Shown: piece by piece, positions 1-64,000 of the stretch | How the letters are laid out: each line of letters begins with the position of its first letter | How positions within the stretch are numbered: position 1 is the stretch's first letter | Translations under genes and position numbers: made by a program | NCBI RefSeq assembly: GCF_014695375.1 | Contig: NZ_JACJOG010000037.1 | Coordinates: 186,001-250,000 of the forward strand | DNA: 64,000 nucleotides | Direction: 5' to 3' | Source of the DNA: Coleofasciculus sp. FACHB-T130 | Lineage (GTDB): Bacteria > Cyanobacteriota > Cyanobacteriia > Cyanobacteriales > FACHB-T130 | The notes under the pieces: model-generated | Database searches by the model: none | What the model was told of the DNA's origin: nothing | Seen by the model: the letters and a program-made list of their open reading frames with translations, nothing else

Positions 1-126
1 GAGGAGCAGGGGTGGGTTTATGTACTGCTTCCAAACAAGAATTCTGATATTTTAGCTAAGACCGAGCTAAGTAGGATGGACAATCCTGAACGTAGACAAG
101 TGCTATTTGAGTGCAGCTTTAATTAA
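1..126 (+). CDS. C-terminal end of an unknown protein (cut by window edge)
   Basis: Frame 1 is open from the first base to a TAA at 124-126 and gives 41 residues ending in RRQVLFECSFN. The composition (GWVYVLLPNKN, then a charged helix-like stretch) looks like real protein, but the fragment is too short to name a family. Its stop overlaps by a few bases the stop of the membrane protein gene on the other strand, a convergent arrangement that supports a real gene end here. The function is unknown. Confidence 0.45.
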   Translation, partial: EEQGWVYVLLPNKNSDILAKTELSRMDNPERRQVLFECSFN

Positions 127-823
127 AACCTAGAAGGTGTCCAATTGCTTTGAAAATACTCAGATAAAAATTCCCTTCCATCGGTCGAAACAATACAAAT
201 TGTCCAGGAGTTCCAAAAAAGGGTCTGAGTGTCCAGCCTAATTGACAGCCAACTAAAGCATAAAGAATTAACCAAAATTTCAGAACTCTGGTACGAGTTT
301 CTTGTGCTGCTTCGCTATCTTGTACGGACATAAACTGTATTCCCTGATAGAGGAAAGTGACGCCAGTCAATCCGGTGAGAGCAAAAATACCCACATTTAA
401 CAATACAAAAAATTGGTAGTTGTGGGCGGTCAACAGAAAAACTAGCGCTACGGGTGCCAAGCTAAATTCTAGAACGCTAATCACGGCGACAGAAGTTAGA
501 AGCATGGCGAAGTACTGTCCAATACTTTTGCTTGAGCCAAAAAGGATGCTGAAAAAATATAAAGTTGGCAAGCAAAGAATCAGCGTGATTAAGTAGAAGC
601 AGGGAAGTTTAACAGCAGAGGACAATGCTTGTAAAAGGCTATGAGATGAACCGATAATTGCGCCATAGGCGGCAAAAAAGAGGGAACTACAAACGAGTAG
701 AGAGGTGATTTTACTGGGAAGTCTTACGCCTTGACGAATTTCTTCCATAAATCCTTGGCGATCGCGTAGCAGCCCCATTAAGACGGTAAAGTAGTGAGTG
801 GTTTGAAATTCTTGTTTAATCAT
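119..823 (-). CDS. Polytopic membrane protein, unknown function (Yip1-like architecture)
   Basis: This 234-residue protein has a short charged N-terminus (about residues 1-38) followed by about six hydrophobic segments: roughly 39-58, 70-95, 104-128, 130-155, 180-198 and a weaker C-terminal one. The motif GCQLGWTLRPFFG followed by a GNFY stretch near the C-terminus resembles a set of uncharacterised bacterial inner-membrane proteins that are often labelled Yip1-like. No catalytic residues are evident. It lies alone, 330 bp downstream of the adenylate cyclase gene on the same strand, so co-transcription is unlikely. The start is the ATG at 823; there is no clear ribosome binding site. The membrane location is clear; the role is not. 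Confidence 0.75.
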   Translation of the reverse strand: MIKQEFQTTHYFTVLMGLLRDRQGFMEEIRQGVRLPSKITSLLVCSSLFFAAYGAIIGSSHSLLQALSSAVKLPCFYLITLILCLPTLYFFSILFGSSKSIGQYFAMLLTSVAVISVLEFSLAPVALVFLLTAHNYQFFVLLNVGIFALTGLTGVTFLYQGIQFMSVQDSEAAQETRTRVLKFWLILYALVGCQLGWTLRPFFGTPGQFVLFRPMEGNFYLSIFKAIGHLLGFN

Positions 824-1152
824 GGTGCGATCTTTTGACTCAGAGCCAAGAGAGGTTTAATAATAAACTGGGGATGATCTACATTCCTTAACCTCGCTTT
901 TTCGAGTTGAGCCGGAAATATTTAGAGATTGGCTTGTTCGCAGTCCTGAAAAACGTGAGAATCGCAAGTCTTCTACAAAAATCTATAGTGGAATCGCGCT
1001 GACTTCAGCCCTGAACTAAAGTTAGGGAGAAGAGCTAAAATCAGTTGAAATTGGCCCAAATACTGGGGAAACAAAGGCTTTCAACCTGTTTTAAGCTTTA
1101 GCTTTAAGGTGAGAGATTTATCTCAAGGCTCTTATATATCAGTACCATTCAT
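824..1152. other. Intergenic stretch, no gene seen
   Basis: This 329-base gap holds no convincing open frame, no strong hairpin and no recognisable RNA. It contains the promoter region of the membrane protein gene at 823 and the 3' flank of the cyclase gene. Confidence 0.6.
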
Positions 1153-2865
1153 CTATCGTGAATCGTCTTGATGTCTGCCTTTGAGGAGAAAGCTTTTCAT
1201 CTCCCCTTTACCTTTTACCTGGATAGTTCCCCGTTCCTGAAACTGGTACTTATGCCGTAAGCGTTCATAAGTTGCTCCTGTCACTTGAATGCAACCCGCA
1301 ATGCCTTGGGATTCCATACGGCTAGCAATATTCACCGTATCGCCCCACAAATCATAGATAAACTTTTTCGTGCCAATAACGCCTGCAACGACGGGACCCG
1401 TATTAATTCCAATTCGGATGGTGTAGTGTTGAGGGCGAGAGGTAGACAACGCTTCGCCAATCTTGGTACTTAAGCAAGTCATTTCCTCCAGCATATCCAG
1501 TGCCATTTCCGCGATCGCTTCCGCGTGATCTTCTGAAGGCATTGGCAGTCCTCCCACTACCATATAGGCATCTCCAATCGTCTTAATTTTCTCTAAACCG
1601 TGGCGATCTGCCAGCCGATCGAAGGCTGAGAAAATTTGATTGAGCAACTCAACCACATCAGTTGGGGAAATCCGAGCCGAAAGCTCAGTAAAACCAACAA
1701 TGTCAGCAAATAATACCGTCACATCGGCAAAGCTTTCCGCAATCGTGCGCTGTTCCTGTTTTAATCGATTGGCGATCGCTTCTGGAAAGATATTTAGCAG
1801 CAGACGCTCAGATTTTTCCTGTTCTGCTTGCAAATTTTTTAAAGCAGTGGCGAAGATATTCGCAATCACCCCAGATAGCAACACCGCCGTCAATACTGTC
1901 ATCGCTTGCAGTACCGTAGCTAGCGTGCTGGTTCGGGCGATTTCAAGGCGCGATCGCTGTACGTCAGCATTTGCCAACCCAATTACTTTAGTGGAAACAC
2001 GTGCCGCTTGCTCGTCAAAAGTGCTGATTTTGCTTCTAATTTGAGCGTCGAGGTTGATAATTTCTCGGATCGCTAACTCGTAAGCATTCAGATACTCCCA
2101 CGCCGCCGCCTTCTGAGTGGCATTGAGTTGGGGTGCTTGTTGAATTCCCTGGCGCAAACGTTCCACCGCCTCATACACCGCCTGGATTTTGTCCTCCTGA
2201 CGGTTGGAGAGATATTCTTTCTCCACCGACTGCATTTCCCGATATGAAATCATCAACTCCGAACTGGCAGAGAGTTGCAGCGTGTCGTGCAATAGCCGCG
2301 AATTTTGCTCTAACCGCGCCAGCACCCCCACATCATCGATTCCCAGCGTCCCCACCAACGCCACAGCTTCTTTAAAGCTGCTAGCATAGCGCTCGACAAG
2401 CTCTACATAAGCCACCAATTCCGGATTGCTCCGACGCAAAGCATCGCTAACCTTCCCACCATTGAGTAACTCTTGCAACTGGCTGCTGATATCCAGGGCT
2501 TTGTCAATTTGCTCCCGATGCGCCTGGACATAATCCTGGCTAGCGCTGGAAAATCCCATAGAAGGCCAGCTCAAAAAAAAGTCTTTTTCCAGTTGGCGGG
2601 CGTCTTGTAAGGCGGCATCCATCTGAAATACTTTTGCCTGCACCTCAATGCTGGTGAGAATCGCCGCTTCTGTCTCTCGCACCACTGCATTCAGCGACAG
2701 CCAGCTCGTCATCGCGACTTGTGTAATCAGCAGCAGCAGCGCCACAACTGCCCAAGTAAACTTACTGGTAATGCTCAAGCGATGCCAGAGTTTACCTAAG
2801 GATAAAGGATGAAGTCTCAAGCGTGAAGTATCAAGTGTAAAATTTCCTCTTTTAGGCTTCATCAT
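1153..2865 (-). CDS. Class III adenylate cyclase with membrane-anchored helical sensor
   Basis: This 570-residue membrane protein should make cyclic AMP from ATP. One transmembrane helix lies near residues 37-57 and a second near 310-335. Between them are about 250 helical residues that look like a four-helix-bundle sensor of the CHASE3/MCP type. The cyclase homology domain follows (about 375-560). FADIVGF carries a metal aspartate and KTIGDAYM the second. The purine-selecting positions are Lys (in EKIKTIGD) and Asp (in YDLWGDTVN), the pair that marks ATP rather than GTP as substrate. The transition-state Asn and Arg are present in TVNIASRM. No HAMP domain is obvious. AGAGG lies 5 bases before the first of two adjacent ATGs. 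It is 40 bp downstream of cruP on the same strand, so the two may be co-transcribed. Confidence 0.9.
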   Translation of the reverse strand: MMKPKRGNFTLDTSRLRLHPLSLGKLWHRLSITSKFTWAVVALLLLITQVAMTSWLSLNAVVRETEAAILTSIEVQAKVFQMDAALQDARQLEKDFFLSWPSMGFSSASQDYVQAHREQIDKALDISSQLQELLNGGKVSDALRRSNPELVAYVELVERYASSFKEAVALVGTLGIDDVGVLARLEQNSRLLHDTLQLSASSELMISYREMQSVEKEYLSNRQEDKIQAVYEAVERLRQGIQQAPQLNATQKAAAWEYLNAYELAIREIINLDAQIRSKISTFDEQAARVSTKVIGLANADVQRSRLEIARTSTLATVLQAMTVLTAVLLSGVIANIFATALKNLQAEQEKSERLLLNIFPEAIANRLKQEQRTIAESFADVTVLFADIVGFTELSARISPTDVVELLNQIFSAFDRLADRHGLEKIKTIGDAYMVVGGLPMPSEDHAEAIAEMALDMLEEMTCLSTKIGEALSTSRPQHYTIRIGINTGPVVAGVIGTKKFIYDLWGDTVNIASRMESQGIAGCIQVTGATYERLRHKYQFQERGTIQVKGKGEMKSFLLKGRHQDDSR

Positions 2866-2904
2866 GCTTGCCTCTATGGTTTCTTTTACCCTTACCGAAG
2901 GGCT

Positions 2905-4494
2905 TCACCCTAGATTCTTCAGGCTTCTGTAATCGCCTCCGGAGCCATATTTCCAAGCTTGGAGGAAGCGATCGCAGTAGTATCGAGGCAGTGGCAGTAA
3001 CGTCTTCGTCCACGGTTGCAGGGCGGTTGCTAGAGGATATAAAGCCGTGTAAATTCCCAAGTTTAGGTAGTGAACCATCCAATCTAGAAGCATCGGGATT
3101 CCCACTAAGGGAATAATTCGAGCCACTAATCCGGGGTAAGTGACGGCTGTTTTTAACAGGGTTTTTGATAAAGCGGGAAACTGGACAACATCTTGTAAAA
3201 ATGGGCGTAATACCTCGTCTCCCAGCTGTGCCATTGCTTGAAATACGCTAGAAAGCAACTGGTTGATTTGATTTGGGTCAACTTTTTGCTCGATTCCCAC
3301 GCCCATTGTTTTTTGAAACAGCCAGGTTACAGCAATATTTGGCTGATAAGGTTGCAAAAGTGCCAAAGCATTCTTGTCGAGAGCATCTATTTGTAAAGCC
3401 TCGTGAATGCCTTCTGTTAACCGTTTCAGGTGCCGCGCCATCGCCCCAAACCCGCCAAAGCTGACGGGAGATTGGTTGCCACTGCTATCTCCTACGGGCA
3501 GAATGCGACTCCAAGGCATCTTTAATGAGTTGCGGTAAGAGGGAAAGAAGCCAAATAGCACCCGTTGAAATTGCAGTTGGGACACTTCTACGCCTTGATA
3601 TTCGGGCAACAGGCGCAGGTATTCTTCAAAGAAGAACTCTAAACTGGGACGACTGGGGTGAGCATCCAGGTAAGTAAATAGATAAGTCGTTCTGCCATCT
3701 CGTGCTGGGAAGGCTTCCCAAAAGTATTGGCATTGATTTTGAATCGATGTGAAAGTTGCGATCAGATCGCCGGTTTCGTTGAGAGGAAAGCCTTTGGCGC
3801 AACTACCCACGACTAAGCAGACGCCTTCCGGTTTTTCTCCCTGTCGCGCTTGCTGAACAATGGGTGAAAAATGTCCCATCGCATCGATTAACAACCGCGT
3901 TTTCATGCCGCCAGAGGCTTCCACCCTGATGCCATCTGGGTGTACAACCGCCCCTTCAAAGGGAGTGTTTTCAAACAACTGTCCGCCAGCAGCCAGAAAC
4001 TTTGATTTGAGCGTGTCTAGCAGAAAAACCGGATCGACGCCGATATTCAGGACATCTCGCACCCATACGTCAGAACCTCCTAAAAAACTGACGCGGGCGG
4101 GATTATACTCGGTTGCGATCGCTTGCTCTAATTCCGCTTCAGTTAGTAGATTCAGCTCTAAAAATACTTCTAACTCTTGGCGGGAAATATTCCACTCTTG
4201 ATCTCTACCGCGCAAGATTCCTCTTTCAATCAAGGCAACTCGCCACCCCAACTGAGCTAAAGCAGCACCGATTAAAATTCCCAAAGTGCCGCCGCAGATT
4301 ATTGCATCCCAGTCTACGCTTCCTAGTGGCTCTTGGCTTTCTTTCACCACCATCGGAATCGGTGTAGTGTCTTCCTTGATGGCTTGCCAAAGGCTATCGG
4401 CTTTACGCAGTCCGAGGAGAGGATTTCCCGGTACCTGAGATAGAATCTGTTCGGTTAGGCTCATGGATATTTGCAAAAGATGCTCCCAATCCAT
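2905..4494 (-). CDS. cruP: CruP, lycopene-cyclase-family FAD-dependent protein
   Basis: This is an FAD/NAD(P)-binding protein of the CruA/CruP carotenoid cyclase family, about 529 residues. The dinucleotide-binding segment lies near residues 65-95 (DAIICGGTLGILIGAALAQ, then a strand ending in IERG). It is followed by RDQEWNISRQEL, a motif I recognise from cyanobacterial and plant CruP proteins. A further conserved stretch is PVGDSSGNQSPVSFGGFGA near residue 350, the usual second FAD contact. CruA is the main lycopene cyclase in some cyanobacteria; CruP has weak or disputed cyclase activity, and the plant protein has been linked to limiting carotenoid epoxide under stress. The frame also allows a TTG start 12 bases upstream; the ATG at 4494 is preferred, and one at 4464 is possible. 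Confidence 0.85.
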   Translation of the reverse strand: MDWEHLLQISMSLTEQILSQVPGNPLLGLRKADSLWQAIKEDTTPIPMVVKESQEPLGSVDWDAIICGGTLGILIGAALAQLGWRVALIERGILRGRDQEWNISRQELEVFLELNLLTEAELEQAIATEYNPARVSFLGGSDVWVRDVLNIGVDPVFLLDTLKSKFLAAGGQLFENTPFEGAVVHPDGIRVEASGGMKTRLLIDAMGHFSPIVQQARQGEKPEGVCLVVGSCAKGFPLNETGDLIATFTSIQNQCQYFWEAFPARDGRTTYLFTYLDAHPSRPSLEFFFEEYLRLLPEYQGVEVSQLQFQRVLFGFFPSYRNSLKMPWSRILPVGDSSGNQSPVSFGGFGAMARHLKRLTEGIHEALQIDALDKNALALLQPYQPNIAVTWLFQKTMGVGIEQKVDPNQINQLLSSVFQAMAQLGDEVLRPFLQDVVQFPALSKTLLKTAVTYPGLVARIIPLVGIPMLLDWMVHYLNLGIYTALYPLATALQPWTKTLLPLPRYYCDRFLQAWKYGSGGDYRSLKNLG

Positions 4495-4625
4495 CCTAAT
4501 CGGCAAGAGTTCTCAAGGTTGAGGGTTTTGGCTTGATGCGCTTTATGTAACCAGATTTCAGAGTCAATAAAATTGCTGCTTAAGTAGAATTACTTTCGAC
4601 ACATGATAAAAAGCGCTATCGCCTA

Positions 4626-5849
4626 ATGTCACAGCAGATTTTACAGCCTCGATTACCGCTTCCTCCACCGCTGATGATGTCGGAAGAAGGTTCGTTTGCA
4701 AACATGACGCTTCTGAAGCGAATGCCTGCGATCGCGCAGCGAGCGATCGCTGAAAACGACTTTCCGGCATCGATTGTAGACAACCTGGAAACCTTGATCC
4801 GGGACTTGCCGAACGGAATCGTGCGATCGCTCAAAGATGACAATGGCCCAGATTTGGCTGCGTGGACAACATATTTGGCTCCTTTTCTGGGGAAGCGTTG
4901 GATAGACATTCCCTGGTTATTTGCAGAGTTATACTTTTTCCGGCGGATTGTGGAAGCAACCAATTACTTTCCGCCAGGAGCGAGCCAAGGCGTCGATCCC
5001 TACGGATTGCAAAAACGCTTGGGTTTAGAAACGGCAATGGATTCAATCCGGGCAATCGCCGCTAGGATTGGGCATCATACAAGCGATCGCCATACTCGTT
5101 TAATCCCACTGCTCTATTTTTCACTGTGGGGCAACCGCGCCGATCTGAGCCTTTGGCCTATTGAGGCTGGAGAAAGCGATCGCAGCCGTCAGGAAATTCA
5201 GCACGAAGAGGCTCATATTTTGGTCGATGATACACCCATCATTGCGGACAGGATTGCTAGCCTTGATGGGGGAAGAATTGACTTCATCGTCGATAATGCT
5301 GGTTTTGAACTCGTCTGCGATTTGTGCTTGGCAGATTTTCTGCTAACCACTCAGGCGGCTGAGATTTCCCTGCACCTGAAGCGGTATCCTATCTTCGTTT
5401 CTGATGCGACCATTCAGGATCTGCACCACACTTTAGAGGTTTTGGCTGCTGACGTTGATGGGGAAGTGCGATCGCTTTCTCTGCGCTTGCAAGACGCGAT
5501 CGCTTCCGGTCGTTTGCGATGCTATGACGATTTATTTTGGACAATGCCCTTGCCTTTCTGGGAAATACCCGAAGCTTTGCGACAAGAGTTAGCACCCGCC
5601 AGCCTAATTTTTATTAAAGGAGATGCTAACTACCGCCGCTGTTTAGGCAATCGCCACTGGGATTTTACTACCCCTTTTCAAGACATTGCCTGCTACTTCC
5701 CAGCACCGTTAGTAGCACTACGCACCCTCAAATCTGAACTGGTGGCAGGTTTACAGCAAACTCAGATAAACACACTTAACGAAGAAGATCCTCACTGGTT
5801 AACCAATGGACAGCGGGGTGTCATCCAGTTTGTTGACTTCGCCGGTTAG
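4626..5849 (+). CDS. DUF89 / ARMT1-type damage-control phosphatase
   Basis: This 407-residue cytoplasmic protein belongs to the DUF89 family, metal-dependent phosphatases thought to remove damaged or overflow phosphometabolites. The signature is FIVDNAGFELVCDL at about residues 220-232 (catalytic metal-binding Asp and Asn, then a second Asp) and KGDANYRR at about 333-340. The N-terminal helical half (residues 25-150) contains the family's WxDIPWLFAELYFFRRI stretch. Length and motif order match subfamily III (ARMT1-like). The gene is complete and runs from the ATG at 4626. Its last 44 bases overlap a longer open frame on the same strand that contains the downstream peptide gene; this overlap is judged not to be coding. 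The physiological substrate is unknown. Confidence 0.88.
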   Translation: MSQQILQPRLPLPPPLMMSEEGSFANMTLLKRMPAIAQRAIAENDFPASIVDNLETLIRDLPNGIVRSLKDDNGPDLAAWTTYLAPFLGKRWIDIPWLFAELYFFRRIVEATNYFPPGASQGVDPYGLQKRLGLETAMDSIRAIAARIGHHTSDRHTRLIPLLYFSLWGNRADLSLWPIEAGESDRSRQEIQHEEAHILVDDTPIIADRIASLDGGRIDFIVDNAGFELVCDLCLADFLLTTQAAEISLHLKRYPIFVSDATIQDLHHTLEVLAADVDGEVRSLSLRLQDAIASGRLRCYDDLFWTMPLPFWEIPEALRQELAPASLIFIKGDANYRRCLGNRHWDFTTPFQDIACYFPAPLVALRTLKSELVAGLQQTQINTLNEEDPHWLTNGQRGVIQFVDFAG

Positions 5850-6027
5850 AAGCGATCGCGAAAAGTTGCCCGTATCCACTACGCAAACAAAGCAGACTGC
5901 ATTATTACAACCAAGGGTACCAAAGGTTAATCTCCCAAAAGTGGGAGGAAAAGGTGTTTTCATTTACGTAAGTTTTAAGCACGGCAGAAGTTTCCAACGC
6001 TTCAAAGTTTATTTTGAGGGCAACATC

Positions 6028-6321
6028 ATGACTGTAGGTGCAAACAACCAACCAATGCAACCTCAAGACCAATCCTTGTTTGCAGAACTATCCGAACAGG
6101 AACAAGAGGCAGTAGCTGGAGGTTTAGTTTTATTCAGTTTTGACTTTGACGATTGGAAGGCTGAGATTCCTAATGGCACTTTCAATCTCAGTCCATTTAG
6201 CATCAGTTTCACGATTGACAATACTAGCTATACAGCTCAACTAACAGAGCCAGCAACAATATCAATAGTGGATGGAGCTTTGACTGGAACTGGAGGAAAT
6301 CTCACAGTTACTAGCAGTTAA
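6028..6321 (+). CDS. Double-glycine leader peptide precursor A (bacteriocin-like)
   Basis: The precursor has 97 residues. Residues 1-32 form a leader ending in SLFAELSEQEQEAVAGG, with the hydrophobic/acidic spacing and Gly-Gly typical of leaders cut by C39 peptidase ABC exporters. The predicted 65-residue core is rich in Phe, Thr, Ser and Asp, has no cysteine and looks beta-strand prone (FSFDFDDW, SISFTIDN). The start is ATG 6028: GAGGG lies 7 bases upstream, and the leader then has the normal length. The open frame extends back to 5806, but that part overlaps the DUF89 gene and adds an unlikely 74 residues. A hairpin terminator follows. A second such peptide lies on the other strand at 6800-7072 and an HlyD adaptor at 7381. 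I infer export; the activity is unknown. Confidence 0.72.
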   Translation: MTVGANNQPMQPQDQSLFAELSEQEQEAVAGGLVLFSFDFDDWKAEIPNGTFNLSPFSISFTIDNTSYTAQLTEPATISIVDGALTGTGGNLTVTSS

Positions 6322-6365
6322 ATCGTCAATTTATTTGCTGCAACTATTCAGTCAAACCACATGGC

Positions 6366-6399
6366 AACCCCCCTATTTTAAAATTAGGGTGGGTTTTTT
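6366..6399 (+). terminator. Rho-independent terminator after peptide A
   Basis: An imperfect stem pairs AACCCCCCTA with TAGGGTGGGTT around an AT-rich loop, ending in six Ts. It lies 45 bases after the stop of peptide A. Confidence 0.8.
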
Positions 6400-6605
6400 C
6401 ATGGTTGACCAAACCCAGGCTCAAGCCACGAGTTTTTCTTTGCCATCAAGTAATAAACGCAGCATTTTTGAAAAGAGCGATCGCAAGGCGAGCATCGCAC
6501 CCCTTTGAACAATTGATTGCTGATAATAATCTTTGAATAAAAAATTCTCAACACAGAAAATTTCTTCCAAAACACGTTTTTGATGCCTTGCAGATTTCAT
6601 TTCCG

Positions 6606-6728
6606 TTCTTCAGGCAAAATAAAAAAGATGCGATAGAGCAAAACTGCTCTAGAGACTACTTACAAAAGAATATAGAATTGTGGCTTTTTTTAAAAAGTGC
6701 CACAATTCCATTGATTCTGCCTGAAGAA
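6606..6728. repeat. Branched inverted-repeat element (MITE-like or structured RNA)
   Basis: A perfect 11-base inverted repeat (TTCTTCAGGCA at 6606-6616, TGCCTGAAGAA at 6718-6728) encloses two perfect hairpins: TAGAGCA/TGCTCTA at 6634-6651 (7 bp, 4-base loop) and GAATTGTGGC/GCCACAATTC at 6675-6708 (10 bp, AT-rich loop). Together they form a three-way-junction shape of 123 bases. The rest of the 6322-6799 gap holds only the terminator and no convincing gene. It could be a miniature transposable element, a small RNA, or the 3' region of the minus-strand peptide gene. Confidence 0.5.
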
Positions 6729-6799
6729 TTAGCTCAATTTTGCCTTAATAATCAATGATTTCAGGAAAAAAAGTTAATCGGACATTACTTTCAATAAGG

Positions 6800-7072
6800 T
6801 TATTGCAGTCCGTTGCCTCCGTCTTCAGGGAGTGTCGCTGGGATCGTTACATAACCACCTTCTTCACCAAGCCACAGGGTGATAAAATACCCCCCCTCAT
6901 CGTTAAATTCCAGTGGAGTGACAACATTCCCTCCAATCGGTATGCTGCCAGGTGTCGTGGGTGTGTGAAAACCGCCTGTAATGGTGGCAGCTTCCTCATC
7001 CGTGAGTTCTTCTAGAAGATTGAACTCCACCGTTCCTAGTTCGGAAAGTTCTGGAGCAAAGGGATGGGGCAT
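6800..7072 (-). CDS. Double-glycine leader peptide precursor B (bacteriocin-like)
   Basis: The precursor has 90 residues. Residues 1-34 form a leader ending in FNLLEELTDEEAATITGG, a classic double-glycine leader of the nitrile-hydratase-like/class II type. The 56-residue core starts FHTPTTPGSIPIGG. It is acidic, has repeated GG pairs and aromatic residues, and contains no cysteine, so lanthionine or disulfide formation is excluded. AGAAGGA lies 5 bases before ATG 7072, a strong ribosome binding site. The gene is divergent from the HlyD adaptor gene (308 bp apart) and convergent with peptide A. The core is unrelated to that of peptide A, so the two are not recent duplicates. The likely fate is export through a C39-type ABC transporter; the function is unknown. 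Confidence 0.72.
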   Translation of the reverse strand: MPHPFAPELSELGTVEFNLLEELTDEEAATITGGFHTPTTPGSIPIGGNVVTPLEFNDEGGYFITLWLGEEGGYVTIPATLPEDGGNGLQ

Positions 7073-7380
7073 AAAATCCTTCTAAGTTTTTAAGTGTATT
7101 GGGATTAACTAATTAGAGTTTTACTCTGTAGATTAAATGACCGTACCCCTCTGAGGTAGGGTTTTACATCAAAACAAACACGCTTTCAACCAACGCGACT
7201 CCCAATTAATTTAATAATTTTAAAAAATCAACAAAAAGTATTGTGTAAATTTCAGACAACAGGCTGCACTAGGAAAAAGCGATTAACTGCTCAAATTTTA
7301 AACGATGGCAAAGAAATTAAATTCTATTTAAAGTAAATGCAATCATAGTAGAGAACACTCATTCACTGAATGGGACAATC
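7073..7380. promoter_or_regulatory. Divergent promoter region between peptide B and HlyD
   Basis: This 308-base AT-rich gap has no gene. It must hold the promoters of both flanking genes. Two small hairpins are visible: one near 7144-7166 (ACCCC/GGGT type) and one at 7358-7374 (CTCATTC/GAATGGG, 3-base loop) that covers the GGGA ribosome-binding-like bases of the HlyD gene. Confidence 0.45.
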
Positions 7381-8691
7381 ATGCTTAGTGACAGCAACCC
7401 TGACTTTCTCCGCCCAGTCTCTAGCGACGAATTTCTTCCTCCCATCAGCCGATGGACAACGCTAGGGGGATTGTTTTTAGTCGGTACTTTTGGGGTAGCT
7501 GTGATGCTTGCCGCTTATACGCAGTACAACATTACTGTTAAAGCCGCTGCCGTTGTGCGTCCTATAGGTGAGCTGCGCATCGTGCAAGCTTCAACAGAAG
7601 GAACGATTGAAAGCATCTCTGTGAAAGAAAATCAGGTCGTGAAACAAGGGGATGCGATCGCGATTCTGGATAACTCCCAACTCCAGACGAAAAAAAGCCA
7701 ACTGCAAGGCAATATCCAGAATAACCAACTGCAACTGAGTCAAATCGCAGCTCAAATTAGTGCCCTTGACAGCCAGCAAAAGGCAGAGTGGAACTTGATG
7801 AATCGCAACATTGCGGTTTCTCAAGCGGATCTGGGTCGTAACCAACGAGACTATCAAGAGAAGGAAATCATAACTAAGGCAGAAGTGCAAGAAGCACAGG
7901 CATCTGTGGATTTAGCAAGGGCGCAGATGAATCAATATCAACAGCTAGCAAATACGGGCGCGATCGCTCAACTGCAAATCAAGGAAAAAGAAGAAGCTTT
8001 CAAAGCCGCGCAAGCGAGACTACAACGGGCAAAAGCCATGCTTAATCCCAGTGCGGCACCCGTAGTAATTGCTAACGAGCGAATCGCTCAAGAAAGAGCA
8101 ACGGGTGAATCTACCTTAGCAACATTGAACAAAGAACGAAAAACCCTGATTCAGCGTCAAATTGAAATTCAAAATCAACTCAACAGCGACACCCGCGAAC
8201 TCAAACAAATCGGGATGGAACTGCAAAAAAGCGTGATTCGTGCTCCAGCATCTGGCACCATCCTCAAACTAGAACTGCGAAATGCCTCTCAGGTGGTGCG
8301 TGCAGCCGAACCAATTGCTCAAATTGCTCCCAGCAACACGCCACTCATCGTGAAAGCGCGGGTAGCGGCTCAGGATATCGGGAAAGTGGCGGTTGGGCAA
8401 AAGGTACAAATGCGGGTTTCTGCCTATCCCTATCCCGATTATGGAACTCTCTCCGGAAAAGTGAGCGCGATCGCACCCGATGCGATCGCGCCTGAAAATA
8501 ATAACGCCAACGCGCCTGCGGTTCCGCCCTCCTACGAAGTAACCATCCAGCCAGAAAAAATAAATCTGATCAAAGGCGATCGCCCCTATCCAATTCAACC
8601 AGGGATGGAAATTGCCGCAGAGATTATTTCTAGAGAAGAAACCGTACTCACATTTATTCTTAGAAAGGCAAGGCTGCTCACCGATTTGTAG
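7381..8691 (+). CDS. HlyD-family membrane fusion protein (peptide/protein export adaptor)
   Basis: This 436-residue protein is the periplasmic adaptor of a type I export system. It has a short cytoplasmic N-terminus, one transmembrane helix (about 27-47), a beta strand leading into a lipoyl-like half (VVKQGDAIAILDNSQL, about 88-105), a long coiled coil (about 105-285), the second lipoyl half (VIRAPASGTILKLEL, about 288-302) and a beta-barrel region to the C-terminus. It would bridge an inner-membrane ABC exporter to an outer-membrane TolC-like channel. No ABC transporter or peptidase gene is adjacent; the next gene is SirB1. The neighbouring double-glycine peptides are the obvious candidate cargo. 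A small hairpin overlaps the weak ribosome binding site. Confidence 0.9.
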   Translation: MLSDSNPDFLRPVSSDEFLPPISRWTTLGGLFLVGTFGVAVMLAAYTQYNITVKAAAVVRPIGELRIVQASTEGTIESISVKENQVVKQGDAIAILDNSQLQTKKSQLQGNIQNNQLQLSQIAAQISALDSQQKAEWNLMNRNIAVSQADLGRNQRDYQEKEIITKAEVQEAQASVDLARAQMNQYQQLANTGAIAQLQIKEKEEAFKAAQARLQRAKAMLNPSAAPVVIANERIAQERATGESTLATLNKERKTLIQRQIEIQNQLNSDTRELKQIGMELQKSVIRAPASGTILKLELRNASQVVRAAEPIAQIAPSNTPLIVKARVAAQDIGKVAVGQKVQMRVSAYPYPDYGTLSGKVSAIAPDAIAPENNNANAPAVPPSYEVTIQPEKINLIKGDRPYPIQPGMEIAAEIISREETVLTFILRKARLLTDL

Positions 8692-8798
8692 TTAGCCTGC
8701 TAGCACGGATGACTTGCTAATTATCCTTTAGTTGTAAGCGAGATAGCACGTTGTTTTCTACAATCAGAGGAAGAGTTTCGCTAAACAATTGAATTGCC

Positions 8799-9626
8799 AT
8801 GAACTTGCCGCTGGGTCGCCTATCCTTTTATCAGGAAATTAATCAGCCAGATGAGCAAATTAATCTGGCAAAAGCTGCTCTGGACATTGCTCAGGAAGAA
8901 TATCCAGACCTCGACCCGGATGAATACCTCAATGCCCTCGATACAATGGCAGCGGAGGTACAAGAACGTCTACCTGCCCAACGGTATCCCCTGCGGGTGA
9001 TTCAAACTATCAATCAATATCTTTACGACGACTTAGGTTTTACTGGAAATAATGAAAACTATTACGATCCTCGCAATAGCTTTTTAAATGATGTAATTGA
9101 CCGGCGCACTGGCATCCCGATCGCCCTAGCGCTAGTTTATTTAGAGATTGCACGACGCATTGATTTTCCGATGGTTGGGGTGGGGATGCCGGGGCATTTC
9201 CTGATTCGCCCACAGTTTGAGGATGTAGGAATCTTCGTGGATGCCTTCCATCGCGGCGAGATTCTGTTTGAGCAAGATTGCAGAGATAGACTTGCGAAGA
9301 TTTACCAACAGTCAGTGCAACTGCAAGCGACTTTCGTAGAACCCGTGAGTTCTCGGCGCTTTTTGACCCGGATGCTGACGAATCTGAAAATGATTTACCT
9401 GAACCGGCAGGAGTTGCAAAAAGCACTCGCCACAGTGGAACGGATTTTGCTGTTGTTCCCAGACGCACCGATGGAATTGCGCGATCGCGGTCTTCTCTAC
9501 TTCCAAATGGGACGCTGGTCAGAAGCATCCCAAGATTTAAACATTTATCTGGCGATACTTCCCAATGCGGAGGATGCTGGCGTGATTCGCCAGTTACTGA
9601 CACAAATCGAACAAGATATCTATTAG
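8799..9626 (+). CDS. SirB1 family protein (transglutaminase-like plus TPR)
   Basis: This 275-residue cytoplasmic protein has the two-part SirB1 plan: an N-terminal transglutaminase-like core (about 40-170; YDPRNSFLNDVIDRRTGIP, then GVGMPGHFLIR) and C-terminal helical TPR repeats (about 185-270). The family is widespread, and its enzymatic role is not firmly known. The usual catalytic Cys of transglutaminases is replaced in this family, and no cysteine occurs in the core motif here. It starts at ATG 8799 with no good ribosome binding site. It is convergent, with only 3 bases between stop codons, with the SRPBCC gene. Confidence 0.88.
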   Translation: MNLPLGRLSFYQEINQPDEQINLAKAALDIAQEEYPDLDPDEYLNALDTMAAEVQERLPAQRYPLRVIQTINQYLYDDLGFTGNNENYYDPRNSFLNDVIDRRTGIPIALALVYLEIARRIDFPMVGVGMPGHFLIRPQFEDVGIFVDAFHRGEILFEQDCRDRLAKIYQQSVQLQATFVEPVSSRRFLTRMLTNLKMIYLNRQELQKALATVERILLLFPDAPMELRDRGLLYFQMGRWSEASQDLNIYLAILPNAEDAGVIRQLLTQIEQDIY

Positions 9627-9629
9627 CCT

Positions 9630-10085
9630 TTAGCGATCCATCTCCTCTGCCACTCGCTTGAGACGTCGCAATTGAGCTTGCATATCGGCTTTCGTAAAGG
9701 CAGCGGCGAAGGTATTAAAACCCCAACGCACGAAAGGACTGGGAATTTCAAACTCAAAGCGATTCAGCAGGCGCGTGCCCTTTCCCGTTGCCTCTGACTG
9801 ACATTCCCAGCGATCGCGTCCTTTAAAAAATCCTTCAAATCCCCAGACAATTAGCCCTGGTTCTCGCTCCACAACTACCGTTTCGAGCGTGGGTTGCAAT
9901 AAGGGAATTTGAATAATAAACCGACTTTGACTCCCCACATCTGTTCGCCACTCTCCGACGGGTTCGCACCGCAACGCCGGATTCAGCCATCGATGCATTA
10001 AGACACGATCGGTAATGCAGCGCTCAACCACCGTTGCACTAGCATTGATTTGGATAGATTGCTCGAAAACTTCAGTAGGAGACAT
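9630..10085 (-). CDS. SRPBCC-fold (polyketide cyclase/START-like) protein
   Basis: This 151-residue protein has the pattern of the SRPBCC superfamily: an N-terminal strand and helix (FEQSIQINASATVVERCITD), a Trp-containing segment (MHRWLNPALRC), a central sheet, and a long C-terminal helix (AFTKADMQAQLRRLKRVAEEM). Such proteins bind hydrophobic ligands; in cyanobacteria this kind is uncharacterised. It reads on the minus strand directly against SirB1. No ligand can be inferred from the sequence. Confidence 0.8.
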   Translation of the reverse strand: MSPTEVFEQSIQINASATVVERCITDRVLMHRWLNPALRCEPVGEWRTDVGSQSRFIIQIPLLQPTLETVVVEREPGLIVWGFEGFFKGRDRWECQSEATGKGTRLLNRFEFEIPSPFVRWGFNTFAAAFTKADMQAQLRRLKRVAEEMDR

Positions 10086-10360
10086 ACTATACAGACTTAC
10101 TGGAAGCGAACGCTACAGAAACGCAAATCGGGAAGCACCGCTAAAAATCGCAAATATTCGACTTTTTCGGCTTATTTATCTATAAAGATAGATTAAAAAC
10201 TGAGAACGCTAGTCTATATCTATCTCATCCTGTTTTAGTCGGTTTTTGATTCTCCAATGCAGTAGCGAGAGAATTTATCAGCGTAGGATAAGTCTTGGCG
10301 ATTCCTGCTAAGCAGCGTAACTTTTGTATATTTGCCCATCCGACGTTAACTCAGAACACC

Positions 10361-12124
10361 ATGAATGGAACTTGGCAAGGAATTACACTCACTCTCTTTC
10401 GAGAGGTGCCACTCAGGTTGAACGGGTTGTTAGCGCAGAGTACACCCGTACCAGCGGCGGAATCCTCTCCTGCAACCAATAATAATTTTTCGGTTGACAA
10501 TATTATCTCAGGCCTCGGCCTCAACTTAGGCAATTCGCTAGTGGATCTGATTAAGGCGATCCTAGCGTTAGTCGTTGGCTTGATCGTGGCTTCACTGGCG
10601 GCGGCGGCGGTGCGAGGACTGCTGAATCGCACAAACATCGATAATCGTTTAGCCGCTTGGATTACAGGTCGCCAAGGGGCTGAAGAAGGGCCACCTGTGG
10701 AGAAATGGATCTCCAGTGTGGTGTTCTGGCTGATTATGCTCTTTGCCATCGTTGCTAGTTTACAGACTTTAAAACTAACAGCGGTTGCTGGTCCTCTTAA
10801 CACTCTGTTAGAGCAAGTCACTCAGTTCATCCCCAAACTCGTTAGTGCAGCGATTCTGTTAGGAATTGCCTGGGTACTGGCAACCTTGACAAAGCTAGTG
10901 GTAACGCGGGGACTGCGGGCGCTGCGGTTAGACGAACGTTTGGGCGAGCAAACGGGAGGTACGGCACCGGGGGATACGACGCCGGGGGGTACGACGCCAA
11001 GGACAAACCAGTATTCTCTGAGCGATACCTTAGGCAACGCTCTGTACTGGTTCATCTTTTTGCTATTTTTACCGCTGATCTTAGATGCCCTACAGCTACA
11101 GCAGGCACTGGGTCCGGTTAATAACCTGCTAAATCAAATTTTGGCAGCAGTACCGAATATTTTGACGGCTATCGTCATCGGTGCAGCAGGTTGGTTGCTG
11201 GCGCAGGTGGTGCGGCGGATTGTTACAAATCTGCTGACAGCAACCGGAACGGATCGGTTAGGTGCAAGATTTGGAATTTCACGGGCAACCGGCGGACAAA
11301 CGCTTTCTTGGCTGATCGGGACAATTGTTTTTGTTCTGATTTTAATCCCGACCGCGATCGCTGCTCTCAATGCTTTGGGAATTGCAGCAATTTCGGTTCC
11401 AGCGATCGCCATGTTGACCCAGATTCTCAACGCGATTCCGCTAATCTTTACAGCGGCGTTGATTCTCGGCATCGCTTATGTAGTTGGACACTTTGTTTCA
11501 GAGTTAGTCACCAACATCCTCACCAGCATCGGATTCAACAATATTTTCTACTGGCTGGGACTCCAATCTAAGCCTTACACCCGCGCCACGCCAATTCTAC
11601 CTCCGGCTCCAGAGGCACAGATACTGCCTACCGGACAAGAAACTATCCTTCAGGAACCGACGCCTCCCACCCGCACCCCGTCAGAACTCGCCGGGATTGT
11701 GGTATTGGTTGGCATTATGCTGTTTGCGACAGTAGCAGCAACCAATATTCTGCAAATTCCGGCGCTGACTCTGTTGGTCAGCGGCATTGTGGTGATATTA
11801 GGTCGCATTCTCGCCGGTTTGGTGGTGTTTGCGATTGGTCTGTATCTCGCGAACCTCGCCTTTAACTTGATTACCAGTTCCGGTACTCGCCAAGCGCGGA
11901 TACTCGGACAAACTGCTCGGATTGCGATTATCGCCCTGGTTTCAGCAATGGCGCTGCAACAGATGGGAATTGCTAGCGATATCGTTAACTTAGCTTTTGG
12001 ATTGCTATTGGGAGCGATCGCTGTCGCGATCGCCTTGGCTTTCGGGTTGGGTAGCCGCGATGTTGCAGCTGGGCAAGTCCGCGAATGGCTGGCATCCTTT
12101 AAAGAAGATAAAACGCCTCGCTAA
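10361..12124 (+). CDS. MscS-superfamily-like channel with repeated TM_helix modules
   Basis: This membrane protein of about 587 residues is built from repeated pairs of hydrophobic helices of the TM_helix type found at the N-terminus of many small-conductance mechanosensitive channels. There are four or five copies, each with a glycine/alanine-rich helix followed by a motif like LNQILAAVPNILTAIVIGAAGWLLA. A Gly/Thr/Pro-rich linker lies near residue 205-225 (GGTAPGDTTPGGTTP). No MscS beta-domain follows, so the gating mechanism may differ from MscS. The frame opens at a TTG at 10295; the ATG at 10361 is preferred. A hairpin terminator follows the gene. Ion conductance is inferred from family resemblance only. 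Confidence 0.8.
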   Translation: MNGTWQGITLTLFREVPLRLNGLLAQSTPVPAAESSPATNNNFSVDNIISGLGLNLGNSLVDLIKAILALVVGLIVASLAAAAVRGLLNRTNIDNRLAAWITGRQGAEEGPPVEKWISSVVFWLIMLFAIVASLQTLKLTAVAGPLNTLLEQVTQFIPKLVSAAILLGIAWVLATLTKLVVTRGLRALRLDERLGEQTGGTAPGDTTPGGTTPRTNQYSLSDTLGNALYWFIFLLFLPLILDALQLQQALGPVNNLLNQILAAVPNILTAIVIGAAGWLLAQVVRRIVTNLLTATGTDRLGARFGISRATGGQTLSWLIGTIVFVLILIPTAIAALNALGIAAISVPAIAMLTQILNAIPLIFTAALILGIAYVVGHFVSELVTNILTSIGFNNIFYWLGLQSKPYTRATPILPPAPEAQILPTGQETILQEPTPPTRTPSELAGIVVLVGIMLFATVAATNILQIPALTLLVSGIVVILGRILAGLVVFAIGLYLANLAFNLITSSGTRQARILGQTARIAIIALVSAMALQQMGIASDIVNLAFGLLLGAIAVAIALAFGLGSRDVAAGQVREWLASFKEDKTPR

Positions 12125-12152
12125 TCACAAATTTTCTTGGTCAGTTAAACGT

Positions 12153-12179
12153 AGGGTGGGCATCCGTGTCCACCCTTTT
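12153..12179 (+). terminator. Terminator after the MscS-like gene
   Basis: The stem GGGTGG/CCACCC has a 10-base loop and is followed by TTTT, 28 bases past the stop codon. Confidence 0.7.
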
Positions 12180-12199
12180 CAAATGTTCCTCACGCACCA

Positions 12200-12832
12200 T
12201 CATTCCTTAGTACCTGCTTGCTTGAGCAACTCAAGTATTTTGGTGTGTCCTTTATACTTGGCAATATCTAAGGGTGAGTTTCCATTCTTGTCTTGTTCTG
12301 TTACATTAGCCCCTTGGTTAATTAAGCTTTTAACCTCATCAATATTGTTTCTAGCTATAGCCAATAAGAGTTTGTCATTTTCATTCTGACTTTGTCCTAA
12401 AGACTCTTCCCAGTCTGCCCAAGACTGTTCTAGTTCATGCTTTTCCTCTAGTTCTAATTCTTTTTCAATATCTTTAAGGGTAATAATAAGGCGATTCAGT
12501 ATAGCTTTTTGCTCTCGATTTAGGAAAATCTCATTGATTTTTTCAATTCGGCTGCAAAATAAGTCTGAAAAACCTCTCTCTTGCAAAACACTTCTGGCTA
12601 GCCTGGGGAGAAAGTAACACAAAGCTTCATCCGAAATGAGCGAGTAATCACAGATCATCATTGAGCATTGCTCGTCGCTCATTTCATCTTTTAAAACTTC
12701 ACCAAAATCTCGCTGAATCGCTAAATATTCACCCTCAATAACTCCCTTTTTTGGAAGAATAGGGATGATCAAAGGCTTTTTGAAGGCTGAGAAAGCTTGG
12801 TTAATATCATCTAATAAAGACTTATCTTCCAT
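12200..12832 (-). CDS. Ankyrin-repeat protein with DUF6714-like N-terminal domain
   Basis: This 210-residue soluble protein has an N-terminal part (about 5-110) with LIIPILP, EGEYLAIQRDFGEVL and ISDEALCYFLPRLARSVLQ. The spacing resembles DUF6714, a family of unknown function. After a charged helical linker (about 110-140), the C-terminus carries about two ankyrin repeats (LLLAIARNNIDEVKSLINQGANV and NGNSPLDIAKYKGHTKILELL). The gene is AT-richer than its neighbours and is flanked by long hairpin DNA, which is compatible with acquisition. Ankyrin repeats imply protein binding. Whether it acts alone, for example as an immunity-type protein, cannot be read from the sequence. Confidence 0.75.
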   Translation of the reverse strand: MEDKSLLDDINQAFSAFKKPLIIPILPKKGVIEGEYLAIQRDFGEVLKDEMSDEQCSMMICDYSLISDEALCYFLPRLARSVLQERGFSDLFCSRIEKINEIFLNREQKAILNRLIITLKDIEKELELEEKHELEQSWADWEESLGQSQNENDKLLLAIARNNIDEVKSLINQGANVTEQDKNGNSPLDIAKYKGHTKILELLKQAGTKE

Positions 12833-13048
12833 TCTTTTTGCTATAGAGGTTGGAAAAAAGAGAGTTTACAATTTATTTATAATATCTATATTTTGATTTG
12901 CTTTTTAGTACCTTTTCTGGAACTCGCGCAGAGGACATTGTCCTCCGCGCTCCAACTACAACGTCTAGTCAGACAAATACAATTACTATATTATGACTTT
13001 AACATGCACAAAACAAGCATTTTATTATAAGTATATTCGAGCTAAATA

Positions 13049-13083
13049 AAATACATCGATCAGTTGCACTGATCGATGTATTT
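13049..13083. terminator. Long perfect hairpin (bidirectional terminator-like)
   Basis: A 16-bp perfect stem (AAATACATCGATCAGT paired with its complement at 13068-13083) has a 3-base loop (TGC) and is followed on both strands by AT-rich bases. It lies between the stop of the GTPase gene and the start of the ankyrin gene, both on the minus strand, so ending GTPase transcription is a plausible role. Confidence 0.55.
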
Positions 13084-13114
13084 ATAAATCGAATTAGATG
13101 AATTTCAAGTAATA

Positions 13115-13155
13115 AAAAACAAGCGATCGCTTGTTTTTAAAAAGAGCGATCGCTT
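13115..13155. repeat. HIP1-centred palindromes in tandem
   Basis: A perfect 24-base palindrome (13115-13138) centred on GCGATCGC is followed after 7 bases by a second HIP1 core (13146-13153), with an identical CGATCGCTTGTTTT flank. The run of Ts read on the minus strand could help terminate the GTPase gene, whose stop is only a few bases away. Confidence 0.6.
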
Positions 13156-13158
13156 GTT

Positions 13159-14637
13159 TTAATTCACTAACTTTGCACTCAACTCATTCTTAATCCGATT
13201 CAAAATTGAGGCTTCATCCAGTGAAGTCAGAATGCGACTTACCACGGCTTTTGGGCCATCGGGACCCCAGGAAGCGCCGTTCGCCAAGTAAGTCTTAGTG
13301 ACTTGTCCAATCCCGTAAGAAGAAACCCCTGAAACACCTGCCTGAGTCACGGCAACTGATAGATAGGGACCTAAAGACACCCCACCCGTTGCGGGTGCGG
13401 AGAGTCCTAAGAGACTTTTCAGGGAACTCAGTCCCAAAGTTGCCAAAAGTTCGCTAGCACTAATTCCGCCCATACTGATGGCAATTTTTTGTAGCAGTCC
13501 CACCGCTCCCGGCTGGGTCATGGGGATGCCGTAGAGTTTAGATAAGGTGAGAATCATTGCCACGTCGATGACGGCACCGCTGAGGAGATCGACAACCGTG
13601 ACCGGGTTGAGGGCGATCGCAACTGCCTTCGTCATCACCCCTTTCCAGATGATCTGATTCGCACTTTCATCGCGAATCTGCATCTTCCTAGCAATCATCT
13701 GTTCGTTCACATCATCGGCATACAGCATGGTGTTGAGCGCTACCAAAGCCTTGCCTTCTCGGTGCAAAATTTCCAGAATTTTCAGCTTCAAATCCAGAAC
13801 TTGGGGCGTTCCCGGTCGTCGCTGCACTGCCCTCGTTCCGTCAGGACGGCGAACCGCCTGCGCCACCAGGGGAGAGGCAGCAACCATTACAATTTCATCC
13901 GGTGAGAGCAATTCCCGCACCCGTTCATCCCGAATTTTGCGATAAATCGCCATCCGGTCGGCATCCGGATACTGGTCAATTTTGTTAAATACCAGCAACA
14001 TCGGTTTACCGACTTCCCGCAATTGCGAGAGCGCCTCGTATTCCACCTTGTTCATGTCGCCCGAAATGACAAACAGCAGCAAGTCTGCTTGTCTGGCAAC
14101 TTGTCTGGCTAAGGTTTCGCGGGTTTCTCCGTCTACTTCGTCAATTCCAGGGGTGTCAATTAGCTCGATTTGGGAATTGCCCGCACTCGGCAGCGTGACT
14201 CGTAGGATATCGCTGACGCTTCCCGTCTCATTCTCCTGAGTCAGTTGCCAGCTGGCACCTTGATGGGTGCGGGTGACGCCATGAAGCGGTCCCGTTTCAA
14301 ACACGTTCTGACCTAATAAGGCGTTCAGTACTGAAGATTTACCCCGTCCCACCATCCCAAAGGCGGCAATCTGGACGACTGAGCGATCTAACTTCTCAAG
14401 CATCGTTGCCAAATCATCAATCTCGGATTCCAGTCCCGTCCGCTCTTGGGGTGTTAGATCCAGGTTATCTACCAAATCTCGCAGAGCATTTTGCGCCTTT
14501 TTGTAATTTAGTTCTGCTTGGATGTCATCAAAGCTCAAAATGGCGTTATCTAGTTCCCGATCCAAATCTGTTGCGTCCGGGGTTTGTGAAGGGAACTGGC
14601 TGGCATTTGGGGTTCGGTCAGACGATAAACGACTCAA
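13159..14637 (-). CDS. Dynamin-like/Era-type GTPase with hydrophobic DUF697-like C-terminus
   Basis: This 492-residue GTPase has a helical N-terminus (20-100) and then the G domain. G1 is GMVGRGKSSVLN (about 122-133), G3 is IDTPGID (about 180), G4 is NKIDQ (about 234), and a likely G5 is VAASPL. The C-terminal third (about 320-450) is hydrophobic and Gly/Ala-rich, like the DUF697 region of YcjF-type GTPases that sit on the inner membrane. The start is a TTG at 14637: AAGGTG lies 6 bases upstream and the next in-frame ATG would cost most of the G domain's N-terminal helices. It may remodel membranes or act as a chloroplast-type envelope GTPase; the target is unknown. Confidence 0.88.
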   Translation of the reverse strand: MSRLSSDRTPNASQFPSQTPDATDLDRELDNAILSFDDIQAELNYKKAQNALRDLVDNLDLTPQERTGLESEIDDLATMLEKLDRSVVQIAAFGMVGRGKSSVLNALLGQNVFETGPLHGVTRTHQGASWQLTQENETGSVSDILRVTLPSAGNSQIELIDTPGIDEVDGETRETLARQVARQADLLLFVISGDMNKVEYEALSQLREVGKPMLLVFNKIDQYPDADRMAIYRKIRDERVRELLSPDEIVMVAASPLVAQAVRRPDGTRAVQRRPGTPQVLDLKLKILEILHREGKALVALNTMLYADDVNEQMIARKMQIRDESANQIIWKGVMTKAVAIALNPVTVVDLLSGAVIDVAMILTLSKLYGIPMTQPGAVGLLQKIAISMGGISASELLATLGLSSLKSLLGLSAPATGGVSLGPYLSVAVTQAGVSGVSSYGIGQVTKTYLANGASWGPDGPKAVVSRILTSLDEASILNRIKNELSAKLVN

Positions 14638-14840
14638 AATTGCACCTTTTTTGCTCAGATGTTACTCTTCTTTCATCCTAGTCAATACCGATCTAGTCTG
14701 GCACTTTCCATATCCAGAGGGATATTTTTACTCGGTTCGTGCCAGCTCAGTATCAGCTGTGAGAATGATGTTATCTCGAAGGCGATCGCAATAAGTTTAG
14801 TATTGTTGCTGAATGAAGGTATTTGATCGGCACAGCGATT

Positions 14841-15104
14841 GTGAGTTCTAAGCGTTTACCTCAAACTACTGCCCACGTCCGAATTACCCATCTTTCCTGG
14901 CAACGGGGCTTTCTAGCAGGGGAAGTCACGGCGGCAGAATATGAATGGCAGTTCCAGTGGTGTTTCCGACAGGGTCAATTGTCGGTGACACCTTCTTTGG
15001 GACGCGCTTTAATTCAGGAACCTCTGGGTCGATTTTTAGAACAGAAAGATTACCAGCTAGAGCCTGGAGGGGACTATGCGTTTACGATCCGGGCGGAACT
15101 TTAA
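14841..15104 (+). CDS. DUF3146 family protein, cyanobacterial, unknown function
   Basis: This small soluble protein of about 87 residues is rich in Gln, Trp and Phe. QTTAHVRITHLSWQRG and GRALIQEPLGRFLEQKDYQL match the pattern of DUF3146, found almost only in cyanobacteria. The GTG at 14841 (giving SSKRLPQ) is favoured because family members start close to this point; a TTG at 14823 is also open. The gene is convergent with the YqgF gene. No catalytic residues are evident and no function is known. Confidence 0.75.
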   Translation: MSSKRLPQTTAHVRITHLSWQRGFLAGEVTAAEYEWQFQWCFRQGQLSVTPSLGRALIQEPLGRFLEQKDYQLEPGGDYAFTIRAEL

Positions 15105-15160
15105 AAGTTTTGAGTTTTGAGTTCAGTTTAAATTAAGAAAGTTAAGAATGACAGAGTTTC

Positions 15161-15565
15161 CTAGTTCCTCGTCTCTCGTTGCTTCATGTATCTTTCGATG
15201 AGGAGGATGGCAACAATGTCATCGATTGGTCGGGGTAGACTCCGCATCCCTTGGGGAATCAGGCGTCCTAAACCTTGGGGAGGGTACATTTGCCAATAGC
15301 GATCGCGTGCTTCCAATGTACTGTAGCGCTCATCTACCAGGACAATTGGCACCGACGTTGGAAATTGCTGAAGTTTCTTTTTCCAACTTTTGGAAGTGGT
15401 TTGATCGCCCATCACTAGAGTATCAATTGGAAATTTTTCACACAACTCAAGGAGCGTTGCGATCGCTGCTTCTGCTGGTACAACCTGGTGGTAATGCAGA
15501 GAATTGTCTTTCCCCACTACGGCTAAACCACACTTATCGCGCCCTGGATCGAACCCTAAAATCAT
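15161..15565 (-). CDS. YqgF/RuvX-like RNase H-fold nuclease (pre-16S rRNA processing)
   Basis: The protein has 134 residues with an RNase H-like fold. The N-terminal GFDPGRDKCGLAVV carries the first catalytic Asp, a middle strand holds DTLVMGD with an acidic residue, and DERYSTLEAR follows (about 80) as in YqgF/RuvX. The C-terminal PIDDIVAILLIERYM supplies the last Asp pair. The family acts in rRNA 5'-end maturation and was earlier predicted to be a Holliday junction resolvase. It lies 74 bp downstream of the DUF3084 gene on the same strand, a neighbourhood I associate with cyanobacteria, and the two are probably co-transcribed. Confidence 0.85.
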   Translation of the reverse strand: MILGFDPGRDKCGLAVVGKDNSLHYHQVVPAEAAIATLLELCEKFPIDTLVMGDQTTSKSWKKKLQQFPTSVPIVLVDERYSTLEARDRYWQMYPPQGLGRLIPQGMRSLPRPIDDIVAILLIERYMKQRETRN

Positions 15566-15639
15566 CTGAATTGGCTAATCGCTAATTTACAAATGGTTAA
15601 TTGCCATTAGTCATCATCTCATCACTAATGACTAATAAA

Positions 15640-17241
15640 TTACATCCTGACCACAACTTCTCCGTCTTCAACTGCCTCCAAATTTAATTTCATGGGTCCG
15701 GCAATATAGGCGTCCTCTGCCACGACCGCTTTCAGAGAAATCGGCTTATTGTGCTTTTTCAACTGCTCGATAAACCGAATCAAGCTAACAATTCGATTGT
15801 CGCCAACCTGAACTGTATCGCCCAAAATCCCCGCGCGAGTGGCTCGGAACTGGGATGCTCCAAGCAGCAGGTCAATCCGCTGCCGAATTTGTTGGTCGGT
15901 CATGTTTGAAGGATCGGCAGATGTCGTTGCTACGACTTCACCAGTGCGGAATACAACTTGATTGGGTGCGGCGTCTGCAAAGACTTGTACCTGCTTTTCT
16001 CCCTGGACATAGTTACCAGCCGAAAAAACTCGGACTACATAGTTTCGACCATCCTGAATCTGGTTGATCAGTTGCTCGACCTGTGCCTCTGTAATTTGCA
16101 CGACCCGTTCGTTCGCCACCTTGTTGAGACCGGGTTGGGTCGCTTTAATCGCTGTCCGATTCGCTTCCCGTAACAGCTGCTCAATGACCTGTCGGGCTGC
16201 GGCTGGCTCGACAATACGAAAAACGCCCGCCGCCAGAACCTGACCGCGCAGCAGTGCCAGACTACCCTGACGCAAAGTTTGATAAGACTGGTAATACTGT
16301 TCTAAGGTTGCCACTTCCTGCTCTAGGGAAGCTTGTTGTTTTTCGAGTTCTTTAAGGCGATTTTCTCGCTGGGCAATCACCTCATCTCGTTGAGAAATTT
16401 TGTTGTCAAGTAGAGATAAGGCTTTGTCTCGCTGGGCAATTTGCTCGTCGCGATCGCTCAGGCTCTTCCGAAAGGCAGCAAGTTTCTCATCAAGTTCGAC
16501 AAGGGCTTGATCCCGCTTGAGAATTTGCTCATCGCGTTGGCTAATTGCTCGGTCTTGCTGGGCAATTTTTTGGTCGCGCTGAGTCACTTTCGCTTTGAAT
16601 TCAGTAATTTCAGCTCTGACTTGATTTCGCTGCTGGAGGAGTTCTTGGCGTTCTGCTTGAAGTTGTTGGATTTCCGAACGTAGCGTCTTGGCTTGCCCTG
16701 AGACAGATGTAAGCTGTTTTTGGGTTTGCTGAAAGCTGCTGGCAACCCGGGTCAGTTCGCTTTGAGTCTGATTTAGTTGCGCCTCCGTCTGGCCTTGTTT
16801 AGCCAGCGCAGCTGCCAAAGATCGATTAATCGCATCTAAGCGCTGCTGAGCGACAGATTGCTGGGTGCGAGCTTGAGCGAGTTCCTTCTCGACTTGCTCT
16901 TTTTGGGCGGCGGTTTTAGCAAGTTCGCTTTCGGTTTTCCGTTTCTGCTCGTTCGCTTTGGCAATATCCTTACTGGCTGTCTTGAGTTTTTTCTGCACTT
17001 CTTGGAGTCTAAAAACTCCAATCCGCAATTGTTCGCTTGTCGCAAAGATGATTGTCAGTGTTGAGGCAGAAATCGTTAGTCCCGTTAGAATCGTTACTAA
17101 AACAGCTGTTTTGCGGGGACGCAGATTGAACAACGACAGGCGTGCTTTTCCCACGCGCGTGCCAATGCGATCGCCTACCGTTGCGATGACGCTTCCCAAC
17201 ACTAAAATAGACAAAATCAGGAAGAGCGCACTGTCGGTCAT
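15640..17241 (-). CDS. DUF3084 coiled-coil membrane protein
   Basis: This 533-residue protein has two N-terminal transmembrane helices (about 4-23 and 46-68) separated by a basic loop (RIGTRVGKARLSLFNLRPRK). A very long coiled coil follows (about 78-320), rich in Gln, Glu and Lys, with repeated segments of the form QRDxxIxQRDxA every 14 residues or so. The C-terminal half is a conserved globular region (about 325-533) ending in AVEDGEVVVRM. The layout matches the cyanobacterial DUF3084 family, whose role is unknown; a scaffold or cell-envelope function is a reasonable guess from the shape. It is upstream of the YqgF gene on the same strand. Confidence 0.88.
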   Translation of the reverse strand: MTDSALFLILSILVLGSVIATVGDRIGTRVGKARLSLFNLRPRKTAVLVTILTGLTISASTLTIIFATSEQLRIGVFRLQEVQKKLKTASKDIAKANEQKRKTESELAKTAAQKEQVEKELAQARTQQSVAQQRLDAINRSLAAALAKQGQTEAQLNQTQSELTRVASSFQQTQKQLTSVSGQAKTLRSEIQQLQAERQELLQQRNQVRAEITEFKAKVTQRDQKIAQQDRAISQRDEQILKRDQALVELDEKLAAFRKSLSDRDEQIAQRDKALSLLDNKISQRDEVIAQRENRLKELEKQQASLEQEVATLEQYYQSYQTLRQGSLALLRGQVLAAGVFRIVEPAAARQVIEQLLREANRTAIKATQPGLNKVANERVVQITEAQVEQLINQIQDGRNYVVRVFSAGNYVQGEKQVQVFADAAPNQVVFRTGEVVATTSADPSNMTDQQIRQRIDLLLGASQFRATRAGILGDTVQVGDNRIVSLIRFIEQLKKHNKPISLKAVVAEDAYIAGPMKLNLEAVEDGEVVVRM

Positions 17242-17488
17242 TGTCTGCTACAGTCATTCCAGTTACAGCCTATCGCATCGCAGGCTAGAGAAAGGGTTAA
17301 CAGGAATTAAAGATCGAAGGTGAAATCGGAAAGGTTAAAGGTTGGAAGGTTGAAAACTATCCGCTTAAAACCTGACACCTTTTAACTCAACTCCCGACTA
17401 AATGTTAAAACTGGATAACCTGCTCGCGCTACCATGCCGTTTTAACCAACAACCTAACCTACAACCTGACGAGAGCCTCTAGCTGTTT

Positions 17489-18160
17489 TCAAGTAAACTG
17501 CTGACTCAGTGTAACTGGGTTGTGTACCGTAATTTTTTTCTTGTGGATAGAAATCATTTTTTCCTCCCGCAAATCTCCCAGTAAGCGGGTGACAGTTACC
17601 CTGGTGGAGCCGATTGCTTCTGCGATCGCTTGATGAGAAAGCTTCAGATCGATCGTAATTCCATTGGCGGTAGGAACGCCAAAATCACGGCACAGAATCA
17701 ATAGAAAACTCACCAAGCGCGATCCCATATCTCGGTGAGCTAATGTCTCAATCATCATTTCTGTTTGCAAAATGCGCGAAGAAAGCCCTCGCAGCATCAA
17801 CATCGATAGCTCCGGATTATCCTTGAGCGATTGCTCTACCTGATCGATCGGTGCCGAAAGCAGCTCCACTGGCGTAAATGCTACAGCGTGATAAAACCGA
17901 TCCGAACGATGCCCTGTAATTAAGGACAGTACTCCAAAAACGCTGTTTTCTCGCAGCAGCGCCACGGTAATTTCTTCCCCAGCTTCATACACGCGAGACA
18001 GCTTTACTGCACCTTTGAGCAAAAAGTATACACGTTCAGCCGGGTCTCCTGGGAAAAAGATCGTCTTGCCCCGCTCAAAAGTTTCCACCACGGGTGGAAA
18101 CGCCCCACCTCCCAGTTGACGGAACACAGCTGCTAGCGGTCTATCTTGCGTCACTACCAC
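17489..18160 (-). CDS. ntcA: NtcA, global nitrogen regulator (Crp/Fnr family)
   Basis: NtcA is the cyanobacterial transcription activator of nitrogen assimilation genes; it responds to 2-oxoglutarate (with PipX). The protein is nearly identical in pattern to Nostoc NtcA: an effector beta-barrel (about 20-130; [31 protein letters not shown]), a dimer helix ([19 protein letters not shown]) and a DNA-recognition helix-turn-helix ([19 protein letters not shown]). The frame extends to 18229, but starting at the GTG at 18160 gives 223 residues, the usual length, beginning with the aligned VVTQD; AGGA lies 8 bases before it. No clear GTA-N8-TAC autoregulatory site was found by eye in the 150 bp upstream. 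Confidence 0.95.
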
Positions 18161-18539
18161 TTCCTTTTTCCTAAATGCTGCCCTACAGACTTCTGCAACT
18201 TTCTGTCGGAGGAACTTTAACCATAGCAAAACAACTATGAGAGTTTTCTGACATTAGACACAGATAAACTGACTTCCGGGTGGTTTTTGTGCTATTTGAT
18301 ACAAAATTTTAAAGTAGTTTCCTCCGCTACCTTCTTTAGCTCTCTCCCCGCTCAAGGCAAGTAAGATTATGACGGAAAATGTTGATATCTTGACAGTATC
18401 TGCGCCATCGGGTGGGATGCATGGTGAGTAAGGAGGCACGATCCTTACCCGTACTAGACAGCCTCGCTCCGGGCGATCGCGATCTTGAATACTCCCCTAA
18501 ATCGGATATCCTCTAATATTGCCTTCAAAATCGACATTT

Positions 18540-19316
18540 ATGCTAGATTTAACCGGAAAAAACGCCCTAGTCACCGGCATTGCCAACAATCGATCGATCG
18601 CCTGGGGGATTGCTCAGCAACTGCACCAAGCGGGTGCGAATCTAGGAGTGACTTACCTGCCAGACGACCGAGGTCGCTTTGAAAAAAAAGTGGCAGAGTT
18701 GGTAGAACCCCTCAATCCCAGCTTGTTTTTACCCTGCGATGTCCAGAATGAGACCCAAATTCAGTCTACATTTGACGCCATCCGCGATAAGTGGGGCAAG
18801 CTAGACATCCTGATCCATTGTCTTGCCTTTGCGAACAAGGAAGATTTATCAGGTGATTTTAGTACCACTACCCGTGCTGGCTTCACCCAAGCTCTAGAAA
18901 TTAGTACCTATTCGCTGGTGCAACTTGCCGGGTCAGCAAAACCGCTAATGACAGAAGGCGGCAGTATTGTCACGCTGACTTATCTAGGCGGCGTTAAAGT
19001 GATCCCCAACTATAACGTGATGGGAATTGCCAAGTCTGGACTGGAAATGAGTGTCCGTTACCTGGCATCTGAGTTAGGACCGCAGAATATTCGCGTGAAT
19101 GCAATTTCGGCAGGTCCCATCCGCACTTTGGCATCGTCGGCGGTAGGTGGCATTCTGGATATGATCCATCACGTTGAGGAAGTGGCACCGCTGCGACGCA
19201 CTGTAACTCAGAAAGAAGTGGGAAATGCGGCTGCTTTCTTGTGTAGCGATTTGTCAAGTGGCATTACAGGTCAGGTGCTGTATGTCGATGCCGGATACGA
19301 GATTATGGGGATGTAG
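18540..19316 (+). CDS. fabI: FabI, NADH-dependent enoyl-ACP reductase
   Basis: FabI catalyses the last reduction step of type II fatty acid elongation. The protein has 258 residues, the standard length. It carries the short-chain dehydrogenase fold with the FabI-style cofactor loop (GIANNRSIAWGIA, about 12-24), the active-site pair in YNVMGIAK (Tyr x6 Lys) and the conserved NAISAGPIRTLA. The frame could open earlier at a TTG at 18519, but the ATG at 18540 gives the canonical MLDLTGKNALVTG beginning. It is followed by hisB on the same strand, an arrangement common in cyanobacteria, although a strong AT hairpin lies between the two genes. Confidence 0.96.
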   Translation: MLDLTGKNALVTGIANNRSIAWGIAQQLHQAGANLGVTYLPDDRGRFEKKVAELVEPLNPSLFLPCDVQNETQIQSTFDAIRDKWGKLDILIHCLAFANKEDLSGDFSTTTRAGFTQALEISTYSLVQLAGSAKPLMTEGGSIVTLTYLGGVKVIPNYNVMGIAKSGLEMSVRYLASELGPQNIRVNAISAGPIRTLASSAVGGILDMIHHVEEVAPLRRTVTQKEVGNAAAFLCSDLSSGITGQVLYVDAGYEIMGM

Positions 19317-19331
19317 AAAGAATCAAACATT

Positions 19332-19385
19332 AAAAATTAAAAATTAAAAAGCAAAGATTCTGCTAACTTTTAATTTTTAATTTTG
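19332..19385 (+). terminator. AT-rich inverted repeat after fabI (terminator)
   Basis: Stretches of the form TTAAAAATTAAAAAG and CTTTTAATTTTTAA pair into a long AT stem with a GC-containing loop, followed by T-rich sequence. It lies 15 bases after the fabI stop, so hisB probably has its own promoter. Confidence 0.65.
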
Positions 19386-19469
19386 CATTTTTAAGGCTTT
19401 CGCGTCTCCCAGATGCTCAGTAAAGTAGGATAATAAACTTAACTTTATTTTCTTGAGTGAGCATCTGCG

Positions 19470-20114
19470 ATGCAGGCACGCGATCGCCAATTTACACCTT
19501 CTCCAAGCATTGAACAGCTTTTGTCTCCTCGGATGGCAAGGGTTCCCCGCAAGACGGGCGAAACGGATGTTATCGTCACCGTCAAATTAGACGGGAATGG
19601 CACTTGCAATGCAAAAACTGGCATTCCGTTTTTAGACCATATGCTGCATCAAATCGCCTCTCACAGCCTGATTGATTTGGATGTAGCCGCGACGGGAGAC
19701 TTGGAAATTGATGACCACCATACCAATGAAGATGTGGGAATTACCCTAGGAATGGCGTTGCATCAAGCACTGGGCGATCGCAAAGGAATTGTCCGGTTTG
19801 GGAATTTCCTCGCCCCTCTCGATGAAGCGTTGGTTCAGGTAGCGTTAGATTTTTCCGGACGCCCCCATCTCAGCTATGGCTTAGAGATTCCCACTCAGCG
19901 AGTCGGGACTTATGACACTCAGCTGGTGCGGGAATTTTTTGTGGCGGTGGTCAATCACAGCCAGATGACGCTGCACATTCGCCAACTAGATGGAATTAAC
20001 TCGCACCACATTATTGAAGCAACGTTCAAAGCGTTTGCGCGATCGCTCCGCATGGCAATCGAAGTTGATCCCCGTCGTGGCGGTACGATCCCCAGTTCTA
20101 AAGGCGTGTTATAG
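19470..20114 (+). CDS. hisB: HisB, imidazoleglycerol-phosphate dehydratase
   Basis: HisB dehydrates imidazole glycerol phosphate in histidine biosynthesis (sixth step). The 214-residue monofunctional enzyme shows all the manganese-binding His motifs: [12 protein letters not shown] (about 55), [10 protein letters not shown] (about 90) and the C-terminal [16 protein letters not shown]. The internal duplication typical of HisB is visible in the two HH motifs. The first 20 residues are a variable extension. The start is the ATG at 19470. It is complete and ordinary. Confidence 0.96.
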
Positions 20115-20245
20115 GTTTCCTTGCAAATACACTCCGATAAAGGCAACGAGAAGCCGGGGAAATCCTCACCAGGCTCTCGCTTCATTCTGCTGAAGTTTCC
20201 GCGACCACTGACTCTCAATTCTCCTATGTCTTCAGAAATGAGAAC

Positions 20246-21364
20246 TTATGGAAGAGGTTTGCGGATATAGCCATATTTATTGCCAATCTTAACTTTTGCT
20301 AGCCCTTGCGAAAAAGATTGAGCGCTATCAAATTGGGGTTTAATTACGAATTTGCCACTCTTATTGATATAGCCCCATTTGTCGCCGTTCTTTACCGCTG
20401 CTAGGTCTTCTGAAAAGTTATCAATATTATCAAATTGTGGGGGAATGACAACATTGCTTGCCTTGTCAATATAGCCTACCTTAGTGTCTATCGTTATGCC
20501 CGCCAGTCCTTGAGAAAAGTCTCCACCCCAATCAAATTGGAGTGGAATAACAATATATCCCATTTTGTCAATATAGCCCCACTTATTATTACTGGATATC
20601 ACTGCTAGTCCTTCCGAAAAAAACTTAGCTTCCTCAAATTCTAACGGAACAATAACGTCTCCCCGATTATCGATATAGCCCCATTTGTTGTCTTTTTTGA
20701 CTGGCGCGAGTCCTAGGGCTGATTCACTGCGATCGCTTATAGAAAAAAATTCAGCCGCATCAAACTGGGGCTGAATGACAAAATTGCCTTTCTTATCGAT
20801 ATAGCCCCACTTTTTACCGATTTCTACCGCCGCCAGCGCTGACGCAGTGCGATCGCTTATAGAAAAAAATTCAGCAAAATCAAATTTTGGGTTAATTACC
20901 AAGTTGCCTTTCTTATCAATATAGCCCCACTTTCCATCTATCTTTACCGCTGCCAGCCCTTGAGAAAAAGCTTTAGCCAAATCATATTTTGGTTTAATGA
21001 CTAAGTTGCCACTTTTATTGATATAGCCCCACTTGTTCTTTAATTTGACAGCCGCTAACCCTTGGAAAAAAGATTCGGCATTATCAAATTGAGGTTTGAT
21101 TGCGAAGTTGCCTTTATTATCAAGATAGCCCCATTTGCCGTCTATTTTGACTGCTGCTAGCTCTTCTGAAAATGAATCAGCCCAGCTAAATTTAAGCGGG
21201 ATGACTATTTGCGAATTACGGGCTTGTCCCTCAGTTGCATCAAAATTAACTTGAGAAGTCCGAAAATTTGAGATGGCTTCACATCCAGAAATTAGAGCGA
21301 TCGCTAATCCAAACAGAAGGCTGGCAACCGCGACAAGCAATCTGTTGTGAGTTGCAATTTTCAT
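20246..21364 (-). CDS. WG-repeat lipoprotein
   Basis: This is a 372-residue exported lipoprotein: a hydrophobic signal (10-26) ends in LISGC with the lipid-modified Cys at 28. The mature part consists of about seven WG repeats of about 40 residues, each of the form KWGYIDKxGNxVIxPQFDxAxxFSxGLAAVK. Two adjacent repeats (about 165-225) share a seven-residue insert, FFSISDR, and nearly identical DNA, pointing to a recent duplication. WG-repeat proteins are thought to form beta-propeller-like binding surfaces, but their ligands are unknown. Although it is convergent with hisB, no strong terminator was seen between them. Confidence 0.88.
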   Translation of the reverse strand: MKIATHNRLLVAVASLLFGLAIALISGCEAISNFRTSQVNFDATEGQARNSQIVIPLKFSWADSFSEELAAVKIDGKWGYLDNKGNFAIKPQFDNAESFFQGLAAVKLKNKWGYINKSGNLVIKPKYDLAKAFSQGLAAVKIDGKWGYIDKKGNLVINPKFDFAEFFSISDRTASALAAVEIGKKWGYIDKKGNFVIQPQFDAAEFFSISDRSESALGLAPVKKDNKWGYIDNRGDVIVPLEFEEAKFFSEGLAVISSNNKWGYIDKMGYIVIPLQFDWGGDFSQGLAGITIDTKVGYIDKASNVVIPPQFDNIDNFSEDLAAVKNGDKWGYINKSGKFVIKPQFDSAQSFSQGLAKVKIGNKYGYIRKPLP

Positions 21365-21504
21365 AAAAGTACCCTATCTAATCGCAGCCAAGATTTAAGT
21401 AATCAATATTTGTTAATCATCTGAAGTAAACCCTGTTATTGTCAGTGAAATTCTAAAGCTTGCTGGTAATGCCTGACTAGATTAGGCTATCCGAATTTAG
21501 AATT

Positions 21505-21539
21505 AAAAAATTAGAAAGGCACCCAGCTAGCTGAGTGCC
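21505..21539 (-). terminator. Terminator of the minus-strand helical gene
   Basis: Stem GGCAC-CAGC with its complement (21518-21539, one internal mismatch) is followed on the minus strand by a T-rich tract (complement of 21505-21517). It lies 37 bases past the stop of the gene at 21576. Confidence 0.8.
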
Positions 21540-21575
21540 CCTGTTTTATATCGGCGCGTGATTACTGTTTCAACA

Positions 21576-21977
21576 TCAAGAAGGGGTGCGAGGAGCTGTC
21601 AGGACATCCCAAGCCGCTTTAGCAGCTTCGGCAAGGCGATCGCCGAAAGTTGACACTTCCTTCACGATGGACTCCCAGTTCTTCTCTGCATCCATTTGAA
21701 TGAGTTTAATCGAGTATGAAATTCGCTCTGGATCGAACAACTTATCCTGTTCAATCTTCTCCCGTGCTTGTTTCACTGCATTGAGATAGGCATCGCGAGT
21801 ATATTCGGTAGCAGATTTTGTTTCTACCTGCGCCCGTTTTTTAATGGCGTCAATCAGCGCCATCGTTTCACGCTTCAAATCTTCGGATTCGCCTGCCATA
21901 TTTTCATCAACGATAGCCTTTGTCTCCGGGCTAACTGTTATGGCGGTTTCTGTATTATTAGGGACTTCTGTATTCAT
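21576..21977 (-). CDS. Conserved helical cyanobacterial protein, unknown function
   Basis: This 133-residue protein is almost entirely predicted helix after a Thr/Asn-rich N-terminus (1-25). The segment from about 55 to 125 (TEYTRDAYLNAVKQAREKIE, then LFDPERISYSIKLIQMDAE, then FGDRLAEAAKAAWDVL) looks conserved and amphipathic. There is no signal peptide, membrane helix or catalytic motif. It has its own terminator and stands alone. I have seen similar unnamed cyanobacterial proteins, but no function can be offered. Confidence 0.7.
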   Translation of the reverse strand: MNTEVPNNTETAITVSPETKAIVDENMAGESEDLKRETMALIDAIKKRAQVETKSATEYTRDAYLNAVKQAREKIEQDKLFDPERISYSIKLIQMDAEKNWESIVKEVSTFGDRLAEAAKAAWDVLTAPRTPS

Positions 21978-22091
21978 GGCTACATCTCATGAGTAGAGTT
22001 TTGAGCGAAAAAGATTAGCTTTTAGTAAGGTTCGGCTACTAATTTCACAAACCGGAAAATTGAAGAAATGCTAGTACAGACCAATAAATCA

Positions 22092-22300
22092 TCAGCGGTA
22101 GCTAACTATTGGGGCAAGAAACGCGATCGCACGACCAATTGTGACAGCAACGGCTTGAGTTAACGTGTCGCGATTGTAGATATGATAGAGTTCGTAAGTT
22201 CGTCACAGCTACTAAAGCAATCCCTACCAAGGCACCCATCCAACCACCAATGAACCAGTAGCTGACGGTAATGATTGGCGCACTAAACAGACCTAATTAG
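22092..22300 (-). pseudogene. Remnant of a small membrane protein gene
   Basis: On the minus strand, one frame reads GLFSAPIITVSYWFIGGWMG followed by ALVGIALVAVTNL (two membrane-like helices); after about 22200 the sense continues in another frame as YNRDTLTQAVAVTIGRAIAF, ending at TGA 22092. An in-frame TAA lies just before the first part. This looks like a frameshifted and truncated membrane protein, family unknown. The rest of the 21978-22540 gap holds no other gene. Confidence 0.45.
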
Positions 22301-22540
22301 GCAACGGTTTTAAACTGATTCACTCCGCTTGCTCTCGTTGAAGGCATCTGCTTAAATAAAGGGCTATATCTGAAATAGCATTTCTGTAGTATATTTCCTT
22401 CAGCCTATCGGTAGAATTTCATAGGGTTATGGGAAAAAACGATAGCAAAGGTACGGGTTAACCAACCTAACCTCCTATGAGAAATCGCTGGATTGGAGAC
22501 CCTTCATTCCCCCAGTCCGAGAGTCTAATTTTCAAGTTAA

Positions 22541-22939
22541 ATGCTGCAAGACCCCGCGATTCGTCATCCCATTGCCATCAGTTTAGGAGCGATCGCTGGA
22601 GCATTGAGTCGCTACTATCTCACCCTCTGGTTTGCCCAACGCTTCGGCACCAGCTTTCCCTACGGCACCTTTTTTATCAACCTTACAGGTTGCTTTGGGA
22701 TGGGTTTTTTTGTCACTCTCGCCTTAGAACGGGTAGCGAATATTCCTCTAGATGTGCGATTGATGGTAACGACCGGCTTTTTAGGAGCTTACACAACTTT
22801 CTCCAGTTATGGGTTAGAAACATCTACTCTACTGCGCGATCGCAGTTATGCAGCCGCCGGTATTTACTGGGCAGGTAGCGCCATACTTGGAATTATTAGC
22901 GTTCAGCTAGGCACGCTTCTGGCTCGGAGCGGGCGGTAG
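22541..22939 (+). CDS. crcB: CrcB/Fluc fluoride ion channel
   Basis: This 132-residue membrane protein has four hydrophobic helices and exports fluoride as a dual-topology dimer. The family motifs are all present: [12 protein letters not shown] (about 16-27), [16 protein letters not shown] (about 41-56) with the conserved Asn, and [16 protein letters not shown] (about 79-94) with the sodium-site Thr and aromatic box residues. A single copy is seen here; some bacteria carry a pair. I looked for a fluoride riboswitch upstream and saw nothing matching its consensus. Confidence 0.93.
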
Positions 22940-23159
22940 AAAAAACCCTATGACTGCTTAGCACGCACCATTCCCAGAGCCTTCAATCTCGATCCTTGGA
23001 GACTAGACTGGTGCAGGAAAAATATCAACAATTGATTAAGTAGGGCGGTTGGCTCTCATTGGTGCTGCATTTACTCTTAAATCCCACGAAAACAACCGTA
23101 CCAATGCCCTTTAGACTAAAAGCAGCAACAAACTTAACACTGGATTAAGAGGGTCTACC

Positions 23160-24551
23160 TTGACTGACACCAATACTCCTTTCCAGACAGTCTCGCGCAG
23201 CGAACTCCGGCAGCTCGTCCGAATGCAGCTGCAAATGCTGCTTGAGGCGGAAGACCTTCAGGGGGCAAAAGCAATCCTCGTCCCGGTGCAACCGGCGGAC
23301 ATTGCAGAAGCCATTGAAGGGTTGCCAGAGGCGATGCAAGCGATCGCCTTTCGCTTGCTCTCCAAGGACGAGGCGATTGAAGTTTATGAATATCTCGACT
23401 CTAGCGTGCAGCAGGCGCTGATTGAGGAATTCCGGCGGCAGGAAGTTCTGGACATTGTTGATAAAATGTCCCCTGATGACCGGGCACGACTTTTTGACGA
23501 ACTGCCCGCTACCGTTGTCCGTCGTCTGCTCGAACAGCTCACCCCCACCGAACGCCAAGCGACAGCTCAGTTGTTGGGTTACGAGGCTGGTACTGCTGGA
23601 CGATTGATGACACCAGAGTATATCTCTTTGAAAGAAAACATGACGGTGGCGGAAACGCTGGAGCGAATTCGCAGTTTAGCCCATGCTACTGAGATTATTT
23701 ATTACCTTTATATTACGGATGCTGCTCGTCACTTGTCGGGCATTTTATCCTTACGCGATTTGGTAATCGCCAATCCCGAGCAGAAGATTGGGGACATTAT
23801 GACTCGTGATGTGGTATGCGTTTATACCAGCGATGACCAGGAAGAAGTGGCGCGGCTGATCGGGCGCTATGACTTTCTCGCTGTCCCGGTGGTAGACCGG
23901 GAGAAGCGTTTGGTGGGCATTGTCACCGTTGATGACGTGATTGACATCATTGAACAAGAAACGACAGAAGATATTTACAAACAGGGCGGTCTCCAGTCGG
24001 GGGGCGACAATTATTTCCAGACAGATTTACTCACGGTGGCTCGCAAGCGAGTCGTCTGGCTGTTCGTTTTGCTACTAACTAATACTGTCACCGGCACGAT
24101 TATCAAAGCGGAAGAGGAAATTCTTCGGCAAGTGGTATCGCTGGCGGCGTTTATTCCCTTGTTAACTGGCACTGGCGGGAATGTCGGTTCTCAATCCTCG
24201 ACAGTCGTGATTCGGGGCTTAAATACCGAAGAACTTCGAGAAATGGGGCCAGCACAGGTGGTAATGCGAGAAGCGATCGCTGGGGCGCTCCTGGGAGTGA
24301 TGTTAGGCACCGTAGCCACCTTATGGGCTTTTTGGCTCCTGAATGGAGATTGGTCAGTCTCGCTGGCTGTAGGGATTAGTTTGGTGGCTATCTCGATTTT
24401 GGCATCAGTTGCAGGTTCTGGTCTTCCGTTCATCTTTCGCGCCGTCGGGTTAGATCCAGCTTTGATGTCAGCGCCGTTTATTACAACGGCAGTTGATGTA
24501 TTGGGCGTACTGATTTACTTTAATTTGGCGCGGCTAATTTTGAAGTTGTAG
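23160..24551 (+). CDS. mgtE: MgtE, magnesium transporter
   Basis: This 463-residue magnesium channel/transporter has the complete architecture: an MgtE N-terminal superhelical domain (about 25-130), two CBS domains (about 140-260; TVAETLERIRSLAHATE and DRLAVPVVD-type strands, DVIDIIEQE), then a five-helix membrane domain (about 290-463) with the pore signature PLLTGTGGNVGSQSST and the conserved Asp near the C-terminus (FITTAVDVLG). The cytosolic domains sense magnesium and close the pore. The start is a TTG at 23160, which gives the expected short N-terminus; no better ATG exists upstream in frame. Confidence 0.95.
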   Translation: MTDTNTPFQTVSRSELRQLVRMQLQMLLEAEDLQGAKAILVPVQPADIAEAIEGLPEAMQAIAFRLLSKDEAIEVYEYLDSSVQQALIEEFRRQEVLDIVDKMSPDDRARLFDELPATVVRRLLEQLTPTERQATAQLLGYEAGTAGRLMTPEYISLKENMTVAETLERIRSLAHATEIIYYLYITDAARHLSGILSLRDLVIANPEQKIGDIMTRDVVCVYTSDDQEEVARLIGRYDFLAVPVVDREKRLVGIVTVDDVIDIIEQETTEDIYKQGGLQSGGDNYFQTDLLTVARKRVVWLFVLLLTNTVTGTIIKAEEEILRQVVSLAAFIPLLTGTGGNVGSQSSTVVIRGLNTEELREMGPAQVVMREAIAGALLGVMLGTVATLWAFWLLNGDWSVSLAVGISLVAISILASVAGSGLPFIFRAVGLDPALMSAPFITTAVDVLGVLIYFNLARLILKL

Positions 24552-24602
24552 AAGCAGCGAGTAACTGGGTATTCAGTTGAATTAGGAAGTTATGAGAAGG
24601 TG

Positions 24603-24759
24603 ATATCAAATCCGCTTGTTCGACCATGCATTCTTGTCCGCGTAGCGTCCTGAAAGGGCATAGAAACCTACTTCCTGCTCCTTCGCTATTCCCACTTCGC
24701 TGGCAAAGAGGGTTTGGGGATGAGCTTTCAAATGATAGCGACTCAAACGAATTTGATAT
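24603..24759. repeat. MITE-like element with terminal inverted repeats
   Basis: Sixteen-base ends (24603-24618 and 24744-24759) are inverted copies with 14 of 16 matching; both differences still allow G-U pairing. The 157-base element has no coding frame and lies in the gap after mgtE. It has the form of a non-autonomous transposable element or a structured repeat. Confidence 0.55.
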
Positions 24760-24794
24760 ACGTAAAATTAAACGTTGAGAATGAGATTTCGCGT

Positions 24795-25049
24795 CTACAA
24801 TTCTGTTGCTGTATCAGGAGCAACGATTTCCCCTTCCATACTCATTAAGGAGTCTTGATCGGTAATCAAATCGCTCAACTCATGAAAAGTAACGCCCATA
24901 TCTTCACAAGCTTTCTTTAGTTCTCGCTTAAAGGTGCCTAAATCCTCACCATAGCCTGACAGATGAGCCGCAGTTTCAACTCCCTGTTTTGCATTTGCTT
25001 TAGCACAATCAACCAGCTCTAAACCTTTGAGAGGTGTGGGTGAGGCCAT
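24795..25049 (-). CDS. Small acidic helical protein, unknown function
   Basis: This 84-residue protein has no signal or membrane segment. The middle (LVDCAKANAKQGVETAAHLSGYG, then FKRELKKACEDMGV) looks like two amphipathic helices with two cysteines; the C-terminus is acidic. It stands alone between mgtE and the M20 hydrolase. The coding character is good (balanced composition, full-length helix pattern), but I do not recognise a family. It lacks the double-glycine leader seen in the peptides at 6-7 kb. Confidence 0.65.
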   Translation of the reverse strand: MASPTPLKGLELVDCAKANAKQGVETAAHLSGYGEDLGTFKRELKKACEDMGVTFHELSDLITDQDSLMSMEGEIVAPDTATEL

Positions 25050-25150
25050 AAGTAGTTTTGAATCTTAAGTTGTATTATTTGCAGCATACTGAGATTTACT
25101 CCAGAGACTTATCCTTCTGGAGTTAGAAAATCGAGGGAATTCAAATGCTT

Positions 25151-26329
25151 TTAGCGATGCTGCCAATATTTACAGACAGCATAGGCGAGGGTAACGACGC
25201 CGGTAATAATGGCAGATTCATCCACCTCAAATTGGGGATGGTGCAGCGGGTAGTTTTTTCTGTCCGGGTATCCCACACCTAGTCGAAACATCGTACCAGG
25301 AGAGTGTTCCAGATACATCGAAAAGTCTTCCGCACCGAGAGAGGGTTCCAGTAAAATTTGGACGCGATCGCTTCCCCACGCTTCTTTGGCAGCTGTTTCC
25401 ACCAACTGAGTCAGCGCTGAGTCATTTTGCACAGAAGGGACTCCCCGGCGATAGTTGACTTCGCAGGTAGCTCCGTAAGTTTTACAGATATTGCAGACAA
25501 TTTGCTCAATCCACTGGGGTAAGGTGGCATGAGTTTCCGGATGCAGCGATCGCACAGTTCCCAATAATCGCACATGGTCGGCAATCACATTTGGGGCGCG
25601 TCCGCCCTCGATTTTACCAATCGTTAGGACGACCGGGCGCAACGGGTTCTGTGTGCGGCTAATCGCTTGCTGAAGAGAAGCGATCGCTTGCGCCGCAATC
25701 CAAATTGCATCAACTGCCTCATGAGGACGCGCCCCATGCCCAGATTCGCCTTTAATAATAATCTCCAGATCGTCTGCGGCTGCTGTCAAAGCACCGTAAC
25801 GAATTCCCACCGATCCCGCCGAAATAGAAGGGAAAACGTGAACGCTCATAATCGCGCTGACATTCTCCATCACTTTGTCTGCAACCATCCACCCAGCTCC
25901 TTGAGCGATTTCCTCTGCTGGCTGGAACAGAAAACGCACATCTCCTGGCAAGGCATCTCCGATCTGAGATAGTATCATCGCCGTGCCTAAACCGACTGTG
26001 GTGTGGACATCGTGACCGCAGGCGTGCATAATTCCCGGAAGACGCGAGGCATACTCTAAAGTGGTGCGTTCTACGATTGGCAAAGCATCCATATCAGTAC
26101 GAATTGCCAGTAGTCGCTCATCGATACCTTGTCCTTTTAACTCTCCAACTACGCCAGTTTTACCCACCGCTTCTTGGACATGAAGCCCACAGGAAGACAA
26201 CACGCCAGCAACATAGGCAGCAGTTTGATATTCTTGCCCGCTTAGTTCTGGGTGAGCGTGGATATGTCGTCGGATTTCAATCAGGCGAGGCGCTAGTTTT
26301 TCAGCAATGTCTTTAATACGAGTTAGCAC
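25151..26329 (-). CDS. M20-family amidohydrolase (N-acyl-amino-acid hydrolase type)
   Basis: This 392-residue zinc- or manganese-dependent hydrolase belongs to the group that includes N-acetyl-L-amino acid amidohydrolases and IAA-amino acid hydrolases. Metal motifs: RTDMDALPI, MHACGHDVHT with Cys and two His (about 100-110), EEIAQGAGWM with the catalytic Glu, and a C-terminal GAEDFSMYL and HHPQFEVDE. The dimerisation domain is inserted at about 175-290. It is presumably cytoplasmic. The start is a GTG at 26329 that leaves a normal-length N-terminus. The substrate cannot be assigned more closely than an N-acylated amino acid. Confidence 0.9.
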   Translation of the reverse strand: MLTRIKDIAEKLAPRLIEIRRHIHAHPELSGQEYQTAAYVAGVLSSCGLHVQEAVGKTGVVGELKGQGIDERLLAIRTDMDALPIVERTTLEYASRLPGIMHACGHDVHTTVGLGTAMILSQIGDALPGDVRFLFQPAEEIAQGAGWMVADKVMENVSAIMSVHVFPSISAGSVGIRYGALTAAADDLEIIIKGESGHGARPHEAVDAIWIAAQAIASLQQAISRTQNPLRPVVLTIGKIEGGRAPNVIADHVRLLGTVRSLHPETHATLPQWIEQIVCNICKTYGATCEVNYRRGVPSVQNDSALTQLVETAAKEAWGSDRVQILLEPSLGAEDFSMYLEHSPGTMFRLGVGYPDRKNYPLHHPQFEVDESAIITGVVTLAYAVCKYWQHR

Positions 26330-26911
26330 GGATTTCTTAATTGAATGAACGCTTATTTCATGATAAGAGTGGTTAAAAAACTCAACTGCCCTTTAGTCAT
26401 TCAATTATAAAGACTGTAAGCGATCGCTGAATAATGGGTAAATAGAAAGCAATTGCAGAATATTTACAAAAGCAGTGATTCTAAACCTTGACAAAAATAG
26501 AACAGAGGCTATAAAGAGCTAGCTGGACGTGATGCGATCGCGACTGGGATCGCTTGATCTCAAACATACTATTACTAATCATTCCCAAATATAAATATCT
26601 TTCTACCCATATAGTCGCATTTACAGCTTTCGATACTTTCTTCATAATCATTCGGGTGATAATTGCCAATTTAAAAACAGTTTTTAAGTGATTTCCAGAG
26701 GTTATAAAAATAAATTAAATTTAGTATGCCGGAAGGGTTACTTTATCAAACAGGAAAAACTACCACTGCTAACAAGTAGCGATCGCCTTCAGCTAATTAT
26801 GGAAAGCTTGTAGTCATGTATCTGCTTGAGCGATCGCTTATATTAGGCTGTTGCTAAGGTCTAGAAGTATCGGTAGCCTGCAAAACCCAGCTTAGGTGAA
26901 CTAACGAGATA
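26330..26911. other. Intergenic stretch, no gene seen
   Basis: This is 582 bases of AT-rich sequence with four HIP1-like sites. An open frame of 62 codons at 26481-26669 has no ribosome binding site and an unlikely composition. No hairpin terminator or RNA gene was recognised. Confidence 0.5.
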
Positions 26912-27631
26912 TCAAGCTAGCGAGTCTGGATCTAACCCCATCGCACGAAGTTGTTTTGCTAGAATCTGGGCGCGTTGTTCAGCAAGTTGGGCGCGTTGTT
27001 CGGCAAGTTGGGCGTTTTGTTCGGCAAGTTGGGCGCGTTCTTCCGGTGTCAGCAATCTTTGTCCTTGTTCGTCGTACCAGTACAGCCACTCCCGCGTTAT
27101 TCCTTGATAAATTCCTCTTTCTGCACCAATCGCCAATCCCATTTCAGGTAGCCAAACCGGATTTCCTGGCTGCAATACATATTCGCTATCAACCAACCGA
27201 TGCACTTCCAAATGCGGCTTTCTGCGACGGCGTGACGAATAAATTACGTAGTACAAAACCCCTAAATTTGCATAATCTAGCTTTTTCTGGCTGTATTCTT
27301 TCCGATAAGTTTGGGAGACAACCTCTAACACCATCGTGGGCACACTCTCTTCTTCCCAAATCGCGTAACTTAAGCGCAGTTCTTCGTCAAAAAACCGCTC
27401 GACTCCTAAGCTAAGAAATCCATCGGGTACAATGGCTGGTTGATCCGGATCGTAGTAAATTCCCATATCTACGCCAAAAAACCAATCCATGCGATCTGCC
27501 CAAGCCATAGCCAATATAGCTTTTAGCAAACCGGGGATTAAATCTTGCAGTTCATTATCCACAGGCGTTTCGTCAGAGTCGGGTAGCTCCTCGGAAGATG
27601 GAAAATACTTCGGTGGCTTGTACTCTAACAT
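26912..27631 (-). CDS. Uma2-family PD-(D/E)XK nuclease-like protein
   Basis: This 239-residue protein belongs to the Uma2 (DUF820) family, expanded in cyanobacteria and related to restriction-type nucleases. The core shows PDGFLSLGV (Asp), VPTMVLEVVSQTYR (Glu) and KKLDYANLGVLYYVIY with the conserved Lys. The C-terminal part (about 195-239) is a short coiled coil made of a repeated AQLAEQR heptad. The start is ATG 27631. Despite the name, its biological target is not known, and many copies may be decaying. It stands alone. Confidence 0.88.
   Translation of the reverse strand: MLEYKPPKYFPSSEELPDSDETPVDNELQDLIPGLLKAILAMAWADRMDWFFGVDMGIYYDPDQPAIVPDGFLSLGVERFFDEELRLSYAIWEEESVPTMVLEVVSQTYRKEYSQKKLDYANLGVLYYVIYSSRRRRKPHLEVHRLVDSEYVLQPGNPVWLPEMGLAIGAERGIYQGITREWLYWYDEQGQRLLTPEERAQLAEQNAQLAEQRAQLAEQRAQILAKQLRAMGLDPDSLA
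26967..27033 (-). repeat. 21-bp tandem repeat encoding AQLAEQR heptads
   Basis: About three copies of a 21-base unit (GCGCGTTGTTCGGCAAGTTG-like on the plus strand) lie inside the 3' end of the Uma2 gene. They encode the heptads of its coiled-coil tail, and copy number probably varies between strains. Confidence 0.7.
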
Positions 27632-27768
27632 GACTAATTTCCCTAAGACTACTGACTCTATGATAAATAAGTAGGTACAAACAAAAAAAATTAGAAAAGC
27701 CCATTTTATAAAAAACAGATTTCTCTAATTTTATCCAAAACAGGTAGAGTTGTCGCTTAAATAAAGAC

Positions 27769-28455
27769 TTAATCGCAGACTGCAAAATTCTTTTGTTTAC
27801 CCTCTACGAAGTACAAAGCTTCAGAACAGTAAGCAAGAGAATATACATCTAGTTGTTTGGGTGGTTCATCGGTTTTACTAACTTTCCACAATTCAATCGC
27901 TGGTGTATTGATATAGGTTTTTTCGTCTGGCGATTCCGCTTTCAAAGGACTATACTTGCGGTTTGCCAAACCTTTTTCTTTTGCAGGTTTGAAGTCCATT
28001 GAAGTGTAAATTACACCTTCTTCTGGCTTCGTAGCGCGCTTATAATCTTTCACGAGCGATCGCTCAAACTTTTCATTGCCTTGATTCAGGGCGATTTGAA
28101 ATCGGAAATCAGCCGTTTCTTCAGCTACTAATAACATTGCAAAGTCTTTCAAGCCATCTTGATTAAAATCAGCCGAGAAGATGCTGCAAGTAAACTTCTG
28201 GTTCGGAGTTTCACTAGACTTAAAGTTGCGAATCGACGGTACAAAATCGGATTCCTTGGCGAGGCGGTGTTCGCCAAGGGTTGCTTTCACAGGTTGCGGG
28301 ACTTCGCCTTGACACTGCAAATTGGGTAACTCAGCCACTGTTGAGGGAGTTGGGGAAGTTGTCGATGTTGTTGATGTGGACTGGTTGGAATTTGTTGTAG
28401 AGTTACAAGCACCCAACATCAGAACCATTGCCAATAAGAAAATTTTTTTTATCAT
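27769..28455 (-). CDS. Lipoprotein with FG-GAP/EF-hand-like motif
   Basis: This 228-residue exported protein has a signal ending in LGAC, with the lipid Cys at 17, then a Ser/Thr/Asn-rich linker (18-42). The globular part contains SADFNQDGLKDFAMLL (about 112-127), the calcium-binding-type DxNxDGxxD loop common in FG-GAP repeats. Two late cysteines (in LAYCSEALY and FAVCD) could form a disulfide. No enzyme motif is seen. It is upstream on the same strand as the Uma2 gene and downstream of the kinase gene, but with gaps near 100 bp, so operon membership is uncertain. Confidence 0.75.
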   Translation of the reverse strand: MIKKIFLLAMVLMLGACNSTTNSNQSTSTTSTTSPTPSTVAELPNLQCQGEVPQPVKATLGEHRLAKESDFVPSIRNFKSSETPNQKFTCSIFSADFNQDGLKDFAMLLVAEETADFRFQIALNQGNEKFERSLVKDYKRATKPEEGVIYTSMDFKPAKEKGLANRKYSPLKAESPDEKTYINTPAIELWKVSKTDEPPKQLDVYSLAYCSEALYFVEGKQKNFAVCD

Positions 28456-28549
28456 GAGCTGCTAATTAAATCGGTCTGCTCAAGTAGAGCTTCCAAGGCG
28501 CGATCGCAAATTCCGGGGATTGAGCGATCGCGGCTCAGGCGACACCTCA

Positions 28550-30208
28550 TTAACGCCAACCTAACCAACGCAGAAAAGGCACAACCAAGTAGTAACTCAC
28601 GCCCAGCCAGAAGGCAATCGTGACACCCAGGAGGCTGAAAAAACCAAGGCTGGGAAGGAGATCGAACGAACTAAGAGTAAAGAACCCTAAACCCCCAAAG
28701 ATTCCGGCTGTGCCAGCTGCGGCGACAATGGCGTGAACCAGTTGATGGCTGGGCAAACCAAGACCGAGCGTTAACGGGCCAACAGCAACTGCAATCAACG
28801 TGACCATTTGTAGCACCGTTCCAGCAGGCATCAGATGGCAAACCAGCCACCCCAACCCATAGCCAAAGACACCCATTAGTCCAGCCACTAAACGGCGCTT
28901 GCGTTGACCAAAGCCACCAGCTTCAGTAAGACCCCAAGCCGTTCCCCATCCAGCGAATGCAAATAGCAGAATGGCTTGTCCGACTGGGGGTGGAATATAG
29001 GGGAAAACAGGTGGTAGCTGCGCCAGCAAAGCAGCGAAATGAGTCCCTAAAGGGAACACATAAGCCAAAGAAAAACCAGTAACAGCAAACACCCCCCCCG
29101 CAATTCCGCCAACAAGCATCTCCCAAAGCGTATCCAGGCAAGCTGTCACAACTTTAGCGATCGCTCGAACCACGAAAAGAGCCGTTTGACCCGCTAGCGT
29201 CACAATAGAGGCGATCGCCACCCACAAAAGCTTTAGGCTTCTGCTAGCGATGGTCGCGATCGCATCCGAGAAAGACTGCGGAACCTGACTGGTTTTCGTC
29301 TTCATGGAAGAATCCCCAGCCAGACGCTGCTGAATTTCCACAGCCGTCCCCGGTCGCTGGCGCACATCAGGCTGCACCATATCATCCAGCAAATCGGCGA
29401 AGGCGGGACTCACCGGGGCGCAATGACGCCAACGTAACTCTCCTGTCGCCGGGTCTTCCAACTCTGGGGGATATCGACCCGTGAGCAAGTGAATCATCGT
29501 TTGACCCAGCGCATAGAAATCTGCCGCCGGTCCCACCGCACCTCCAAAAATCTGCTCCGGCGGACTGTATCCGGGAGAAATCAAACGCGTTGAACTTGCC
29601 TCTTGTCCCACTTGGACAGTGCCTATCTGTTTTGCCCCGCCAAAATCAATTGCCACCAGTTGCCCGGTTTCCTGGCGCAGCATCAAGTTGGAGGGTTTAA
29701 TATCTCGGTGAATAATCTGCCGCCGATGCAACTCTTGTAAAATATCAAGCGCTTGCTTCAGCCAATTCGCCACCAGCGGCTCCGGACACCCTTGGGGATA
29801 GTGGCGCTCCAGGATATCCTGCAATGTCTGACCGTTGATTTTTTCCATTACCAGACAAGGCAGACGCCGGTAAGAGGGATGACCCAAATTCACTACAAAA
29901 TAGCTATCTGGCTCGACGCTAGGGACACCCGGATGATGCAGACTTGCTAAAACAGATGCTTCTTGCTCAAACAGTTCCTGCGCCTTTGATGAAGATTCCA
30001 GTAATACCTTCAGCACCCGGTCTTTTGCCAACTGCAAATCCCAGACTGTATAAATAGCAGCGAATCCCCCAGATCCTAGAGTCTGGAGAGGAATATAGCG
30101 ATTGTTCAGATGTAGCGGTGCCCCACAACAGTTGCAAAATTTGTTTCCCCAAGGCTGGGGATAGGGACGCGAACAATCGGGATTAATACAGTGGGCAGCA
30201 CTGGTCAC
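28550..30208 (-). CDS. Serine/threonine protein kinase with N-terminal zinc ribbon and membrane domain
   Basis: This 552-residue protein starts with a zinc-ribbon-like cysteine set (CINPDC, then CNCCG, about 7-33). The Hanks-type kinase domain follows: LGSGGFAAIYTVWD (Gly loop, about 44-57), RVLKVLL with the ATP Lys, HRDIKPSNLML (catalytic loop), DFGGAKQ in place of DFG-xx, and SPPEQ as the APE equivalent. After about residue 320 come roughly six hydrophobic helices to the C-terminus, so the kinase sits on the cytoplasmic side of the membrane. The start is a GTG at 30208. Cyanobacteria often have many such kinases; targets are unknown. Confidence 0.9.
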   Translation of the reverse strand: MTSAAHCINPDCSRPYPQPWGNKFCNCCGAPLHLNNRYIPLQTLGSGGFAAIYTVWDLQLAKDRVLKVLLESSSKAQELFEQEASVLASLHHPGVPSVEPDSYFVVNLGHPSYRRLPCLVMEKINGQTLQDILERHYPQGCPEPLVANWLKQALDILQELHRRQIIHRDIKPSNLMLRQETGQLVAIDFGGAKQIGTVQVGQEASSTRLISPGYSPPEQIFGGAVGPAADFYALGQTMIHLLTGRYPPELEDPATGELRWRHCAPVSPAFADLLDDMVQPDVRQRPGTAVEIQQRLAGDSSMKTKTSQVPQSFSDAIATIASRSLKLLWVAIASIVTLAGQTALFVVRAIAKVVTACLDTLWEMLVGGIAGGVFAVTGFSLAYVFPLGTHFAALLAQLPPVFPYIPPPVGQAILLFAFAGWGTAWGLTEAGGFGQRKRRLVAGLMGVFGYGLGWLVCHLMPAGTVLQMVTLIAVAVGPLTLGLGLPSHQLVHAIVAAAGTAGIFGGLGFFTLSSFDLLPSLGFFSLLGVTIAFWLGVSYYLVVPFLRWLGWR

Positions 30209-30446
30209 AGACTAGAATTAGATGAAAACACAAGCTCCCTCGATTCTACTCGACGCCTCAGACTAACCGGAAAACCCGCCAAAATAATCTTCACCAGCGA
30301 TAAGTAAATACGATACTACCAGCCCTTGAGGAACTTTATCTTTGTTCTAGAACCGACTAAGCGCTTGATAAGGGCATGGTGATTCTTAAAACGATATCCA
30401 TTGGGTGGTATCGAGCGCAATCTAATAATTTAAAGCGTTTAGATAC

Positions 30447-30482
30447 AAACAAAGCCGGAGAGTTGCTTCTCCGGCTTTGTTT
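30447..30482 (-). terminator. Strong terminator hairpin
   Basis: A perfect 15-bp stem (AAACAAAGCCGGAGA with its complement) has a 6-base loop, with T-runs on both sides. It lies 37 bases past the stop of the small gene at 30519 (minus strand). The rest of the 30209-30518 gap shows nothing else. Confidence 0.85.
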
Positions 30483-30518
30483 TCACTTGTCGTGCTTCTT
30501 TAATGTATTACCAAAAAC

Positions 30519-30734
30519 TTATTTGGCAGAGAGAGTAGTAGCGGTCTGCTGTTGAATCCATGCTGAATGCAGGTCCTCCTCTACAAAAGCCTTTTTCCCA
30601 GACTTTAAACTTTCAGCTATAAGCACTTTGATGGTTGGTAAATAAACCCCATTAACCATTTCATGTCCGTAACCAACCACTTTGCCAAAATGCCCAGTTT
30701 TCTGGCTAAGAACATCATCCCCTATGGCAAACAT
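30519..30734 (-). CDS. Small conserved cyanobacterial protein, unknown function
   Basis: This 71-residue protein begins MFAIGDDVLSQKTGHFGKVV and continues with GYGHEMVNGVYLPTIKVLI, a small beta-barrel-like pattern of alternating strands and Gly turns (SH3- or KOW-like), followed by a helix. The start is moved to the second ATG (30734) because AAAAGGA lies 8 bases before it; the first ATG at 30743 overlaps that site. It has its own promoter region and terminator. No family name is recalled. Confidence 0.72.
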   Translation of the reverse strand: MFAIGDDVLSQKTGHFGKVVGYGHEMVNGVYLPTIKVLIAESLKSGKKAFVEEDLHSAWIQQQTATTLSAK

Positions 30735-31194
30735 GATTTCCATCCTTTTGCGGTGATTCTTTTACTAATCTAATTACTGGTTTAAACCTTTGCTTCTATC
30801 AAAGGGAAGGAGTAGCTGTTCCAAAGAAATACCCACATATTAAGTCATTAAGTGCTTTTGAATACATTACTCTGTAATTTTTTTGTTTTTTTAAAACAAA
30901 CTAATTGTTTTTGATAAGCTGTAATGTGGAACCAAAGCTTGCCAATTTTACAAGTTGCCGACAGTCTAACAAATTGAAAGGATCATCTATCTGATTCTCT
31001 CCGTTAATCCTTTGTTCAAGCCTATAGCAAGCACAAACAGCAAAATCAAATAATAATATTAAAGGTAAAAGAGATTACAATATTTATGGCTAAGAATGAA
31101 TCCCTAAATCAACTGCTTATAAATAAATTTTAAAAACATTATTTAACTAGCAATTGCTGTAGCTAGAAACGGCGAACTAGTATACAAGAAGCAA
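30735..31194. other. Intergenic stretch, no gene seen
   Basis: This is 460 AT-rich bases with poly-T/poly-A runs near 30880-30920. No convincing frame, RNA gene or repeat was seen; it includes the promoter side of the gene at 30734. Confidence 0.5.
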
Positions 31195-31512
31195 TTAATT
31201 CCCAAAGATAAAAGCCTCAACATCTTCCCTTAATTGGGAAAATGTTGATTTTCTTAAAAAATTAAGACGATCGGGAAGCTGAGAAAAACTAAAGTTTACG
31301 AGAAACTTGGATGCGATCGCTTTCTTAGGAAAAGTTTTTTCTTGCAAGTTTAGAGGGGACTTGAACCAAATCTCGGTATCAAGAGCAAACCCAAAAACGC
31401 AGGAATCGTTGAAGTGGGCGAACTGACAAGTCAGCGCTAGGCTAACGCCTCGCTTCGCTGTTTTCATGCCCAAGGGGCTGTACGCTAACGCGCACCTCAT
31501 TATAAAAAACAT
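31195..31512 (-). CDS. Doubtful hypothetical protein
   Basis: An open frame of 105 codons. Its C-terminal 40 residues (SKFLVNFSFSQLPDRLNFL, then FSQLREDVEAFIFGN) look protein-like, but the N-terminal third is read through a short cyanobacterial repeat (GCTAACGC copies near 31441 and 31490). It is either a chimeric or decayed gene or a chance frame. Confidence 0.2.
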   Translation of the reverse strand: MFFIMRCALAYSPLGMKTAKRGVSLALTCQFAHFNDSCVFGFALDTEIWFKSPLNLQEKTFPKKAIASKFLVNFSFSQLPDRLNFLRKSTFSQLREDVEAFIFGN

Positions 31513-31772
31513 TTAAGTATAAAAAATCAAGAACTAAAAACCTGAAGCTTTGCTAAATGACTCAATTCGTTGATTGCCTCAGTATTATTGCTGTTGAGGT
31601 TAGTATTTATAGTTTCATAAGACTTACCAGCCTGTTGAGTCAAACCCGTGTAATTACCGGGACATTAGTGGCTCTTAGGCTAAATCTAGTGATTCTTCTG
31701 AGGAAATGAGTAGCCAGTGTGTGGAGTAATAAGGGAAGAACAACAACAGCCCAGAGCTGAGAAGGCCAAACC

Positions 31773-31937
31773 ATGACGACCTACATTACTTTTGAAACCG
31801 CGCTACGGATGCTTGAAAACGCCTATTTAGCTTCAGTTATCTTCCTCCTTGCGGCTTCTTACCTGGGTTTAATCGCGATCGACAAGATTGAAAAAGCTAG
31901 CGACAACACCCCCTCACGGCAACTCGGTTCTCGTTGA
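31773..31937 (+). CDS. 54-residue single-pass membrane peptide
   Basis: ATG 31773 is preceded by GAGAAGG at an 8-base spacing and is followed by 54 codons: a short N-terminus (MTTYITFETALRMLENA), a hydrophobic helix (YLASVIFLLAASYLGLIA, about 18-35) and a charged tail. The ribosome binding site and the clean membrane-helix pattern support a real gene, possibly a small subunit of a larger membrane complex. It does not match the photosystem or cytochrome b6f small subunits I know. The 31513-31772 gap before it shows no other gene. Confidence 0.5.
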   Translation: MTTYITFETALRMLENAYLASVIFLLAASYLGLIAIDKIEKASDNTPSRQLGSR

Positions 31938-32111
31938 ACAGCGATTGCTAAAAGTTCTCGCTCAAATAGTTTGACTGTTAACAATACTCATCTAGGACTC
32001 GCGTCATACTCAACCAAGCTGCGAATTGAAGTTGACAGGCTTCTGGAATCATCAGCATCAATCGTGTAGGACAAAGTAAATCCCTACTATGCCGCTAAGG
32101 AGTAGACTGCG

Positions 32112-32558
32112 ATGGGCTTGTTTGACAAAGTATTCAGTACTCAGAACAAAGTTCAAGAAACGCTTAGTCCAACGGAAGCATTTGCTGCTATTACCTTAGC
32201 TGCTTGTGCCTCTGACGGATACCTCTCCGACGAAGAAGCACGAGGCATTTCTTCTACACTGTCTCGAATGAAACTCTTCAGAAGTTATCCAGACGATGTG
32301 ATGAGACGGATGTTTGATAAACTTCTCGGTATTCTCAAACGACAAGGCCCTAGCGGGTTGGTTAAAGCGGCTCGTGAATCTCTTCCTCACGATTTACAGG
32401 AAACGGCTTTTGCAGTGGCAACCGATCTCGTCTTAGCCGATGGCATCGTTACCGAAGAAGAACAGAATTTTTTAAATGATTTGCATCAAGCTTTAGAGAT
32501 TTCCACGGAAACGGCGGTGCAGATTGTGCAAGTGATGTTAATTAAAAACCGAGGTTAA
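32112..32558 (+). CDS. TerB-family (tellurite-resistance-like) protein
   Basis: This 148-residue all-helical cytoplasmic protein has the TerB signature acidic motifs twice: ACASDGYLSDEEARGI (about 30-46) and LVLADGIVTEEEQNFL (about 107-122). Such acidic loops bind divalent metal in the family. AAGGAG lies 10 bases before ATG 32112. TerB-like proteins are common in cyanobacteria as free-standing domains, and the name does not prove tellurite resistance. A strong terminator follows. Confidence 0.88.
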   Translation: MGLFDKVFSTQNKVQETLSPTEAFAAITLAACASDGYLSDEEARGISSTLSRMKLFRSYPDDVMRRMFDKLLGILKRQGPSGLVKAARESLPHDLQETAFAVATDLVLADGIVTEEEQNFLNDLHQALEISTETAVQIVQVMLIKNRG

Positions 32559-32619
32559 ACCTATCCCCTCACCCTTTCGGATTAAATCTCGATAAATATT
32601 CTTCAGTAGAGACTAAATG

Positions 32620-32643
32620 ACCCCTGTTAAGGGGTTTTTTTTT
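32620..32643 (+). terminator. Terminator after terB-like gene
   Basis: Stem ACCCC/GGGGT with a short loop and nine Ts, about 60 bases after the stop. The rest of the 32559-32927 gap holds no supported gene; a 73-codon frame there runs through this terminator. Confidence 0.85.
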
Positions 32644-32927
32644 CTGGTTACGATTCCCGGTATGCGCTCAGCACTCACATCGCTCAGAAATGTCTCAAAT
32701 TTCTACTTTTTATCCAATTTTTATCAAGCTGTCTTCGTAGAGCATCTATATACTCTTGCGATCGCCATAACAGCGATCGCGCAGTCATTCTACTGTCTGG
32801 CGCTACTGACAAGGTTCTGCTTATACTTTCTAAAATAATTTATTTCTTCATCCTCCTAGGGGTATATTTTACTCTTTCTTTAGGTATACTTGGCAGAACC
32901 GCAAACACAGTTAGGAAGGAAACCTAA

Positions 32928-33323
32928 ATGTCAGGAATGAACTACTTAGAGTTAGAACAAGAAATTGCCAAGATGGCTAGGGCGATGATGACCCGCAATA
33001 GCCAGATTGGGAAAGACCTGATAGCGAATTTGAGAAGTCAGATGACCCTCGAAGAGATCGGTGGCATGATGCTGGTGAGTATCGAACGTTTAATCTGGTT
33101 TGACAGCGATTCAGTGTTGTGGACGATAGAGAATCTCATTCCTGCCGATGTAATGCAAGAAATTCGCACCATTACTTCAGTAGCTGTCGGCAAACGTTTG
33201 ATTTGCAAAGGATTTATGCCAGGAAAAGATTTTAGTGTCGATGCAGCTGGCAAACTGCTACTCAACGACAAAGCGAAAACAGCGATATTACCTCTGGCGA
33301 CTCTAACTCCTTTGAAAAGTTGA
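32928..33323 (+). CDS. Hypothetical protein, unknown function
   Basis: This 131-residue protein starts at ATG 32928 with AAGGA 8 bases upstream. The first half is helical (MNYLELEQEIAKMARAMM, then LRSQMTLEEIGGMMLVSI) and the middle has WFDSDSVLWTIENLIP. The C-terminal part is basic with no motif. No signal or membrane helix is present. A structured DNA element begins at its stop codon. The family is not recognised. Confidence 0.65.
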   Translation: MSGMNYLELEQEIAKMARAMMTRNSQIGKDLIANLRSQMTLEEIGGMMLVSIERLIWFDSDSVLWTIENLIPADVMQEIRTITSVAVGKRLICKGFMPGKDFSVDAAGKLLLNDKAKTAILPLATLTPLKS

Positions 33324-33423
33324 AGATGCCGTCAGACGATTGGCTGGAAAGCACAACGCTAGCCTAGGGAAACGTCCTCAAGCATTGTGCTACAAGTCCA
33401 ATCCTGGATGGGTAAACATCTTC
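33322..33423. ncRNA. Nested three-step stem element
   Basis: Three nested perfect complements share an axis: GAAGATG 33322-33328 with CATCTTC 33417-33423; GATTGG 33338-33343 with CCAATC 33398-33403; AGCACAA 33350-33356 with TTGTGCT 33385-33391. The two 6-base bulges between the inner stems are equal in size. The element begins inside the stop codon of the preceding gene. It may be an RNA element in the 5' leader of the next gene or a 3' structure; the class is not recognised. Confidence 0.45.
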
Positions 33424-33430
33424 ATCTCTA

Positions 33431-33561
33431 GTGAGTCACAGGATTTATAGTGATAAGAATCACTAATGAGTCAAATGGGTATCACACCCCCTAAACAGAT
33501 TCGATCACCGAGGGGTATAAGTAAATGCAAGATACTCAATTTAGAGGATTCTGTGACTTAC
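33431..33561 (+). promoter_or_regulatory. Structured leader ending at the start codon of the gene at 33563
   Basis: A 14-base stem (33431-33444 with 33548-33561) pairs fully if two G-U pairs are allowed, and its 3' arm ends one base before ATG 33563. It encloses a 7-bp hairpin with a 4-base loop (TAGTGAT/ATCACTA, 33448-33465) and a 5-bp stem (ACCCC 33486-33490 with GGGGT 33512-33516). The shape is a three-way junction that would hide the translation start region, as in a riboswitch or thermosensor. It does not match a class I know. Confidence 0.5.
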
Positions 33562-33562
33562 G

Positions 33563-34081
33563 ATGCCCGACAAAGCCCTCATCACCAAACCGATTAATCA
33601 ACCCACAGAAATCTTAAGCCAGTTGCACAGCGGACAGCTCCTCCGGGTCAATGGTTGTCGCAGCAGCGCCTTAATTATCTGTCATCGCCACCATGCAGAA
33701 TTGGCGGGTCCTGGTGCAGGGATTGGCAGTCTGTTTGATATTAATTGTAGCCGGGTGATTCCCATTGGAAACCCGTCAGTGGTTTGCCCTGAGTCTCGCG
33801 CCGAGCGACAAAAAGCTTATGAAATTCGGCAACAATGGATTCGCTTTACTCAAAAAGCAATGGAGTATTGCGTCCCGTTGCAGCGTGCCCGTGTCATTTT
33901 AGTTGTATTTGAAAAATACTTTGGTCTTGAAGCGACTGCCCAAATGCCGGATGAGATTCTAGCTCAATTGGTGGGAGTTTTGCCAAAAACAATCCAAATG
34001 GCGCGTCGAGTGACTAGCAAGCCCTGTGAGAGTAACCCAAAGCAATCTACAGTCAAGGTGTTAAGTCTAACAGAAGGATGA
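33563..34081 (+). CDS. Hypothetical protein with structured leader
   Basis: This 172-residue soluble protein begins PDKALITKPINQPTEILSQL. A Gly/Cys/His-rich stretch (LIICHRHHAELAGPGAGIGSL, about 38-60) is followed by a helical half (ERQKAYEIRQQWIRFTQKAM, then LPKTIQMARRVTS). Four cysteines and the HRHH cluster could bind metal, but no known motif is matched. The ATG lies directly against a 14-bp stem that could control translation. The gene before it is also unknown. No function is assigned. Confidence 0.65.
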   Translation: MPDKALITKPINQPTEILSQLHSGQLLRVNGCRSSALIICHRHHAELAGPGAGIGSLFDINCSRVIPIGNPSVVCPESRAERQKAYEIRQQWIRFTQKAMEYCVPLQRARVILVVFEKYFGLEATAQMPDEILAQLVGVLPKTIQMARRVTSKPCESNPKQSTVKVLSLTEG

Positions 34082-34211
34082 GAGATGAAAGGATTCGTTG
34101 ATTCGTCTTCTTGTCTCCTTACTGTAACCTGCCTTTAGCAAGGATAAAGTAGGAAAGAAGTACAGAACGAACAATTCCTTCATCGTTCATCCTTCGCCAG
34201 CAGGCTGGTGA

Positions 34212-34313
34212 CTAGATCAGCTTGATGGCGCGGAGACCGAAATACAGCCCCACAGCAACAGCAAAAGCACCACCCAAAAGTAAGAAATAAGCGATCGCTC
34301 CAGAGATTTCCAT
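34212..34313 (-). CDS. petL: PetL, cytochrome b6f small subunit
   Basis: This 33-residue single-helix protein reads MEISGAIAYFLLLGG, then an Ala/Val helix and a GLYFGLRAIKLI end. The short N-terminus, one transmembrane helix and the terminal GLRxxKLI are the signature of cyanobacterial PetL, which stabilises the cytochrome b6f complex in the thylakoid membrane. A weak GGAA lies 5 bases before the ATG. It is divergent from aroB, with 90 bp between the starts. Confidence 0.75.
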   Translation of the reverse strand: MEISGAIAYFLLLGGAFAVAVGLYFGLRAIKLI

Positions 34314-34403
34314 TTTTCCGATAGAACGCAATATCCACCATTGAAACATCAAGTGGAGTAGAATACAGCCCACGGGCGCTTGTTGGTTGATGGGGTTTGG
34401 TTT

Positions 34404-35507
34404 ATGGAATCGGTGATTCGGGTTAATTTACCGCAGCAGGCTTACGAAATTGCGATCGCATCTTCTGGTCTAGGGCAACTAGGCGCTAAGATGACCAGTT
34501 TGAACTTGGGGAAGAAAGTGTTGGTTGTTTCTAACCCAGAAATTTTTCGGCACTATGGTCAAGAAGCGATCGCATCCCTGAAAGAAGCTGGTTTTGACGT
34601 TACCGAACTAACCCTTCCCGCTGGCGAACGCTACAAAACCCTCGACTCTGTCCAAAAAATCTACGACGCTACCTTAGAAAATCGCCTAGAACGCTCTTCA
34701 ACGCTTGTTGCGGTAGGCGGTGGCGTAATTGGTGATATGACTGGCTTTGCTGCCGCTACTTGGCTGCGGGGAATTAACTTCGTACAAGTTCCGACAACAC
34801 TCTTATCAATGGTTGATGCTGCCATTGGCGGCAAAACCGGCGTTAATCATCCCCAAGGAAAAAATTTAATTGGTGCCTTCCATCAGCCGCGGCTGGTTTT
34901 AATTGACCCAGAGGTGCTGAAAACTTTGCCAGTGCAAGAGTTTCGGGCGGGGATGGCAGAGGTGATTAAGTATGGGATTATCTGGGATGCTGATTTATTT
35001 GAGCAGATGGAGCGATCGCCATATCTTGACTCACTCCCCTCTCTAGACGCTGGTTTATTACAAGAAATCCTGGCGCGATCCTGCCAAGCCAAAGCCGATG
35101 TCGTCAGCAAAGATGAAAAAGAAGCCGGACTCCGCGCCATTCTCAACTACGGTCACACCATCGGTCATGCTGTAGAAAGCTTAACCGGCTACCGTGTCGT
35201 GAACCACGGGGAAGCAGTAGGGATTGGGATGGTCGCGGCGGGTCAGATTGCGGTTAACCTTCAGATGTGGGACAAGGCAGACGCCCAACGTCAAGATGCC
35301 CTAATTCAAAAAGCCGGATTACCCACCCAGCTACCAGCAGGGCTAGACATCGAAGCAATTATTGAGACGCTGCAAACCGATAAGAAAGTGAAAGATGGAA
35401 AGGTGCGGTTTGTCCTTCCCACCCAGATTGGGGCAGTAACTGTAACCGACCAAGTGCCGTCAGATGTAATACGACAGGTGCTGCAACAAATGGTTACTCA
35501 CCAGTAA
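34404..35507 (+). CDS. aroB: AroB, 3-dehydroquinate synthase
   Basis: AroB catalyses the second step of the shikimate pathway: NAD-dependent, zinc-containing cyclisation of DAHP. The 367-residue protein shows the NAD-binding [15 protein letters not shown] (about 104-118), the signature [21 protein letters not shown] (about 129-149) with substrate residues, and the zinc ligands EVIKYGII and [11 protein letters not shown]. The ATG at 34404 gives the usual N-terminus; a TTG eight codons earlier is also open. It is divergent from petL. Confidence 0.95.
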
Positions 35508-35577
35508 TTTGTAAGCGCAAAAAGCTACACTAAGCCAACTGTTTTCGTCAAACGTCTCTGTTTATAGGGGCTTTCCG

Positions 35578-35820
35578 ATGACTCACTTTGGCATCATCTG
35601 TCCTACCGCCTCCGGTCATCTCAACCCGATGACGACTTTAGGCTAAGAATTGGTTTCTCGCGGTCATCGCGTCACTCTATTCGGGAAGCCTGTATTGGCG
35701 TTGCATTAACTGAGCAAGGGTCTTTGGGCGCTCTTGAGCGCATTAGTTATGGCGTTCTTATCAAATATTTACTCGGAGATGGCGATCGCAGCCGTCTTTT
35801 TTTGCCTAGACGCTTAACAT
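35578..35820 (+). pseudogene. Remnant of an MGT-type glycosyltransferase gene
   Basis: An ATG at 35578 opens MTHFGIICPTASGHLNPMTT, the classic start of UDP-glucosyltransferase-like (MGT/UGT) enzymes; a TAA follows at 35644, and the same frame goes on with ELVSRGHRVTLFG, the expected next helix and strand, to another stop. In a second frame, residues like ALTEQGSLGALERISYG continue to about 35820. The rest of the enzyme (about 400 residues expected) is missing. It lies between aroB and ndhD. Confidence 0.75.
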
Positions 35821-36014
35821 AAAAATTTTTAAATTAACATATTGCAACATTTAAACAACTAGAGCTATATTCGTAGGGTAAGTATAAATTCCTAAGACAT
35901 CACTTCTGATTGAGTCTATACAGGAAACTTTGGCGAAGTACAGGTTGCTCTGTTGAGTGCCTGCAATACGCCACCTAAATGCCGCAATATCGCCTCAACC
36001 TTGGGTAGGTTCTG

Positions 36015-37625
36015 ATGATCAGTACTCAATTTCCGTGGCTCACCACGATTATTCTGCTGCCGTTACTCGCTTCCTTCGCCATCCCCGTACTACCGGATAA
36101 AGACGGCAAGACCGTCCGCTGGTACGCATTGGGAGTAGCGTTAGTAGATTTTGCTCTGATTGTTTATACCTTTTGGCGTCACTACGACTTAAAAAACCCA
36201 ACATTTCAGTTAGTTGAAACCTATTCTTGGGTGCCTCAACTCGGTCTAAATTGGTCTGTAGCGGTGGATGGGCTGTCTATGCCGTTGATTGCTTTGACCG
36301 GCTTAGTCACCACCCTGGCTATCTTCGCGGCTTGGAACGTTACAAATAAGCCACGTTTGTTTTACTTCCTGATGCTGGCAATGTACAGCGCCCAGATTGG
36401 TGTTTTTGCTGCTCAGGATATGCTTTTGTTCTTCCTGATGTGGGAACTAGAGTTAGTGCCAGTGTACCTGCTCATCTCCATTTGGGGAGGGCCAAAACGC
36501 CAGTATGCTGCAACCAAATTTATCCTTTACACTGCCTTAGGCTCGGTGTTCATTTTAGTTGCCGGTTTAGCGATGGCTTTCTATGGCGATACCGTCACCT
36601 TTGACATGGCGGAACTGGCAGCCAAGCATTACCCCTTAGCCTTAGAACTTCTTGCCTATGCTGGTTTCTTGATTGCCTTCGGCGTCAAACTGCCAATCTT
36701 CCCCCTGCACACTTGGCTACCTGATGCTCACGGTGAAGCTTCCGCCCCCGTCTCGATGATTTTGGCTGGGGTGTTGCTGAAAATGGGCGGCTATGCGCTA
36801 ATCCGCATGAATATCGAAATGCTGCCTAGCGCCCATGTTTATTTCGCCCCAGTACTCGTGATATTGGGTGTCGTCAACATTGTCTATGGTTCTTTAAACG
36901 CTTTTGCTCAAGGCAATCTCAAACGACGGCTAGCTTGTTCTTCGATTGCCCACATGGGCTTTGTACTGATTGGAATTGCCTCGTTCACTGACTTAGGGCT
37001 AAACGGTGCAGTTCTGCAAATGGTTTCCCACGGGTTGATTGCAGCGGCGCTGTTCTTCCTCTCAGGCGTTACCTACGAACGCACCCACACCCTGATGATG
37101 GAAAAAATGGGGGGCATGGCGAAACAAATGCCTAAAGTCTTTGCTTTGTTCACCGCCGGTTCAATGGCTTCTCTCGCCTTACCAGGGATGAGTGGATTTG
37201 TCGGGGAATTGACAGTCTTTTTAGGCTTCACCATGAGCGATGCTTACAGTTCCACTTTCAAAGTAGTGGTAGTATTGCTGGCTGCGGTGGGATTAATTTT
37301 GACGCCAGTTTATTTGCTCTCTATGCTGCGGCAGGTGTTCTACGGTAAGCAACATCAAGAGTTGGTAACAGATTTAGTCTTGCTGGATGCCCAGCCGCGC
37401 GAGGTGTTTATTGCCGCTTGCTTAATTATTCCGATTATCGGAATTGGTTTCTATCCCAAGGTGGCAACTCAAACCTACGATGTGAAGACTGTAGCGATCG
37501 CTGCCCAAGTTCACAATGTACTGCCTCTAGTCGCTCAAACCAAAGCGCCTCTCTACTCGCGCGGTTTGGTTGCACCAACTTTACCCGCGACTGCGGCTGG
37601 AAATTTGCTGAGTGCAGCCGAGTAA
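36015..37625 (+). CDS. ndhD1: NdhD, NDH-1 complex subunit 4 (NdhD1 type)
   Basis: This 536-residue, roughly 14-helix subunit belongs to the thylakoid NDH-1 complex, which handles respiration and cyclic electron flow. The beginning ([20 protein letters not shown], then [17 protein letters not shown]) is that of NdhD1 rather than the CO2-uptake NdhD3/D4 forms. Proton-pathway motifs include [14 protein letters not shown] (Glu), [30 protein letters not shown] (Lys) and [10 protein letters not shown]. The C-terminal 60 residues are a variable tail. The gene is not preceded by ndhF here, so it stands alone with its own terminator. The 500-base upstream gap holds its promoter and a glycosyltransferase remnant. 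Confidence 0.95.
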
Positions 37626-37663
37626 TTTACTCGACTGTCCTTAGAAATAAATCGTGCTGATTT

Positions 37664-37690
37664 AAGGAGCCATGAAGATGGCTCCTTTTT
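37664..37690 (+). terminator. Terminator after ndhD
   Basis: A 10-bp perfect stem AAGGAGCCAT/ATGGCTCCTT with a GAAG tetraloop is followed by a T run, 38 bases past the stop. Confidence 0.9.
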
Positions 37691-37742
37691 TCTTCTGAAT
37701 GGAGCCGAATGAGTAGGTTGTGGGGGAATGCAGGAGCGATCG

Positions 37743-37904
37743 CTATTTTCTCGAAATAATAATCCACACCGCATGAATGATTCCGGGAAAATAACCTAGA
37801 AAAGTCAAGACGAGATTGATCCAAAAGTCTCTTCCAAAGCCAACTTGCAAGAAAACGCCCAGCGGTGGCACAAAAATAGCGATCAGGATACGGAAGAAAT
37901 CCAT
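37743..37904 (-). CDS. Pmp3/YqaE-family small membrane protein
   Basis: This 53-residue protein has two hydrophobic helices: FFRILIAIFVPPLGVFLQVG and, after FWINLVL, a second ending in GIIHAVWIIIS. The PPLGVFLQxG and the GYFPGIIHAxWII endings are the hallmarks of the Pmp3/UPF0057 (YqaE) family, small stress-induced plasma-membrane proteins linked to ion homeostasis. AAAGGTG lies 6 bases before the ATG. It is convergent with ndhD. Confidence 0.88.
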   Translation of the reverse strand: MDFFRILIAIFVPPLGVFLQVGFGRDFWINLVLTFLGYFPGIIHAVWIIISRK

Positions 37905-38341
37905 AAAAACACCTTTTGAGAATTAATGGGAATATTTTCTAGGATCTCATTGATTTGGGGAATTCTTCTCCCTATTCCGATAGAACTGTCAATCTATCGG
38001 TGAGTAGATAAAACAACTTTACTGTTATCTTTGCTACTAAAATGCTAAAAATCTTTAATGTTTAAAAATATTAAGTCAGTCGTCAGTAGAGAGGAATTTT
38101 GGGAACGGGAATCGCGGGCGATCGCCGAGAAGCAATGGTTTGTGTGAGACTATCGGGGAAATCCTCAAAACATCAAGCTGGGCTACATATTTATCAACAA
38201 GGCAGGAACTTTTTTGGGGAAAATCAGTCTAAGATGCGATGCTGCCCCAAAGAATATGAAGTTATTCTATTAAGAAAATAAAGGCACAAATAAGCAGAGC
38301 TATTATTGCAACAAATCCGGCAAAATCTGAGCATTGCTGAT
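37905..38341. other. Intergenic stretch with one hairpin, no gene
   Basis: This is 437 bases before the histidine kinase gene. An 8-bp hairpin CCGATAGA/TCTATCGG (37977-38000) stands upstream of the Pmp3-type gene and could lie in its leader. A 60-codon frame at 38099-38281 has no support. Confidence 0.45.
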
Positions 38342-40477
38342 ATGGGTATTACTGCTGATACAGAAGCGTTGTCTAGGCGGCTAAAGGGTGCAATGGTAAA
38401 TGATCTAGACCAGCAGATTGAAGATTCCCTACAGCGGCTTGAGCATCTGTGGCAATGTGCTGGAAAGTTACCGATGTCTCACCAGGAGCCGCTCGTGGAT
38501 GCTCTGAAAAAACTATCGACCCAGCTGCAAGAAATGCAGGCCGTCATTGAGCAACTGCGCCAACAAATTCAGCAAGAATTTGCTAACAAAAATCACGCAG
38601 GACTCAAAGAACAGCAGCGTTCCCCAACCGAAGGTGAGTTTATTTTCCTTTCCACTCACCAAAAAGCTTTACAAGCAATCGAGCCTGCTTATAGCAACTC
38701 AGAGGTGGTTTCCCAGGGAAAGGGGATTGGCTTTTTGGTGACAAATCCAGAAGCCGTAATTTTATCAGCCAACCGGACTAGCGGTGAGTGGCTCGAAAGC
38801 GTTCAAGAAAGCTTAGTCGGTAAGGCGCTGGTGGAGTTCGTGGTCACGGATGCTCGTGACGACTTTCAGACTCAGCTCAGCGCCCTACAACAGGGATTTG
38901 TTGTCAATAACTGGGAAATCTGCCTGCAAACAAGGCAGGGTAGGACATTTAAGGCTATCGTCACTGTCGAGCCAGTGCAAGAGCCGCAACATCTGCAAGT
39001 CGTAGGTTTGCGCTGGCTGCTGCAACAAATGCTTCCGTGTCAAGCCGAGCGGGTAGTAGATTTTTCGGGGACAAATTGGGAGTGCGCCGATAGGGATCTA
39101 GAAAATCAGGTTGAGGGAAAAATTGCCCAAAATGATAGCGGGGTAAGGGATACGAGGTTGCAAAAAACGCTGTACGAGCAACCCCACGACCGGCTCAATC
39201 GCGATCGCACAATCCACTTGCAACAGATCCTTGACTTTGAAGCAATGCTTAAACGCATTACTGACAAAGTTCGTGATAGCCTCGACGAAAACCATATTTT
39301 GCAAACGGCTGTCGAAGAATTAACGTTAGTGTTGGGGATTGAAGGCTGCGATACAGCTTTATACGATGCCAATCAAACCACGGCAACAATCGCTCACGAA
39401 TACACCCAAGGATTGCCATCGGCACTAGGAAAAGTCGTCACAATTTCTGACCTTTTTCAAGACGATGCTCAATTACTGAAAGGTCAGTATTTCCAGTTTT
39501 GTTACCTAATCCCTGAGATTCGAGGATCGGTGGCTATCCTAGCTTGTCCGATTTTTGATAGCCAAGCAGTATTTGGGGATCTCTGGTTATTTAAGCGGCA
39601 GGAAGAAGCTTTCAACGAGCTAGAAATCCAGCTTGTGCAGCAAGTGGCGTCTCAATGCGCGATCGCAATTCGACAAGCTCGACTCTACCAAGCAGCACAA
39701 ACGCAAGTCGCAGAACTGGAAAAGCTGAATCGCCTCAAAGATGACTTTCTCAGTACCGTTCCCCATGAATTGCGATCGCCAGTTGCCAACATGAAAATGG
39801 CGATTCAGATGTTGGGGATTGCCTTGAATAAAGACCACGGACTGTTTGCAGAACTCTCGAAGCCGCCCGCAGAAAGAAACAAAGTGGCTCGCTACTTCCA
39901 TATTTTGCATAATGAATGCGAGCGAGAAACCAACTTGATCAACGATCTACTAGAGTGGCAGCGAATCAATGCAGAGATTCAGCCTTTGGTACTGACAAGC
40001 ATTCAGCTAGAAGATTGGCTTCCCACAATTGTAGAAACTTTTCAAAAGCCAGCCCAAGAACGCGATCGCCACTTAGAAATTCACCTTGAGTCCGAACTGC
40101 CTCCGTTAATTTGCGATCGCACCAGTTTAGGACGCATATTCAGCGAGTTACTCAACAATGCCTGCAAGTACACGCCATCAGCCGAACGGATTGCAGTAAA
40201 AGCACGTAGCGTCGCAGATAAGATGGAAGTGAGCGTAATAAATACTGGCGTGGAAATTCCAGCCAGCGAGCGCGAACGAGTATTTGAAAAGTTTTACCGG
40301 ATTCCCAACTCCGATCCCTGGAAGCAAGGCGGGACTGGCTTGGGACTGGCGCTGGTACAGAAATTGGTTGCCAATTTAGGAGGCACGATTCATCTAGAAA
40401 GTGCTGCCAATTACACTTGCTTTACAGTGTCGTTGCCGCTGAAGCCTTCGACTGTTACTGAAGCACAACCTTCCTGA
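38342..40477 (+). CDS. Sensor histidine kinase with PAS and GAF domains
   Basis: This is a cytoplasmic histidine kinase of about 711 residues. An N-terminal coiled coil (about 10-85) precedes a PAS-like domain (about 135-250; GFLVTNPEAVILSANRTSGE). A charged linker and a GAF domain follow (about 315-455), then the dimerisation domain with phospho-acceptor His in VPHELRSPVANMK (about 475). The ATPase domain has the N box LLNNACKYTP, a G1-like NTGVEIP, the F box FEKFYRI and the G2 box GGTGLGLALVQ. The GAF domain lacks an obvious chromophore cysteine pattern, so it is probably not a phytochrome. No response regulator is adjacent. A TTG at 38306 would extend it by 12 residues. Confidence 0.9.
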   Translation: MGITADTEALSRRLKGAMVNDLDQQIEDSLQRLEHLWQCAGKLPMSHQEPLVDALKKLSTQLQEMQAVIEQLRQQIQQEFANKNHAGLKEQQRSPTEGEFIFLSTHQKALQAIEPAYSNSEVVSQGKGIGFLVTNPEAVILSANRTSGEWLESVQESLVGKALVEFVVTDARDDFQTQLSALQQGFVVNNWEICLQTRQGRTFKAIVTVEPVQEPQHLQVVGLRWLLQQMLPCQAERVVDFSGTNWECADRDLENQVEGKIAQNDSGVRDTRLQKTLYEQPHDRLNRDRTIHLQQILDFEAMLKRITDKVRDSLDENHILQTAVEELTLVLGIEGCDTALYDANQTTATIAHEYTQGLPSALGKVVTISDLFQDDAQLLKGQYFQFCYLIPEIRGSVAILACPIFDSQAVFGDLWLFKRQEEAFNELEIQLVQQVASQCAIAIRQARLYQAAQTQVAELEKLNRLKDDFLSTVPHELRSPVANMKMAIQMLGIALNKDHGLFAELSKPPAERNKVARYFHILHNECERETNLINDLLEWQRINAEIQPLVLTSIQLEDWLPTIVETFQKPAQERDRHLEIHLESELPPLICDRTSLGRIFSELLNNACKYTPSAERIAVKARSVADKMEVSVINTGVEIPASERERVFEKFYRIPNSDPWKQGGTGLGLALVQKLVANLGGTIHLESAANYTCFTVSLPLKPSTVTEAQPS

Positions 40478-40605
40478 GAAATGTGCCTTACCCAAGCTGA
40501 CTAAACCGGCGATTATCGGTGTTTTTCCACTCCCATCGAGAGAGCAATTGATAATCTTAGATCCGTACTTTGATTTCTAGCATTTCATCCTGTTTCCAAC
40601 TAAAG

Positions 40606-40974
40606 TCAGCCGCCACTAATTTTCGCTTTGTAGCCCAAAGTTGCGAGAACTTGGACGAGTTTCTGAGTATGATCCCCCTGAATCTCAATCGCATTTTCCT
40701 TCACTGTGCCCCCCGTGCCGCACTGAGCTTTCAACTGTTTCGCTAGGGCTTCCAGTGTTTCTGGTTTTATCTGAAAGCCACTGATTACAGTAACAGTTTT
40801 GCCCTTTCTTCCTTTCCGAGATGCCTGAACCTTGAGGTTTTGCTGATTGGGCGGTAGTTCTGGCACGGGTCGTTCTAAGGCATCTGAATTATCGGTGTTT
40901 CCGAATTCCGAGTAGATAACGCGATTTTGAGCGGGTGTTTTAGAACTGGATGCTTTGCCCTTGGAAGAAGACAT
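40606..40974 (-). CDS. SUI1/YciH-family translation initiation factor-like protein
   Basis: This 122-residue protein has a disordered basic N-terminus (1-45) and an eIF1/SUI1 domain (about 55-122): ASRKGRKGKTVTVISGFQI, then LKAQCGTGGTVKENAIEIQG, the diagnostic GTGGTV loop. The bacterial YciH type modulates start-site selection and is not essential. It lies divergent to trpB, an arrangement common in cyanobacteria. Confidence 0.92.
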   Translation of the reverse strand: MSSSKGKASSSKTPAQNRVIYSEFGNTDNSDALERPVPELPPNQQNLKVQASRKGRKGKTVTVISGFQIKPETLEALAKQLKAQCGTGGTVKENAIEIQGDHTQKLVQVLATLGYKAKISGG

Positions 40975-41352
40975 AACAGTGAGTCAGGTAAAAGTTATTC
41001 AAGAACAGATTAGATCGAGGAGAAGCCGGAAATCTCTTCAAAATTTGGGCGCGAGCTTTGTCCGTGATTTATTTAGATATAGCAGCTCTCAATGAGAGTG
41101 TGAGATACATCTGGAAGAGCGCACCTATCTACCCTGTAGGGCAATTTTAGCGAATTTGTTAAATCTCGCCGCCAAAATCGAACCAGTCGCCGCCGCCGTC
41201 TTTAAATGCCACTCCAGTTCCCATCCCAACGGCTGCACCTCCCAGCCCCACTCTATCTCCGAGACACTAGAACCTTCCAGCACAGTAATTTTGTTTTGGA
41301 TAAACTCATCGAAACTATAATGAAGTTTGTGTTGTAATTCCCACAATTCGCT

Positions 41353-42603
41353 GTGACACGTACTCCCATTTCTCCTGATTCCCAAGAAACTGCTAACGCT
41401 TCTACACAACAACCCGATGCACTAGGGCGATTTGGACGATTTGGCGGCAAGTACGTGCCGGAAACGTTGATGCCAGCGCTGAGTGAGTTGGAAGCTGCTT
41501 TTCAACAATACCGAGCTGAACCCGCTTTCCAGCAGGAACTTCAAGGATTGCTGCGGGATTATGTGGGTCGTCCCAGCCCTCTTTATTTTGCCGAACGTTT
41601 GACGGCTCACCATGCAAAGCCAGATGGTACGGGGCCACAAATTTATCTGAAGCGGGAAGATTTGAACCATACGGGTGCCCACAAAATCAACAATGCTTTG
41701 GCTCAGGTATTGTTGGCAAAGCGAATGGGCAAGCAGCGGATTATTGCAGAAACGGGTGCCGGACAGCATGGCGTCGCTACAGCTACGGTTTGCGCTCGAT
41801 TTGGTCTGGATTGCGTCATTTATATGGGCGTCCAGGATATGGAACGGCAATCGCTGAATGTGTTTCGGATGCGGCTGATGGGGGCAGAGGTGCGCCCTGT
41901 GGCGGCGGGAACCGGAACGCTTAAAGATGCCACGTCAGAAGCCATTCGGGATTGGGTAACGAATGTAGAAACGACTCACTACATCTTAGGTTCGGTTGCA
42001 GGCCCTCACCCTTATCCGATGTTGGTGCGCGACTTCCATGCAGTAATTGGTCAGGAAACTCGCGCTCAAGCGATGGAGAAATGGGGCGGTTTGCCGGATA
42101 TTCTCCTAGCTTGCGTCGGCGGTGGCTCAAATGCGATGGGACTCTTCTACGAGTTTGTGAAAGACCCATCAGTCCGACTGATTGGAATTGAGGCGGCTGG
42201 TGAGGGTGTTGATACCGAGAAACACGCTGCCACTCTTACCAAGGGACGGGTGGGGGTTTTACACGGGGCGATGAGCTATTTGCTGCAAGATGAGGATGGT
42301 CAAGTGGTGGAGGCGCATTCTATCAGCGCTGGTCTAGATTATCCCGGCGTTGGCCCGGAGCATAGTTATCTCAAGGATGAAGGTCGAGCTGAATATTACA
42401 GCGTGACTGACCAAGAGGCTTTGGTAGCGTTTCGGAAGTTATCGCAGCTAGAGGGAATTATTCCAGCGTTGGAAACGTCTCACGCGATCGCTTACCTGGA
42501 TATTCTCTGCCCTCAACTGACTGGCAATCCCCGCATTGTCATCAACTGTTCTGGACGCGGCGATAAGGATGTGCAGACAGTTGCTAAAGTCCTGTCTCTT
42601 TAA
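41353..42603 (+). CDS. trpB: TrpB, tryptophan synthase beta subunit
   Basis: TrpB joins indole and L-serine to form tryptophan using PLP. The 416-residue protein has a variable first 24 residues, then the TrpB core: [16 protein letters not shown], the PLP lysine in [13 protein letters not shown], the catalytic Glu in [14 protein letters not shown], the phosphate-binding [10 protein letters not shown] and the C-terminal NCSGRGDKD. The start is a GTG at 41353. No trpA is adjacent, which is normal in cyanobacteria where trp genes are scattered. Upstream (41125-41350) nothing convincing is coded. Confidence 0.96.
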
Positions 42604-42637
42604 TGGCGATTAGCTCTCTTTTCAAATCGGTCATGGC

Positions 42638-42674
42638 TTAAGAGTAGTGAGTAATCTTTACCCACTACTCTTAA
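42638..42674. terminator. Bidirectional terminator between trpB and dnaB
   Basis: A 12-bp perfect stem TTAAGAGTAGTG with its complement has a 13-base loop and lies between two convergent genes. There is no long T-run, but the position fits shared termination. Confidence 0.65.
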
Positions 42675-42811
42675 TTCGTCATGAAACGAAACAAGGTGAA
42701 GTAGATTAATTAAAACCACCCTGTTTCACCCCAAAAGCGGAGACGGCTTTGAGGTGAGGTGGCGAGTGCATACATCACACTCAACTGAGAACCCCTATAG
42801 TGTTTCCATCC

Positions 42812-44188
42812 TCAGCGATTGGAAGAAGCCAGATTACGAAAGCGTGTAAATTGCGGATCGAATAATAGTCTCACAGTCCCTACTGGGCCATTGCGATGTT
42901 TTGCAATAATAATCTCTGCAATGCCTCGATCGGGCGTGTCATTGTTATAGTATTCATCCCGATAAAGCATGATGATTAAGTCAGCATCTTGCTCAATACT
43001 TCCACTTTCACGTAAATCTGACATCATCGGACGCTTATTGTTACGCGCTTCGACGCCGCGACTGAGCTGGGATAAGGCAATAATCGGGACGTTGAGTTCG
43101 CGGGCTAAACCTTTGAGACTTCGCGTCATTTTTGACAATTCTTGCACCCGATTGTCACTGGCTCCTTCCATTAATTGCAAGTAATCTAAGAGAATTAATC
43201 CCAATTCTCCATGCTGTTCTGCCTGGAGACGACGAGCTTGCGATCGCATCTGCATCACCGTCATATTGGGCGTGTCGTCAATGTAGATTGGCATCTCCGA
43301 GAGGGTGCCGAGGGCGTGCGAGAGTGGTTCCCACTCATTTTGACTAATTCGCCCAGCCCGCAGGCGGTTACTTTCAATTCCTGCCTCGCTAGCCAGCATT
43401 CGCTGCACCAGCTGTTCTTTGGACATTTCCAGGCTAAAAACAGCGACTGGCAATTTATGAAATTCAGCGATATTTCGAGCAATATTCAAACAGATAGCCG
43501 TTTTCCCCATAGACGGTCTTCCCGCCACGATAATCAAGTCAGAACGCTGAAAACCACCAGTCATCGCGTCAAGGTCATAGAAGCCACAGGGAAGACCGGG
43601 GAGGGCGAGATCCTGATGGCGGATTTCAATATCCTGAAACGTATTGATTAGGGTGTCGGAAATCGGTACCAGACCTTGCTGAGGGCGATCCTGGGTGAGA
43701 CTAAAAACTTTCTGTTCCGCCTGGTCGAGAATCGTTTCCAGCTCGGTCGCTGTCTCATAACCTAACTGAGAAATCTCGCCACCTGCTTGAATTAACTTCC
43801 GGCGCAGGTATTTATCCATCACCAGTGCTGCATACTGGTCGATGTTGACAGCAGACACGGTGCGATCTACCAGTTGGGCTAACTTACTCTGTCCGCCCAC
43901 TTTGTCAAGTTCGCTCCTGTCATACAGCCAAGTAGTGACACTCATCAAATCTGTGGGTTTGCCTTGACTGCTTAAGGCAAGGGCGGCGCGATAGATTGCC
44001 TTGTGAGCGTTAATTGAAAATGCGTCTGGCAGGAGGATATCGGCAACCCGACCAATGGCTTCCGGATCTAGTAAAATACCTCCCAAAATACTTTCTTCGG
44101 CCTCAATGTTTTGGGGGGGTAAGCGATTCGCCAAGGACGACATCGCTTCGTTACCGTTTTTGCCTTGGAAATTTAGTTCGTTAGCCAT
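42812..44188 (-). CDS. dnaB: DnaB, replicative DNA helicase
   Basis: This is the hexameric replication-fork helicase, 458 residues. The N-terminal domain (about 20-125; LPPQNIEAEESILGGILLD) and the RecA-like C-terminal domain are complete: Walker A GRPSMGKTAICLN (about 208-220), VAVFSLEMSKEQL, Walker B LILLDYLQLM and the arginine-finger region SGSIEQDADLIIMLYR. No intein is present at the Walker A or other usual positions, unlike many cyanobacterial DnaB genes. The ATG at 44188 is chosen; the frame opens 26 codons earlier, through less protein-like sequence. It lies 152 bp downstream of rplI on the same strand, a conserved pairing. Confidence 0.96.
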   Translation of the reverse strand: MANELNFQGKNGNEAMSSLANRLPPQNIEAEESILGGILLDPEAIGRVADILLPDAFSINAHKAIYRAALALSSQGKPTDLMSVTTWLYDRSELDKVGGQSKLAQLVDRTVSAVNIDQYAALVMDKYLRRKLIQAGGEISQLGYETATELETILDQAEQKVFSLTQDRPQQGLVPISDTLINTFQDIEIRHQDLALPGLPCGFYDLDAMTGGFQRSDLIIVAGRPSMGKTAICLNIARNIAEFHKLPVAVFSLEMSKEQLVQRMLASEAGIESNRLRAGRISQNEWEPLSHALGTLSEMPIYIDDTPNMTVMQMRSQARRLQAEQHGELGLILLDYLQLMEGASDNRVQELSKMTRSLKGLARELNVPIIALSQLSRGVEARNNKRPMMSDLRESGSIEQDADLIIMLYRDEYYNNDTPDRGIAEIIIAKHRNGPVGTVRLLFDPQFTRFRNLASSNR

Positions 44189-44340
44189 AACAAGGCCGTT
44201 CTCAGAAAGATTCAGACCATGACTATGATAACGGGGGTTAAGCGATCGCACTCCTGCTTCACTCAACCCCCTTCCCTGGCAGGAAACTATCGGTCAAACC
44301 GTTGTGGCGGTGACTCAAGTTTTCAGGCAAGGCACTCCGA

Positions 44341-44799
44341 TTAGCTGGGCACAACCTGAATTTGCACAACTGCACTAACTTCAGGGTGTAGCTTGATCTC
44401 TGCCTTGTAGGTGCCCGTCTCACCAATATCGGGAAGACTGATCGTCCGGCGATCGATTTCCTTCCCAGTGGCTTGGAGAATGGCTGTCACCACTTCTGCA
44501 CTCGTGACGGTACCGAAAATGGCATTTTCTTCACCCACCTGCTTGGCGATGGTGTAGCTGCCCACAGCTTCTATGGCAGTCTTCAGCTCAAGGCTCTGCT
44601 GTTTTTCTTCCAACAGGCGCACCCGCTCTTTTTCTTTGCGCCGTTCGACTTGCTTGAGCAAGCCAGCAGTGGCAGGGATTCCCAGTTTTTGGGGAATTAG
44701 ATAATTGCGAGCATAGCCGGGAGCGACTTCAACCAAGTCACCGCTTTTTCCTAGCTTGCTGACATCTTGATTCAAAACTAATTGCACGCGCTTCGCCAT
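44341..44799 (-). CDS. rplI: Ribosomal protein L9
   Basis: This 152-residue 50S subunit protein has its two domains joined by the long central helix: an N-terminal rRNA-binding part ([20 protein letters not shown], then [19 protein letters not shown], the L9 signature), a charged helix (about 45-75) and a C-terminal domain ending in [12 protein letters not shown]. Full length and ordinary. It lies upstream of dnaB. Confidence 0.97.
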
Positions 44800-44933
44800 A
44801 GTTTTTTTTCTGCTACAGACAAAAGAAAATTAATCGTGGGGTAGAACACTCCATACTACGAAAATATGTTGAGCGATCGCAATATAAAATCTGAATTCAG
44901 CGAATGCCTATCTGTTTGCCGGGGTACAGAATC

Positions 44934-45707
44934 CTAAAACCGATCTTTCATCCCCCGCAGCCGAGCAAAAGCCTGCACTGGATCTTGGCTGTTCGCTGCT
45001 GATTGCAGCGTCGGAGTGTCCCAGCGTAAAAATGGATTCGTGCGCTTTTCTACTCCTAGCTTCGATGGCACCGTTGCCTCCAAACGACTGCGGGCGTCTT
45101 TGACCTCAGCATAGCGGGATTGTAAATCTGGATTTTCCCCATCGACGGTGAGAGCAAATTGGAGGTTTTTCAGGGTGTATTCATGAGCGCACCAAACGCG
45201 GGTAGTATCCGGTAAAGCCCTGAGCTTGCTCAAGCTTGACACCATCTGAGTGGGTGAACCTTCAAACAGCCTGCCACAGCCACCGGCAAACAAGGTGTCA
45301 CCACAAAATAAATCGCCCGTTTCCTCAGCAGTTGCTGGCGGGAAGTAGTAAGCAATGTGGGCGCGGGTATGTCCGGGAACAAAGAAAACTTCGCCACTTC
45401 TACCGGCAAACTCGACGCGATCGCCCTCCTGCAAAAACACCTGTTGCCCAGGAATTCTACCTTTATCCTCAGCCCCCCCATACACGCAGACATCCGGAAA
45501 GCGTTGCATCAGCTGCCGATTTCCGCCCACATGATCGCTATGATGGTGAGTATTGAAAATTGCTACCAACTGCACGTCAATTTCTTGCAAGCGTTGCAGT
45601 ACCGGCTGAGCTTCAGCGGGGTCTACAACCGCTGCTATCTTCTGAGTCGGGTCATGCAGCAAAAAGATGTAGTTGTCAGAAAGTACCGGAATTCGGTCAA
45701 CCTGCAT
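44934..45707 (-). CDS. gloB: Glyoxalase II (hydroxyacylglutathione hydrolase)
   Basis: This 257-residue metallo-beta-lactamase-fold enzyme hydrolyses S-lactoylglutathione in methylglyoxal detoxification. It begins [15 protein letters not shown] (family start) and shows the metal motif [13 protein letters not shown] (about 50-62), the second-site residues [13 protein letters not shown] and [17 protein letters not shown], and the C-terminal glutathione-binding [12 protein letters not shown] and KRTNPFLRW. Complete. Confidence 0.94.
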
Positions 45708-45878
45708 TTACCACTGCCTCTGTAAGGGAGTGTCCCAATGGGACAGGACTTTATCATTTCTTAACATTATTCTTACAGAAACTTTAGACAAATGCCAACG
45801 AACGGCAAACAGATAATCTTAAATAGACAGTAGACGCCACCAAATAATCGGCGAAAATTGAGGAGTCACTAACCACCT

Positions 45879-46085
45879 ATGGCATGGACACGAGAACGCC
45901 AGTCAAACCTACAGATTCAACAAATGGTAGACCGTATCCTGTCAGCCGGTCAGTTGACCCGAAGCGAGTATCTGCATCTGACAACGGCTATTCTTTCTGA
46001 TTACCTAGTGACAGACGAAGAACGTCGCCAGCTTAATCGCATCTTTGACAATATCCAAACGGGTCATCTAAAGTTTGTTGACTAG
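45879..46085 (+). CDS. Small conserved cyanobacterial protein, unknown function
   Basis: This 68-residue helical protein has the motif LSAGQLTRSEYLHLTTAILSD followed by YLVTDEERRQLNRIFDNIQTGHLKF. Very similar unnamed proteins occur throughout cyanobacteria; the function is unknown. It has no membrane helix. It stands alone before the glycan cluster, and the 244 bases after it hold only AT-rich promoter-like sequence. Confidence 0.8.
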   Translation: MAWTRERQSNLQIQQMVDRILSAGQLTRSEYLHLTTAILSDYLVTDEERRQLNRIFDNIQTGHLKFVD

Positions 46086-46329
46086 ACCTTCTTCAATTCT
46101 TTTTTAGCAGATGGGAATGCCGAACAGACACCGAACCCTACTAGCTGATTTACTTACCATTGTTTTTTCCTACATACATTTATTCCAGTTTCTTGATATT
46201 TTAACTTCACCCATTATACTGATAAAGAATGAAGTCAGTCTCTAGAAAGGATTAAATTGGTTATTTCAGCTAGACTGTACTATTACTCGCTTATTCTATG
46301 TTCAACTATCTAAATTTAACTAGAAATTT

Positions 46330-47541
46330 GTGGACTTACAGCAAAACAAAAAATTAAAAATTTCATTGATTGTAAGCGATCTATCCGCTAGTGGTGCAGG
46401 AAGATGGGGAGGGGCTGTTCGTACGTTTTTGCTATATGAAGCCTTAAAGAAACTTAACCATGAAGTAAAAATTTTTGGTTTTGTTTTTGGTGAAGAATCA
46501 CTAGAAGTCGCTCAATCGAACATACCAATTGTTGCTATTCCTTGCGCTTATCATTCAGGTTTTATAAAAGCCGCTCAAAAACTTATAAAACAAATTGATG
46601 GAGATATTATATACGCCGTAAAACTGAAACCTACAAGTTTCGGATTATCTATCATTAAGAAAATAACAGCTCGTTGTCCTGTTATTTTAGATATAGATGA
46701 CTGGGAACTCAGTTGGCATGGAGGCGAGCAATGGAAATATCGTCCCAGTTTAAAGCAATTTTATAGAGATACTTTGAAGCCTGATGGGGCATTAAGATAT
46801 CCAGATCACCCTCTTTATTTGAAGTGGATGGAAAGCTTGGTATCTTATGCCGATACGATTACATTACACACTCAATTCTTGAAAGATCGCTTTGGAGGTG
46901 TATATTTACCGAATGGTAAAGATACTACTCTTTTCGATCCTAGCCAATTCGATTCTGAAGCAAGTAGAATCCGTTATGGTCTCACAGGCTACCGTATTTT
47001 AATGTTTCCAGGAGCGCCACGACCGTACAAAGGTCTTGAAGATGTCTTAGCAGCACTAGACCGGCTGAATCAGCCAGACCTTAGACTCGTAATTGTTGGG
47101 GGAAGTCCCTACGATGCCTACGATAATCAATTAATGCAACAGTGGGAGCGTTGGATTATCAAACTACCAAAATATCCAGTTTCAGAAATGCCTGCTGTGG
47201 TAGCCGCTGCCCATATTGTGGTTGTTCCCCAACGAGATACCCCTGCTGCACAGGCTCAGTTCCCGCTCAAACTAACAGATGGAATGGCAATGGCAAAACC
47301 AATTCTGTCTACTTACGTTGGCGATATTCCAGAGATTCTAGGCGGCACAGGTTATCTAGTTGCTCCTGAATCTCCAGAAGAAATTGCTGAAAAAATCCAA
47401 TGGATATTCGAGCATTTAGATGAAGCAAATCAGCAGGGTATAAAAGCAAGAGAAAGATGCATATCCCACTATAGTAGCGAGACAATGGCATCTATACTAT
47501 CTGATGTGATTAAAGATTTGCAACTAGTTGGCAAGGTTTAG
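46330..47541 (+). CDS. GT4-family glycosyltransferase
   Basis: This 403-residue transferase has two Rossmann halves. The N-terminal half has VSDLSASGAGRWGGAVRTFLL (about 15-35, acceptor side). The C-terminal half has MFPGAPRPYKGLEDVLAALDRL, then VIVGG and the nucleotide-sugar region PLKLTDGMAMAKPILSTYVG (about 315-333), where the usual EX7E motif is present in altered form (PLKL-D near GTGYLVAPESPEEIAE). The start is a GTG at 46330 in an AT-rich context, with no ribosome binding site. It precedes the ABC exporter by 44 bp and is likely co-transcribed with it. The sugar and acceptor are unknown. Confidence 0.85.
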   Translation: MDLQQNKKLKISLIVSDLSASGAGRWGGAVRTFLLYEALKKLNHEVKIFGFVFGEESLEVAQSNIPIVAIPCAYHSGFIKAAQKLIKQIDGDIIYAVKLKPTSFGLSIIKKITARCPVILDIDDWELSWHGGEQWKYRPSLKQFYRDTLKPDGALRYPDHPLYLKWMESLVSYADTITLHTQFLKDRFGGVYLPNGKDTTLFDPSQFDSEASRIRYGLTGYRILMFPGAPRPYKGLEDVLAALDRLNQPDLRLVIVGGSPYDAYDNQLMQQWERWIIKLPKYPVSEMPAVVAAAHIVVVPQRDTPAAQAQFPLKLTDGMAMAKPILSTYVGDIPEILGGTGYLVAPESPEEIAEKIQWIFEHLDEANQQGIKARERCISHYSSETMASILSDVIKDLQLVGKV

Positions 47542-47584
47542 ACTATCAATCAAGTGAGGCTCGCTTCGTAGCAGAAAAGAAAGT

Positions 47585-49603
47585 ATGTTTTCAAACTCTA
47601 ATAAGTTACTTCTACAATTTGCGCTACGGTATCCTGTTCTAGTGATCGCGACAGTTGTTCTTGGCTTTTCCGGCGCTCTATTTAATGGTGTGAGTACAAC
47701 CTTAATTGTGCCAGTAGTGCTGGACTTTTTAGGGCAAGATCAGCTGAATGTTAGTGGAGGCCCCCCGATCATTCGGAGAATGCTTTCTGTCTTTGACGGT
47801 TTTACTGGAGAAAATCGCCTTATAGCAATGACTGCGGCAGTATTACTAGCCATTATTCTCAAAAATGTGACTAGCTATGTAAGCTCTTTAGTCGGCAGTT
47901 ATCTATCCAAATCCTTGGTCAACGATATTCGTAAAGAAGGAATTCAGCTATTGTTAGATGTCGATATTGAATTTTATGCAAAGACGAAAGTTGGAGATAT
48001 TATTAATCGATTAGGACAAGAAGTTAGTCGGACTGCTGGTTCAATTCGCGTTTTAATACGGCTATTTATTACAGTAGTTACAATTTTAGTATTTGTTTGG
48101 ATATTATTATTGATTTCTTGGCAACTGACCTTAGCATCTACAGTTTTGTTGATTTTAGTAACGCTGCCCAATCAATTTTATATCAACCGCTCCAAGAAAT
48201 TTGGGAAAGCAGTATCAAGAGCATCAAAGGCTTATTCTAGTGCCCAACTTGAAGTTTTGACTGGGATTCGGCTTATCAAAAGTGTTAGCAATGAAGAGCA
48301 GGAATTCCAGCGACTCAACAAACTGATCAAGGAACGCGAACAAGCGGAATTACAATCGCAAGCGAACTCCGCAGCGATTGGACCCATCAACGAAGTATCG
48401 GGAATTATTGTCGTATTAGCAATTGTATTGTTAGGTCGTGCTTTATTTTTACAGCAGTTGGAGTCGCTTTCAGCAGTACTACTGACTTATCTAGTTGTCC
48501 TGTTCCGGTTACTGCCTTTTGTAAGTCAGTTAAACAGTGCCAGGGGCGAATTTGCCAACTCTGTCCCCAGCGTTGAAGTAGTGACAGATTTCTTGCGCCG
48601 GGATAACAAGCCATTGATGGTAAGTGGTGGCGTTCCTTACACCGGATTTAAAGATGAAATTCGTTTTGAGGGCGTGTCTTTTGCCTATGCGGGGAGTGAC
48701 GATTTAGTCCTAAACAAGATAGATTTATGGATTCCTAAAGGGAAAACTCTTGCTTTAGTAGGAGCATCGGGGGCAGGTAAGTCAACGCTGGTCGATCTAC
48801 TACCAAGATTTTACGATCCGACCGAGGGTCGCATCACGATGGATGGAAGAAATATGAAGGAATTTGACATGCACTCTCTGAGAAAAGCGATGGGCATCGT
48901 CAGTCAAGATACGTTTCTATTTAATGATTCCGTTCGCAACAACATCGCCTATGCCTGGGAGAAAGTGACTGAGGAAGAGGTGGTGGAAGCGGCTAAACGA
49001 GCAAACGCTTACGAATTTATTGTGAACTTACCCCAAGGATTTGATACAACCATTGGGGATCGGGGAGTTCTCCTATCGGGGGGACAACGACAACGGATTG
49101 CGATCGCTCGCGCACTGCTACGCAACCCAGAGATATTGATTTTAGATGAAGCCACCAGTGCCCTGGATACAGTTTCAGAGCGTTTGGTGCAACAGGCGAT
49201 TGAGGAACTTTGTCGCGATCGCACAACAGTTGTAATTGCTCACCGCCTTTCCACCGTGCAGAAAGCCGATCAAATTGCCGTAATGGAAAAAGGTCGTGTT
49301 GTAGAACTCGGCACTCATGAGGAACTTTTAAAGAAAAACGGCTACTACACTCGTCTGTACTCAATGCAGTTCTCTGAAACCACTCAAAATGTTATTAAAG
49401 CTGCCGTTAATGAAGCTTTAGTCAAAACCTCTTACGAAGTTCGGTCTCGTCTGAACCCCATGATTGGTTTTCTCAAGTTAGTAGTTGATGATTTAGTAGA
49501 CAGTGCAGAAGAGTCACGCGAACTGACCGAGGAAGCATACGAGTCAGCAATTCGTCTTCTCAGAACTTTAGAGTTTCTAGAAGAAAGCTCTAAAATGAAA
49601 TAG
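47585..49603 (+). CDS. ABC exporter (fused TMD-NBD) with histidine-kinase-like C-terminal tail
   Basis: This 672-residue half-transporter resembles HepA/MsbA-type exporters of lipid-linked or polysaccharide cargo. A six-helix membrane domain (about 20-315) is followed by the ATPase domain (about 345-590): Walker A VGASGAGKSTLVDLLPRF, Q-loop VSQDTFLFND, signature LLSGGQRQRIAIARALL, Walker B ILILDEATSAL and switch His in IAHRLSTV. The unusual part is the tail (about 605-672): SYEVRSRLNPMIGFLKLVVD, then LTEEAYESAIRLLRTLEFLEE. It aligns by eye with the DHp (HisKA) dimerisation hairpin of cyanobacterial kinases, but the phospho-acceptor His is replaced. It sits 44 bp after the GT4 gene. Confidence 0.9.
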   Translation: MFSNSNKLLLQFALRYPVLVIATVVLGFSGALFNGVSTTLIVPVVLDFLGQDQLNVSGGPPIIRRMLSVFDGFTGENRLIAMTAAVLLAIILKNVTSYVSSLVGSYLSKSLVNDIRKEGIQLLLDVDIEFYAKTKVGDIINRLGQEVSRTAGSIRVLIRLFITVVTILVFVWILLLISWQLTLASTVLLILVTLPNQFYINRSKKFGKAVSRASKAYSSAQLEVLTGIRLIKSVSNEEQEFQRLNKLIKEREQAELQSQANSAAIGPINEVSGIIVVLAIVLLGRALFLQQLESLSAVLLTYLVVLFRLLPFVSQLNSARGEFANSVPSVEVVTDFLRRDNKPLMVSGGVPYTGFKDEIRFEGVSFAYAGSDDLVLNKIDLWIPKGKTLALVGASGAGKSTLVDLLPRFYDPTEGRITMDGRNMKEFDMHSLRKAMGIVSQDTFLFNDSVRNNIAYAWEKVTEEEVVEAAKRANAYEFIVNLPQGFDTTIGDRGVLLSGGQRQRIAIARALLRNPEILILDEATSALDTVSERLVQQAIEELCRDRTTVVIAHRLSTVQKADQIAVMEKGRVVELGTHEELLKKNGYYTRLYSMQFSETTQNVIKAAVNEALVKTSYEVRSRLNPMIGFLKLVVDDLVDSAEESRELTEEAYESAIRLLRTLEFLEESSKMK

Positions 49604-49650
49604 CAATTATCTACCCTTATTCTTTTCAGCATTAAAGCTTTATGCGCTTT

Positions 49651-50736
49651 TCAATTTTTAAGCGCATCTAAAAGTTCTTGTACTGTATCTTTAACTTGAG
49701 AAGCGTCTTTTACAAATTTACAATAAGGAATTTGATAAGTCCAAGTTTGATAAAATGATTCATTTTTGTGATAGGCGTTCGCTAAAAAAACATGAGGAAT
49801 GCCTAAAAGAACACAAAGAATATGCCCATGTAAACGATTCGTGACGATCAGACGATGCTGCTTAAATTGATAAACCCCATTATGCATAAATTTCCAAGAT
49901 TTGCGATGTATAGAGGGTTCATACATATCTTCAAATTTGGCCGTATAGGAATGGAAATTTTGCCATATTTGTCGCGATATCCATTCCACAGGAATTATAG
50001 AGCCTTGTTGCCAACCGTCCTGTAAAATTCTGGTAATACCTGCAATAGAGGAAGTTCTAGGTGCACCTTTGTATTTATAGGAAGCCCAATCTTCGACAAC
50101 CAGGTTAGGAAGTTCAAGAGAAGTTGGAGAGGAGGTTTCATTGAATTCTTTGTCCCCTCTACAATGGTAAAGAATTGAATGCTTTTGACTATAATTAGAG
50201 GATAAACCAGGTAGGTTGGCTAGTTGAAAAGCCATGTCAGGTGCTTTAAGTAGCTGACAATTATGAAAATGTTGGCTAGCTAGTTCGTAACTATAATTTT
50301 CACGGGCACATATCGTTAAGTTAGGATGAGCATTAAATACATTTGCAGCTTTCTTTAGCTTATCTAGATTAGCAAAATAAATGCTCTGTGGCATAATAAT
50401 AATTGGTCTGTCTTGGTATTTAGAAACAAGACCTTCATAAAATTTTTGATAATAAGACCAAATATCTCCTAAATTGCCTCCACCATGAACGATTATAGGA
50501 GCTTTACCAACTTGCTCCTCCATTGCTAATTCAGAAAAACTCTCAATACTTGCTGCATAATTAATCTTTGTCTTTAAAACATCCTTTAGATAAAACAAAG
50601 TACCTAGCCAGATCAAATGGTCGCCAACATTGTAATGATCGGGATAGCTCAGTAAAGCACACTGTTCAAATGTTCCTAAACCTTCTAGTTGTCTGTGCAA
50701 TACTTCTTTTATTTTTTCTGATGTTGATGTATCCAT
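49651..50736 (-). CDS. Polysaccharide pyruvyl transferase-family protein
   Basis: This 361-residue protein has the family's GT-B-like fold: an N-terminal SYPDHYNVGDHLIWLGTLFYL (about 29-49), IIVHGGGNLGDIWSYYQKFYE (about 80-100), IIIMPQSIYF, and the C-terminal RLIVTNRLHGHILCVLLGIPHV, all diagnostic of CsaB/WcaK-type proteins that add ketal pyruvate to exopolysaccharide. GAGGG lies 8 bases before the ATG at 50736. The gene is convergent with the ABC exporter and is followed upstream by the other minus-strand glycan genes. Confidence 0.9.
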   Translation of the reverse strand: MDTSTSEKIKEVLHRQLEGLGTFEQCALLSYPDHYNVGDHLIWLGTLFYLKDVLKTKINYAASIESFSELAMEEQVGKAPIIVHGGGNLGDIWSYYQKFYEGLVSKYQDRPIIIMPQSIYFANLDKLKKAANVFNAHPNLTICARENYSYELASQHFHNCQLLKAPDMAFQLANLPGLSSNYSQKHSILYHCRGDKEFNETSSPTSLELPNLVVEDWASYKYKGAPRTSSIAGITRILQDGWQQGSIIPVEWISRQIWQNFHSYTAKFEDMYEPSIHRKSWKFMHNGVYQFKQHRLIVTNRLHGHILCVLLGIPHVFLANAYHKNESFYQTWTYQIPYCKFVKDASQVKDTVQELLDALKN

Positions 50737-50823
50737 TTTTATACCCTCTATTTTAGTAAGTTTTCCTTAATTGAAAGCTTGATATTTGCCTAAATCCCCT
50801 ACACATCTACGCCTTTAAGCTTC

Positions 50824-51801
50824 TCAATTTTTTCCGGTTTCATGCAAAAATCTATAATAAAGGAATACGTTTTTGTAGGGAATACTTGAGATTTGCCAGT
50901 CTAATAACTTATCACTAAGCTTTATATAAATATTTTTTAAAGGAAAATTTAACTGTGCCACTCGGCATAAACGCTCAAATCGGTCATTTTTAACACCCAT
51001 ATAGTGCAAGTAAGTTAGTCTTTTCTCTTGGTCGAATAAAATATGATTTTTCTCTTTAAAGTGAGGAGATGTTACACATACGCCTGTTTTATATTCAGAC
51101 TTTTCGTCTAAAGTAAAATTATAAAGGTCAAATCTTTTTTTCAATGTCATATAGTTTAAGATACGTTGCTCACTCAGCCATTCCCCAAAGATTTTTACTT
51201 CATTATTGGCAAGTTCTTTGATGAAAATATCTAAATCTTTTTCATCTATAAGATTTTGTTTTGATCCCCAAAAACCAGCGCAGTGAATTCGTTCAGCAAG
51301 GGCATCTTCTGATTCATATACATCCTTAAAAACTTCAAGAAAATTGCTAATTGTACCCTTTTTTATAGCAGTTTTTCTCTGAAAATCATGCACTACAAAA
51401 TCGTACTTTTCTAACTTAGAAAATACATGATCTAGCGGTTGAAAGACTAATGTATCGGAGTCAAGATATATAAACTTCTCAAAAGGTCCATCAAATGCAC
51501 AATATTTCCTATGCATATTTAGAACTTCTGTCTTTTTGATTTTTATTTCAGATAGACTTGTGTAATATATTTTGTGGACTTCAGTAATAAAATTCTCCCA
51601 TTTCTCTATAGATTTTTTATTTTCAAATAAGAAAACATTGTTTCTTTTAACAATTTCTTTTTCTATTAAATCTGTTTTTTCATTAAAAGGTATTATGCAC
51701 ACAGGTATGTTCTGACTATAGTTAGCCTTTATACTATTAAGCAAAGCAACTACCTGATCGTAAACTTTATCGTTTGCTAATAAATATATGCCGTTTTTCA
51801 T
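50824..51801 (-). CDS. Npun_R2821/R2823-family protein (GT8-like)
   Basis: This 325-residue protein begins MKNGIYLLANDKVYDQVVAL, the mark of a cyanobacterial family named after Nostoc genes. Its middle carries FEKFIYLDSDTLVFQ, a DXD motif as in GT8/GT-A enzymes that bind nucleotide sugars with manganese. CAGFWGSKQ, then EQRILNYM and YLHYMGVK are shared with two more members at 56.4-58.3 kb. This copy is AT-richer and more divergent than those two. A glycosyl transfer role is inferred; no donor is known. Confidence 0.85.
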   Translation of the reverse strand: MKNGIYLLANDKVYDQVVALLNSIKANYSQNIPVCIIPFNEKTDLIEKEIVKRNNVFLFENKKSIEKWENFITEVHKIYYTSLSEIKIKKTEVLNMHRKYCAFDGPFEKFIYLDSDTLVFQPLDHVFSKLEKYDFVVHDFQRKTAIKKGTISNFLEVFKDVYESEDALAERIHCAGFWGSKQNLIDEKDLDIFIKELANNEVKIFGEWLSEQRILNYMTLKKRFDLYNFTLDEKSEYKTGVCVTSPHFKEKNHILFDQEKRLTYLHYMGVKNDRFERLCRVAQLNFPLKNIYIKLSDKLLDWQISSIPYKNVFLYYRFLHETGKN

Positions 51802-51918
51802 GATTCTTTACCTATTTGAATTTATTGCTTGTAATGCTTATTTGCGACTTGATAACAACTCAATTCTGCGGTTGCCGTCTATTATGCCTATCAATTTACT
51901 ATCAATTTATATACACAA

Positions 51919-52941
51919 TTAGAGTTGAGATATAAAAGATTTCATGAAAGGTGATAAATATTCTTGCAGACGATTTTTGCGACGTTGCACACTGTTTATT
52001 TTAATAGCTAGGGAACGACGTTGCAAAAATGTTTGTCGGCTCCAAGCTGATGCCGTATACCAGCGTTCATAGGCTGGAACCGCTACATCTGTGAGGAAGT
52101 TGCTCCATTGTGTAACTAGCCTCGCCGGTTGTGTTTTTTCAGCACGGACTCGACCATTTTCCATCATGGCACGCCGCAACTGTTTGTCATCGCGAAGGCG
52201 CTGGAGAGCGGCGATCGCATCTTCAAGGGAAGCTACCTCTAAATAGTCTAGTTCGCTTTGGCGCTCCGCTCGGAATGCAGAATCCGTGCCTAGAATTGCT
52301 GGTACACCAGCACACCAGGCGTTAATCAACTTCGTGGCGGGTTTCCAGGTGTAGTCTTGGCGATCGAAGCTACGCACGGCTACGACTACATCGACATCAC
52401 TGTAGTCGTTCCAGCGCTCAGGCTTCACTATATGCCAACTTAAACCTAAAGCCTTCAGATGCTCCTGCCACAATGGCTTCTTCAATTCATCTGCCAGGTT
52501 GTGTGTAATACCAAAATAGGCAGCATTCTCAAATCGATCGCCCCGTGAGGGATCGCGAGGAATTAACCCTGGTTGTGACCAATGCGCAATGTAGGAACTT
52601 TCTTTAAAGGTGAATTCTTCTTGAGGGTTTTGCACAACATGAAGCTGTGCGTAGGGATGTCGCTCGTAGTCTGCCTTGAAGCAAACCATCAGCAATTTTG
52701 GTTGTGGCTGTAAAGCAAATGGGAAAGAGCGCCGATGCGCTAAGACGATACCCTCAGTAGGCATTGTCCCTATTAGCTCACACGGAAAGCCATCGGCTTT
52801 AAGGCGAAGGTAAGTTTGTAGTGTCCAACAGTATATACCTTGTCCAAAACCTTGCCAGTAAGTATCGGCACTCTTTGGCATATCCTCAACCCAGTCTGAC
52901 TGGGGAAGATAAAAATATATTGGCGGTAATTTATCACTCAT
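51919..52941 (-). CDS. Glycosyltransferase-like paralogue 1 of 3
   Basis: This 340-residue protein begins MSDKLPPIYFYLPQSDW and continues LQTYLRLKADGFPCELIGTM. The C-terminal half has VAVRSFDRQDYTWKPATKLI, then AWCAGVPAILGTDSAF and DYLEVASLEDAIAALQRLRDD, the pattern of a GT-B C-terminal lobe with its nucleotide-sugar site. Two tandem relatives follow upstream (53092 and 54228). The frame extends to 53001; ATG 52941 is chosen because all three copies align there. I do not recognise a named family. The C-terminal basic helices suggest peripheral membrane contact. Confidence 0.8.
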   Translation of the reverse strand: MSDKLPPIYFYLPQSDWVEDMPKSADTYWQGFGQGIYCWTLQTYLRLKADGFPCELIGTMPTEGIVLAHRRSFPFALQPQPKLLMVCFKADYERHPYAQLHVVQNPQEEFTFKESSYIAHWSQPGLIPRDPSRGDRFENAAYFGITHNLADELKKPLWQEHLKALGLSWHIVKPERWNDYSDVDVVVAVRSFDRQDYTWKPATKLINAWCAGVPAILGTDSAFRAERQSELDYLEVASLEDAIAALQRLRDDKQLRRAMMENGRVRAEKTQPARLVTQWSNFLTDVAVPAYERWYTASAWSRQTFLQRRSLAIKINSVQRRKNRLQEYLSPFMKSFISQL

Positions 52942-53091
52942 AGCGGTAAGAAGAGGAGCAGGCGTTAGTAGAAAATTGAGGCATAGAGAATCTGCAATCA
53001 AAAAGCTTCTTTGCTTGCCTTGCCTAGACGTTTGTTAAATTGACAGTAAATAGTGCTGTTTGCACCACTGAGCTTTGTCGTTATCATCCAT

Positions 53092-54162
53092 TTAACGGGA
53101 ATTCCACGCTTCTCTAACCCGTGACACCAGTGATTTTACGGGACGGGATACCTGCGATCGCGCAATTCGGATACGATGCCGTAAATCTTTCGTTTCGACA
53201 GCTAGGTAGCGGCGCTTCAGAAATGTTTGCCGGGTCAAACTCGATGCCGTACACCAGCGTTCGTAGGCTGGAACAGCTATCTCTGTTAAAAAGCTGCGCC
53301 ACCGTTCTACCAATCTTTCTGCCTTTGTTTCCTCAGCACGGACTCGACCATTTTCAATCATGGCATGACGCAATTCTTTGTCATCGCGCAGGCCTTTGAG
53401 AGCAGCGATCGCATCCTCAAGAGAAGCTACTTCCACATAGTCTAGTTTGCTCTTGCGCTCGGCTCGGAATGCCGAATCAGTACCCATAATTGCGGGTACA
53501 CCAGCGTGCCATGCGTTATATAACTTAGTTGCTGGTTTCCAACTGTAATCGCCATGACGGTTAAAGTTGCGAACAGCTAGTATCGCGTCGATTTCACTGT
53601 AATCGCTCCAGCGATCGCGACTATTGACGATTTCCCATTGCAAACCTAGATCCTTGAGTTGTTCCTGCCACTCTGGCTTTCTCAATTCCCGTGCTAAATT
53701 CTCCTCACGACCCACATAGGCAACTTTCTCAAAGCGATCGCCTCGTGAGGGATCGCGGGGAATTAACCCCGGCTGAGGCCAGTACGGCATAAAGTAGCTT
53801 TCCCAAAGCTTCACCGAACGTACTACCATTTCCTCTTGCGGATTTTGCACAATATGAATCTGTGCATAGGGATGTTGCGCTCGGTCTGCCTGAATGCAAA
53901 CAATCAGCACCTTCGATCCCGGTTGTAGGCTTTGTGGAAGAAAGTCCCAATGCGCCACGACAATTCCCTCTGTCGGCATGGTTCCTACCAGTTCGCACGG
54001 AAACTTATCAGCTTTGAGGCGCAGATAAGTTTGCAATGTCCAGTTGTACATTCCGCGCTTGGCATCCAACCATTGCCAGTAAGTATCAATCGTTTCCGGT
54101 ATGTCACCAGGCCAGTCACTTTGGGGAATGTAAAAATAAATCGGTGGTAGCTTGTCAGTCAT
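53092..54162 (-). CDS. Glycosyltransferase-like paralogue 2 of 3
   Basis: This 356-residue protein is closely similar to the copy at 51919-52941 (by eye well over half of the positions in the first 110 residues) and starts MTDKLPPIYFYIPQSDWPGD. Shared landmarks: TYLRLKADKFPCELVGTMPT, PGLIPRDPSRGDRFEKVAY, WKPATKLYNAWHAGVPAIMG and the C-terminal AVPAYERWCTAS. Differences cluster in the second loop, as expected if the copies use different acceptors. DNA identity between copies in places is high, so the array arose by tandem duplication. Confidence 0.8.
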   Translation of the reverse strand: MTDKLPPIYFYIPQSDWPGDIPETIDTYWQWLDAKRGMYNWTLQTYLRLKADKFPCELVGTMPTEGIVVAHWDFLPQSLQPGSKVLIVCIQADRAQHPYAQIHIVQNPQEEMVVRSVKLWESYFMPYWPQPGLIPRDPSRGDRFEKVAYVGREENLARELRKPEWQEQLKDLGLQWEIVNSRDRWSDYSEIDAILAVRNFNRHGDYSWKPATKLYNAWHAGVPAIMGTDSAFRAERKSKLDYVEVASLEDAIAALKGLRDDKELRHAMIENGRVRAEETKAERLVERWRSFLTEIAVPAYERWCTASSLTRQTFLKRRYLAVETKDLRHRIRIARSQVSRPVKSLVSRVREAWNSR

Positions 54163-54227
54163 AAGAGTATATAGAAAACCATCCGTTATTCAGGGAATCG
54201 GCAAAAACTGTTAATTCCAGGGAAATC

Positions 54228-55283
54228 CTAAATGGTTCTGATTTTGTGCAAGAGGTTGCTTAGACGAATGCGAACTCCCTTTGTTTGGGTAGCTAAGTCA
54301 CGGCGCGTTAAAAATACTTTCCTGGTCGAATTTGAAGCCGTACACCAGCGTTCGTAAGCTGGAATTGCTATGTCTGTTAAAAAGGTGCGCCACTGTGTGG
54401 TGAGCTGATCGGGTTGTAGTTCCTTCGCACGGAGCTTACCATTTTCAATCATCGCACGACGCAACTCTTTGTCATCGCGAAGACGTTTCAGTGCCAGAAT
54501 CACTTCATCAATAGAACCTGCTTCTAGGTAGTCAAGTTCGCTTTTGCGCTCCCAACGGTACCCCGACTCGCATCGTCCTAGAATTGCAGGTACACCAGCA
54601 ATCCAGGAGTTGTAGAGCTTTGAAGCCGGTTTCCAGTAGTAATCATTTTTACGATTCAAGCTGCGTACAGCCACGATTGCATCAAGTTCGCTATAGTCGC
54701 CCCATTGAATCGGGTTTCTCACTACCTGAAACCGCAAACCCAAAGCATTCATCTGCTCCTGCCACGACGGCTGCCTCAGCTCGAAGATCAAATTTTCTTT
54801 ACGACCTAAATAGGCAACATTTTCAAAGCGATCGCCTCGTGCTGGATCTCGCGGGATCAACCCTGGTTGAGGCCAATGCGGAATGTAATATTTCTCCCCT
54901 GGAAACAAATATTTATCCCCAACATGTACGTGTGGATAGAGCATTTCCTGGCGATTTTGGACAACATGAAGCTGTGCGTAACGGTGTTTCCCTTTATCTC
55001 CACAAACAACCACTAATATTTGTTTTGGTCCTGGTCGCAGATCGGGTGGTACAGTACCTGTCCACGCAACAACAATACCCTCAGCAGGGATCTGTCCGGC
55101 TACTTCACAGGGAAAACCATCAGCTTTCAAACGAAGATAGGTTTGTAATATCCAGTTGTACGTACCAGTGCATTTACCACTTTTATAAACTTCTTGATAA
55201 GTTTCAGGATTCACCGGAATGTTGCTATCAGGCCAGTCCGATTCGGGAAGATAAAAATAAATCGTTGGAAGCTGTTCAGCCAT
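54228..55283 (-). CDS. Glycosyltransferase-like paralogue 3 of 3
   Basis: This is the most divergent of the three tandem copies, 351 residues from ATG 55283 (the frame extends to 55340). It begins AEQLPTIYFYLPESDWPDSN and keeps TYLRLKADGFPCEVAGQIPA, HVVQNRQEM, PGLIPRDPARGDRFENVAYLG and WKPASKLYNSWIAGVPAILG. It carries an extra loop (about 115-130; MLYPHVHVGDKYLFPGEKYY) and a changed CESGYRWERKSELDYLE in place of TDSAFRAER. The changes suggest a distinct substrate. Confidence 0.8.
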   Translation of the reverse strand: MAEQLPTIYFYLPESDWPDSNIPVNPETYQEVYKSGKCTGTYNWILQTYLRLKADGFPCEVAGQIPAEGIVVAWTGTVPPDLRPGPKQILVVVCGDKGKHRYAQLHVVQNRQEMLYPHVHVGDKYLFPGEKYYIPHWPQPGLIPRDPARGDRFENVAYLGRKENLIFELRQPSWQEQMNALGLRFQVVRNPIQWGDYSELDAIVAVRSLNRKNDYYWKPASKLYNSWIAGVPAILGRCESGYRWERKSELDYLEAGSIDEVILALKRLRDDKELRRAMIENGKLRAKELQPDQLTTQWRTFLTDIAIPAYERWCTASNSTRKVFLTRRDLATQTKGVRIRLSNLLHKIRTI

Positions 55284-55359
55284 GAGGGATGGAGATAAGC
55301 ATGGATAACTACGGTAAATCTTGAAAATCAAGCAATACAAGAAATCTTCAAACGCTCTG

Positions 55360-56301
55360 TCAAAGCCAATGTTTCAACTGAAGGTCATAATGACCGGCTT
55401 GTTCCGGAGGATACCACCCTGTTTCAACCTTCTCGATTATTTTAGGTAAAGCTTCGATAAATTCTGAACCCCGGTCTTTTGGATGAACCGTCCAGGCTTT
55501 CGGAGAATCGAGAACCCCTCGGACATACTGCGTCGCCTCCAGTTGGTTCGATACCATCACTTCCCAAGAATCCAAAGCTCCTTTACCAGCGATATTGTTC
55601 AATATCGTTTGTAACCTCACTGGCAACCGATTGGCAATCTTTTGCCGATAAGGACGCCACAGCACTGGTAATGGAAGTAACTTGTCGAAGCGCTTCTTGT
55701 CAATTAAGTAAATGCGGCTACTGAAAAACTTAAATGTATAGAATCCATCTGGGTCTCGCTCATAGGGCACCCGTTGATACATACTACCATCCTCCGTCGG
55801 TGGCCCAGTCAGCGGTCTGATTGCCATCACTTCCGGGTGTTGTTGCATCAACTTCATCCCCTCGTCTACCCAGCTATAATCGGGTTGCTGATGGAGCAGC
55901 ATATCGCTGTCATAGTGAAGCATATAGTCACCTTGGGCTTCTTCAATGTGAAAAATCGTGCCCAAAATGGGGTAGCCCTTATAGTTATGTGTATACCGGA
56001 TGCGGCTGCCAAAATGTTTGCGATATACTCGGTCGTGATAGGCTCCGGAGTAGTCAATATCGACTACCTTGTCTACCACACCATCACGCAGCAAGCGATC
56101 GCAGCGCTCCCGTAACTGTTCTAGAGTACCGATGCCTGGACGCCCGACTTTGTCCCCCGTTAGCGGTGCCGTATCTACAGCCAACACCCGTTCGCTAAAC
56201 TTGAATTTACTCATCTTCACTAGATGAGGAATGGTGTGCATCATGAACGGCAGATCGGTTCGCGCTACCAAAATCCACAGTGAACAGCTAGCAATTGACA
56301 T
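55360..56301 (-). CDS. GT-A (GT2-like) glycosyltransferase
   Basis: This 313-residue protein has an N-terminal strand-helix pair (SLWILVARTDLPFMMHTIPHL) and the DXD-like motif in GDYMLHYDSDMLLHQQ (about 124-139), followed by SYVD-type acceptor segments and a C-terminal WTVHPKDRGSEFIEALPKII. The HYDSDM motif and overall size fit a metal-dependent GT-A transferase. It is the first gene of the minus-strand glycan run, divergent from the two Npun-type genes, 86 bp apart. Confidence 0.8.
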   Translation of the reverse strand: MSIASCSLWILVARTDLPFMMHTIPHLVKMSKFKFSERVLAVDTAPLTGDKVGRPGIGTLEQLRERCDRLLRDGVVDKVVDIDYSGAYHDRVYRKHFGSRIRYTHNYKGYPILGTIFHIEEAQGDYMLHYDSDMLLHQQPDYSWVDEGMKLMQQHPEVMAIRPLTGPPTEDGSMYQRVPYERDPDGFYTFKFFSSRIYLIDKKRFDKLLPLPVLWRPYRQKIANRLPVRLQTILNNIAGKGALDSWEVMVSNQLEATQYVRGVLDSPKAWTVHPKDRGSEFIEALPKIIEKVETGWYPPEQAGHYDLQLKHWL

Positions 56302-56387
56302 TAATTCTGCCTTTGTGTTTTAGACATCAGGAAGCTCCTAAAAAGATTTTAATGTATTATTCAAATTAACCTGCTGAGGATTTTTAT

Positions 56388-57392
56388 ATGACAGACGGCA
56401 TCTATACACTAGCGAATGATGTAGTCTACGACCAACTCGTTGCTCTATTAAATAGCATAGAAGCCAATGTCGGTAAAGAAATCCCAGTCTGCGTTATTGC
56501 CTATGATAATCGAGTAGATCGAGTTCGCGCGGAAATCGCTAATCGGGAAAATGTAACCTTGCTGGATGATGTTAACTTGTTTGCTCGTTGGGAAGATTTT
56601 TCTAAACGGGTATGGGCAGCTCATCCAACTGCTTTAAAGACTTGGCAAGAACAAGGAATACCCGGTGTTAATCGTATAGGCATGAATCGGCGATACTGCG
56701 CCTTTGATGCGGATAGCCCTTTTGAAAGGTTTATCTACTTAGATGCCGATATCGTAGTCATGGATTCCTTAAAAATTATCTTTGATAAATTAAATGAGAA
56801 TGATTTTGTGGTTTATGATTTTCAGTACAAATCCCCCAATCATATCTTTAATCTCCAGTCACCAAAATTATTAGAAGTTGTTGATAAAAACCGGCTTAGT
56901 ACAGAGATATTTTGTGCCGGAATGTACGCCGGGAAGCGAGGGTTATTCCCCCAGGAACAAAGAGATTGGTTAGTATCCAAGCTAGAGGAAGGCGAGGCAG
57001 AAATTTTATTTATGCCAGCGCCTAACCAATCAGTTCTTAACTATATGACGATGAGAGGAGAGATTCCAGTTTATAACTTGGCGCTGCGTTTACCTGACGA
57101 GCAAAAAACTGGAAACGCGGTTACTTCTCCCCATTTTGAAGCTAGGGATAATATTCTGTACGATCGAGGCAAACGACTAACCTATCTACACTATATTGGG
57201 CTGTCATCAAAATTGTTTTCTCGGATTAGTGAGGGAGAAAATATTGATTTTCCCTATCGGGATATTTTCTTGTATTATCGCTATCTTCACGAACCAGAGA
57301 AGCGCCCCAAGTTTACAACCAAACCGACACCTTACAATCAGGCTCCAAGTTTAGCCAAAAGAGTTTTAAAGAAAATTGGATTCACCAGTTGA
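56388..57392 (+). CDS. Npun_R2821/R2823-family protein (GT8-like), copy 2
   Basis: This 334-residue protein begins TDGIYTLANDVVYDQLVALLN, the same opening as the copy at 50824. It carries FERFIYLDADIVVMDS (DXD), CAGMYAGKRGLF and YLHYIGLSSKLF. GAGGA lies 8 bases before ATG 56388. The next family member starts 10 bases after its stop, so the two form an operon. Role inferred: glycosyl transfer in making the surface glycan served by the ABC exporter. Confidence 0.85.
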   Translation: MTDGIYTLANDVVYDQLVALLNSIEANVGKEIPVCVIAYDNRVDRVRAEIANRENVTLLDDVNLFARWEDFSKRVWAAHPTALKTWQEQGIPGVNRIGMNRRYCAFDADSPFERFIYLDADIVVMDSLKIIFDKLNENDFVVYDFQYKSPNHIFNLQSPKLLEVVDKNRLSTEIFCAGMYAGKRGLFPQEQRDWLVSKLEEGEAEILFMPAPNQSVLNYMTMRGEIPVYNLALRLPDEQKTGNAVTSPHFEARDNILYDRGKRLTYLHYIGLSSKLFSRISEGENIDFPYRDIFLYYRYLHEPEKRPKFTTKPTPYNQAPSLAKRVLKKIGFTS

Positions 57393-57402
57393 GGATATTT
57401 GA

Positions 57403-58296
57403 ATGAGTCGTGGTATCTATATTCTTGCTAACGATCGCGTAATTGATAATGCGATCGCGCTATTGAATAGCATTCGTGCTTATGATGCTGATAGTCCGAT
57501 TGTGATGATTCCCTATAACAATCAGTATCAAGCGATCGCTGATATTATTACTAAGTCTCATGGGGTAAAAATATACGAAGATTTACAGTTATTAGAAAAG
57601 ATAGATGCTTTAGTCAAGCAGACCTGTGGTGACAACCTTTTAGATAGACCCAATTTGCTTCGAAAGTTAGCCTGTTGGTTTGGTTCTTTCGATGAATTTC
57701 TATATATTGATACTGATATTGTTGTATTTGAAAAAATTATAGAAAATCTTAATTATCTTGCAAACAATGATTTTATCTGCTGTGATTATCAATACACAGG
57801 AGGCATTAAACAAGTTTTTACACCCAAAATCACAGAAATTTTCTCTGAAGACGAATTGAAAGATGTTTTCAATAGTGGTTTTTGGGGTTCCAAGAAAAAC
57901 CTAATTACTCAACAAGATTTGCAAGATACTTTTGAGTTCTGTGCATCTCATCCTGAATATTTTTATGTCTTGAACTCCGACCAAACGATTCTTAATTATC
58001 TCGTATTAAAGCGAATGCCTCGACGATTTAATATTGTTCGAGAAAACGGGAAGGGGCCTGGAAATTGGGCAGGAAGCCCGCATTTTAAGCAGGAAGGCTA
58101 TAAATTAGTCGATCCAAAAGTTAATCAACCTCTGAAGTTTGTACACTGGGCGGGCGTCCGTTTACAGCCAGGTGGTTCGTATTGGGATATTTGGGAACAC
58201 TATCGTTATCTGAATGAACCTAAACCAGCTCAATTAGCATTCACTCAGAAGAAAAAAAGCTTGTGGCAGCAAATCAAAGATAAAATCAAGGGATAA
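57403..58296 (+). CDS. Npun_R2821/R2823-family protein (GT8-like), copy 3
   Basis: This 297-residue protein begins SRGIYILANDRVIDNAIALLN. It has FDEFLYIDTDIVVFEK (DXD), FNSGFWGSKKNL, SDQTILNYLVLKRMP and FVHWAGVRLQPGG, matching the other two copies in order. GAGGA lies 8 bases before the ATG. It lies 10 bp after copy 2. It differs most in the N-terminal third, which lacks a stretch of about 25 residues present in copy 2. Confidence 0.85.
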   Translation: MSRGIYILANDRVIDNAIALLNSIRAYDADSPIVMIPYNNQYQAIADIITKSHGVKIYEDLQLLEKIDALVKQTCGDNLLDRPNLLRKLACWFGSFDEFLYIDTDIVVFEKIIENLNYLANNDFICCDYQYTGGIKQVFTPKITEIFSEDELKDVFNSGFWGSKKNLITQQDLQDTFEFCASHPEYFYVLNSDQTILNYLVLKRMPRRFNIVRENGKGPGNWAGSPHFKQEGYKLVDPKVNQPLKFVHWAGVRLQPGGSYWDIWEHYRYLNEPKPAQLAFTQKKKSLWQQIKDKIKG

Positions 58297-58489
58297 AAAT
58301 AGAGTTCTTGCAATAATATTTAGAAACATCTTCTTAACCCGCACTGCTTTTCAACTCGGAACCTCACCCCCAACCTCTCGACCTTCACGGAGAGGGGAGA
58401 GAATATTAAACCCTTCTGGGTGAGCGGGAAGACACAGAGATAGGGTTAAACCGTACTGCATCCAATCGAGAATTGCTATCAATTGAAAT

Positions 58490-59125
58490 CTAGATTTTTA
58501 AATCAATAGCCTCCCAGGCAGCTTGAAAAAAGTCTCGTTCGCACAACATCGCATAGCGGTAAGTTGATTTCAAAGATGCTGTGGTAGAGGCATAACGATC
58601 AGCCAGATTTTCTAATTTCTGAGCTAGTTGCTCAAATTCCTCACTGCTATAAGTGCGAATCCAGTTAGTGTATTGATGGTCTTTTATTCCACTCTGAGCT
58701 ATTTGCTGACCTAAGAAAGTATACAGACGCATACAGGGTGCCATTGCCACAGCAATTAGACTGACCTCCGAACTCCAAGCTGTTGCTAATAAAAAGTCCG
58801 TGTAGCGGCGTGTAGCGGCTCCCGGTTCTACTGCTTGCAGGTTGACTCCCCACTCATCTGCATAGCCTTGATGAAGGGAAAGTTCATCTAAAACGCCCCC
58901 AGCTAGGGAATGAAACGTATTAAATCCCTGCGTGTCGGGAGCTTTAGCCGCAGCAATGCTATAGGCACGGGCAAAAGCTTCTAAGAAAAAGGCGTCTTGC
59001 CCCACATAGTAAGCAAATCGCTCCTGGTGTAGCGTGCCGTCGGCAATGCCTTGGACAAAAGGATGCTTGAGGCAGGCTTGTGCTAAATCTTGATTTTCCT
59101 GCCACAAATCGCTGGATATCGTCAT
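58490..59125 (-). CDS. tenA: TenA-family protein (thiaminase II type)
   Basis: This 211-residue all-helical protein belongs to the TenA family, which hydrolyses aminopyrimidine derivatives for thiamine salvage. FVQGIADGTLHQERFAYYVG (about 23-42), QDAFFLEAFARAY, and the Cys-containing MAPCMRLYTFLGQQ (about 128-141) mark the TenA-C type with a catalytic Cys. YSSEEFEQL with the second active-site Glu follows. The frame extends to a GTG at 59143; the ATG at 59125 is chosen. No thiamine genes or TPP riboswitch are seen nearby. Confidence 0.88.
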   Translation of the reverse strand: MTISSDLWQENQDLAQACLKHPFVQGIADGTLHQERFAYYVGQDAFFLEAFARAYSIAAAKAPDTQGFNTFHSLAGGVLDELSLHQGYADEWGVNLQAVEPGAATRRYTDFLLATAWSSEVSLIAVAMAPCMRLYTFLGQQIAQSGIKDHQYTNWIRTYSSEEFEQLAQKLENLADRYASTTASLKSTYRYAMLCERDFFQAAWEAIDLKI

Positions 59126-59174
59126 AAACTGACTCGTAAACACTGGGCAGGGATTTTAACCCACCCTAGCAGAA

Positions 59175-59939
59175 TTAAAAAAGCAATCGGAGGAGTAAGC
59201 TACCAATACCTCCTAGGAAATTCGCCAAATTTCCGCCGCTGCTACCCGCTTCCTGCAAAGGTGTTGTTAGCTCTTTAATGAAAACTTGGCTAGTCTGATA
59301 GCCCTGAATATTTCCCTGGATGGTAAAGAGTTCGGAAGCTTTCTGAGAATCCAGAACGGCTCCAGAGCGATCGCCCATTTGATAACGCGCTACTCCTCTC
59401 GCTAGATATGCGGGGGCAAAGTTGGGCTTAAGAGCCAGCGATTGGTTGAAATGATCGATTGCCCCTTGTTGGTCTCCTTTTTGACCCTCTGCTACACCCC
59501 ATGCGTAGAAATCTTCAGGCGTGGCTGCATAGCTAGGGATGCCAATAGCCGCCTGCAAGTTAGCACCATTGATGTTAGCACCCGCCAAATTTGCATTAAC
59601 AAGAAAAGTTTCTCTTAGGTCAGCGCCTGCCAGGTTCGCACCTGTCAAGTTTGCACCGCTCAGATTGACCCCAAATAGAGAAGTCCCGCTCAGATTTGCA
59701 CCTCTGAGGTCGGCTCCACTCAAGTTGGCACGACTGAGATTAGCACGGCTCAAATCAGCGCCAGTGAGATTAGCTCCTGATAAGTCAGCTAAAGCTAGAC
59801 CCGCACCACTGAGGTCGCACTGCGAACATTGTTTAGTAGCTAATAACTGTCTAGTATGTTCGACGTTTTCAGCTTTTGCAGGAGCAGCAAGGGAAAGTGT
59901 CGTCAGCAGTGCTGCTGTTGCGGCGATTTGGGGTTTCAT
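59175..59939 (-). CDS. Exported pentapeptide-repeat protein with TPR segment
   Basis: This 254-residue protein has a Sec signal peptide (1-23, ending APAKA), then CSQCDLSGAGLALADLSGAN and about 15 pentapeptide repeats of the A(D/N)LSG type (about 38-125), which form a right-handed beta-helix. A TPR-like helical part follows (about 140-210; AIDHFNQSLALKPNFAPAYL) and a Gly-rich hydrophobic end. It is periplasmic or thylakoid-lumen located. The function is unknown; similar lumen proteins exist in cyanobacteria and chloroplasts. Confidence 0.88.
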   Translation of the reverse strand: MKPQIAATAALLTTLSLAAPAKAENVEHTRQLLATKQCSQCDLSGAGLALADLSGANLTGADLSRANLSRANLSGADLRGANLSGTSLFGVNLSGANLTGANLAGADLRETFLVNANLAGANINGANLQAAIGIPSYAATPEDFYAWGVAEGQKGDQQGAIDHFNQSLALKPNFAPAYLARGVARYQMGDRSGAVLDSQKASELFTIQGNIQGYQTSQVFIKELTTPLQEAGSSGGNLANFLGGIGSLLLRLLF

Positions 59940-60004
59940 ATCGAGTTGTGCAGCGGTAGCTCTCTATTTTCCCCAGCATAAACCATTCGGGAAAACATCA
60001 AGCT

Positions 60005-60199
60005 TTATCGTACAGAATTAGAACCGCTGCCATTCTCTGGAGTGTGAGTATTTGGGCGAGGTAAGAGGCTGATAATTTGCGATGCGGTTTCTTGCAAGTT
60101 GAGTTCTGATGCCATTTGAGGGGCAGTTGACCAGCTATGTCCCAAAAATACATTGAGAGAGAATGTTAGAGTCGCGGCTACCATTAGTTTTTCCAGCAT
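60005..60199 (-). CDS. Small secreted protein, unknown function
   Basis: This 64-residue protein starts at ATG 60199 with GGGGAG about 7 bases upstream. Residues 1-20 (MLEKLMVAATLTFSLNVFLG) look like a signal peptide; the mature part is polar and probably disordered at its end (PENGSGSNSVR). It is 66 bp upstream of the pentapeptide-repeat gene on the same strand. No family is recognised. Confidence 0.5.
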   Translation of the reverse strand: MLEKLMVAATLTFSLNVFLGHSWSTAPQMASELNLQETASQIISLLPRPNTHTPENGSGSNSVR

Positions 60200-60408
60200 C
60201 TCAAACTCCCCCCCACAGCAGATAAATTAGCGCATAAGATTCTGATACTACTAATATGAATACTTTTTATCTAACATTAGGTGATTGACATGCCGGAGAA
60301 AATGTGATCGTATTTCCAGGACTGGGTGATCCTAGTCACATACAGCGAATTTACCGTCTTAAAGGCGCGATCGCAGCTTCTCATCGGCAAGCGCAACACC
60401 AAGCATTC

Positions 60409-61500
60409 CTACAACCGCAGCACCAAACTGGAGTCAATATCTTGTAACTTGGCGCAGCCACTCAAAGCGATCGCTAAATCAAGTTCATCCCGCAAAAGTT
60501 CCAGTACGTGCCCGACACCCGCCTCTCCCCCTACCGCTAATCCCCACAACACCGGGCGTCCCAATAATACGGCTTTTGCCCCTAATGCCAGGGCTTTGAG
60601 GACATCAGTGCCGCGACGGATACCGCCATCCACCAGAACTTCTGCGGTGTCCCCCACAGCCGCAACCACCTCACTCAGAGCATCAATCGTAGCGATCGCT
60701 CCATCCAATTGTCTGCCCCCGTGATTAGAAACAATCACCGCTTTGGCTCCATGTTCCACCGCCCGAAGCGCATCATCTCCCCGCAAAATCCCTTTTACCA
60801 CCAAGGGCAAAGGCGACAGAGATTGCACCCATTCCAAATCCTTCCAAGTTAGCGCTGGGTTTAGCTGCTCTAAAAAATAGGCAAATAAACCCGATTCGCC
60901 GGGTTTATAGGAAATCTCTAAATCTGTCAACGTCGCTAAATTAGCCAGTTCCATCCCCGATGGCAAAACAAACTGATTTCGCGTATCTCGCTCTCGCTTA
61001 CCCAGCAGAGGCGCATCAACTGTCAGACACAGCGCTTGGAAACCGGCAGCATAGGCGCGTTCTACCAAAGCACGGGTAAGGGCGCGATCGCGATGCACGT
61101 ACAACTGAAACCACTGCGGTGTCTGATTCGCGACGCTGGCAACTTCTTCTATACTTTTGGTTGCTAAGGTACTCAATACCATCGCGGTTCCCATTTTTGC
61201 CGCAGTTTTGGCAGTAGCAATTTCACCGTCTGGATGCGCCAAACACTGAAACGCCATTGGTGCGATGAGAATTGGCAGTTGTAGAGATTGACCGAGCATC
61301 GTGGTACTTAAATCCCGCTGGCTGACATCTACCAGCATCCGAGGACGGAGTTTGTAGCGCTCAAAGGCTGCTCGATTATCCCGCAGCGTGATTTCGTCCC
61401 AAGCACCGCTAGCGTAGTAATCCAGCGCCATCTGAGAGAGGTGCTGGTTGGCTAGCCTTTCGTACTCAAATAGATTAATAGGTCTAACAAGGTTAGTCAT
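60409..61500 (-). CDS. FMN-dependent L-lactate oxidase-like enzyme (glycolate oxidase family)
   Basis: This 363-residue TIM-barrel flavoenzyme oxidises a 2-hydroxy acid. Active-site residues are present: WFQLYVHRD (Tyr), DAPLLGKRERDTRN (Arg), KGILRGDDALRA (Lys), and the catalytic His-Arg in SNHGGRQLDGA, with DGGIRRGTDVLKALALGAKA binding FMN phosphate. Met82 and Leu112 replace the Thr and Trp of plant glycolate oxidase; as I recall, the Nostoc enzyme with these residues is an L-lactate oxidase that also uses glycolate poorly. It is convergent with nothing nearby and divergent from the LprI-like gene. Confidence 0.9.
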   Translation of the reverse strand: MTNLVRPINLFEYERLANQHLSQMALDYYASGAWDEITLRDNRAAFERYKLRPRMLVDVSQRDLSTTMLGQSLQLPILIAPMAFQCLAHPDGEIATAKTAAKMGTAMVLSTLATKSIEEVASVANQTPQWFQLYVHRDRALTRALVERAYAAGFQALCLTVDAPLLGKRERDTRNQFVLPSGMELANLATLTDLEISYKPGESGLFAYFLEQLNPALTWKDLEWVQSLSPLPLVVKGILRGDDALRAVEHGAKAVIVSNHGGRQLDGAIATIDALSEVVAAVGDTAEVLVDGGIRRGTDVLKALALGAKAVLLGRPVLWGLAVGGEAGVGHVLELLRDELDLAIALSGCAKLQDIDSSLVLRL

Positions 61501-61601
61501 TTGCCAATGCTAGCCGATGCTCATCAAGAGCGATCGCATTTCACTTTGTTGCTATGACCTTTTTGCTATGTTATTGGCTACACAGAATTCAAGATTTGAC
61601 C

Positions 61602-62027
61602 ATGAATAAGTTATTACCCGCAATTGTAGGTGTGGCAGCTTTGCTCAGTTTAGGTACTGCGGCGGTGACAAATGCAAATGCAACACCAGATGTATCGGGA
61701 ATCCGCCTAGCTCAACGACCTAACTGCAACAATCCTCAGACTCAAGGAGAAATGAATGCCTGCGCTGGAATAGATTACCAAAATGCAGATAAAAAGTTGA
61801 ACCAAGTATACAAACAACTCCTACCAAGATTGCAAAGCTCGCGACGACAGAAATTAATATCAGCGCAGCAAGCTTGGATAAAGTTTAGAGATGCGAGTTG
61901 TACTTATGAAAGAACTGAATTTGCAGGCGGAACAATGGAACCGATGATTTACAGTAGTTGCCTTGCAGAAGTAACAAAACAGCGGACAGCGCAATTAGAG
62001 CAATATCTAAGCAACGCCGATAGGTAA
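61602..62027 (+). CDS. LprI-like (DUF1311) exported protein
   Basis: This 141-residue protein has a Sec signal (1-28; hydrophobic VVGVAALLSLGTA-type core, ending ANA). The mature domain has NNPQTQGEMNACAGIDYQNADKKLNQVY-type pattern: CNNPQTQGEMNACAG and AQQAWIKFRDASCTYE, the signature of DUF1311/LprI lysozyme-inhibitor-like proteins, with four cysteines for two disulfides. The ATG at 61602 is chosen because the upstream part of the frame adds a non-signal-like extension. It acts outside the inner membrane; lysozyme inhibition is inferred from the family only. Confidence 0.85.
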   Translation: MNKLLPAIVGVAALLSLGTAAVTNANATPDVSGIRLAQRPNCNNPQTQGEMNACAGIDYQNADKKLNQVYKQLLPRLQSSRRQKLISAQQAWIKFRDASCTYERTEFAGGTMEPMIYSSCLAEVTKQRTAQLEQYLSNADR

Positions 62028-62204
62028 AGCGAGAATGCGATCGCACTACTGAAATGAAATCGGTGAGGAATGCGATCGCTCTATTCCAACTCTATTCTGC
62101 AAGGCCCTTAGCGACCAATTAGATTTTTGCATAACTCCGGTTCAGATAAAGATATAGATGATGGAGCGACCAAATCTATAAATCAGCTGCTGGAGAATTT
62201 GCCA

Positions 62205-64000
62205 ATGCACTACTGTCTCGAATCTCTCAGCCTTGCCACTGCTACTTTACTGCTTTCGCTGACATCTCCCCTTTTACCGCTTACCTTGAAGTTTGAGCCT
62301 CTTGCGGTACAGGCGCAAACGACCCAAGACAGAAAGGCTGAGGCGTTACAGCTGAACAAAGAGGGAGTTCAGTTACTAAATAGAGGTCAAATTCGAGAAG
62401 CTTTGCAGAAATTTCAAGCCGCTTTGGTTATTTCCAGAGAAATTGGCGATCGCAGGAGAGAAGGCTCGACTCTTGGCAATATTGGAAAGTCTTACTTTGA
62501 GTTGAAACAGTACTCTCAGGCTTTGGATGCCTTCCAGCAAGCTCTGGCAATTTCCAGAGAACTCAGCGATCGTAGAGGAGAAGCTGCTTATCTTGAGAAT
62601 ATTCGTAGGGTTCAGCTCGCTCAAAGTGGAGTACCTATCCTTGATAAGGCAGAAGTAGATCGCCTCATTAAGCAGGGTCGTCGGCAGCTAAAAGACAGTC
62701 AACTTCGAGAAGCTTCACAGACTTTTCAACAGGTGTTGGGGATTTATCGAGAGCGTGGCAACCGTGCAGAGGAGGCTGCCATAACTAGAAGAATTGGATC
62801 GATATACAGGAACGTAGAACAACATACCCAGGCTTTGGAATACTTTCAGCAAGCTCTAGCCATTTATAGAGAAATGGGCGATCGCCAAAAAGAAGCCTAC
62901 ACTCTCGGCAATATTGGCTGGTCTTACTTTGACTTAGAGCAGTACCCTATGGCTATGGAGTCCTTCCAGCAGGGTCTAGCAATTCACCGAGAACTCGGCG
63001 ATCGCCAAAAAGAAGCTGCTTATCTCGATAATATTCGCAGGGTTCAGCTCGCTCAAAGTGGAGCAGCCATTCCTAAAACCGCAGAAGAAGAACGCCTCTA
63101 CGAGCAGCTCTTTGAGCAGGGTGAGCAGCAGCTCAAAAACGGTCAATTTCGAGAAGCATCACAGACCTTTCAACAGGTATTGGATATTTATCGAAAGCTT
63201 GGCGACCGTGCAGAGGAAGCGTCTACAACTTTAGAGATTGGTTCGATCTACGGTGAGGTAGGACAAAATACTCAGGCTTTGGAATACTTCCAGCAGGCTC
63301 TAGCCATTTACAGAGAGATTGGCGCTCGCGAGGACGAAGCCGAGGCTTTCGAGGAAATTGGGGAGTTTTACTTGGAATCGGGACAGTCCTCTCAGGGGCT
63401 GGAATACCTCAAGCAGGCTTTAGCTATTTACACAGATATGGGAGAGCGCAAGGCAGAAGCCTCCACTCTCGGCAGCATCGGGTGGATTTACTTTCACGAT
63501 CTAAAACAGCCCTCTCAGGCTTTGAAATACTTCCAACAGGGTCTGGAAATCTATAGAGAACTCGGCGATCGTAGGAGAGAAGCTGCTTATCTTGAGAATA
63601 TTCGCAGGGTTCAGCTCGCTCAAAGTGGAGTAGCCATTCTCAGCGAGGCAGAAGCAGAACGCCTCTTAGAGCAGGTTGAAGACGGTCAATTTCAAGAAGC
63701 GTTACAGTCCCTGCAACAGGCATTGGAGAAATATCGAGAGCGTGGCGACCGTGCAGGCGAGGCTACTATAACTAGAAGAATCGGATCGATCTACGCTCAA
63801 GCAGAACCACCTATTCAGGCTTTGAAATACTATCAGCAGGCTCTAGCCATTTACAGAGAGCTTGGCGCTCGCGAGTCAGAAGCCGAGACTTTCGAGGAAA
63901 TTGGGGATTTTTACTTAGAGTCGGGACAGTCTTCTCAGGGGCTGGAATACCTCAAGCAGGCTCTAGCGATTTACACAGAACTCGGTGCTCGCAAGAAACA
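62205..64000 (+). CDS. Exported TPR-repeat protein, 3' end beyond window
   Basis: ATG 62205 (GGAG 10 bases before) opens a frame that stays open to the window end: at least 598 residues. A signal peptide (about 1-40, ending AVQAQ) is followed by tetratricopeptide repeats of the form QALEYFQQALAIYREIGDRxxEA, at least ten copies, arranged in larger blocks. The segment ENIRRVQLAQSGV recurs three times (about 62597, 63028 and 63597) with nearly identical DNA, so blocks were duplicated. Many cyanobacterial proteins of this plan end in a CHAT protease-like domain, which would lie outside the window. The protein is periplasmic or surface-located. No stop is seen, so the coding region is partial. Confidence 0.85.
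   Translation, partial: MHYCLESLSLATATLLLSLTSPLLPLTLKFEPLAVQAQTTQDRKAEALQLNKEGVQLLNRGQIREALQKFQAALVISREIGDRRREGSTLGNIGKSYFELKQYSQALDAFQQALAISRELSDRRGEAAYLENIRRVQLAQSGVPILDKAEVDRLIKQGRRQLKDSQLREASQTFQQVLGIYRERGNRAEEAAITRRIGSIYRNVEQHTQALEYFQQALAIYREMGDRQKEAYTLGNIGWSYFDLEQYPMAMESFQQGLAIHRELGDRQKEAAYLDNIRRVQLAQSGAAIPKTAEEERLYEQLFEQGEQQLKNGQFREASQTFQQVLDIYRKLGDRAEEASTTLEIGSIYGEVGQNTQALEYFQQALAIYREIGAREDEAEAFEEIGEFYLESGQSSQGLEYLKQALAIYTDMGERKAEASTLGSIGWIYFHDLKQPSQALKYFQQGLEIYRELGDRRREAAYLENIRRVQLAQSGVAILSEAEAERLLEQVEDGQFQEALQSLQQALEKYRERGDRAGEATITRRIGSIYAQAEPPIQALKYYQQALAIYRELGARESEAETFEEIGDFYLESGQSSQGLEYLKQALAIYTELGARKK

Follow-up and report, generated by a model that had tools for sequence, protein, structure and literature searches.

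A split and probably decaying graspetide/CTB-type peptide export locus in Coleofasciculus sp. FACHB-T130

Two convergent peptide precursor genes, here called A and B, lie beside an HlyD-family adaptor gene in the analysed window, the whole stretch of 64,000 nucleotides (positions 186,001 to 250,000) of contig NZ_JACJOG010000037.1 (contig C37). Downstream of B there are remains of an ATP-grasp ligase gene. A transporter gene on the same strand as the adaptor ends 1.6 kb before the window start. In window coordinates, the features are:

About -3780 to -1636, forward strand, outside the window (G000:C37:182220-184364; L005:12220-14364): C39-peptidase ABC transporter, 714 aa.
6028 to 6321, forward strand: peptide A precursor, 97 aa, ATG start, with a CTB-like GG leader and a 65-aa core.
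6085 to 6123, forward strand: leader end of A, ELSEQEQEAVAGG, with the C39 cut predicted after the GG.
6366 to 6395, forward strand: putative terminator, a hairpin downstream of A with a T run behind it.
6475 to 6617, reverse strand: remnant of an ATP-grasp peptide ligase in two pieces, 6617-6555, which holds an in-frame stop, and 6534-6475, which lies in a different frame; the remainder is unrecognised.
6800 to 7072, reverse strand: peptide B precursor, 90 aa, ATG start, with a graspetide-type leader and three drifted core repeats.
6815 to 6925, reverse strand: three repeat units in the core of B, at 6925-6890, 6886-6854 and 6847-6815.
7381 to 8691, forward strand: HlyD-family adaptor, 436 aa (PF13437, 1.5e-21).

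The open reading frames and a leader profile bear out the sequence-only reading of this DNA, which had described A and B as peptides with ribosome binding sites, GG leaders and cysteine-free cores beside an HlyD gene. The leader of A (...LFAELSEQEQEAVAGG) is preceded upstream by TTTTGAGGGCAACATC, and that of B (...LLEELTDEEAATITGG) by AACTTAGAAGGATTTT; neither precursor sequence contains a cysteine. The ATG of A is an internal start within a longer open frame of 171 aa that begins at 5806, and we placed the start at 6028 because the ribosome binding site and the leader favour it. The hairpin after A has a fold z of -2.3, with 4 of 200 shuffles folding equally well, and was not recovered by the consensus terminator scan. 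Promoter and terminator consensus scans gave results at chance level. Against the CTB family bacteriocin model NF038167, A scores 30.2 bits, missing the curated cut-off of 32 by 1.8 bits, and 29 bits in the whole-genome search. This match is confined to the leader region, and the core is without similarity.

The GG leaders of A and B are more than chance. A profile built on 35 of 84 collected leaders, all of other species and with A and B excluded, retrieved A at E 4.0e-5 and B at E 0.0013 from the whole genome. No further GG-leader cargo was significant with this profile, the sole extra match up to E 10 standing at E 2.33, which leaves A and B alone in the genome search that had been proposed. 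Among relatives' loci (best 80 of 445), a GG regular expression gave 94 matches across 48 of the 80, compared with 3 in 60-bp block-shuffled DNA. Together, profile and family matches support the earlier view that both leaders are of a kind that C39 exporters cleave, and that the setting is one of bacteriocin-like peptide export. A and B as related peptides were rejected, the similarity of A to the B family (6.7 bits) being limited to its GG part. What the earlier reading had missed is the homology of B to graspetide-type precursors and the ligase remnant at 6475-6617.

By its leader and core repeats, B is a member of a cyanobacterial graspetide-type (ATP-grasp RiPP) precursor family with TTxxxxEE repeats, the motif of plesiocin. 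The leader carries the graspetide-type elements MPHPFAPELSEL...LTDEEAATITGG, and B matches the family HMM at E 2e-13 among 12310 ORFs, a set that includes the loci behind the HMM, and profile A2 at E 1.4e-12. A profile search across 388 genomes of the order gave family matches in 51, the own genome counted. The three repeats of B scored against the PSSM of relatives' repeats at a level reached by 0 of 20000 residue shuffles, and by 39 of 20000 when the acid-acid-GG blocks were kept. An intact [TS]TxxxxEE motif is found in none of these three repeats, and at least once in 28 of 30 family ORFs; single-Thr repeats occur as well in relatives that possess a ligase. The core is also conserved worse than the leader, with 13.7 against 35.6 bits to the family HMM. 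A plantaricin-type lantibiotic was rejected as an identity for B (E 0.17 at best, no cysteine). The strings 'TTxxxxEE' and 'GEEGG' were not met in the topic literature covered; most subscription papers and supplements lie outside that scope, so we make no claim of an unpublished family.

In relatives, this precursor family is accompanied by a ligase. An ATP-grasp ligase, whole or in part, lies just downstream of the precursor in 24 of 29 B-family loci, on the same strand in 21, with weaker family matches excluded from the count. In the total of 29, a place retrieved more than once was counted a single time, and neither the window nor L088 (whose precursor runs off the contig) nor the large ORF with multiple repeats in L100 is included; the 24 include L095 with only a 26-aa piece, L218 with a 63-aa piece at the contig edge, and L232 with 226 aa. 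Four family genes have no adjoining ligase (L090, L217, with about 820 bp of sequence available after the precursor, L219 and L233), and in L230 too little sequence (about 220 bp) follows the precursor for a ligase to be judged. Since some family genes lack an adjoining ligase, an unlinked one is possible in principle. In our genome, an intact ligase of the B family was not found anywhere by a family search that was positive in 7 of 7 B-bearing genomes.

The ligase remnant of the window lies downstream of B. It was detected by tblastn with 21 relatives' ligases, with a best E of 6.6e-6 on the 478-bp region and 0.005 on 80 kb. The two pieces are short, about 20 residues each, and their modest E-value against 80 kb is what one might expect if the likeness were fortuitous and B shared merely a leader with graspetide precursors. 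We consider this extremely improbable. The pieces are colinear, their strand and place are as in the relatives, their scores were reached by 0 of 1000 dinucleotide shuffles, and the core repeats of B also stand above shuffles. Moreover, another ligase piece, independent of that in the window, lies in the same orientation beside an HlyD remnant in G002 and G005. In G005, a match to B was weak (E 0.023) and was set aside, as it falls within a neighbouring transglutaminase-like gene.

The sequence-only reading had called the adaptor an orphan whose ABC transporter is missing from the window. The absence from the window is literally true but misleading, and the adaptor is not an orphan. The partner of the window HlyD is most likely the 714-aa C39-ABC of the same contig, judging from gene order and homology. 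This transporter is of the short type (PF03412 at 9e-38, PF00664 and PF00005; no cNMP domain in a search of 21 families) and complete, with the DCGAAC, Walker A and ABC-signature motifs present. The HlyD matches TIGR01843 at E 3.1e-51, but its 174.7 bits remain below the cut-off of 208.65. The two genes are not adjacent, 9016 bp (9.0 kb) with five other genes and the peptides lying between them. A short-type C39-ABC, an HlyD and GG precursors nearby nevertheless mark this as a cyanobacterial C39-ABC/HlyD GG-peptide export cluster.

The linkage of the two exporter genes is common among relatives. Among the best 80 of 445, a C39-ABC orthologue lies near the HlyD orthologue in 64 of the 80 named loci overall, and in 45 of the 49 that are well flanked, the other 31 having less than 7 kb of sequence on the left or less than 3 kb on the right; four of the 49 are without the C39-ABC. 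When 40 genomes were searched with both proteins, the C39-ABC was present with at least 50% identity in 14, each of which also carried the HlyD orthologue. There are also separations and losses: the two genes are on separate contigs in G026 and G028, in G011 an HlyD close to a contig end has no ABC, and in G029 there is an ABC fragment but no HlyD. In the relative G173, an A-like peptide, HlyD, ABC, ligase and a B-like peptide all lie inside about 8 kb.

This evidence bears on the earlier proposal, in which A and B would be normal, functioning GG-leader peptides, either bacteriocins or signals, whose cores are unrelated and whose transporter is borrowed from another place in the genome. The suggested genome search did find further C39-ABCs, on contigs C53, C41 and C49 besides C37, and GG leaders of different families resemble each other, so that such borrowing is conceivable. 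However, the three are only 30-33% identical to the C37 transporter, and those of C53 and C49 have HlyDs of their own, whereas the C37 transporter is otherwise partnerless, is encoded on the same strand at a distance of 9 kb, and has an orthologue linked to this HlyD in relatives. In addition, the family of B adjoins ligases. Borrowing is therefore very unlikely.

In the lineage, the locus appears to be falling apart. No match to A or B was found in the five same-family genomes searched. In a sister genome (G001), A, B and most of HlyD are gone through one deletion and the ABC is in fragments, both exporter halves having decayed at separate places; two other same-family genomes hold HlyD and ligase remnants. 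The outcome that the earlier reading named as refuting it, no conservation of the leaders among close relatives, is partly borne out, with the deletion readable in one genome and remnants in two others.

We consider it likely that the locus is a decaying, split graspetide/CTB-type export locus, in which the exporter and A are intact and B is probably a relict. It would be the remainder of a ribosomal-peptide locus having its own two-gene exporter. The C39 domain of the C37 transporter would cut A and B after the GG, and the ABC and HlyD, with a postulated outer-membrane channel, would export the cores. A would be CTB-like, and no modifying enzyme for it is in sight. B would formerly have been crosslinked by its ligase into ester-bridged hairpins, plesiocin-like, probably acting as a protease inhibitor; having lost the ligase, it could be exported at most as a linear peptide. 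Its repeats have drifted, and the locus would be in the course of being lost from the lineage. The puzzle of unrelated peptides and an orphan adaptor would so become a readable history of a split exporter, a broken enzyme, a drifting motif and a deletion in the sister. It is also a warning that a RiPP precursor without an enzyme nearby may be a relict.

Alternatively, B could have been re-used, being exported unmodified with a drifted core that serves a new role independent of crosslinking. The open frame, ribosome binding site, family leader and three repeats have all been kept despite the broken ligase. On the other hand, the sister genome deleted B, its core is conserved less than its leader (13.7 vs 35.6 bits), and the five same-family genomes searched offer no intact orthologue on which selection could be measured; re-use is unlikely. 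The fuller form, in which B survived the loss of its ligase and selection preserves it as a peptide exported without modification, the split exporter being maintained for A and linear B, seems quite unlikely from the sequences compared. If true, it would mean that a modified-peptide lineage reverted to a plain one.

A different function is also conceivable, in which the exported peptides serve biofilm or matrix formation rather than acting as antimicrobials. According to PMC4997328, EbfG1-4 of Synechococcus elongatus are GG-motif proteins that need the C39 transporter PteB for efficient secretion, and a single-sequence model predicts a strand-rich structure for A, albeit with low confidence (mean pLDDT 67.8). 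The family of B adjoins graspetide-type ligases, which speaks against this role, and we regard it as improbable. A fold search from the same model of A was dropped because the model is too weak.

Several known systems resemble this locus. PsnB is the enzyme that makes plesiocin, and the relatives of B likewise have TTxxxxEE repeats and a single adjoining ATP-grasp ligase, as in plesiocin-type (hairpin-repeat) graspetides. The nearest solved structure to a relative's ligase is 7drm (E 3.3e-31), named PsnB in PMC10452190. Unlike in these systems, the ligase of the window is a remnant and the motif is kept in no repeat of B. Some microviridin clusters have a C39 peptidase followed by HlyD, according to the review PMC7823629, and in G024 orthologues of the window HlyD and of the ABC (81%) flank two ligases and a microviridin precursor (PF12559, 8.9e-28). 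Core and ligases differ from those of our locus, and the TKYPSD motif is absent from A and B. The TTxxxxEE-type precursor family stands, in some genomes, beside an exporter lineage common to microviridin-type and CTB-type peptides. Among the CTB family bacteriocins (NF038167), the leader region of A is alike and, at 44.1 bits, an A-like peptide in G173 scores above the cut-off, whereas A itself falls short of it and has a dissimilar core. EbfG/PteB likewise combine small GG-motif secreted proteins with a C39 transporter, as described in PMC4997328. Another close system is formed by the cyanobacterial bacteriocin (GG-precursor) export clusters that Wang, Fewer and Sivonen described in 2011 (PMC3140520), reporting frequent truncations and rearrangements. 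A short-type C39-ABC, HlyD and GG precursors with variable cores are common to both, and groups III-V are the nearest by gene content. Unlike in the clusters as described there, ABC and HlyD are here 9 kb apart, and one of the precursors belongs to the graspetide type, its ligase being broken.

The sequence-only reading had suggested that peptides beside an orphan HlyD adaptor may borrow a transporter from elsewhere in the genome. A transporter is indeed absent from the window, but a complete one ends 1.6 kb before it and 9016 bp before the HlyD gene, as revealed by a C39-domain search of the whole genome (a 6.2-Mb draft in 60 contigs), which gave four places. Five other genes and the precursors of two peptides with double-glycine (GG) leaders, A and B, lie between transporter and adaptor.

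Transporter, adaptor and what lies between them (bare numbers, window positions; C37, the contig of the window, which is C37:186001-250000; L005, a fetched locus)
C37:182220-184364, plus strand: complete C39-ABC transporter, 714 aa, from the C39-domain search
L005:14375-15130: intervening gene, without confident Pfam family
119-823: intervening gene, without confident Pfam family
Intervening gene: guanylate cyclase domain protein
Intervening gene: FAD-dependent oxidoreductase
Intervening gene: ARMT1-like protein
6028-6321, plus strand: precursor of peptide A, 97 aa
6800-7072, minus strand: precursor of peptide B, 90 aa
7381-8691, plus strand: HlyD adaptor, 436 aa

The three other C39-ABCs of this genome, on contigs C53, C41 and C49, share 30-33% identity with the C37 transporter. 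A cNMP-binding domain is present in both that were scanned (C53, C41), and those on C53 and C49 adjoin an HlyD of their own; sequence comparison found no relative of the window HlyD in 19 kb around the C41 transporter. The sequence itself shows the GG leaders and both exporter genes intact. Judging from family knowledge and linkage, the C39 domain of the C37 transporter would cut after the GG, and export would proceed through HlyD.

HlyD and ABC were each searched in the same 40 genomes. The ABC was present at a minimum of 50% identity in 14, all of which (14/14) have the HlyD orthologue. Among these 14, G036 has a partial ABC and an HlyD with one stop. G026 and G028 have the two genes on separate contigs, G011 has HlyD without ABC close to a contig end, G029 has an ABC fragment without HlyD, and HlyD pieces occur in G001, G002, G005, G018 and G020. 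An HlyD profile served to collect named loci (best 80 of 445), and an ABC orthologue was within reach in 64 of the 80; with enough flank, it lay by HlyD, in tandem or divergent, in 45 of 49 (exceptions L128, L130, L131 and L150), and a GG regular expression found peptides in 48 of the 80 and none in 32. In many Nostoc loci, divergent ABC and HlyD genes enclose GG peptides with very different cores.

Re-reading the sequence bore out the positions, leaders and starts of A and B, the HlyD gene, and the lack of cysteine in both peptides. A and B are convergent, B and HlyD divergent. The proposed genome-wide search for GG leaders, run with a leader profile, found A and B; in G001, the sister genome of the same genus, the best match was no better than E 2.33, and up to E 10 there were 11 matches in G021 and 12 in G039. 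Neither peptide matched a Pfam family at E 1. Against NCBIfam, A came near the CTB bacteriocin family (30.2 bits, under the cut-off of 32), and the sole match of B is at chance level (E 0.17). A may be either a bacteriocin or a biofilm protein like EbfG (PMC4997328).

B matched in 11 of 291 genomes of the order, its own counted. Its small homologues share a leader, MxHPFxL...EELTDEEAxxxxGG, and cores built of TTLAIGEEGG-like repeats. An HMM built from ten homologues, with B left out, recovered B at E 2e-13 among 12310 ORFs of fetched loci. A nine-row profile had matches in 51 of 388 genomes, a count that takes in FACHB-T130, where B was the sole match (E 1.4e-12), and some large multi-repeat ORFs. 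Among 20000 residue shuffles none reached the summed score of the three repeats in the core of B; with the acid-acid-GG blocks kept whole, 39 of 20000 did. Downstream of the precursor, at a distance of 41-443 bp, 24 of the 29 homologous loci have a whole or partial ATP-grasp ligase, which shares the strand of the precursor in 21. The relatives' ligases match the TIGR04187, MvdD and MvdC models with scores that fall short of the respective cut-offs, and the solved structure nearest to one of them, 7drm (E 3.3e-31), bears the name PsnB in PMC10452190. PMC8939145 counts the C39-ABC and HlyD families as some of the most frequent proteins of ATP-grasp peptide loci. From all this, B descends from a graspetide precursor like that of plesiocin, a hairpin-repeat serine protease inhibitor as PMC13097080 describes it.

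The repeats of B read VTPLEFNDEGG, FITLWLGEEGG and TIPATLPEDGG. PsnB makes plesiocin, the motif of which is TTxxxxEE; [TS]TxxxxEE is found in 0 of the 3 repeats of B and in at least one copy in 28 of 30 homologous ORFs. Single-Thr repeats, such as ITKALCEDGG, also occur in relatives, and therefore those of B are not necessarily unmodifiable. Much larger ORFs carry related repeats. L100:3647-4969 (G284) encodes 440 aa, in which roughly twelve TTxxxxGEEGG-type repeats are accompanied by an additional C-terminal region (no Pfam match), and is followed by a ligase piece at the contig edge; the B profile also matches ORFs of 420-500 aa in G249, G296, G304, G313, G325, G151 and G058. Perhaps these are secreted proteins with crosslinked repeats.

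To our surprise, loss of the ligase is directly recorded, beside the surviving precursor B. Neither a protein nor a family query found an intact ligase in this genome; the family query was positive in the 7/7 B-bearing genomes included as control, and weakly so in B-less genomes (e.g. G004, G021), in line with what RimK-like proteins would give. Two pieces of a ligase remain.

Ligase remnant in the window
6617-6555, strand of B, downstream of B: LPEERK*NLQGIKNVFWKKFS, where a relative's ligase has LPQGHRLNLQDVKSVFWRNFS
6534-6475, in another frame than the first piece: KDYYQQSIVQRGAMLALRSL, against KDAHQQRIAFKDSMSTLRSI

The best score of the remnant (30.8 bits; highest shuffle 26.6), its mean over 21 ligases (24.9) and its colinear pair (52.7; highest shuffle 41.6) were each reached by 0 of 1000 dinucleotide shuffles. 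Crosslinking of B, formerly likely, would now be unlikely unless an unrecognised enzyme acts. Between the B stop and the remnant, a strong palindrome at 6660-6725 (GAATTGTGGC...GCCACAATTC; fold z -5.1, equally stable shuffles 0/200) may act as the terminator of B, or may be a small mobile repeat.

A different ligase piece, covering 25 residues (aa 198-222) and up to 72% identical, lies beside the HlyD remnant of G002 and G005, independent of the window remnant and in the same orientation relative to HlyD; none was found in G001 or G018. Given these independent pieces, a ligase probably stood beside HlyD at this place already in the genomes' common ancestor. Four other B-family loci (L090, L217, L219, L233) have no ligase within the fetched sequence, and therefore its local lack is not unique to FACHB-T130. 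Their precursors keep the motif nonetheless, and G092, the genome of L090, has a ligase on another contig; absence from an entire complete-looking genome is shown for FACHB-T130 only.

A lack of conservation among close relatives, which the sequence-only reading had named as counting against it, is partly borne out: G001-G005 hold no match to A or B, and HlyD pieces persist in G001, G002 and G005, in the latter two, of the same family, as about the last third of the gene. In G001 the neighbour order is kept, except for the guanylate cyclase gene, not found in the stretch. A single deletion, from window position 5861 to 8524, removes A, B and most of HlyD, leaving its 3' end. At the junction (L054, compared with window 5851-8525), the deletion has its left end at a GCGATCGC octamer, the HIP1 repeat, which may have guided it. 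The ABC site, between the same neighbours, retains only fragments (aa 646-714). Since the decayed HlyD and ABC sit at separate places there, the split arrangement is older than the two species, and the sister has lost adaptor and transporter alike.

The locus belongs to a known type of system and is decaying. G173 holds A-like peptides, HlyD, ABC, a PpiC-type isomerase, the ligase and a B-like precursor within about 8 kb, and G243 has ABC, HlyD, a B-like precursor and a ligase together. A second, truncated ligase copy in G243 (L086:3547-3867, 107 aa, 69% identity), a genome with an intact ligase as well, directly precedes the ABC orthologue; decay of ligase copies next to this exporter seems not to be peculiar to FACHB-T130. 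A different arrangement is found in G024, where a microviridin precursor and two ligases stand between HlyD and ABC. This microviridin-type locus (L044:8282-15307) contains the closest orthologue of the C37 transporter (81%), so the exporter lineage appears to serve several graspetide types.
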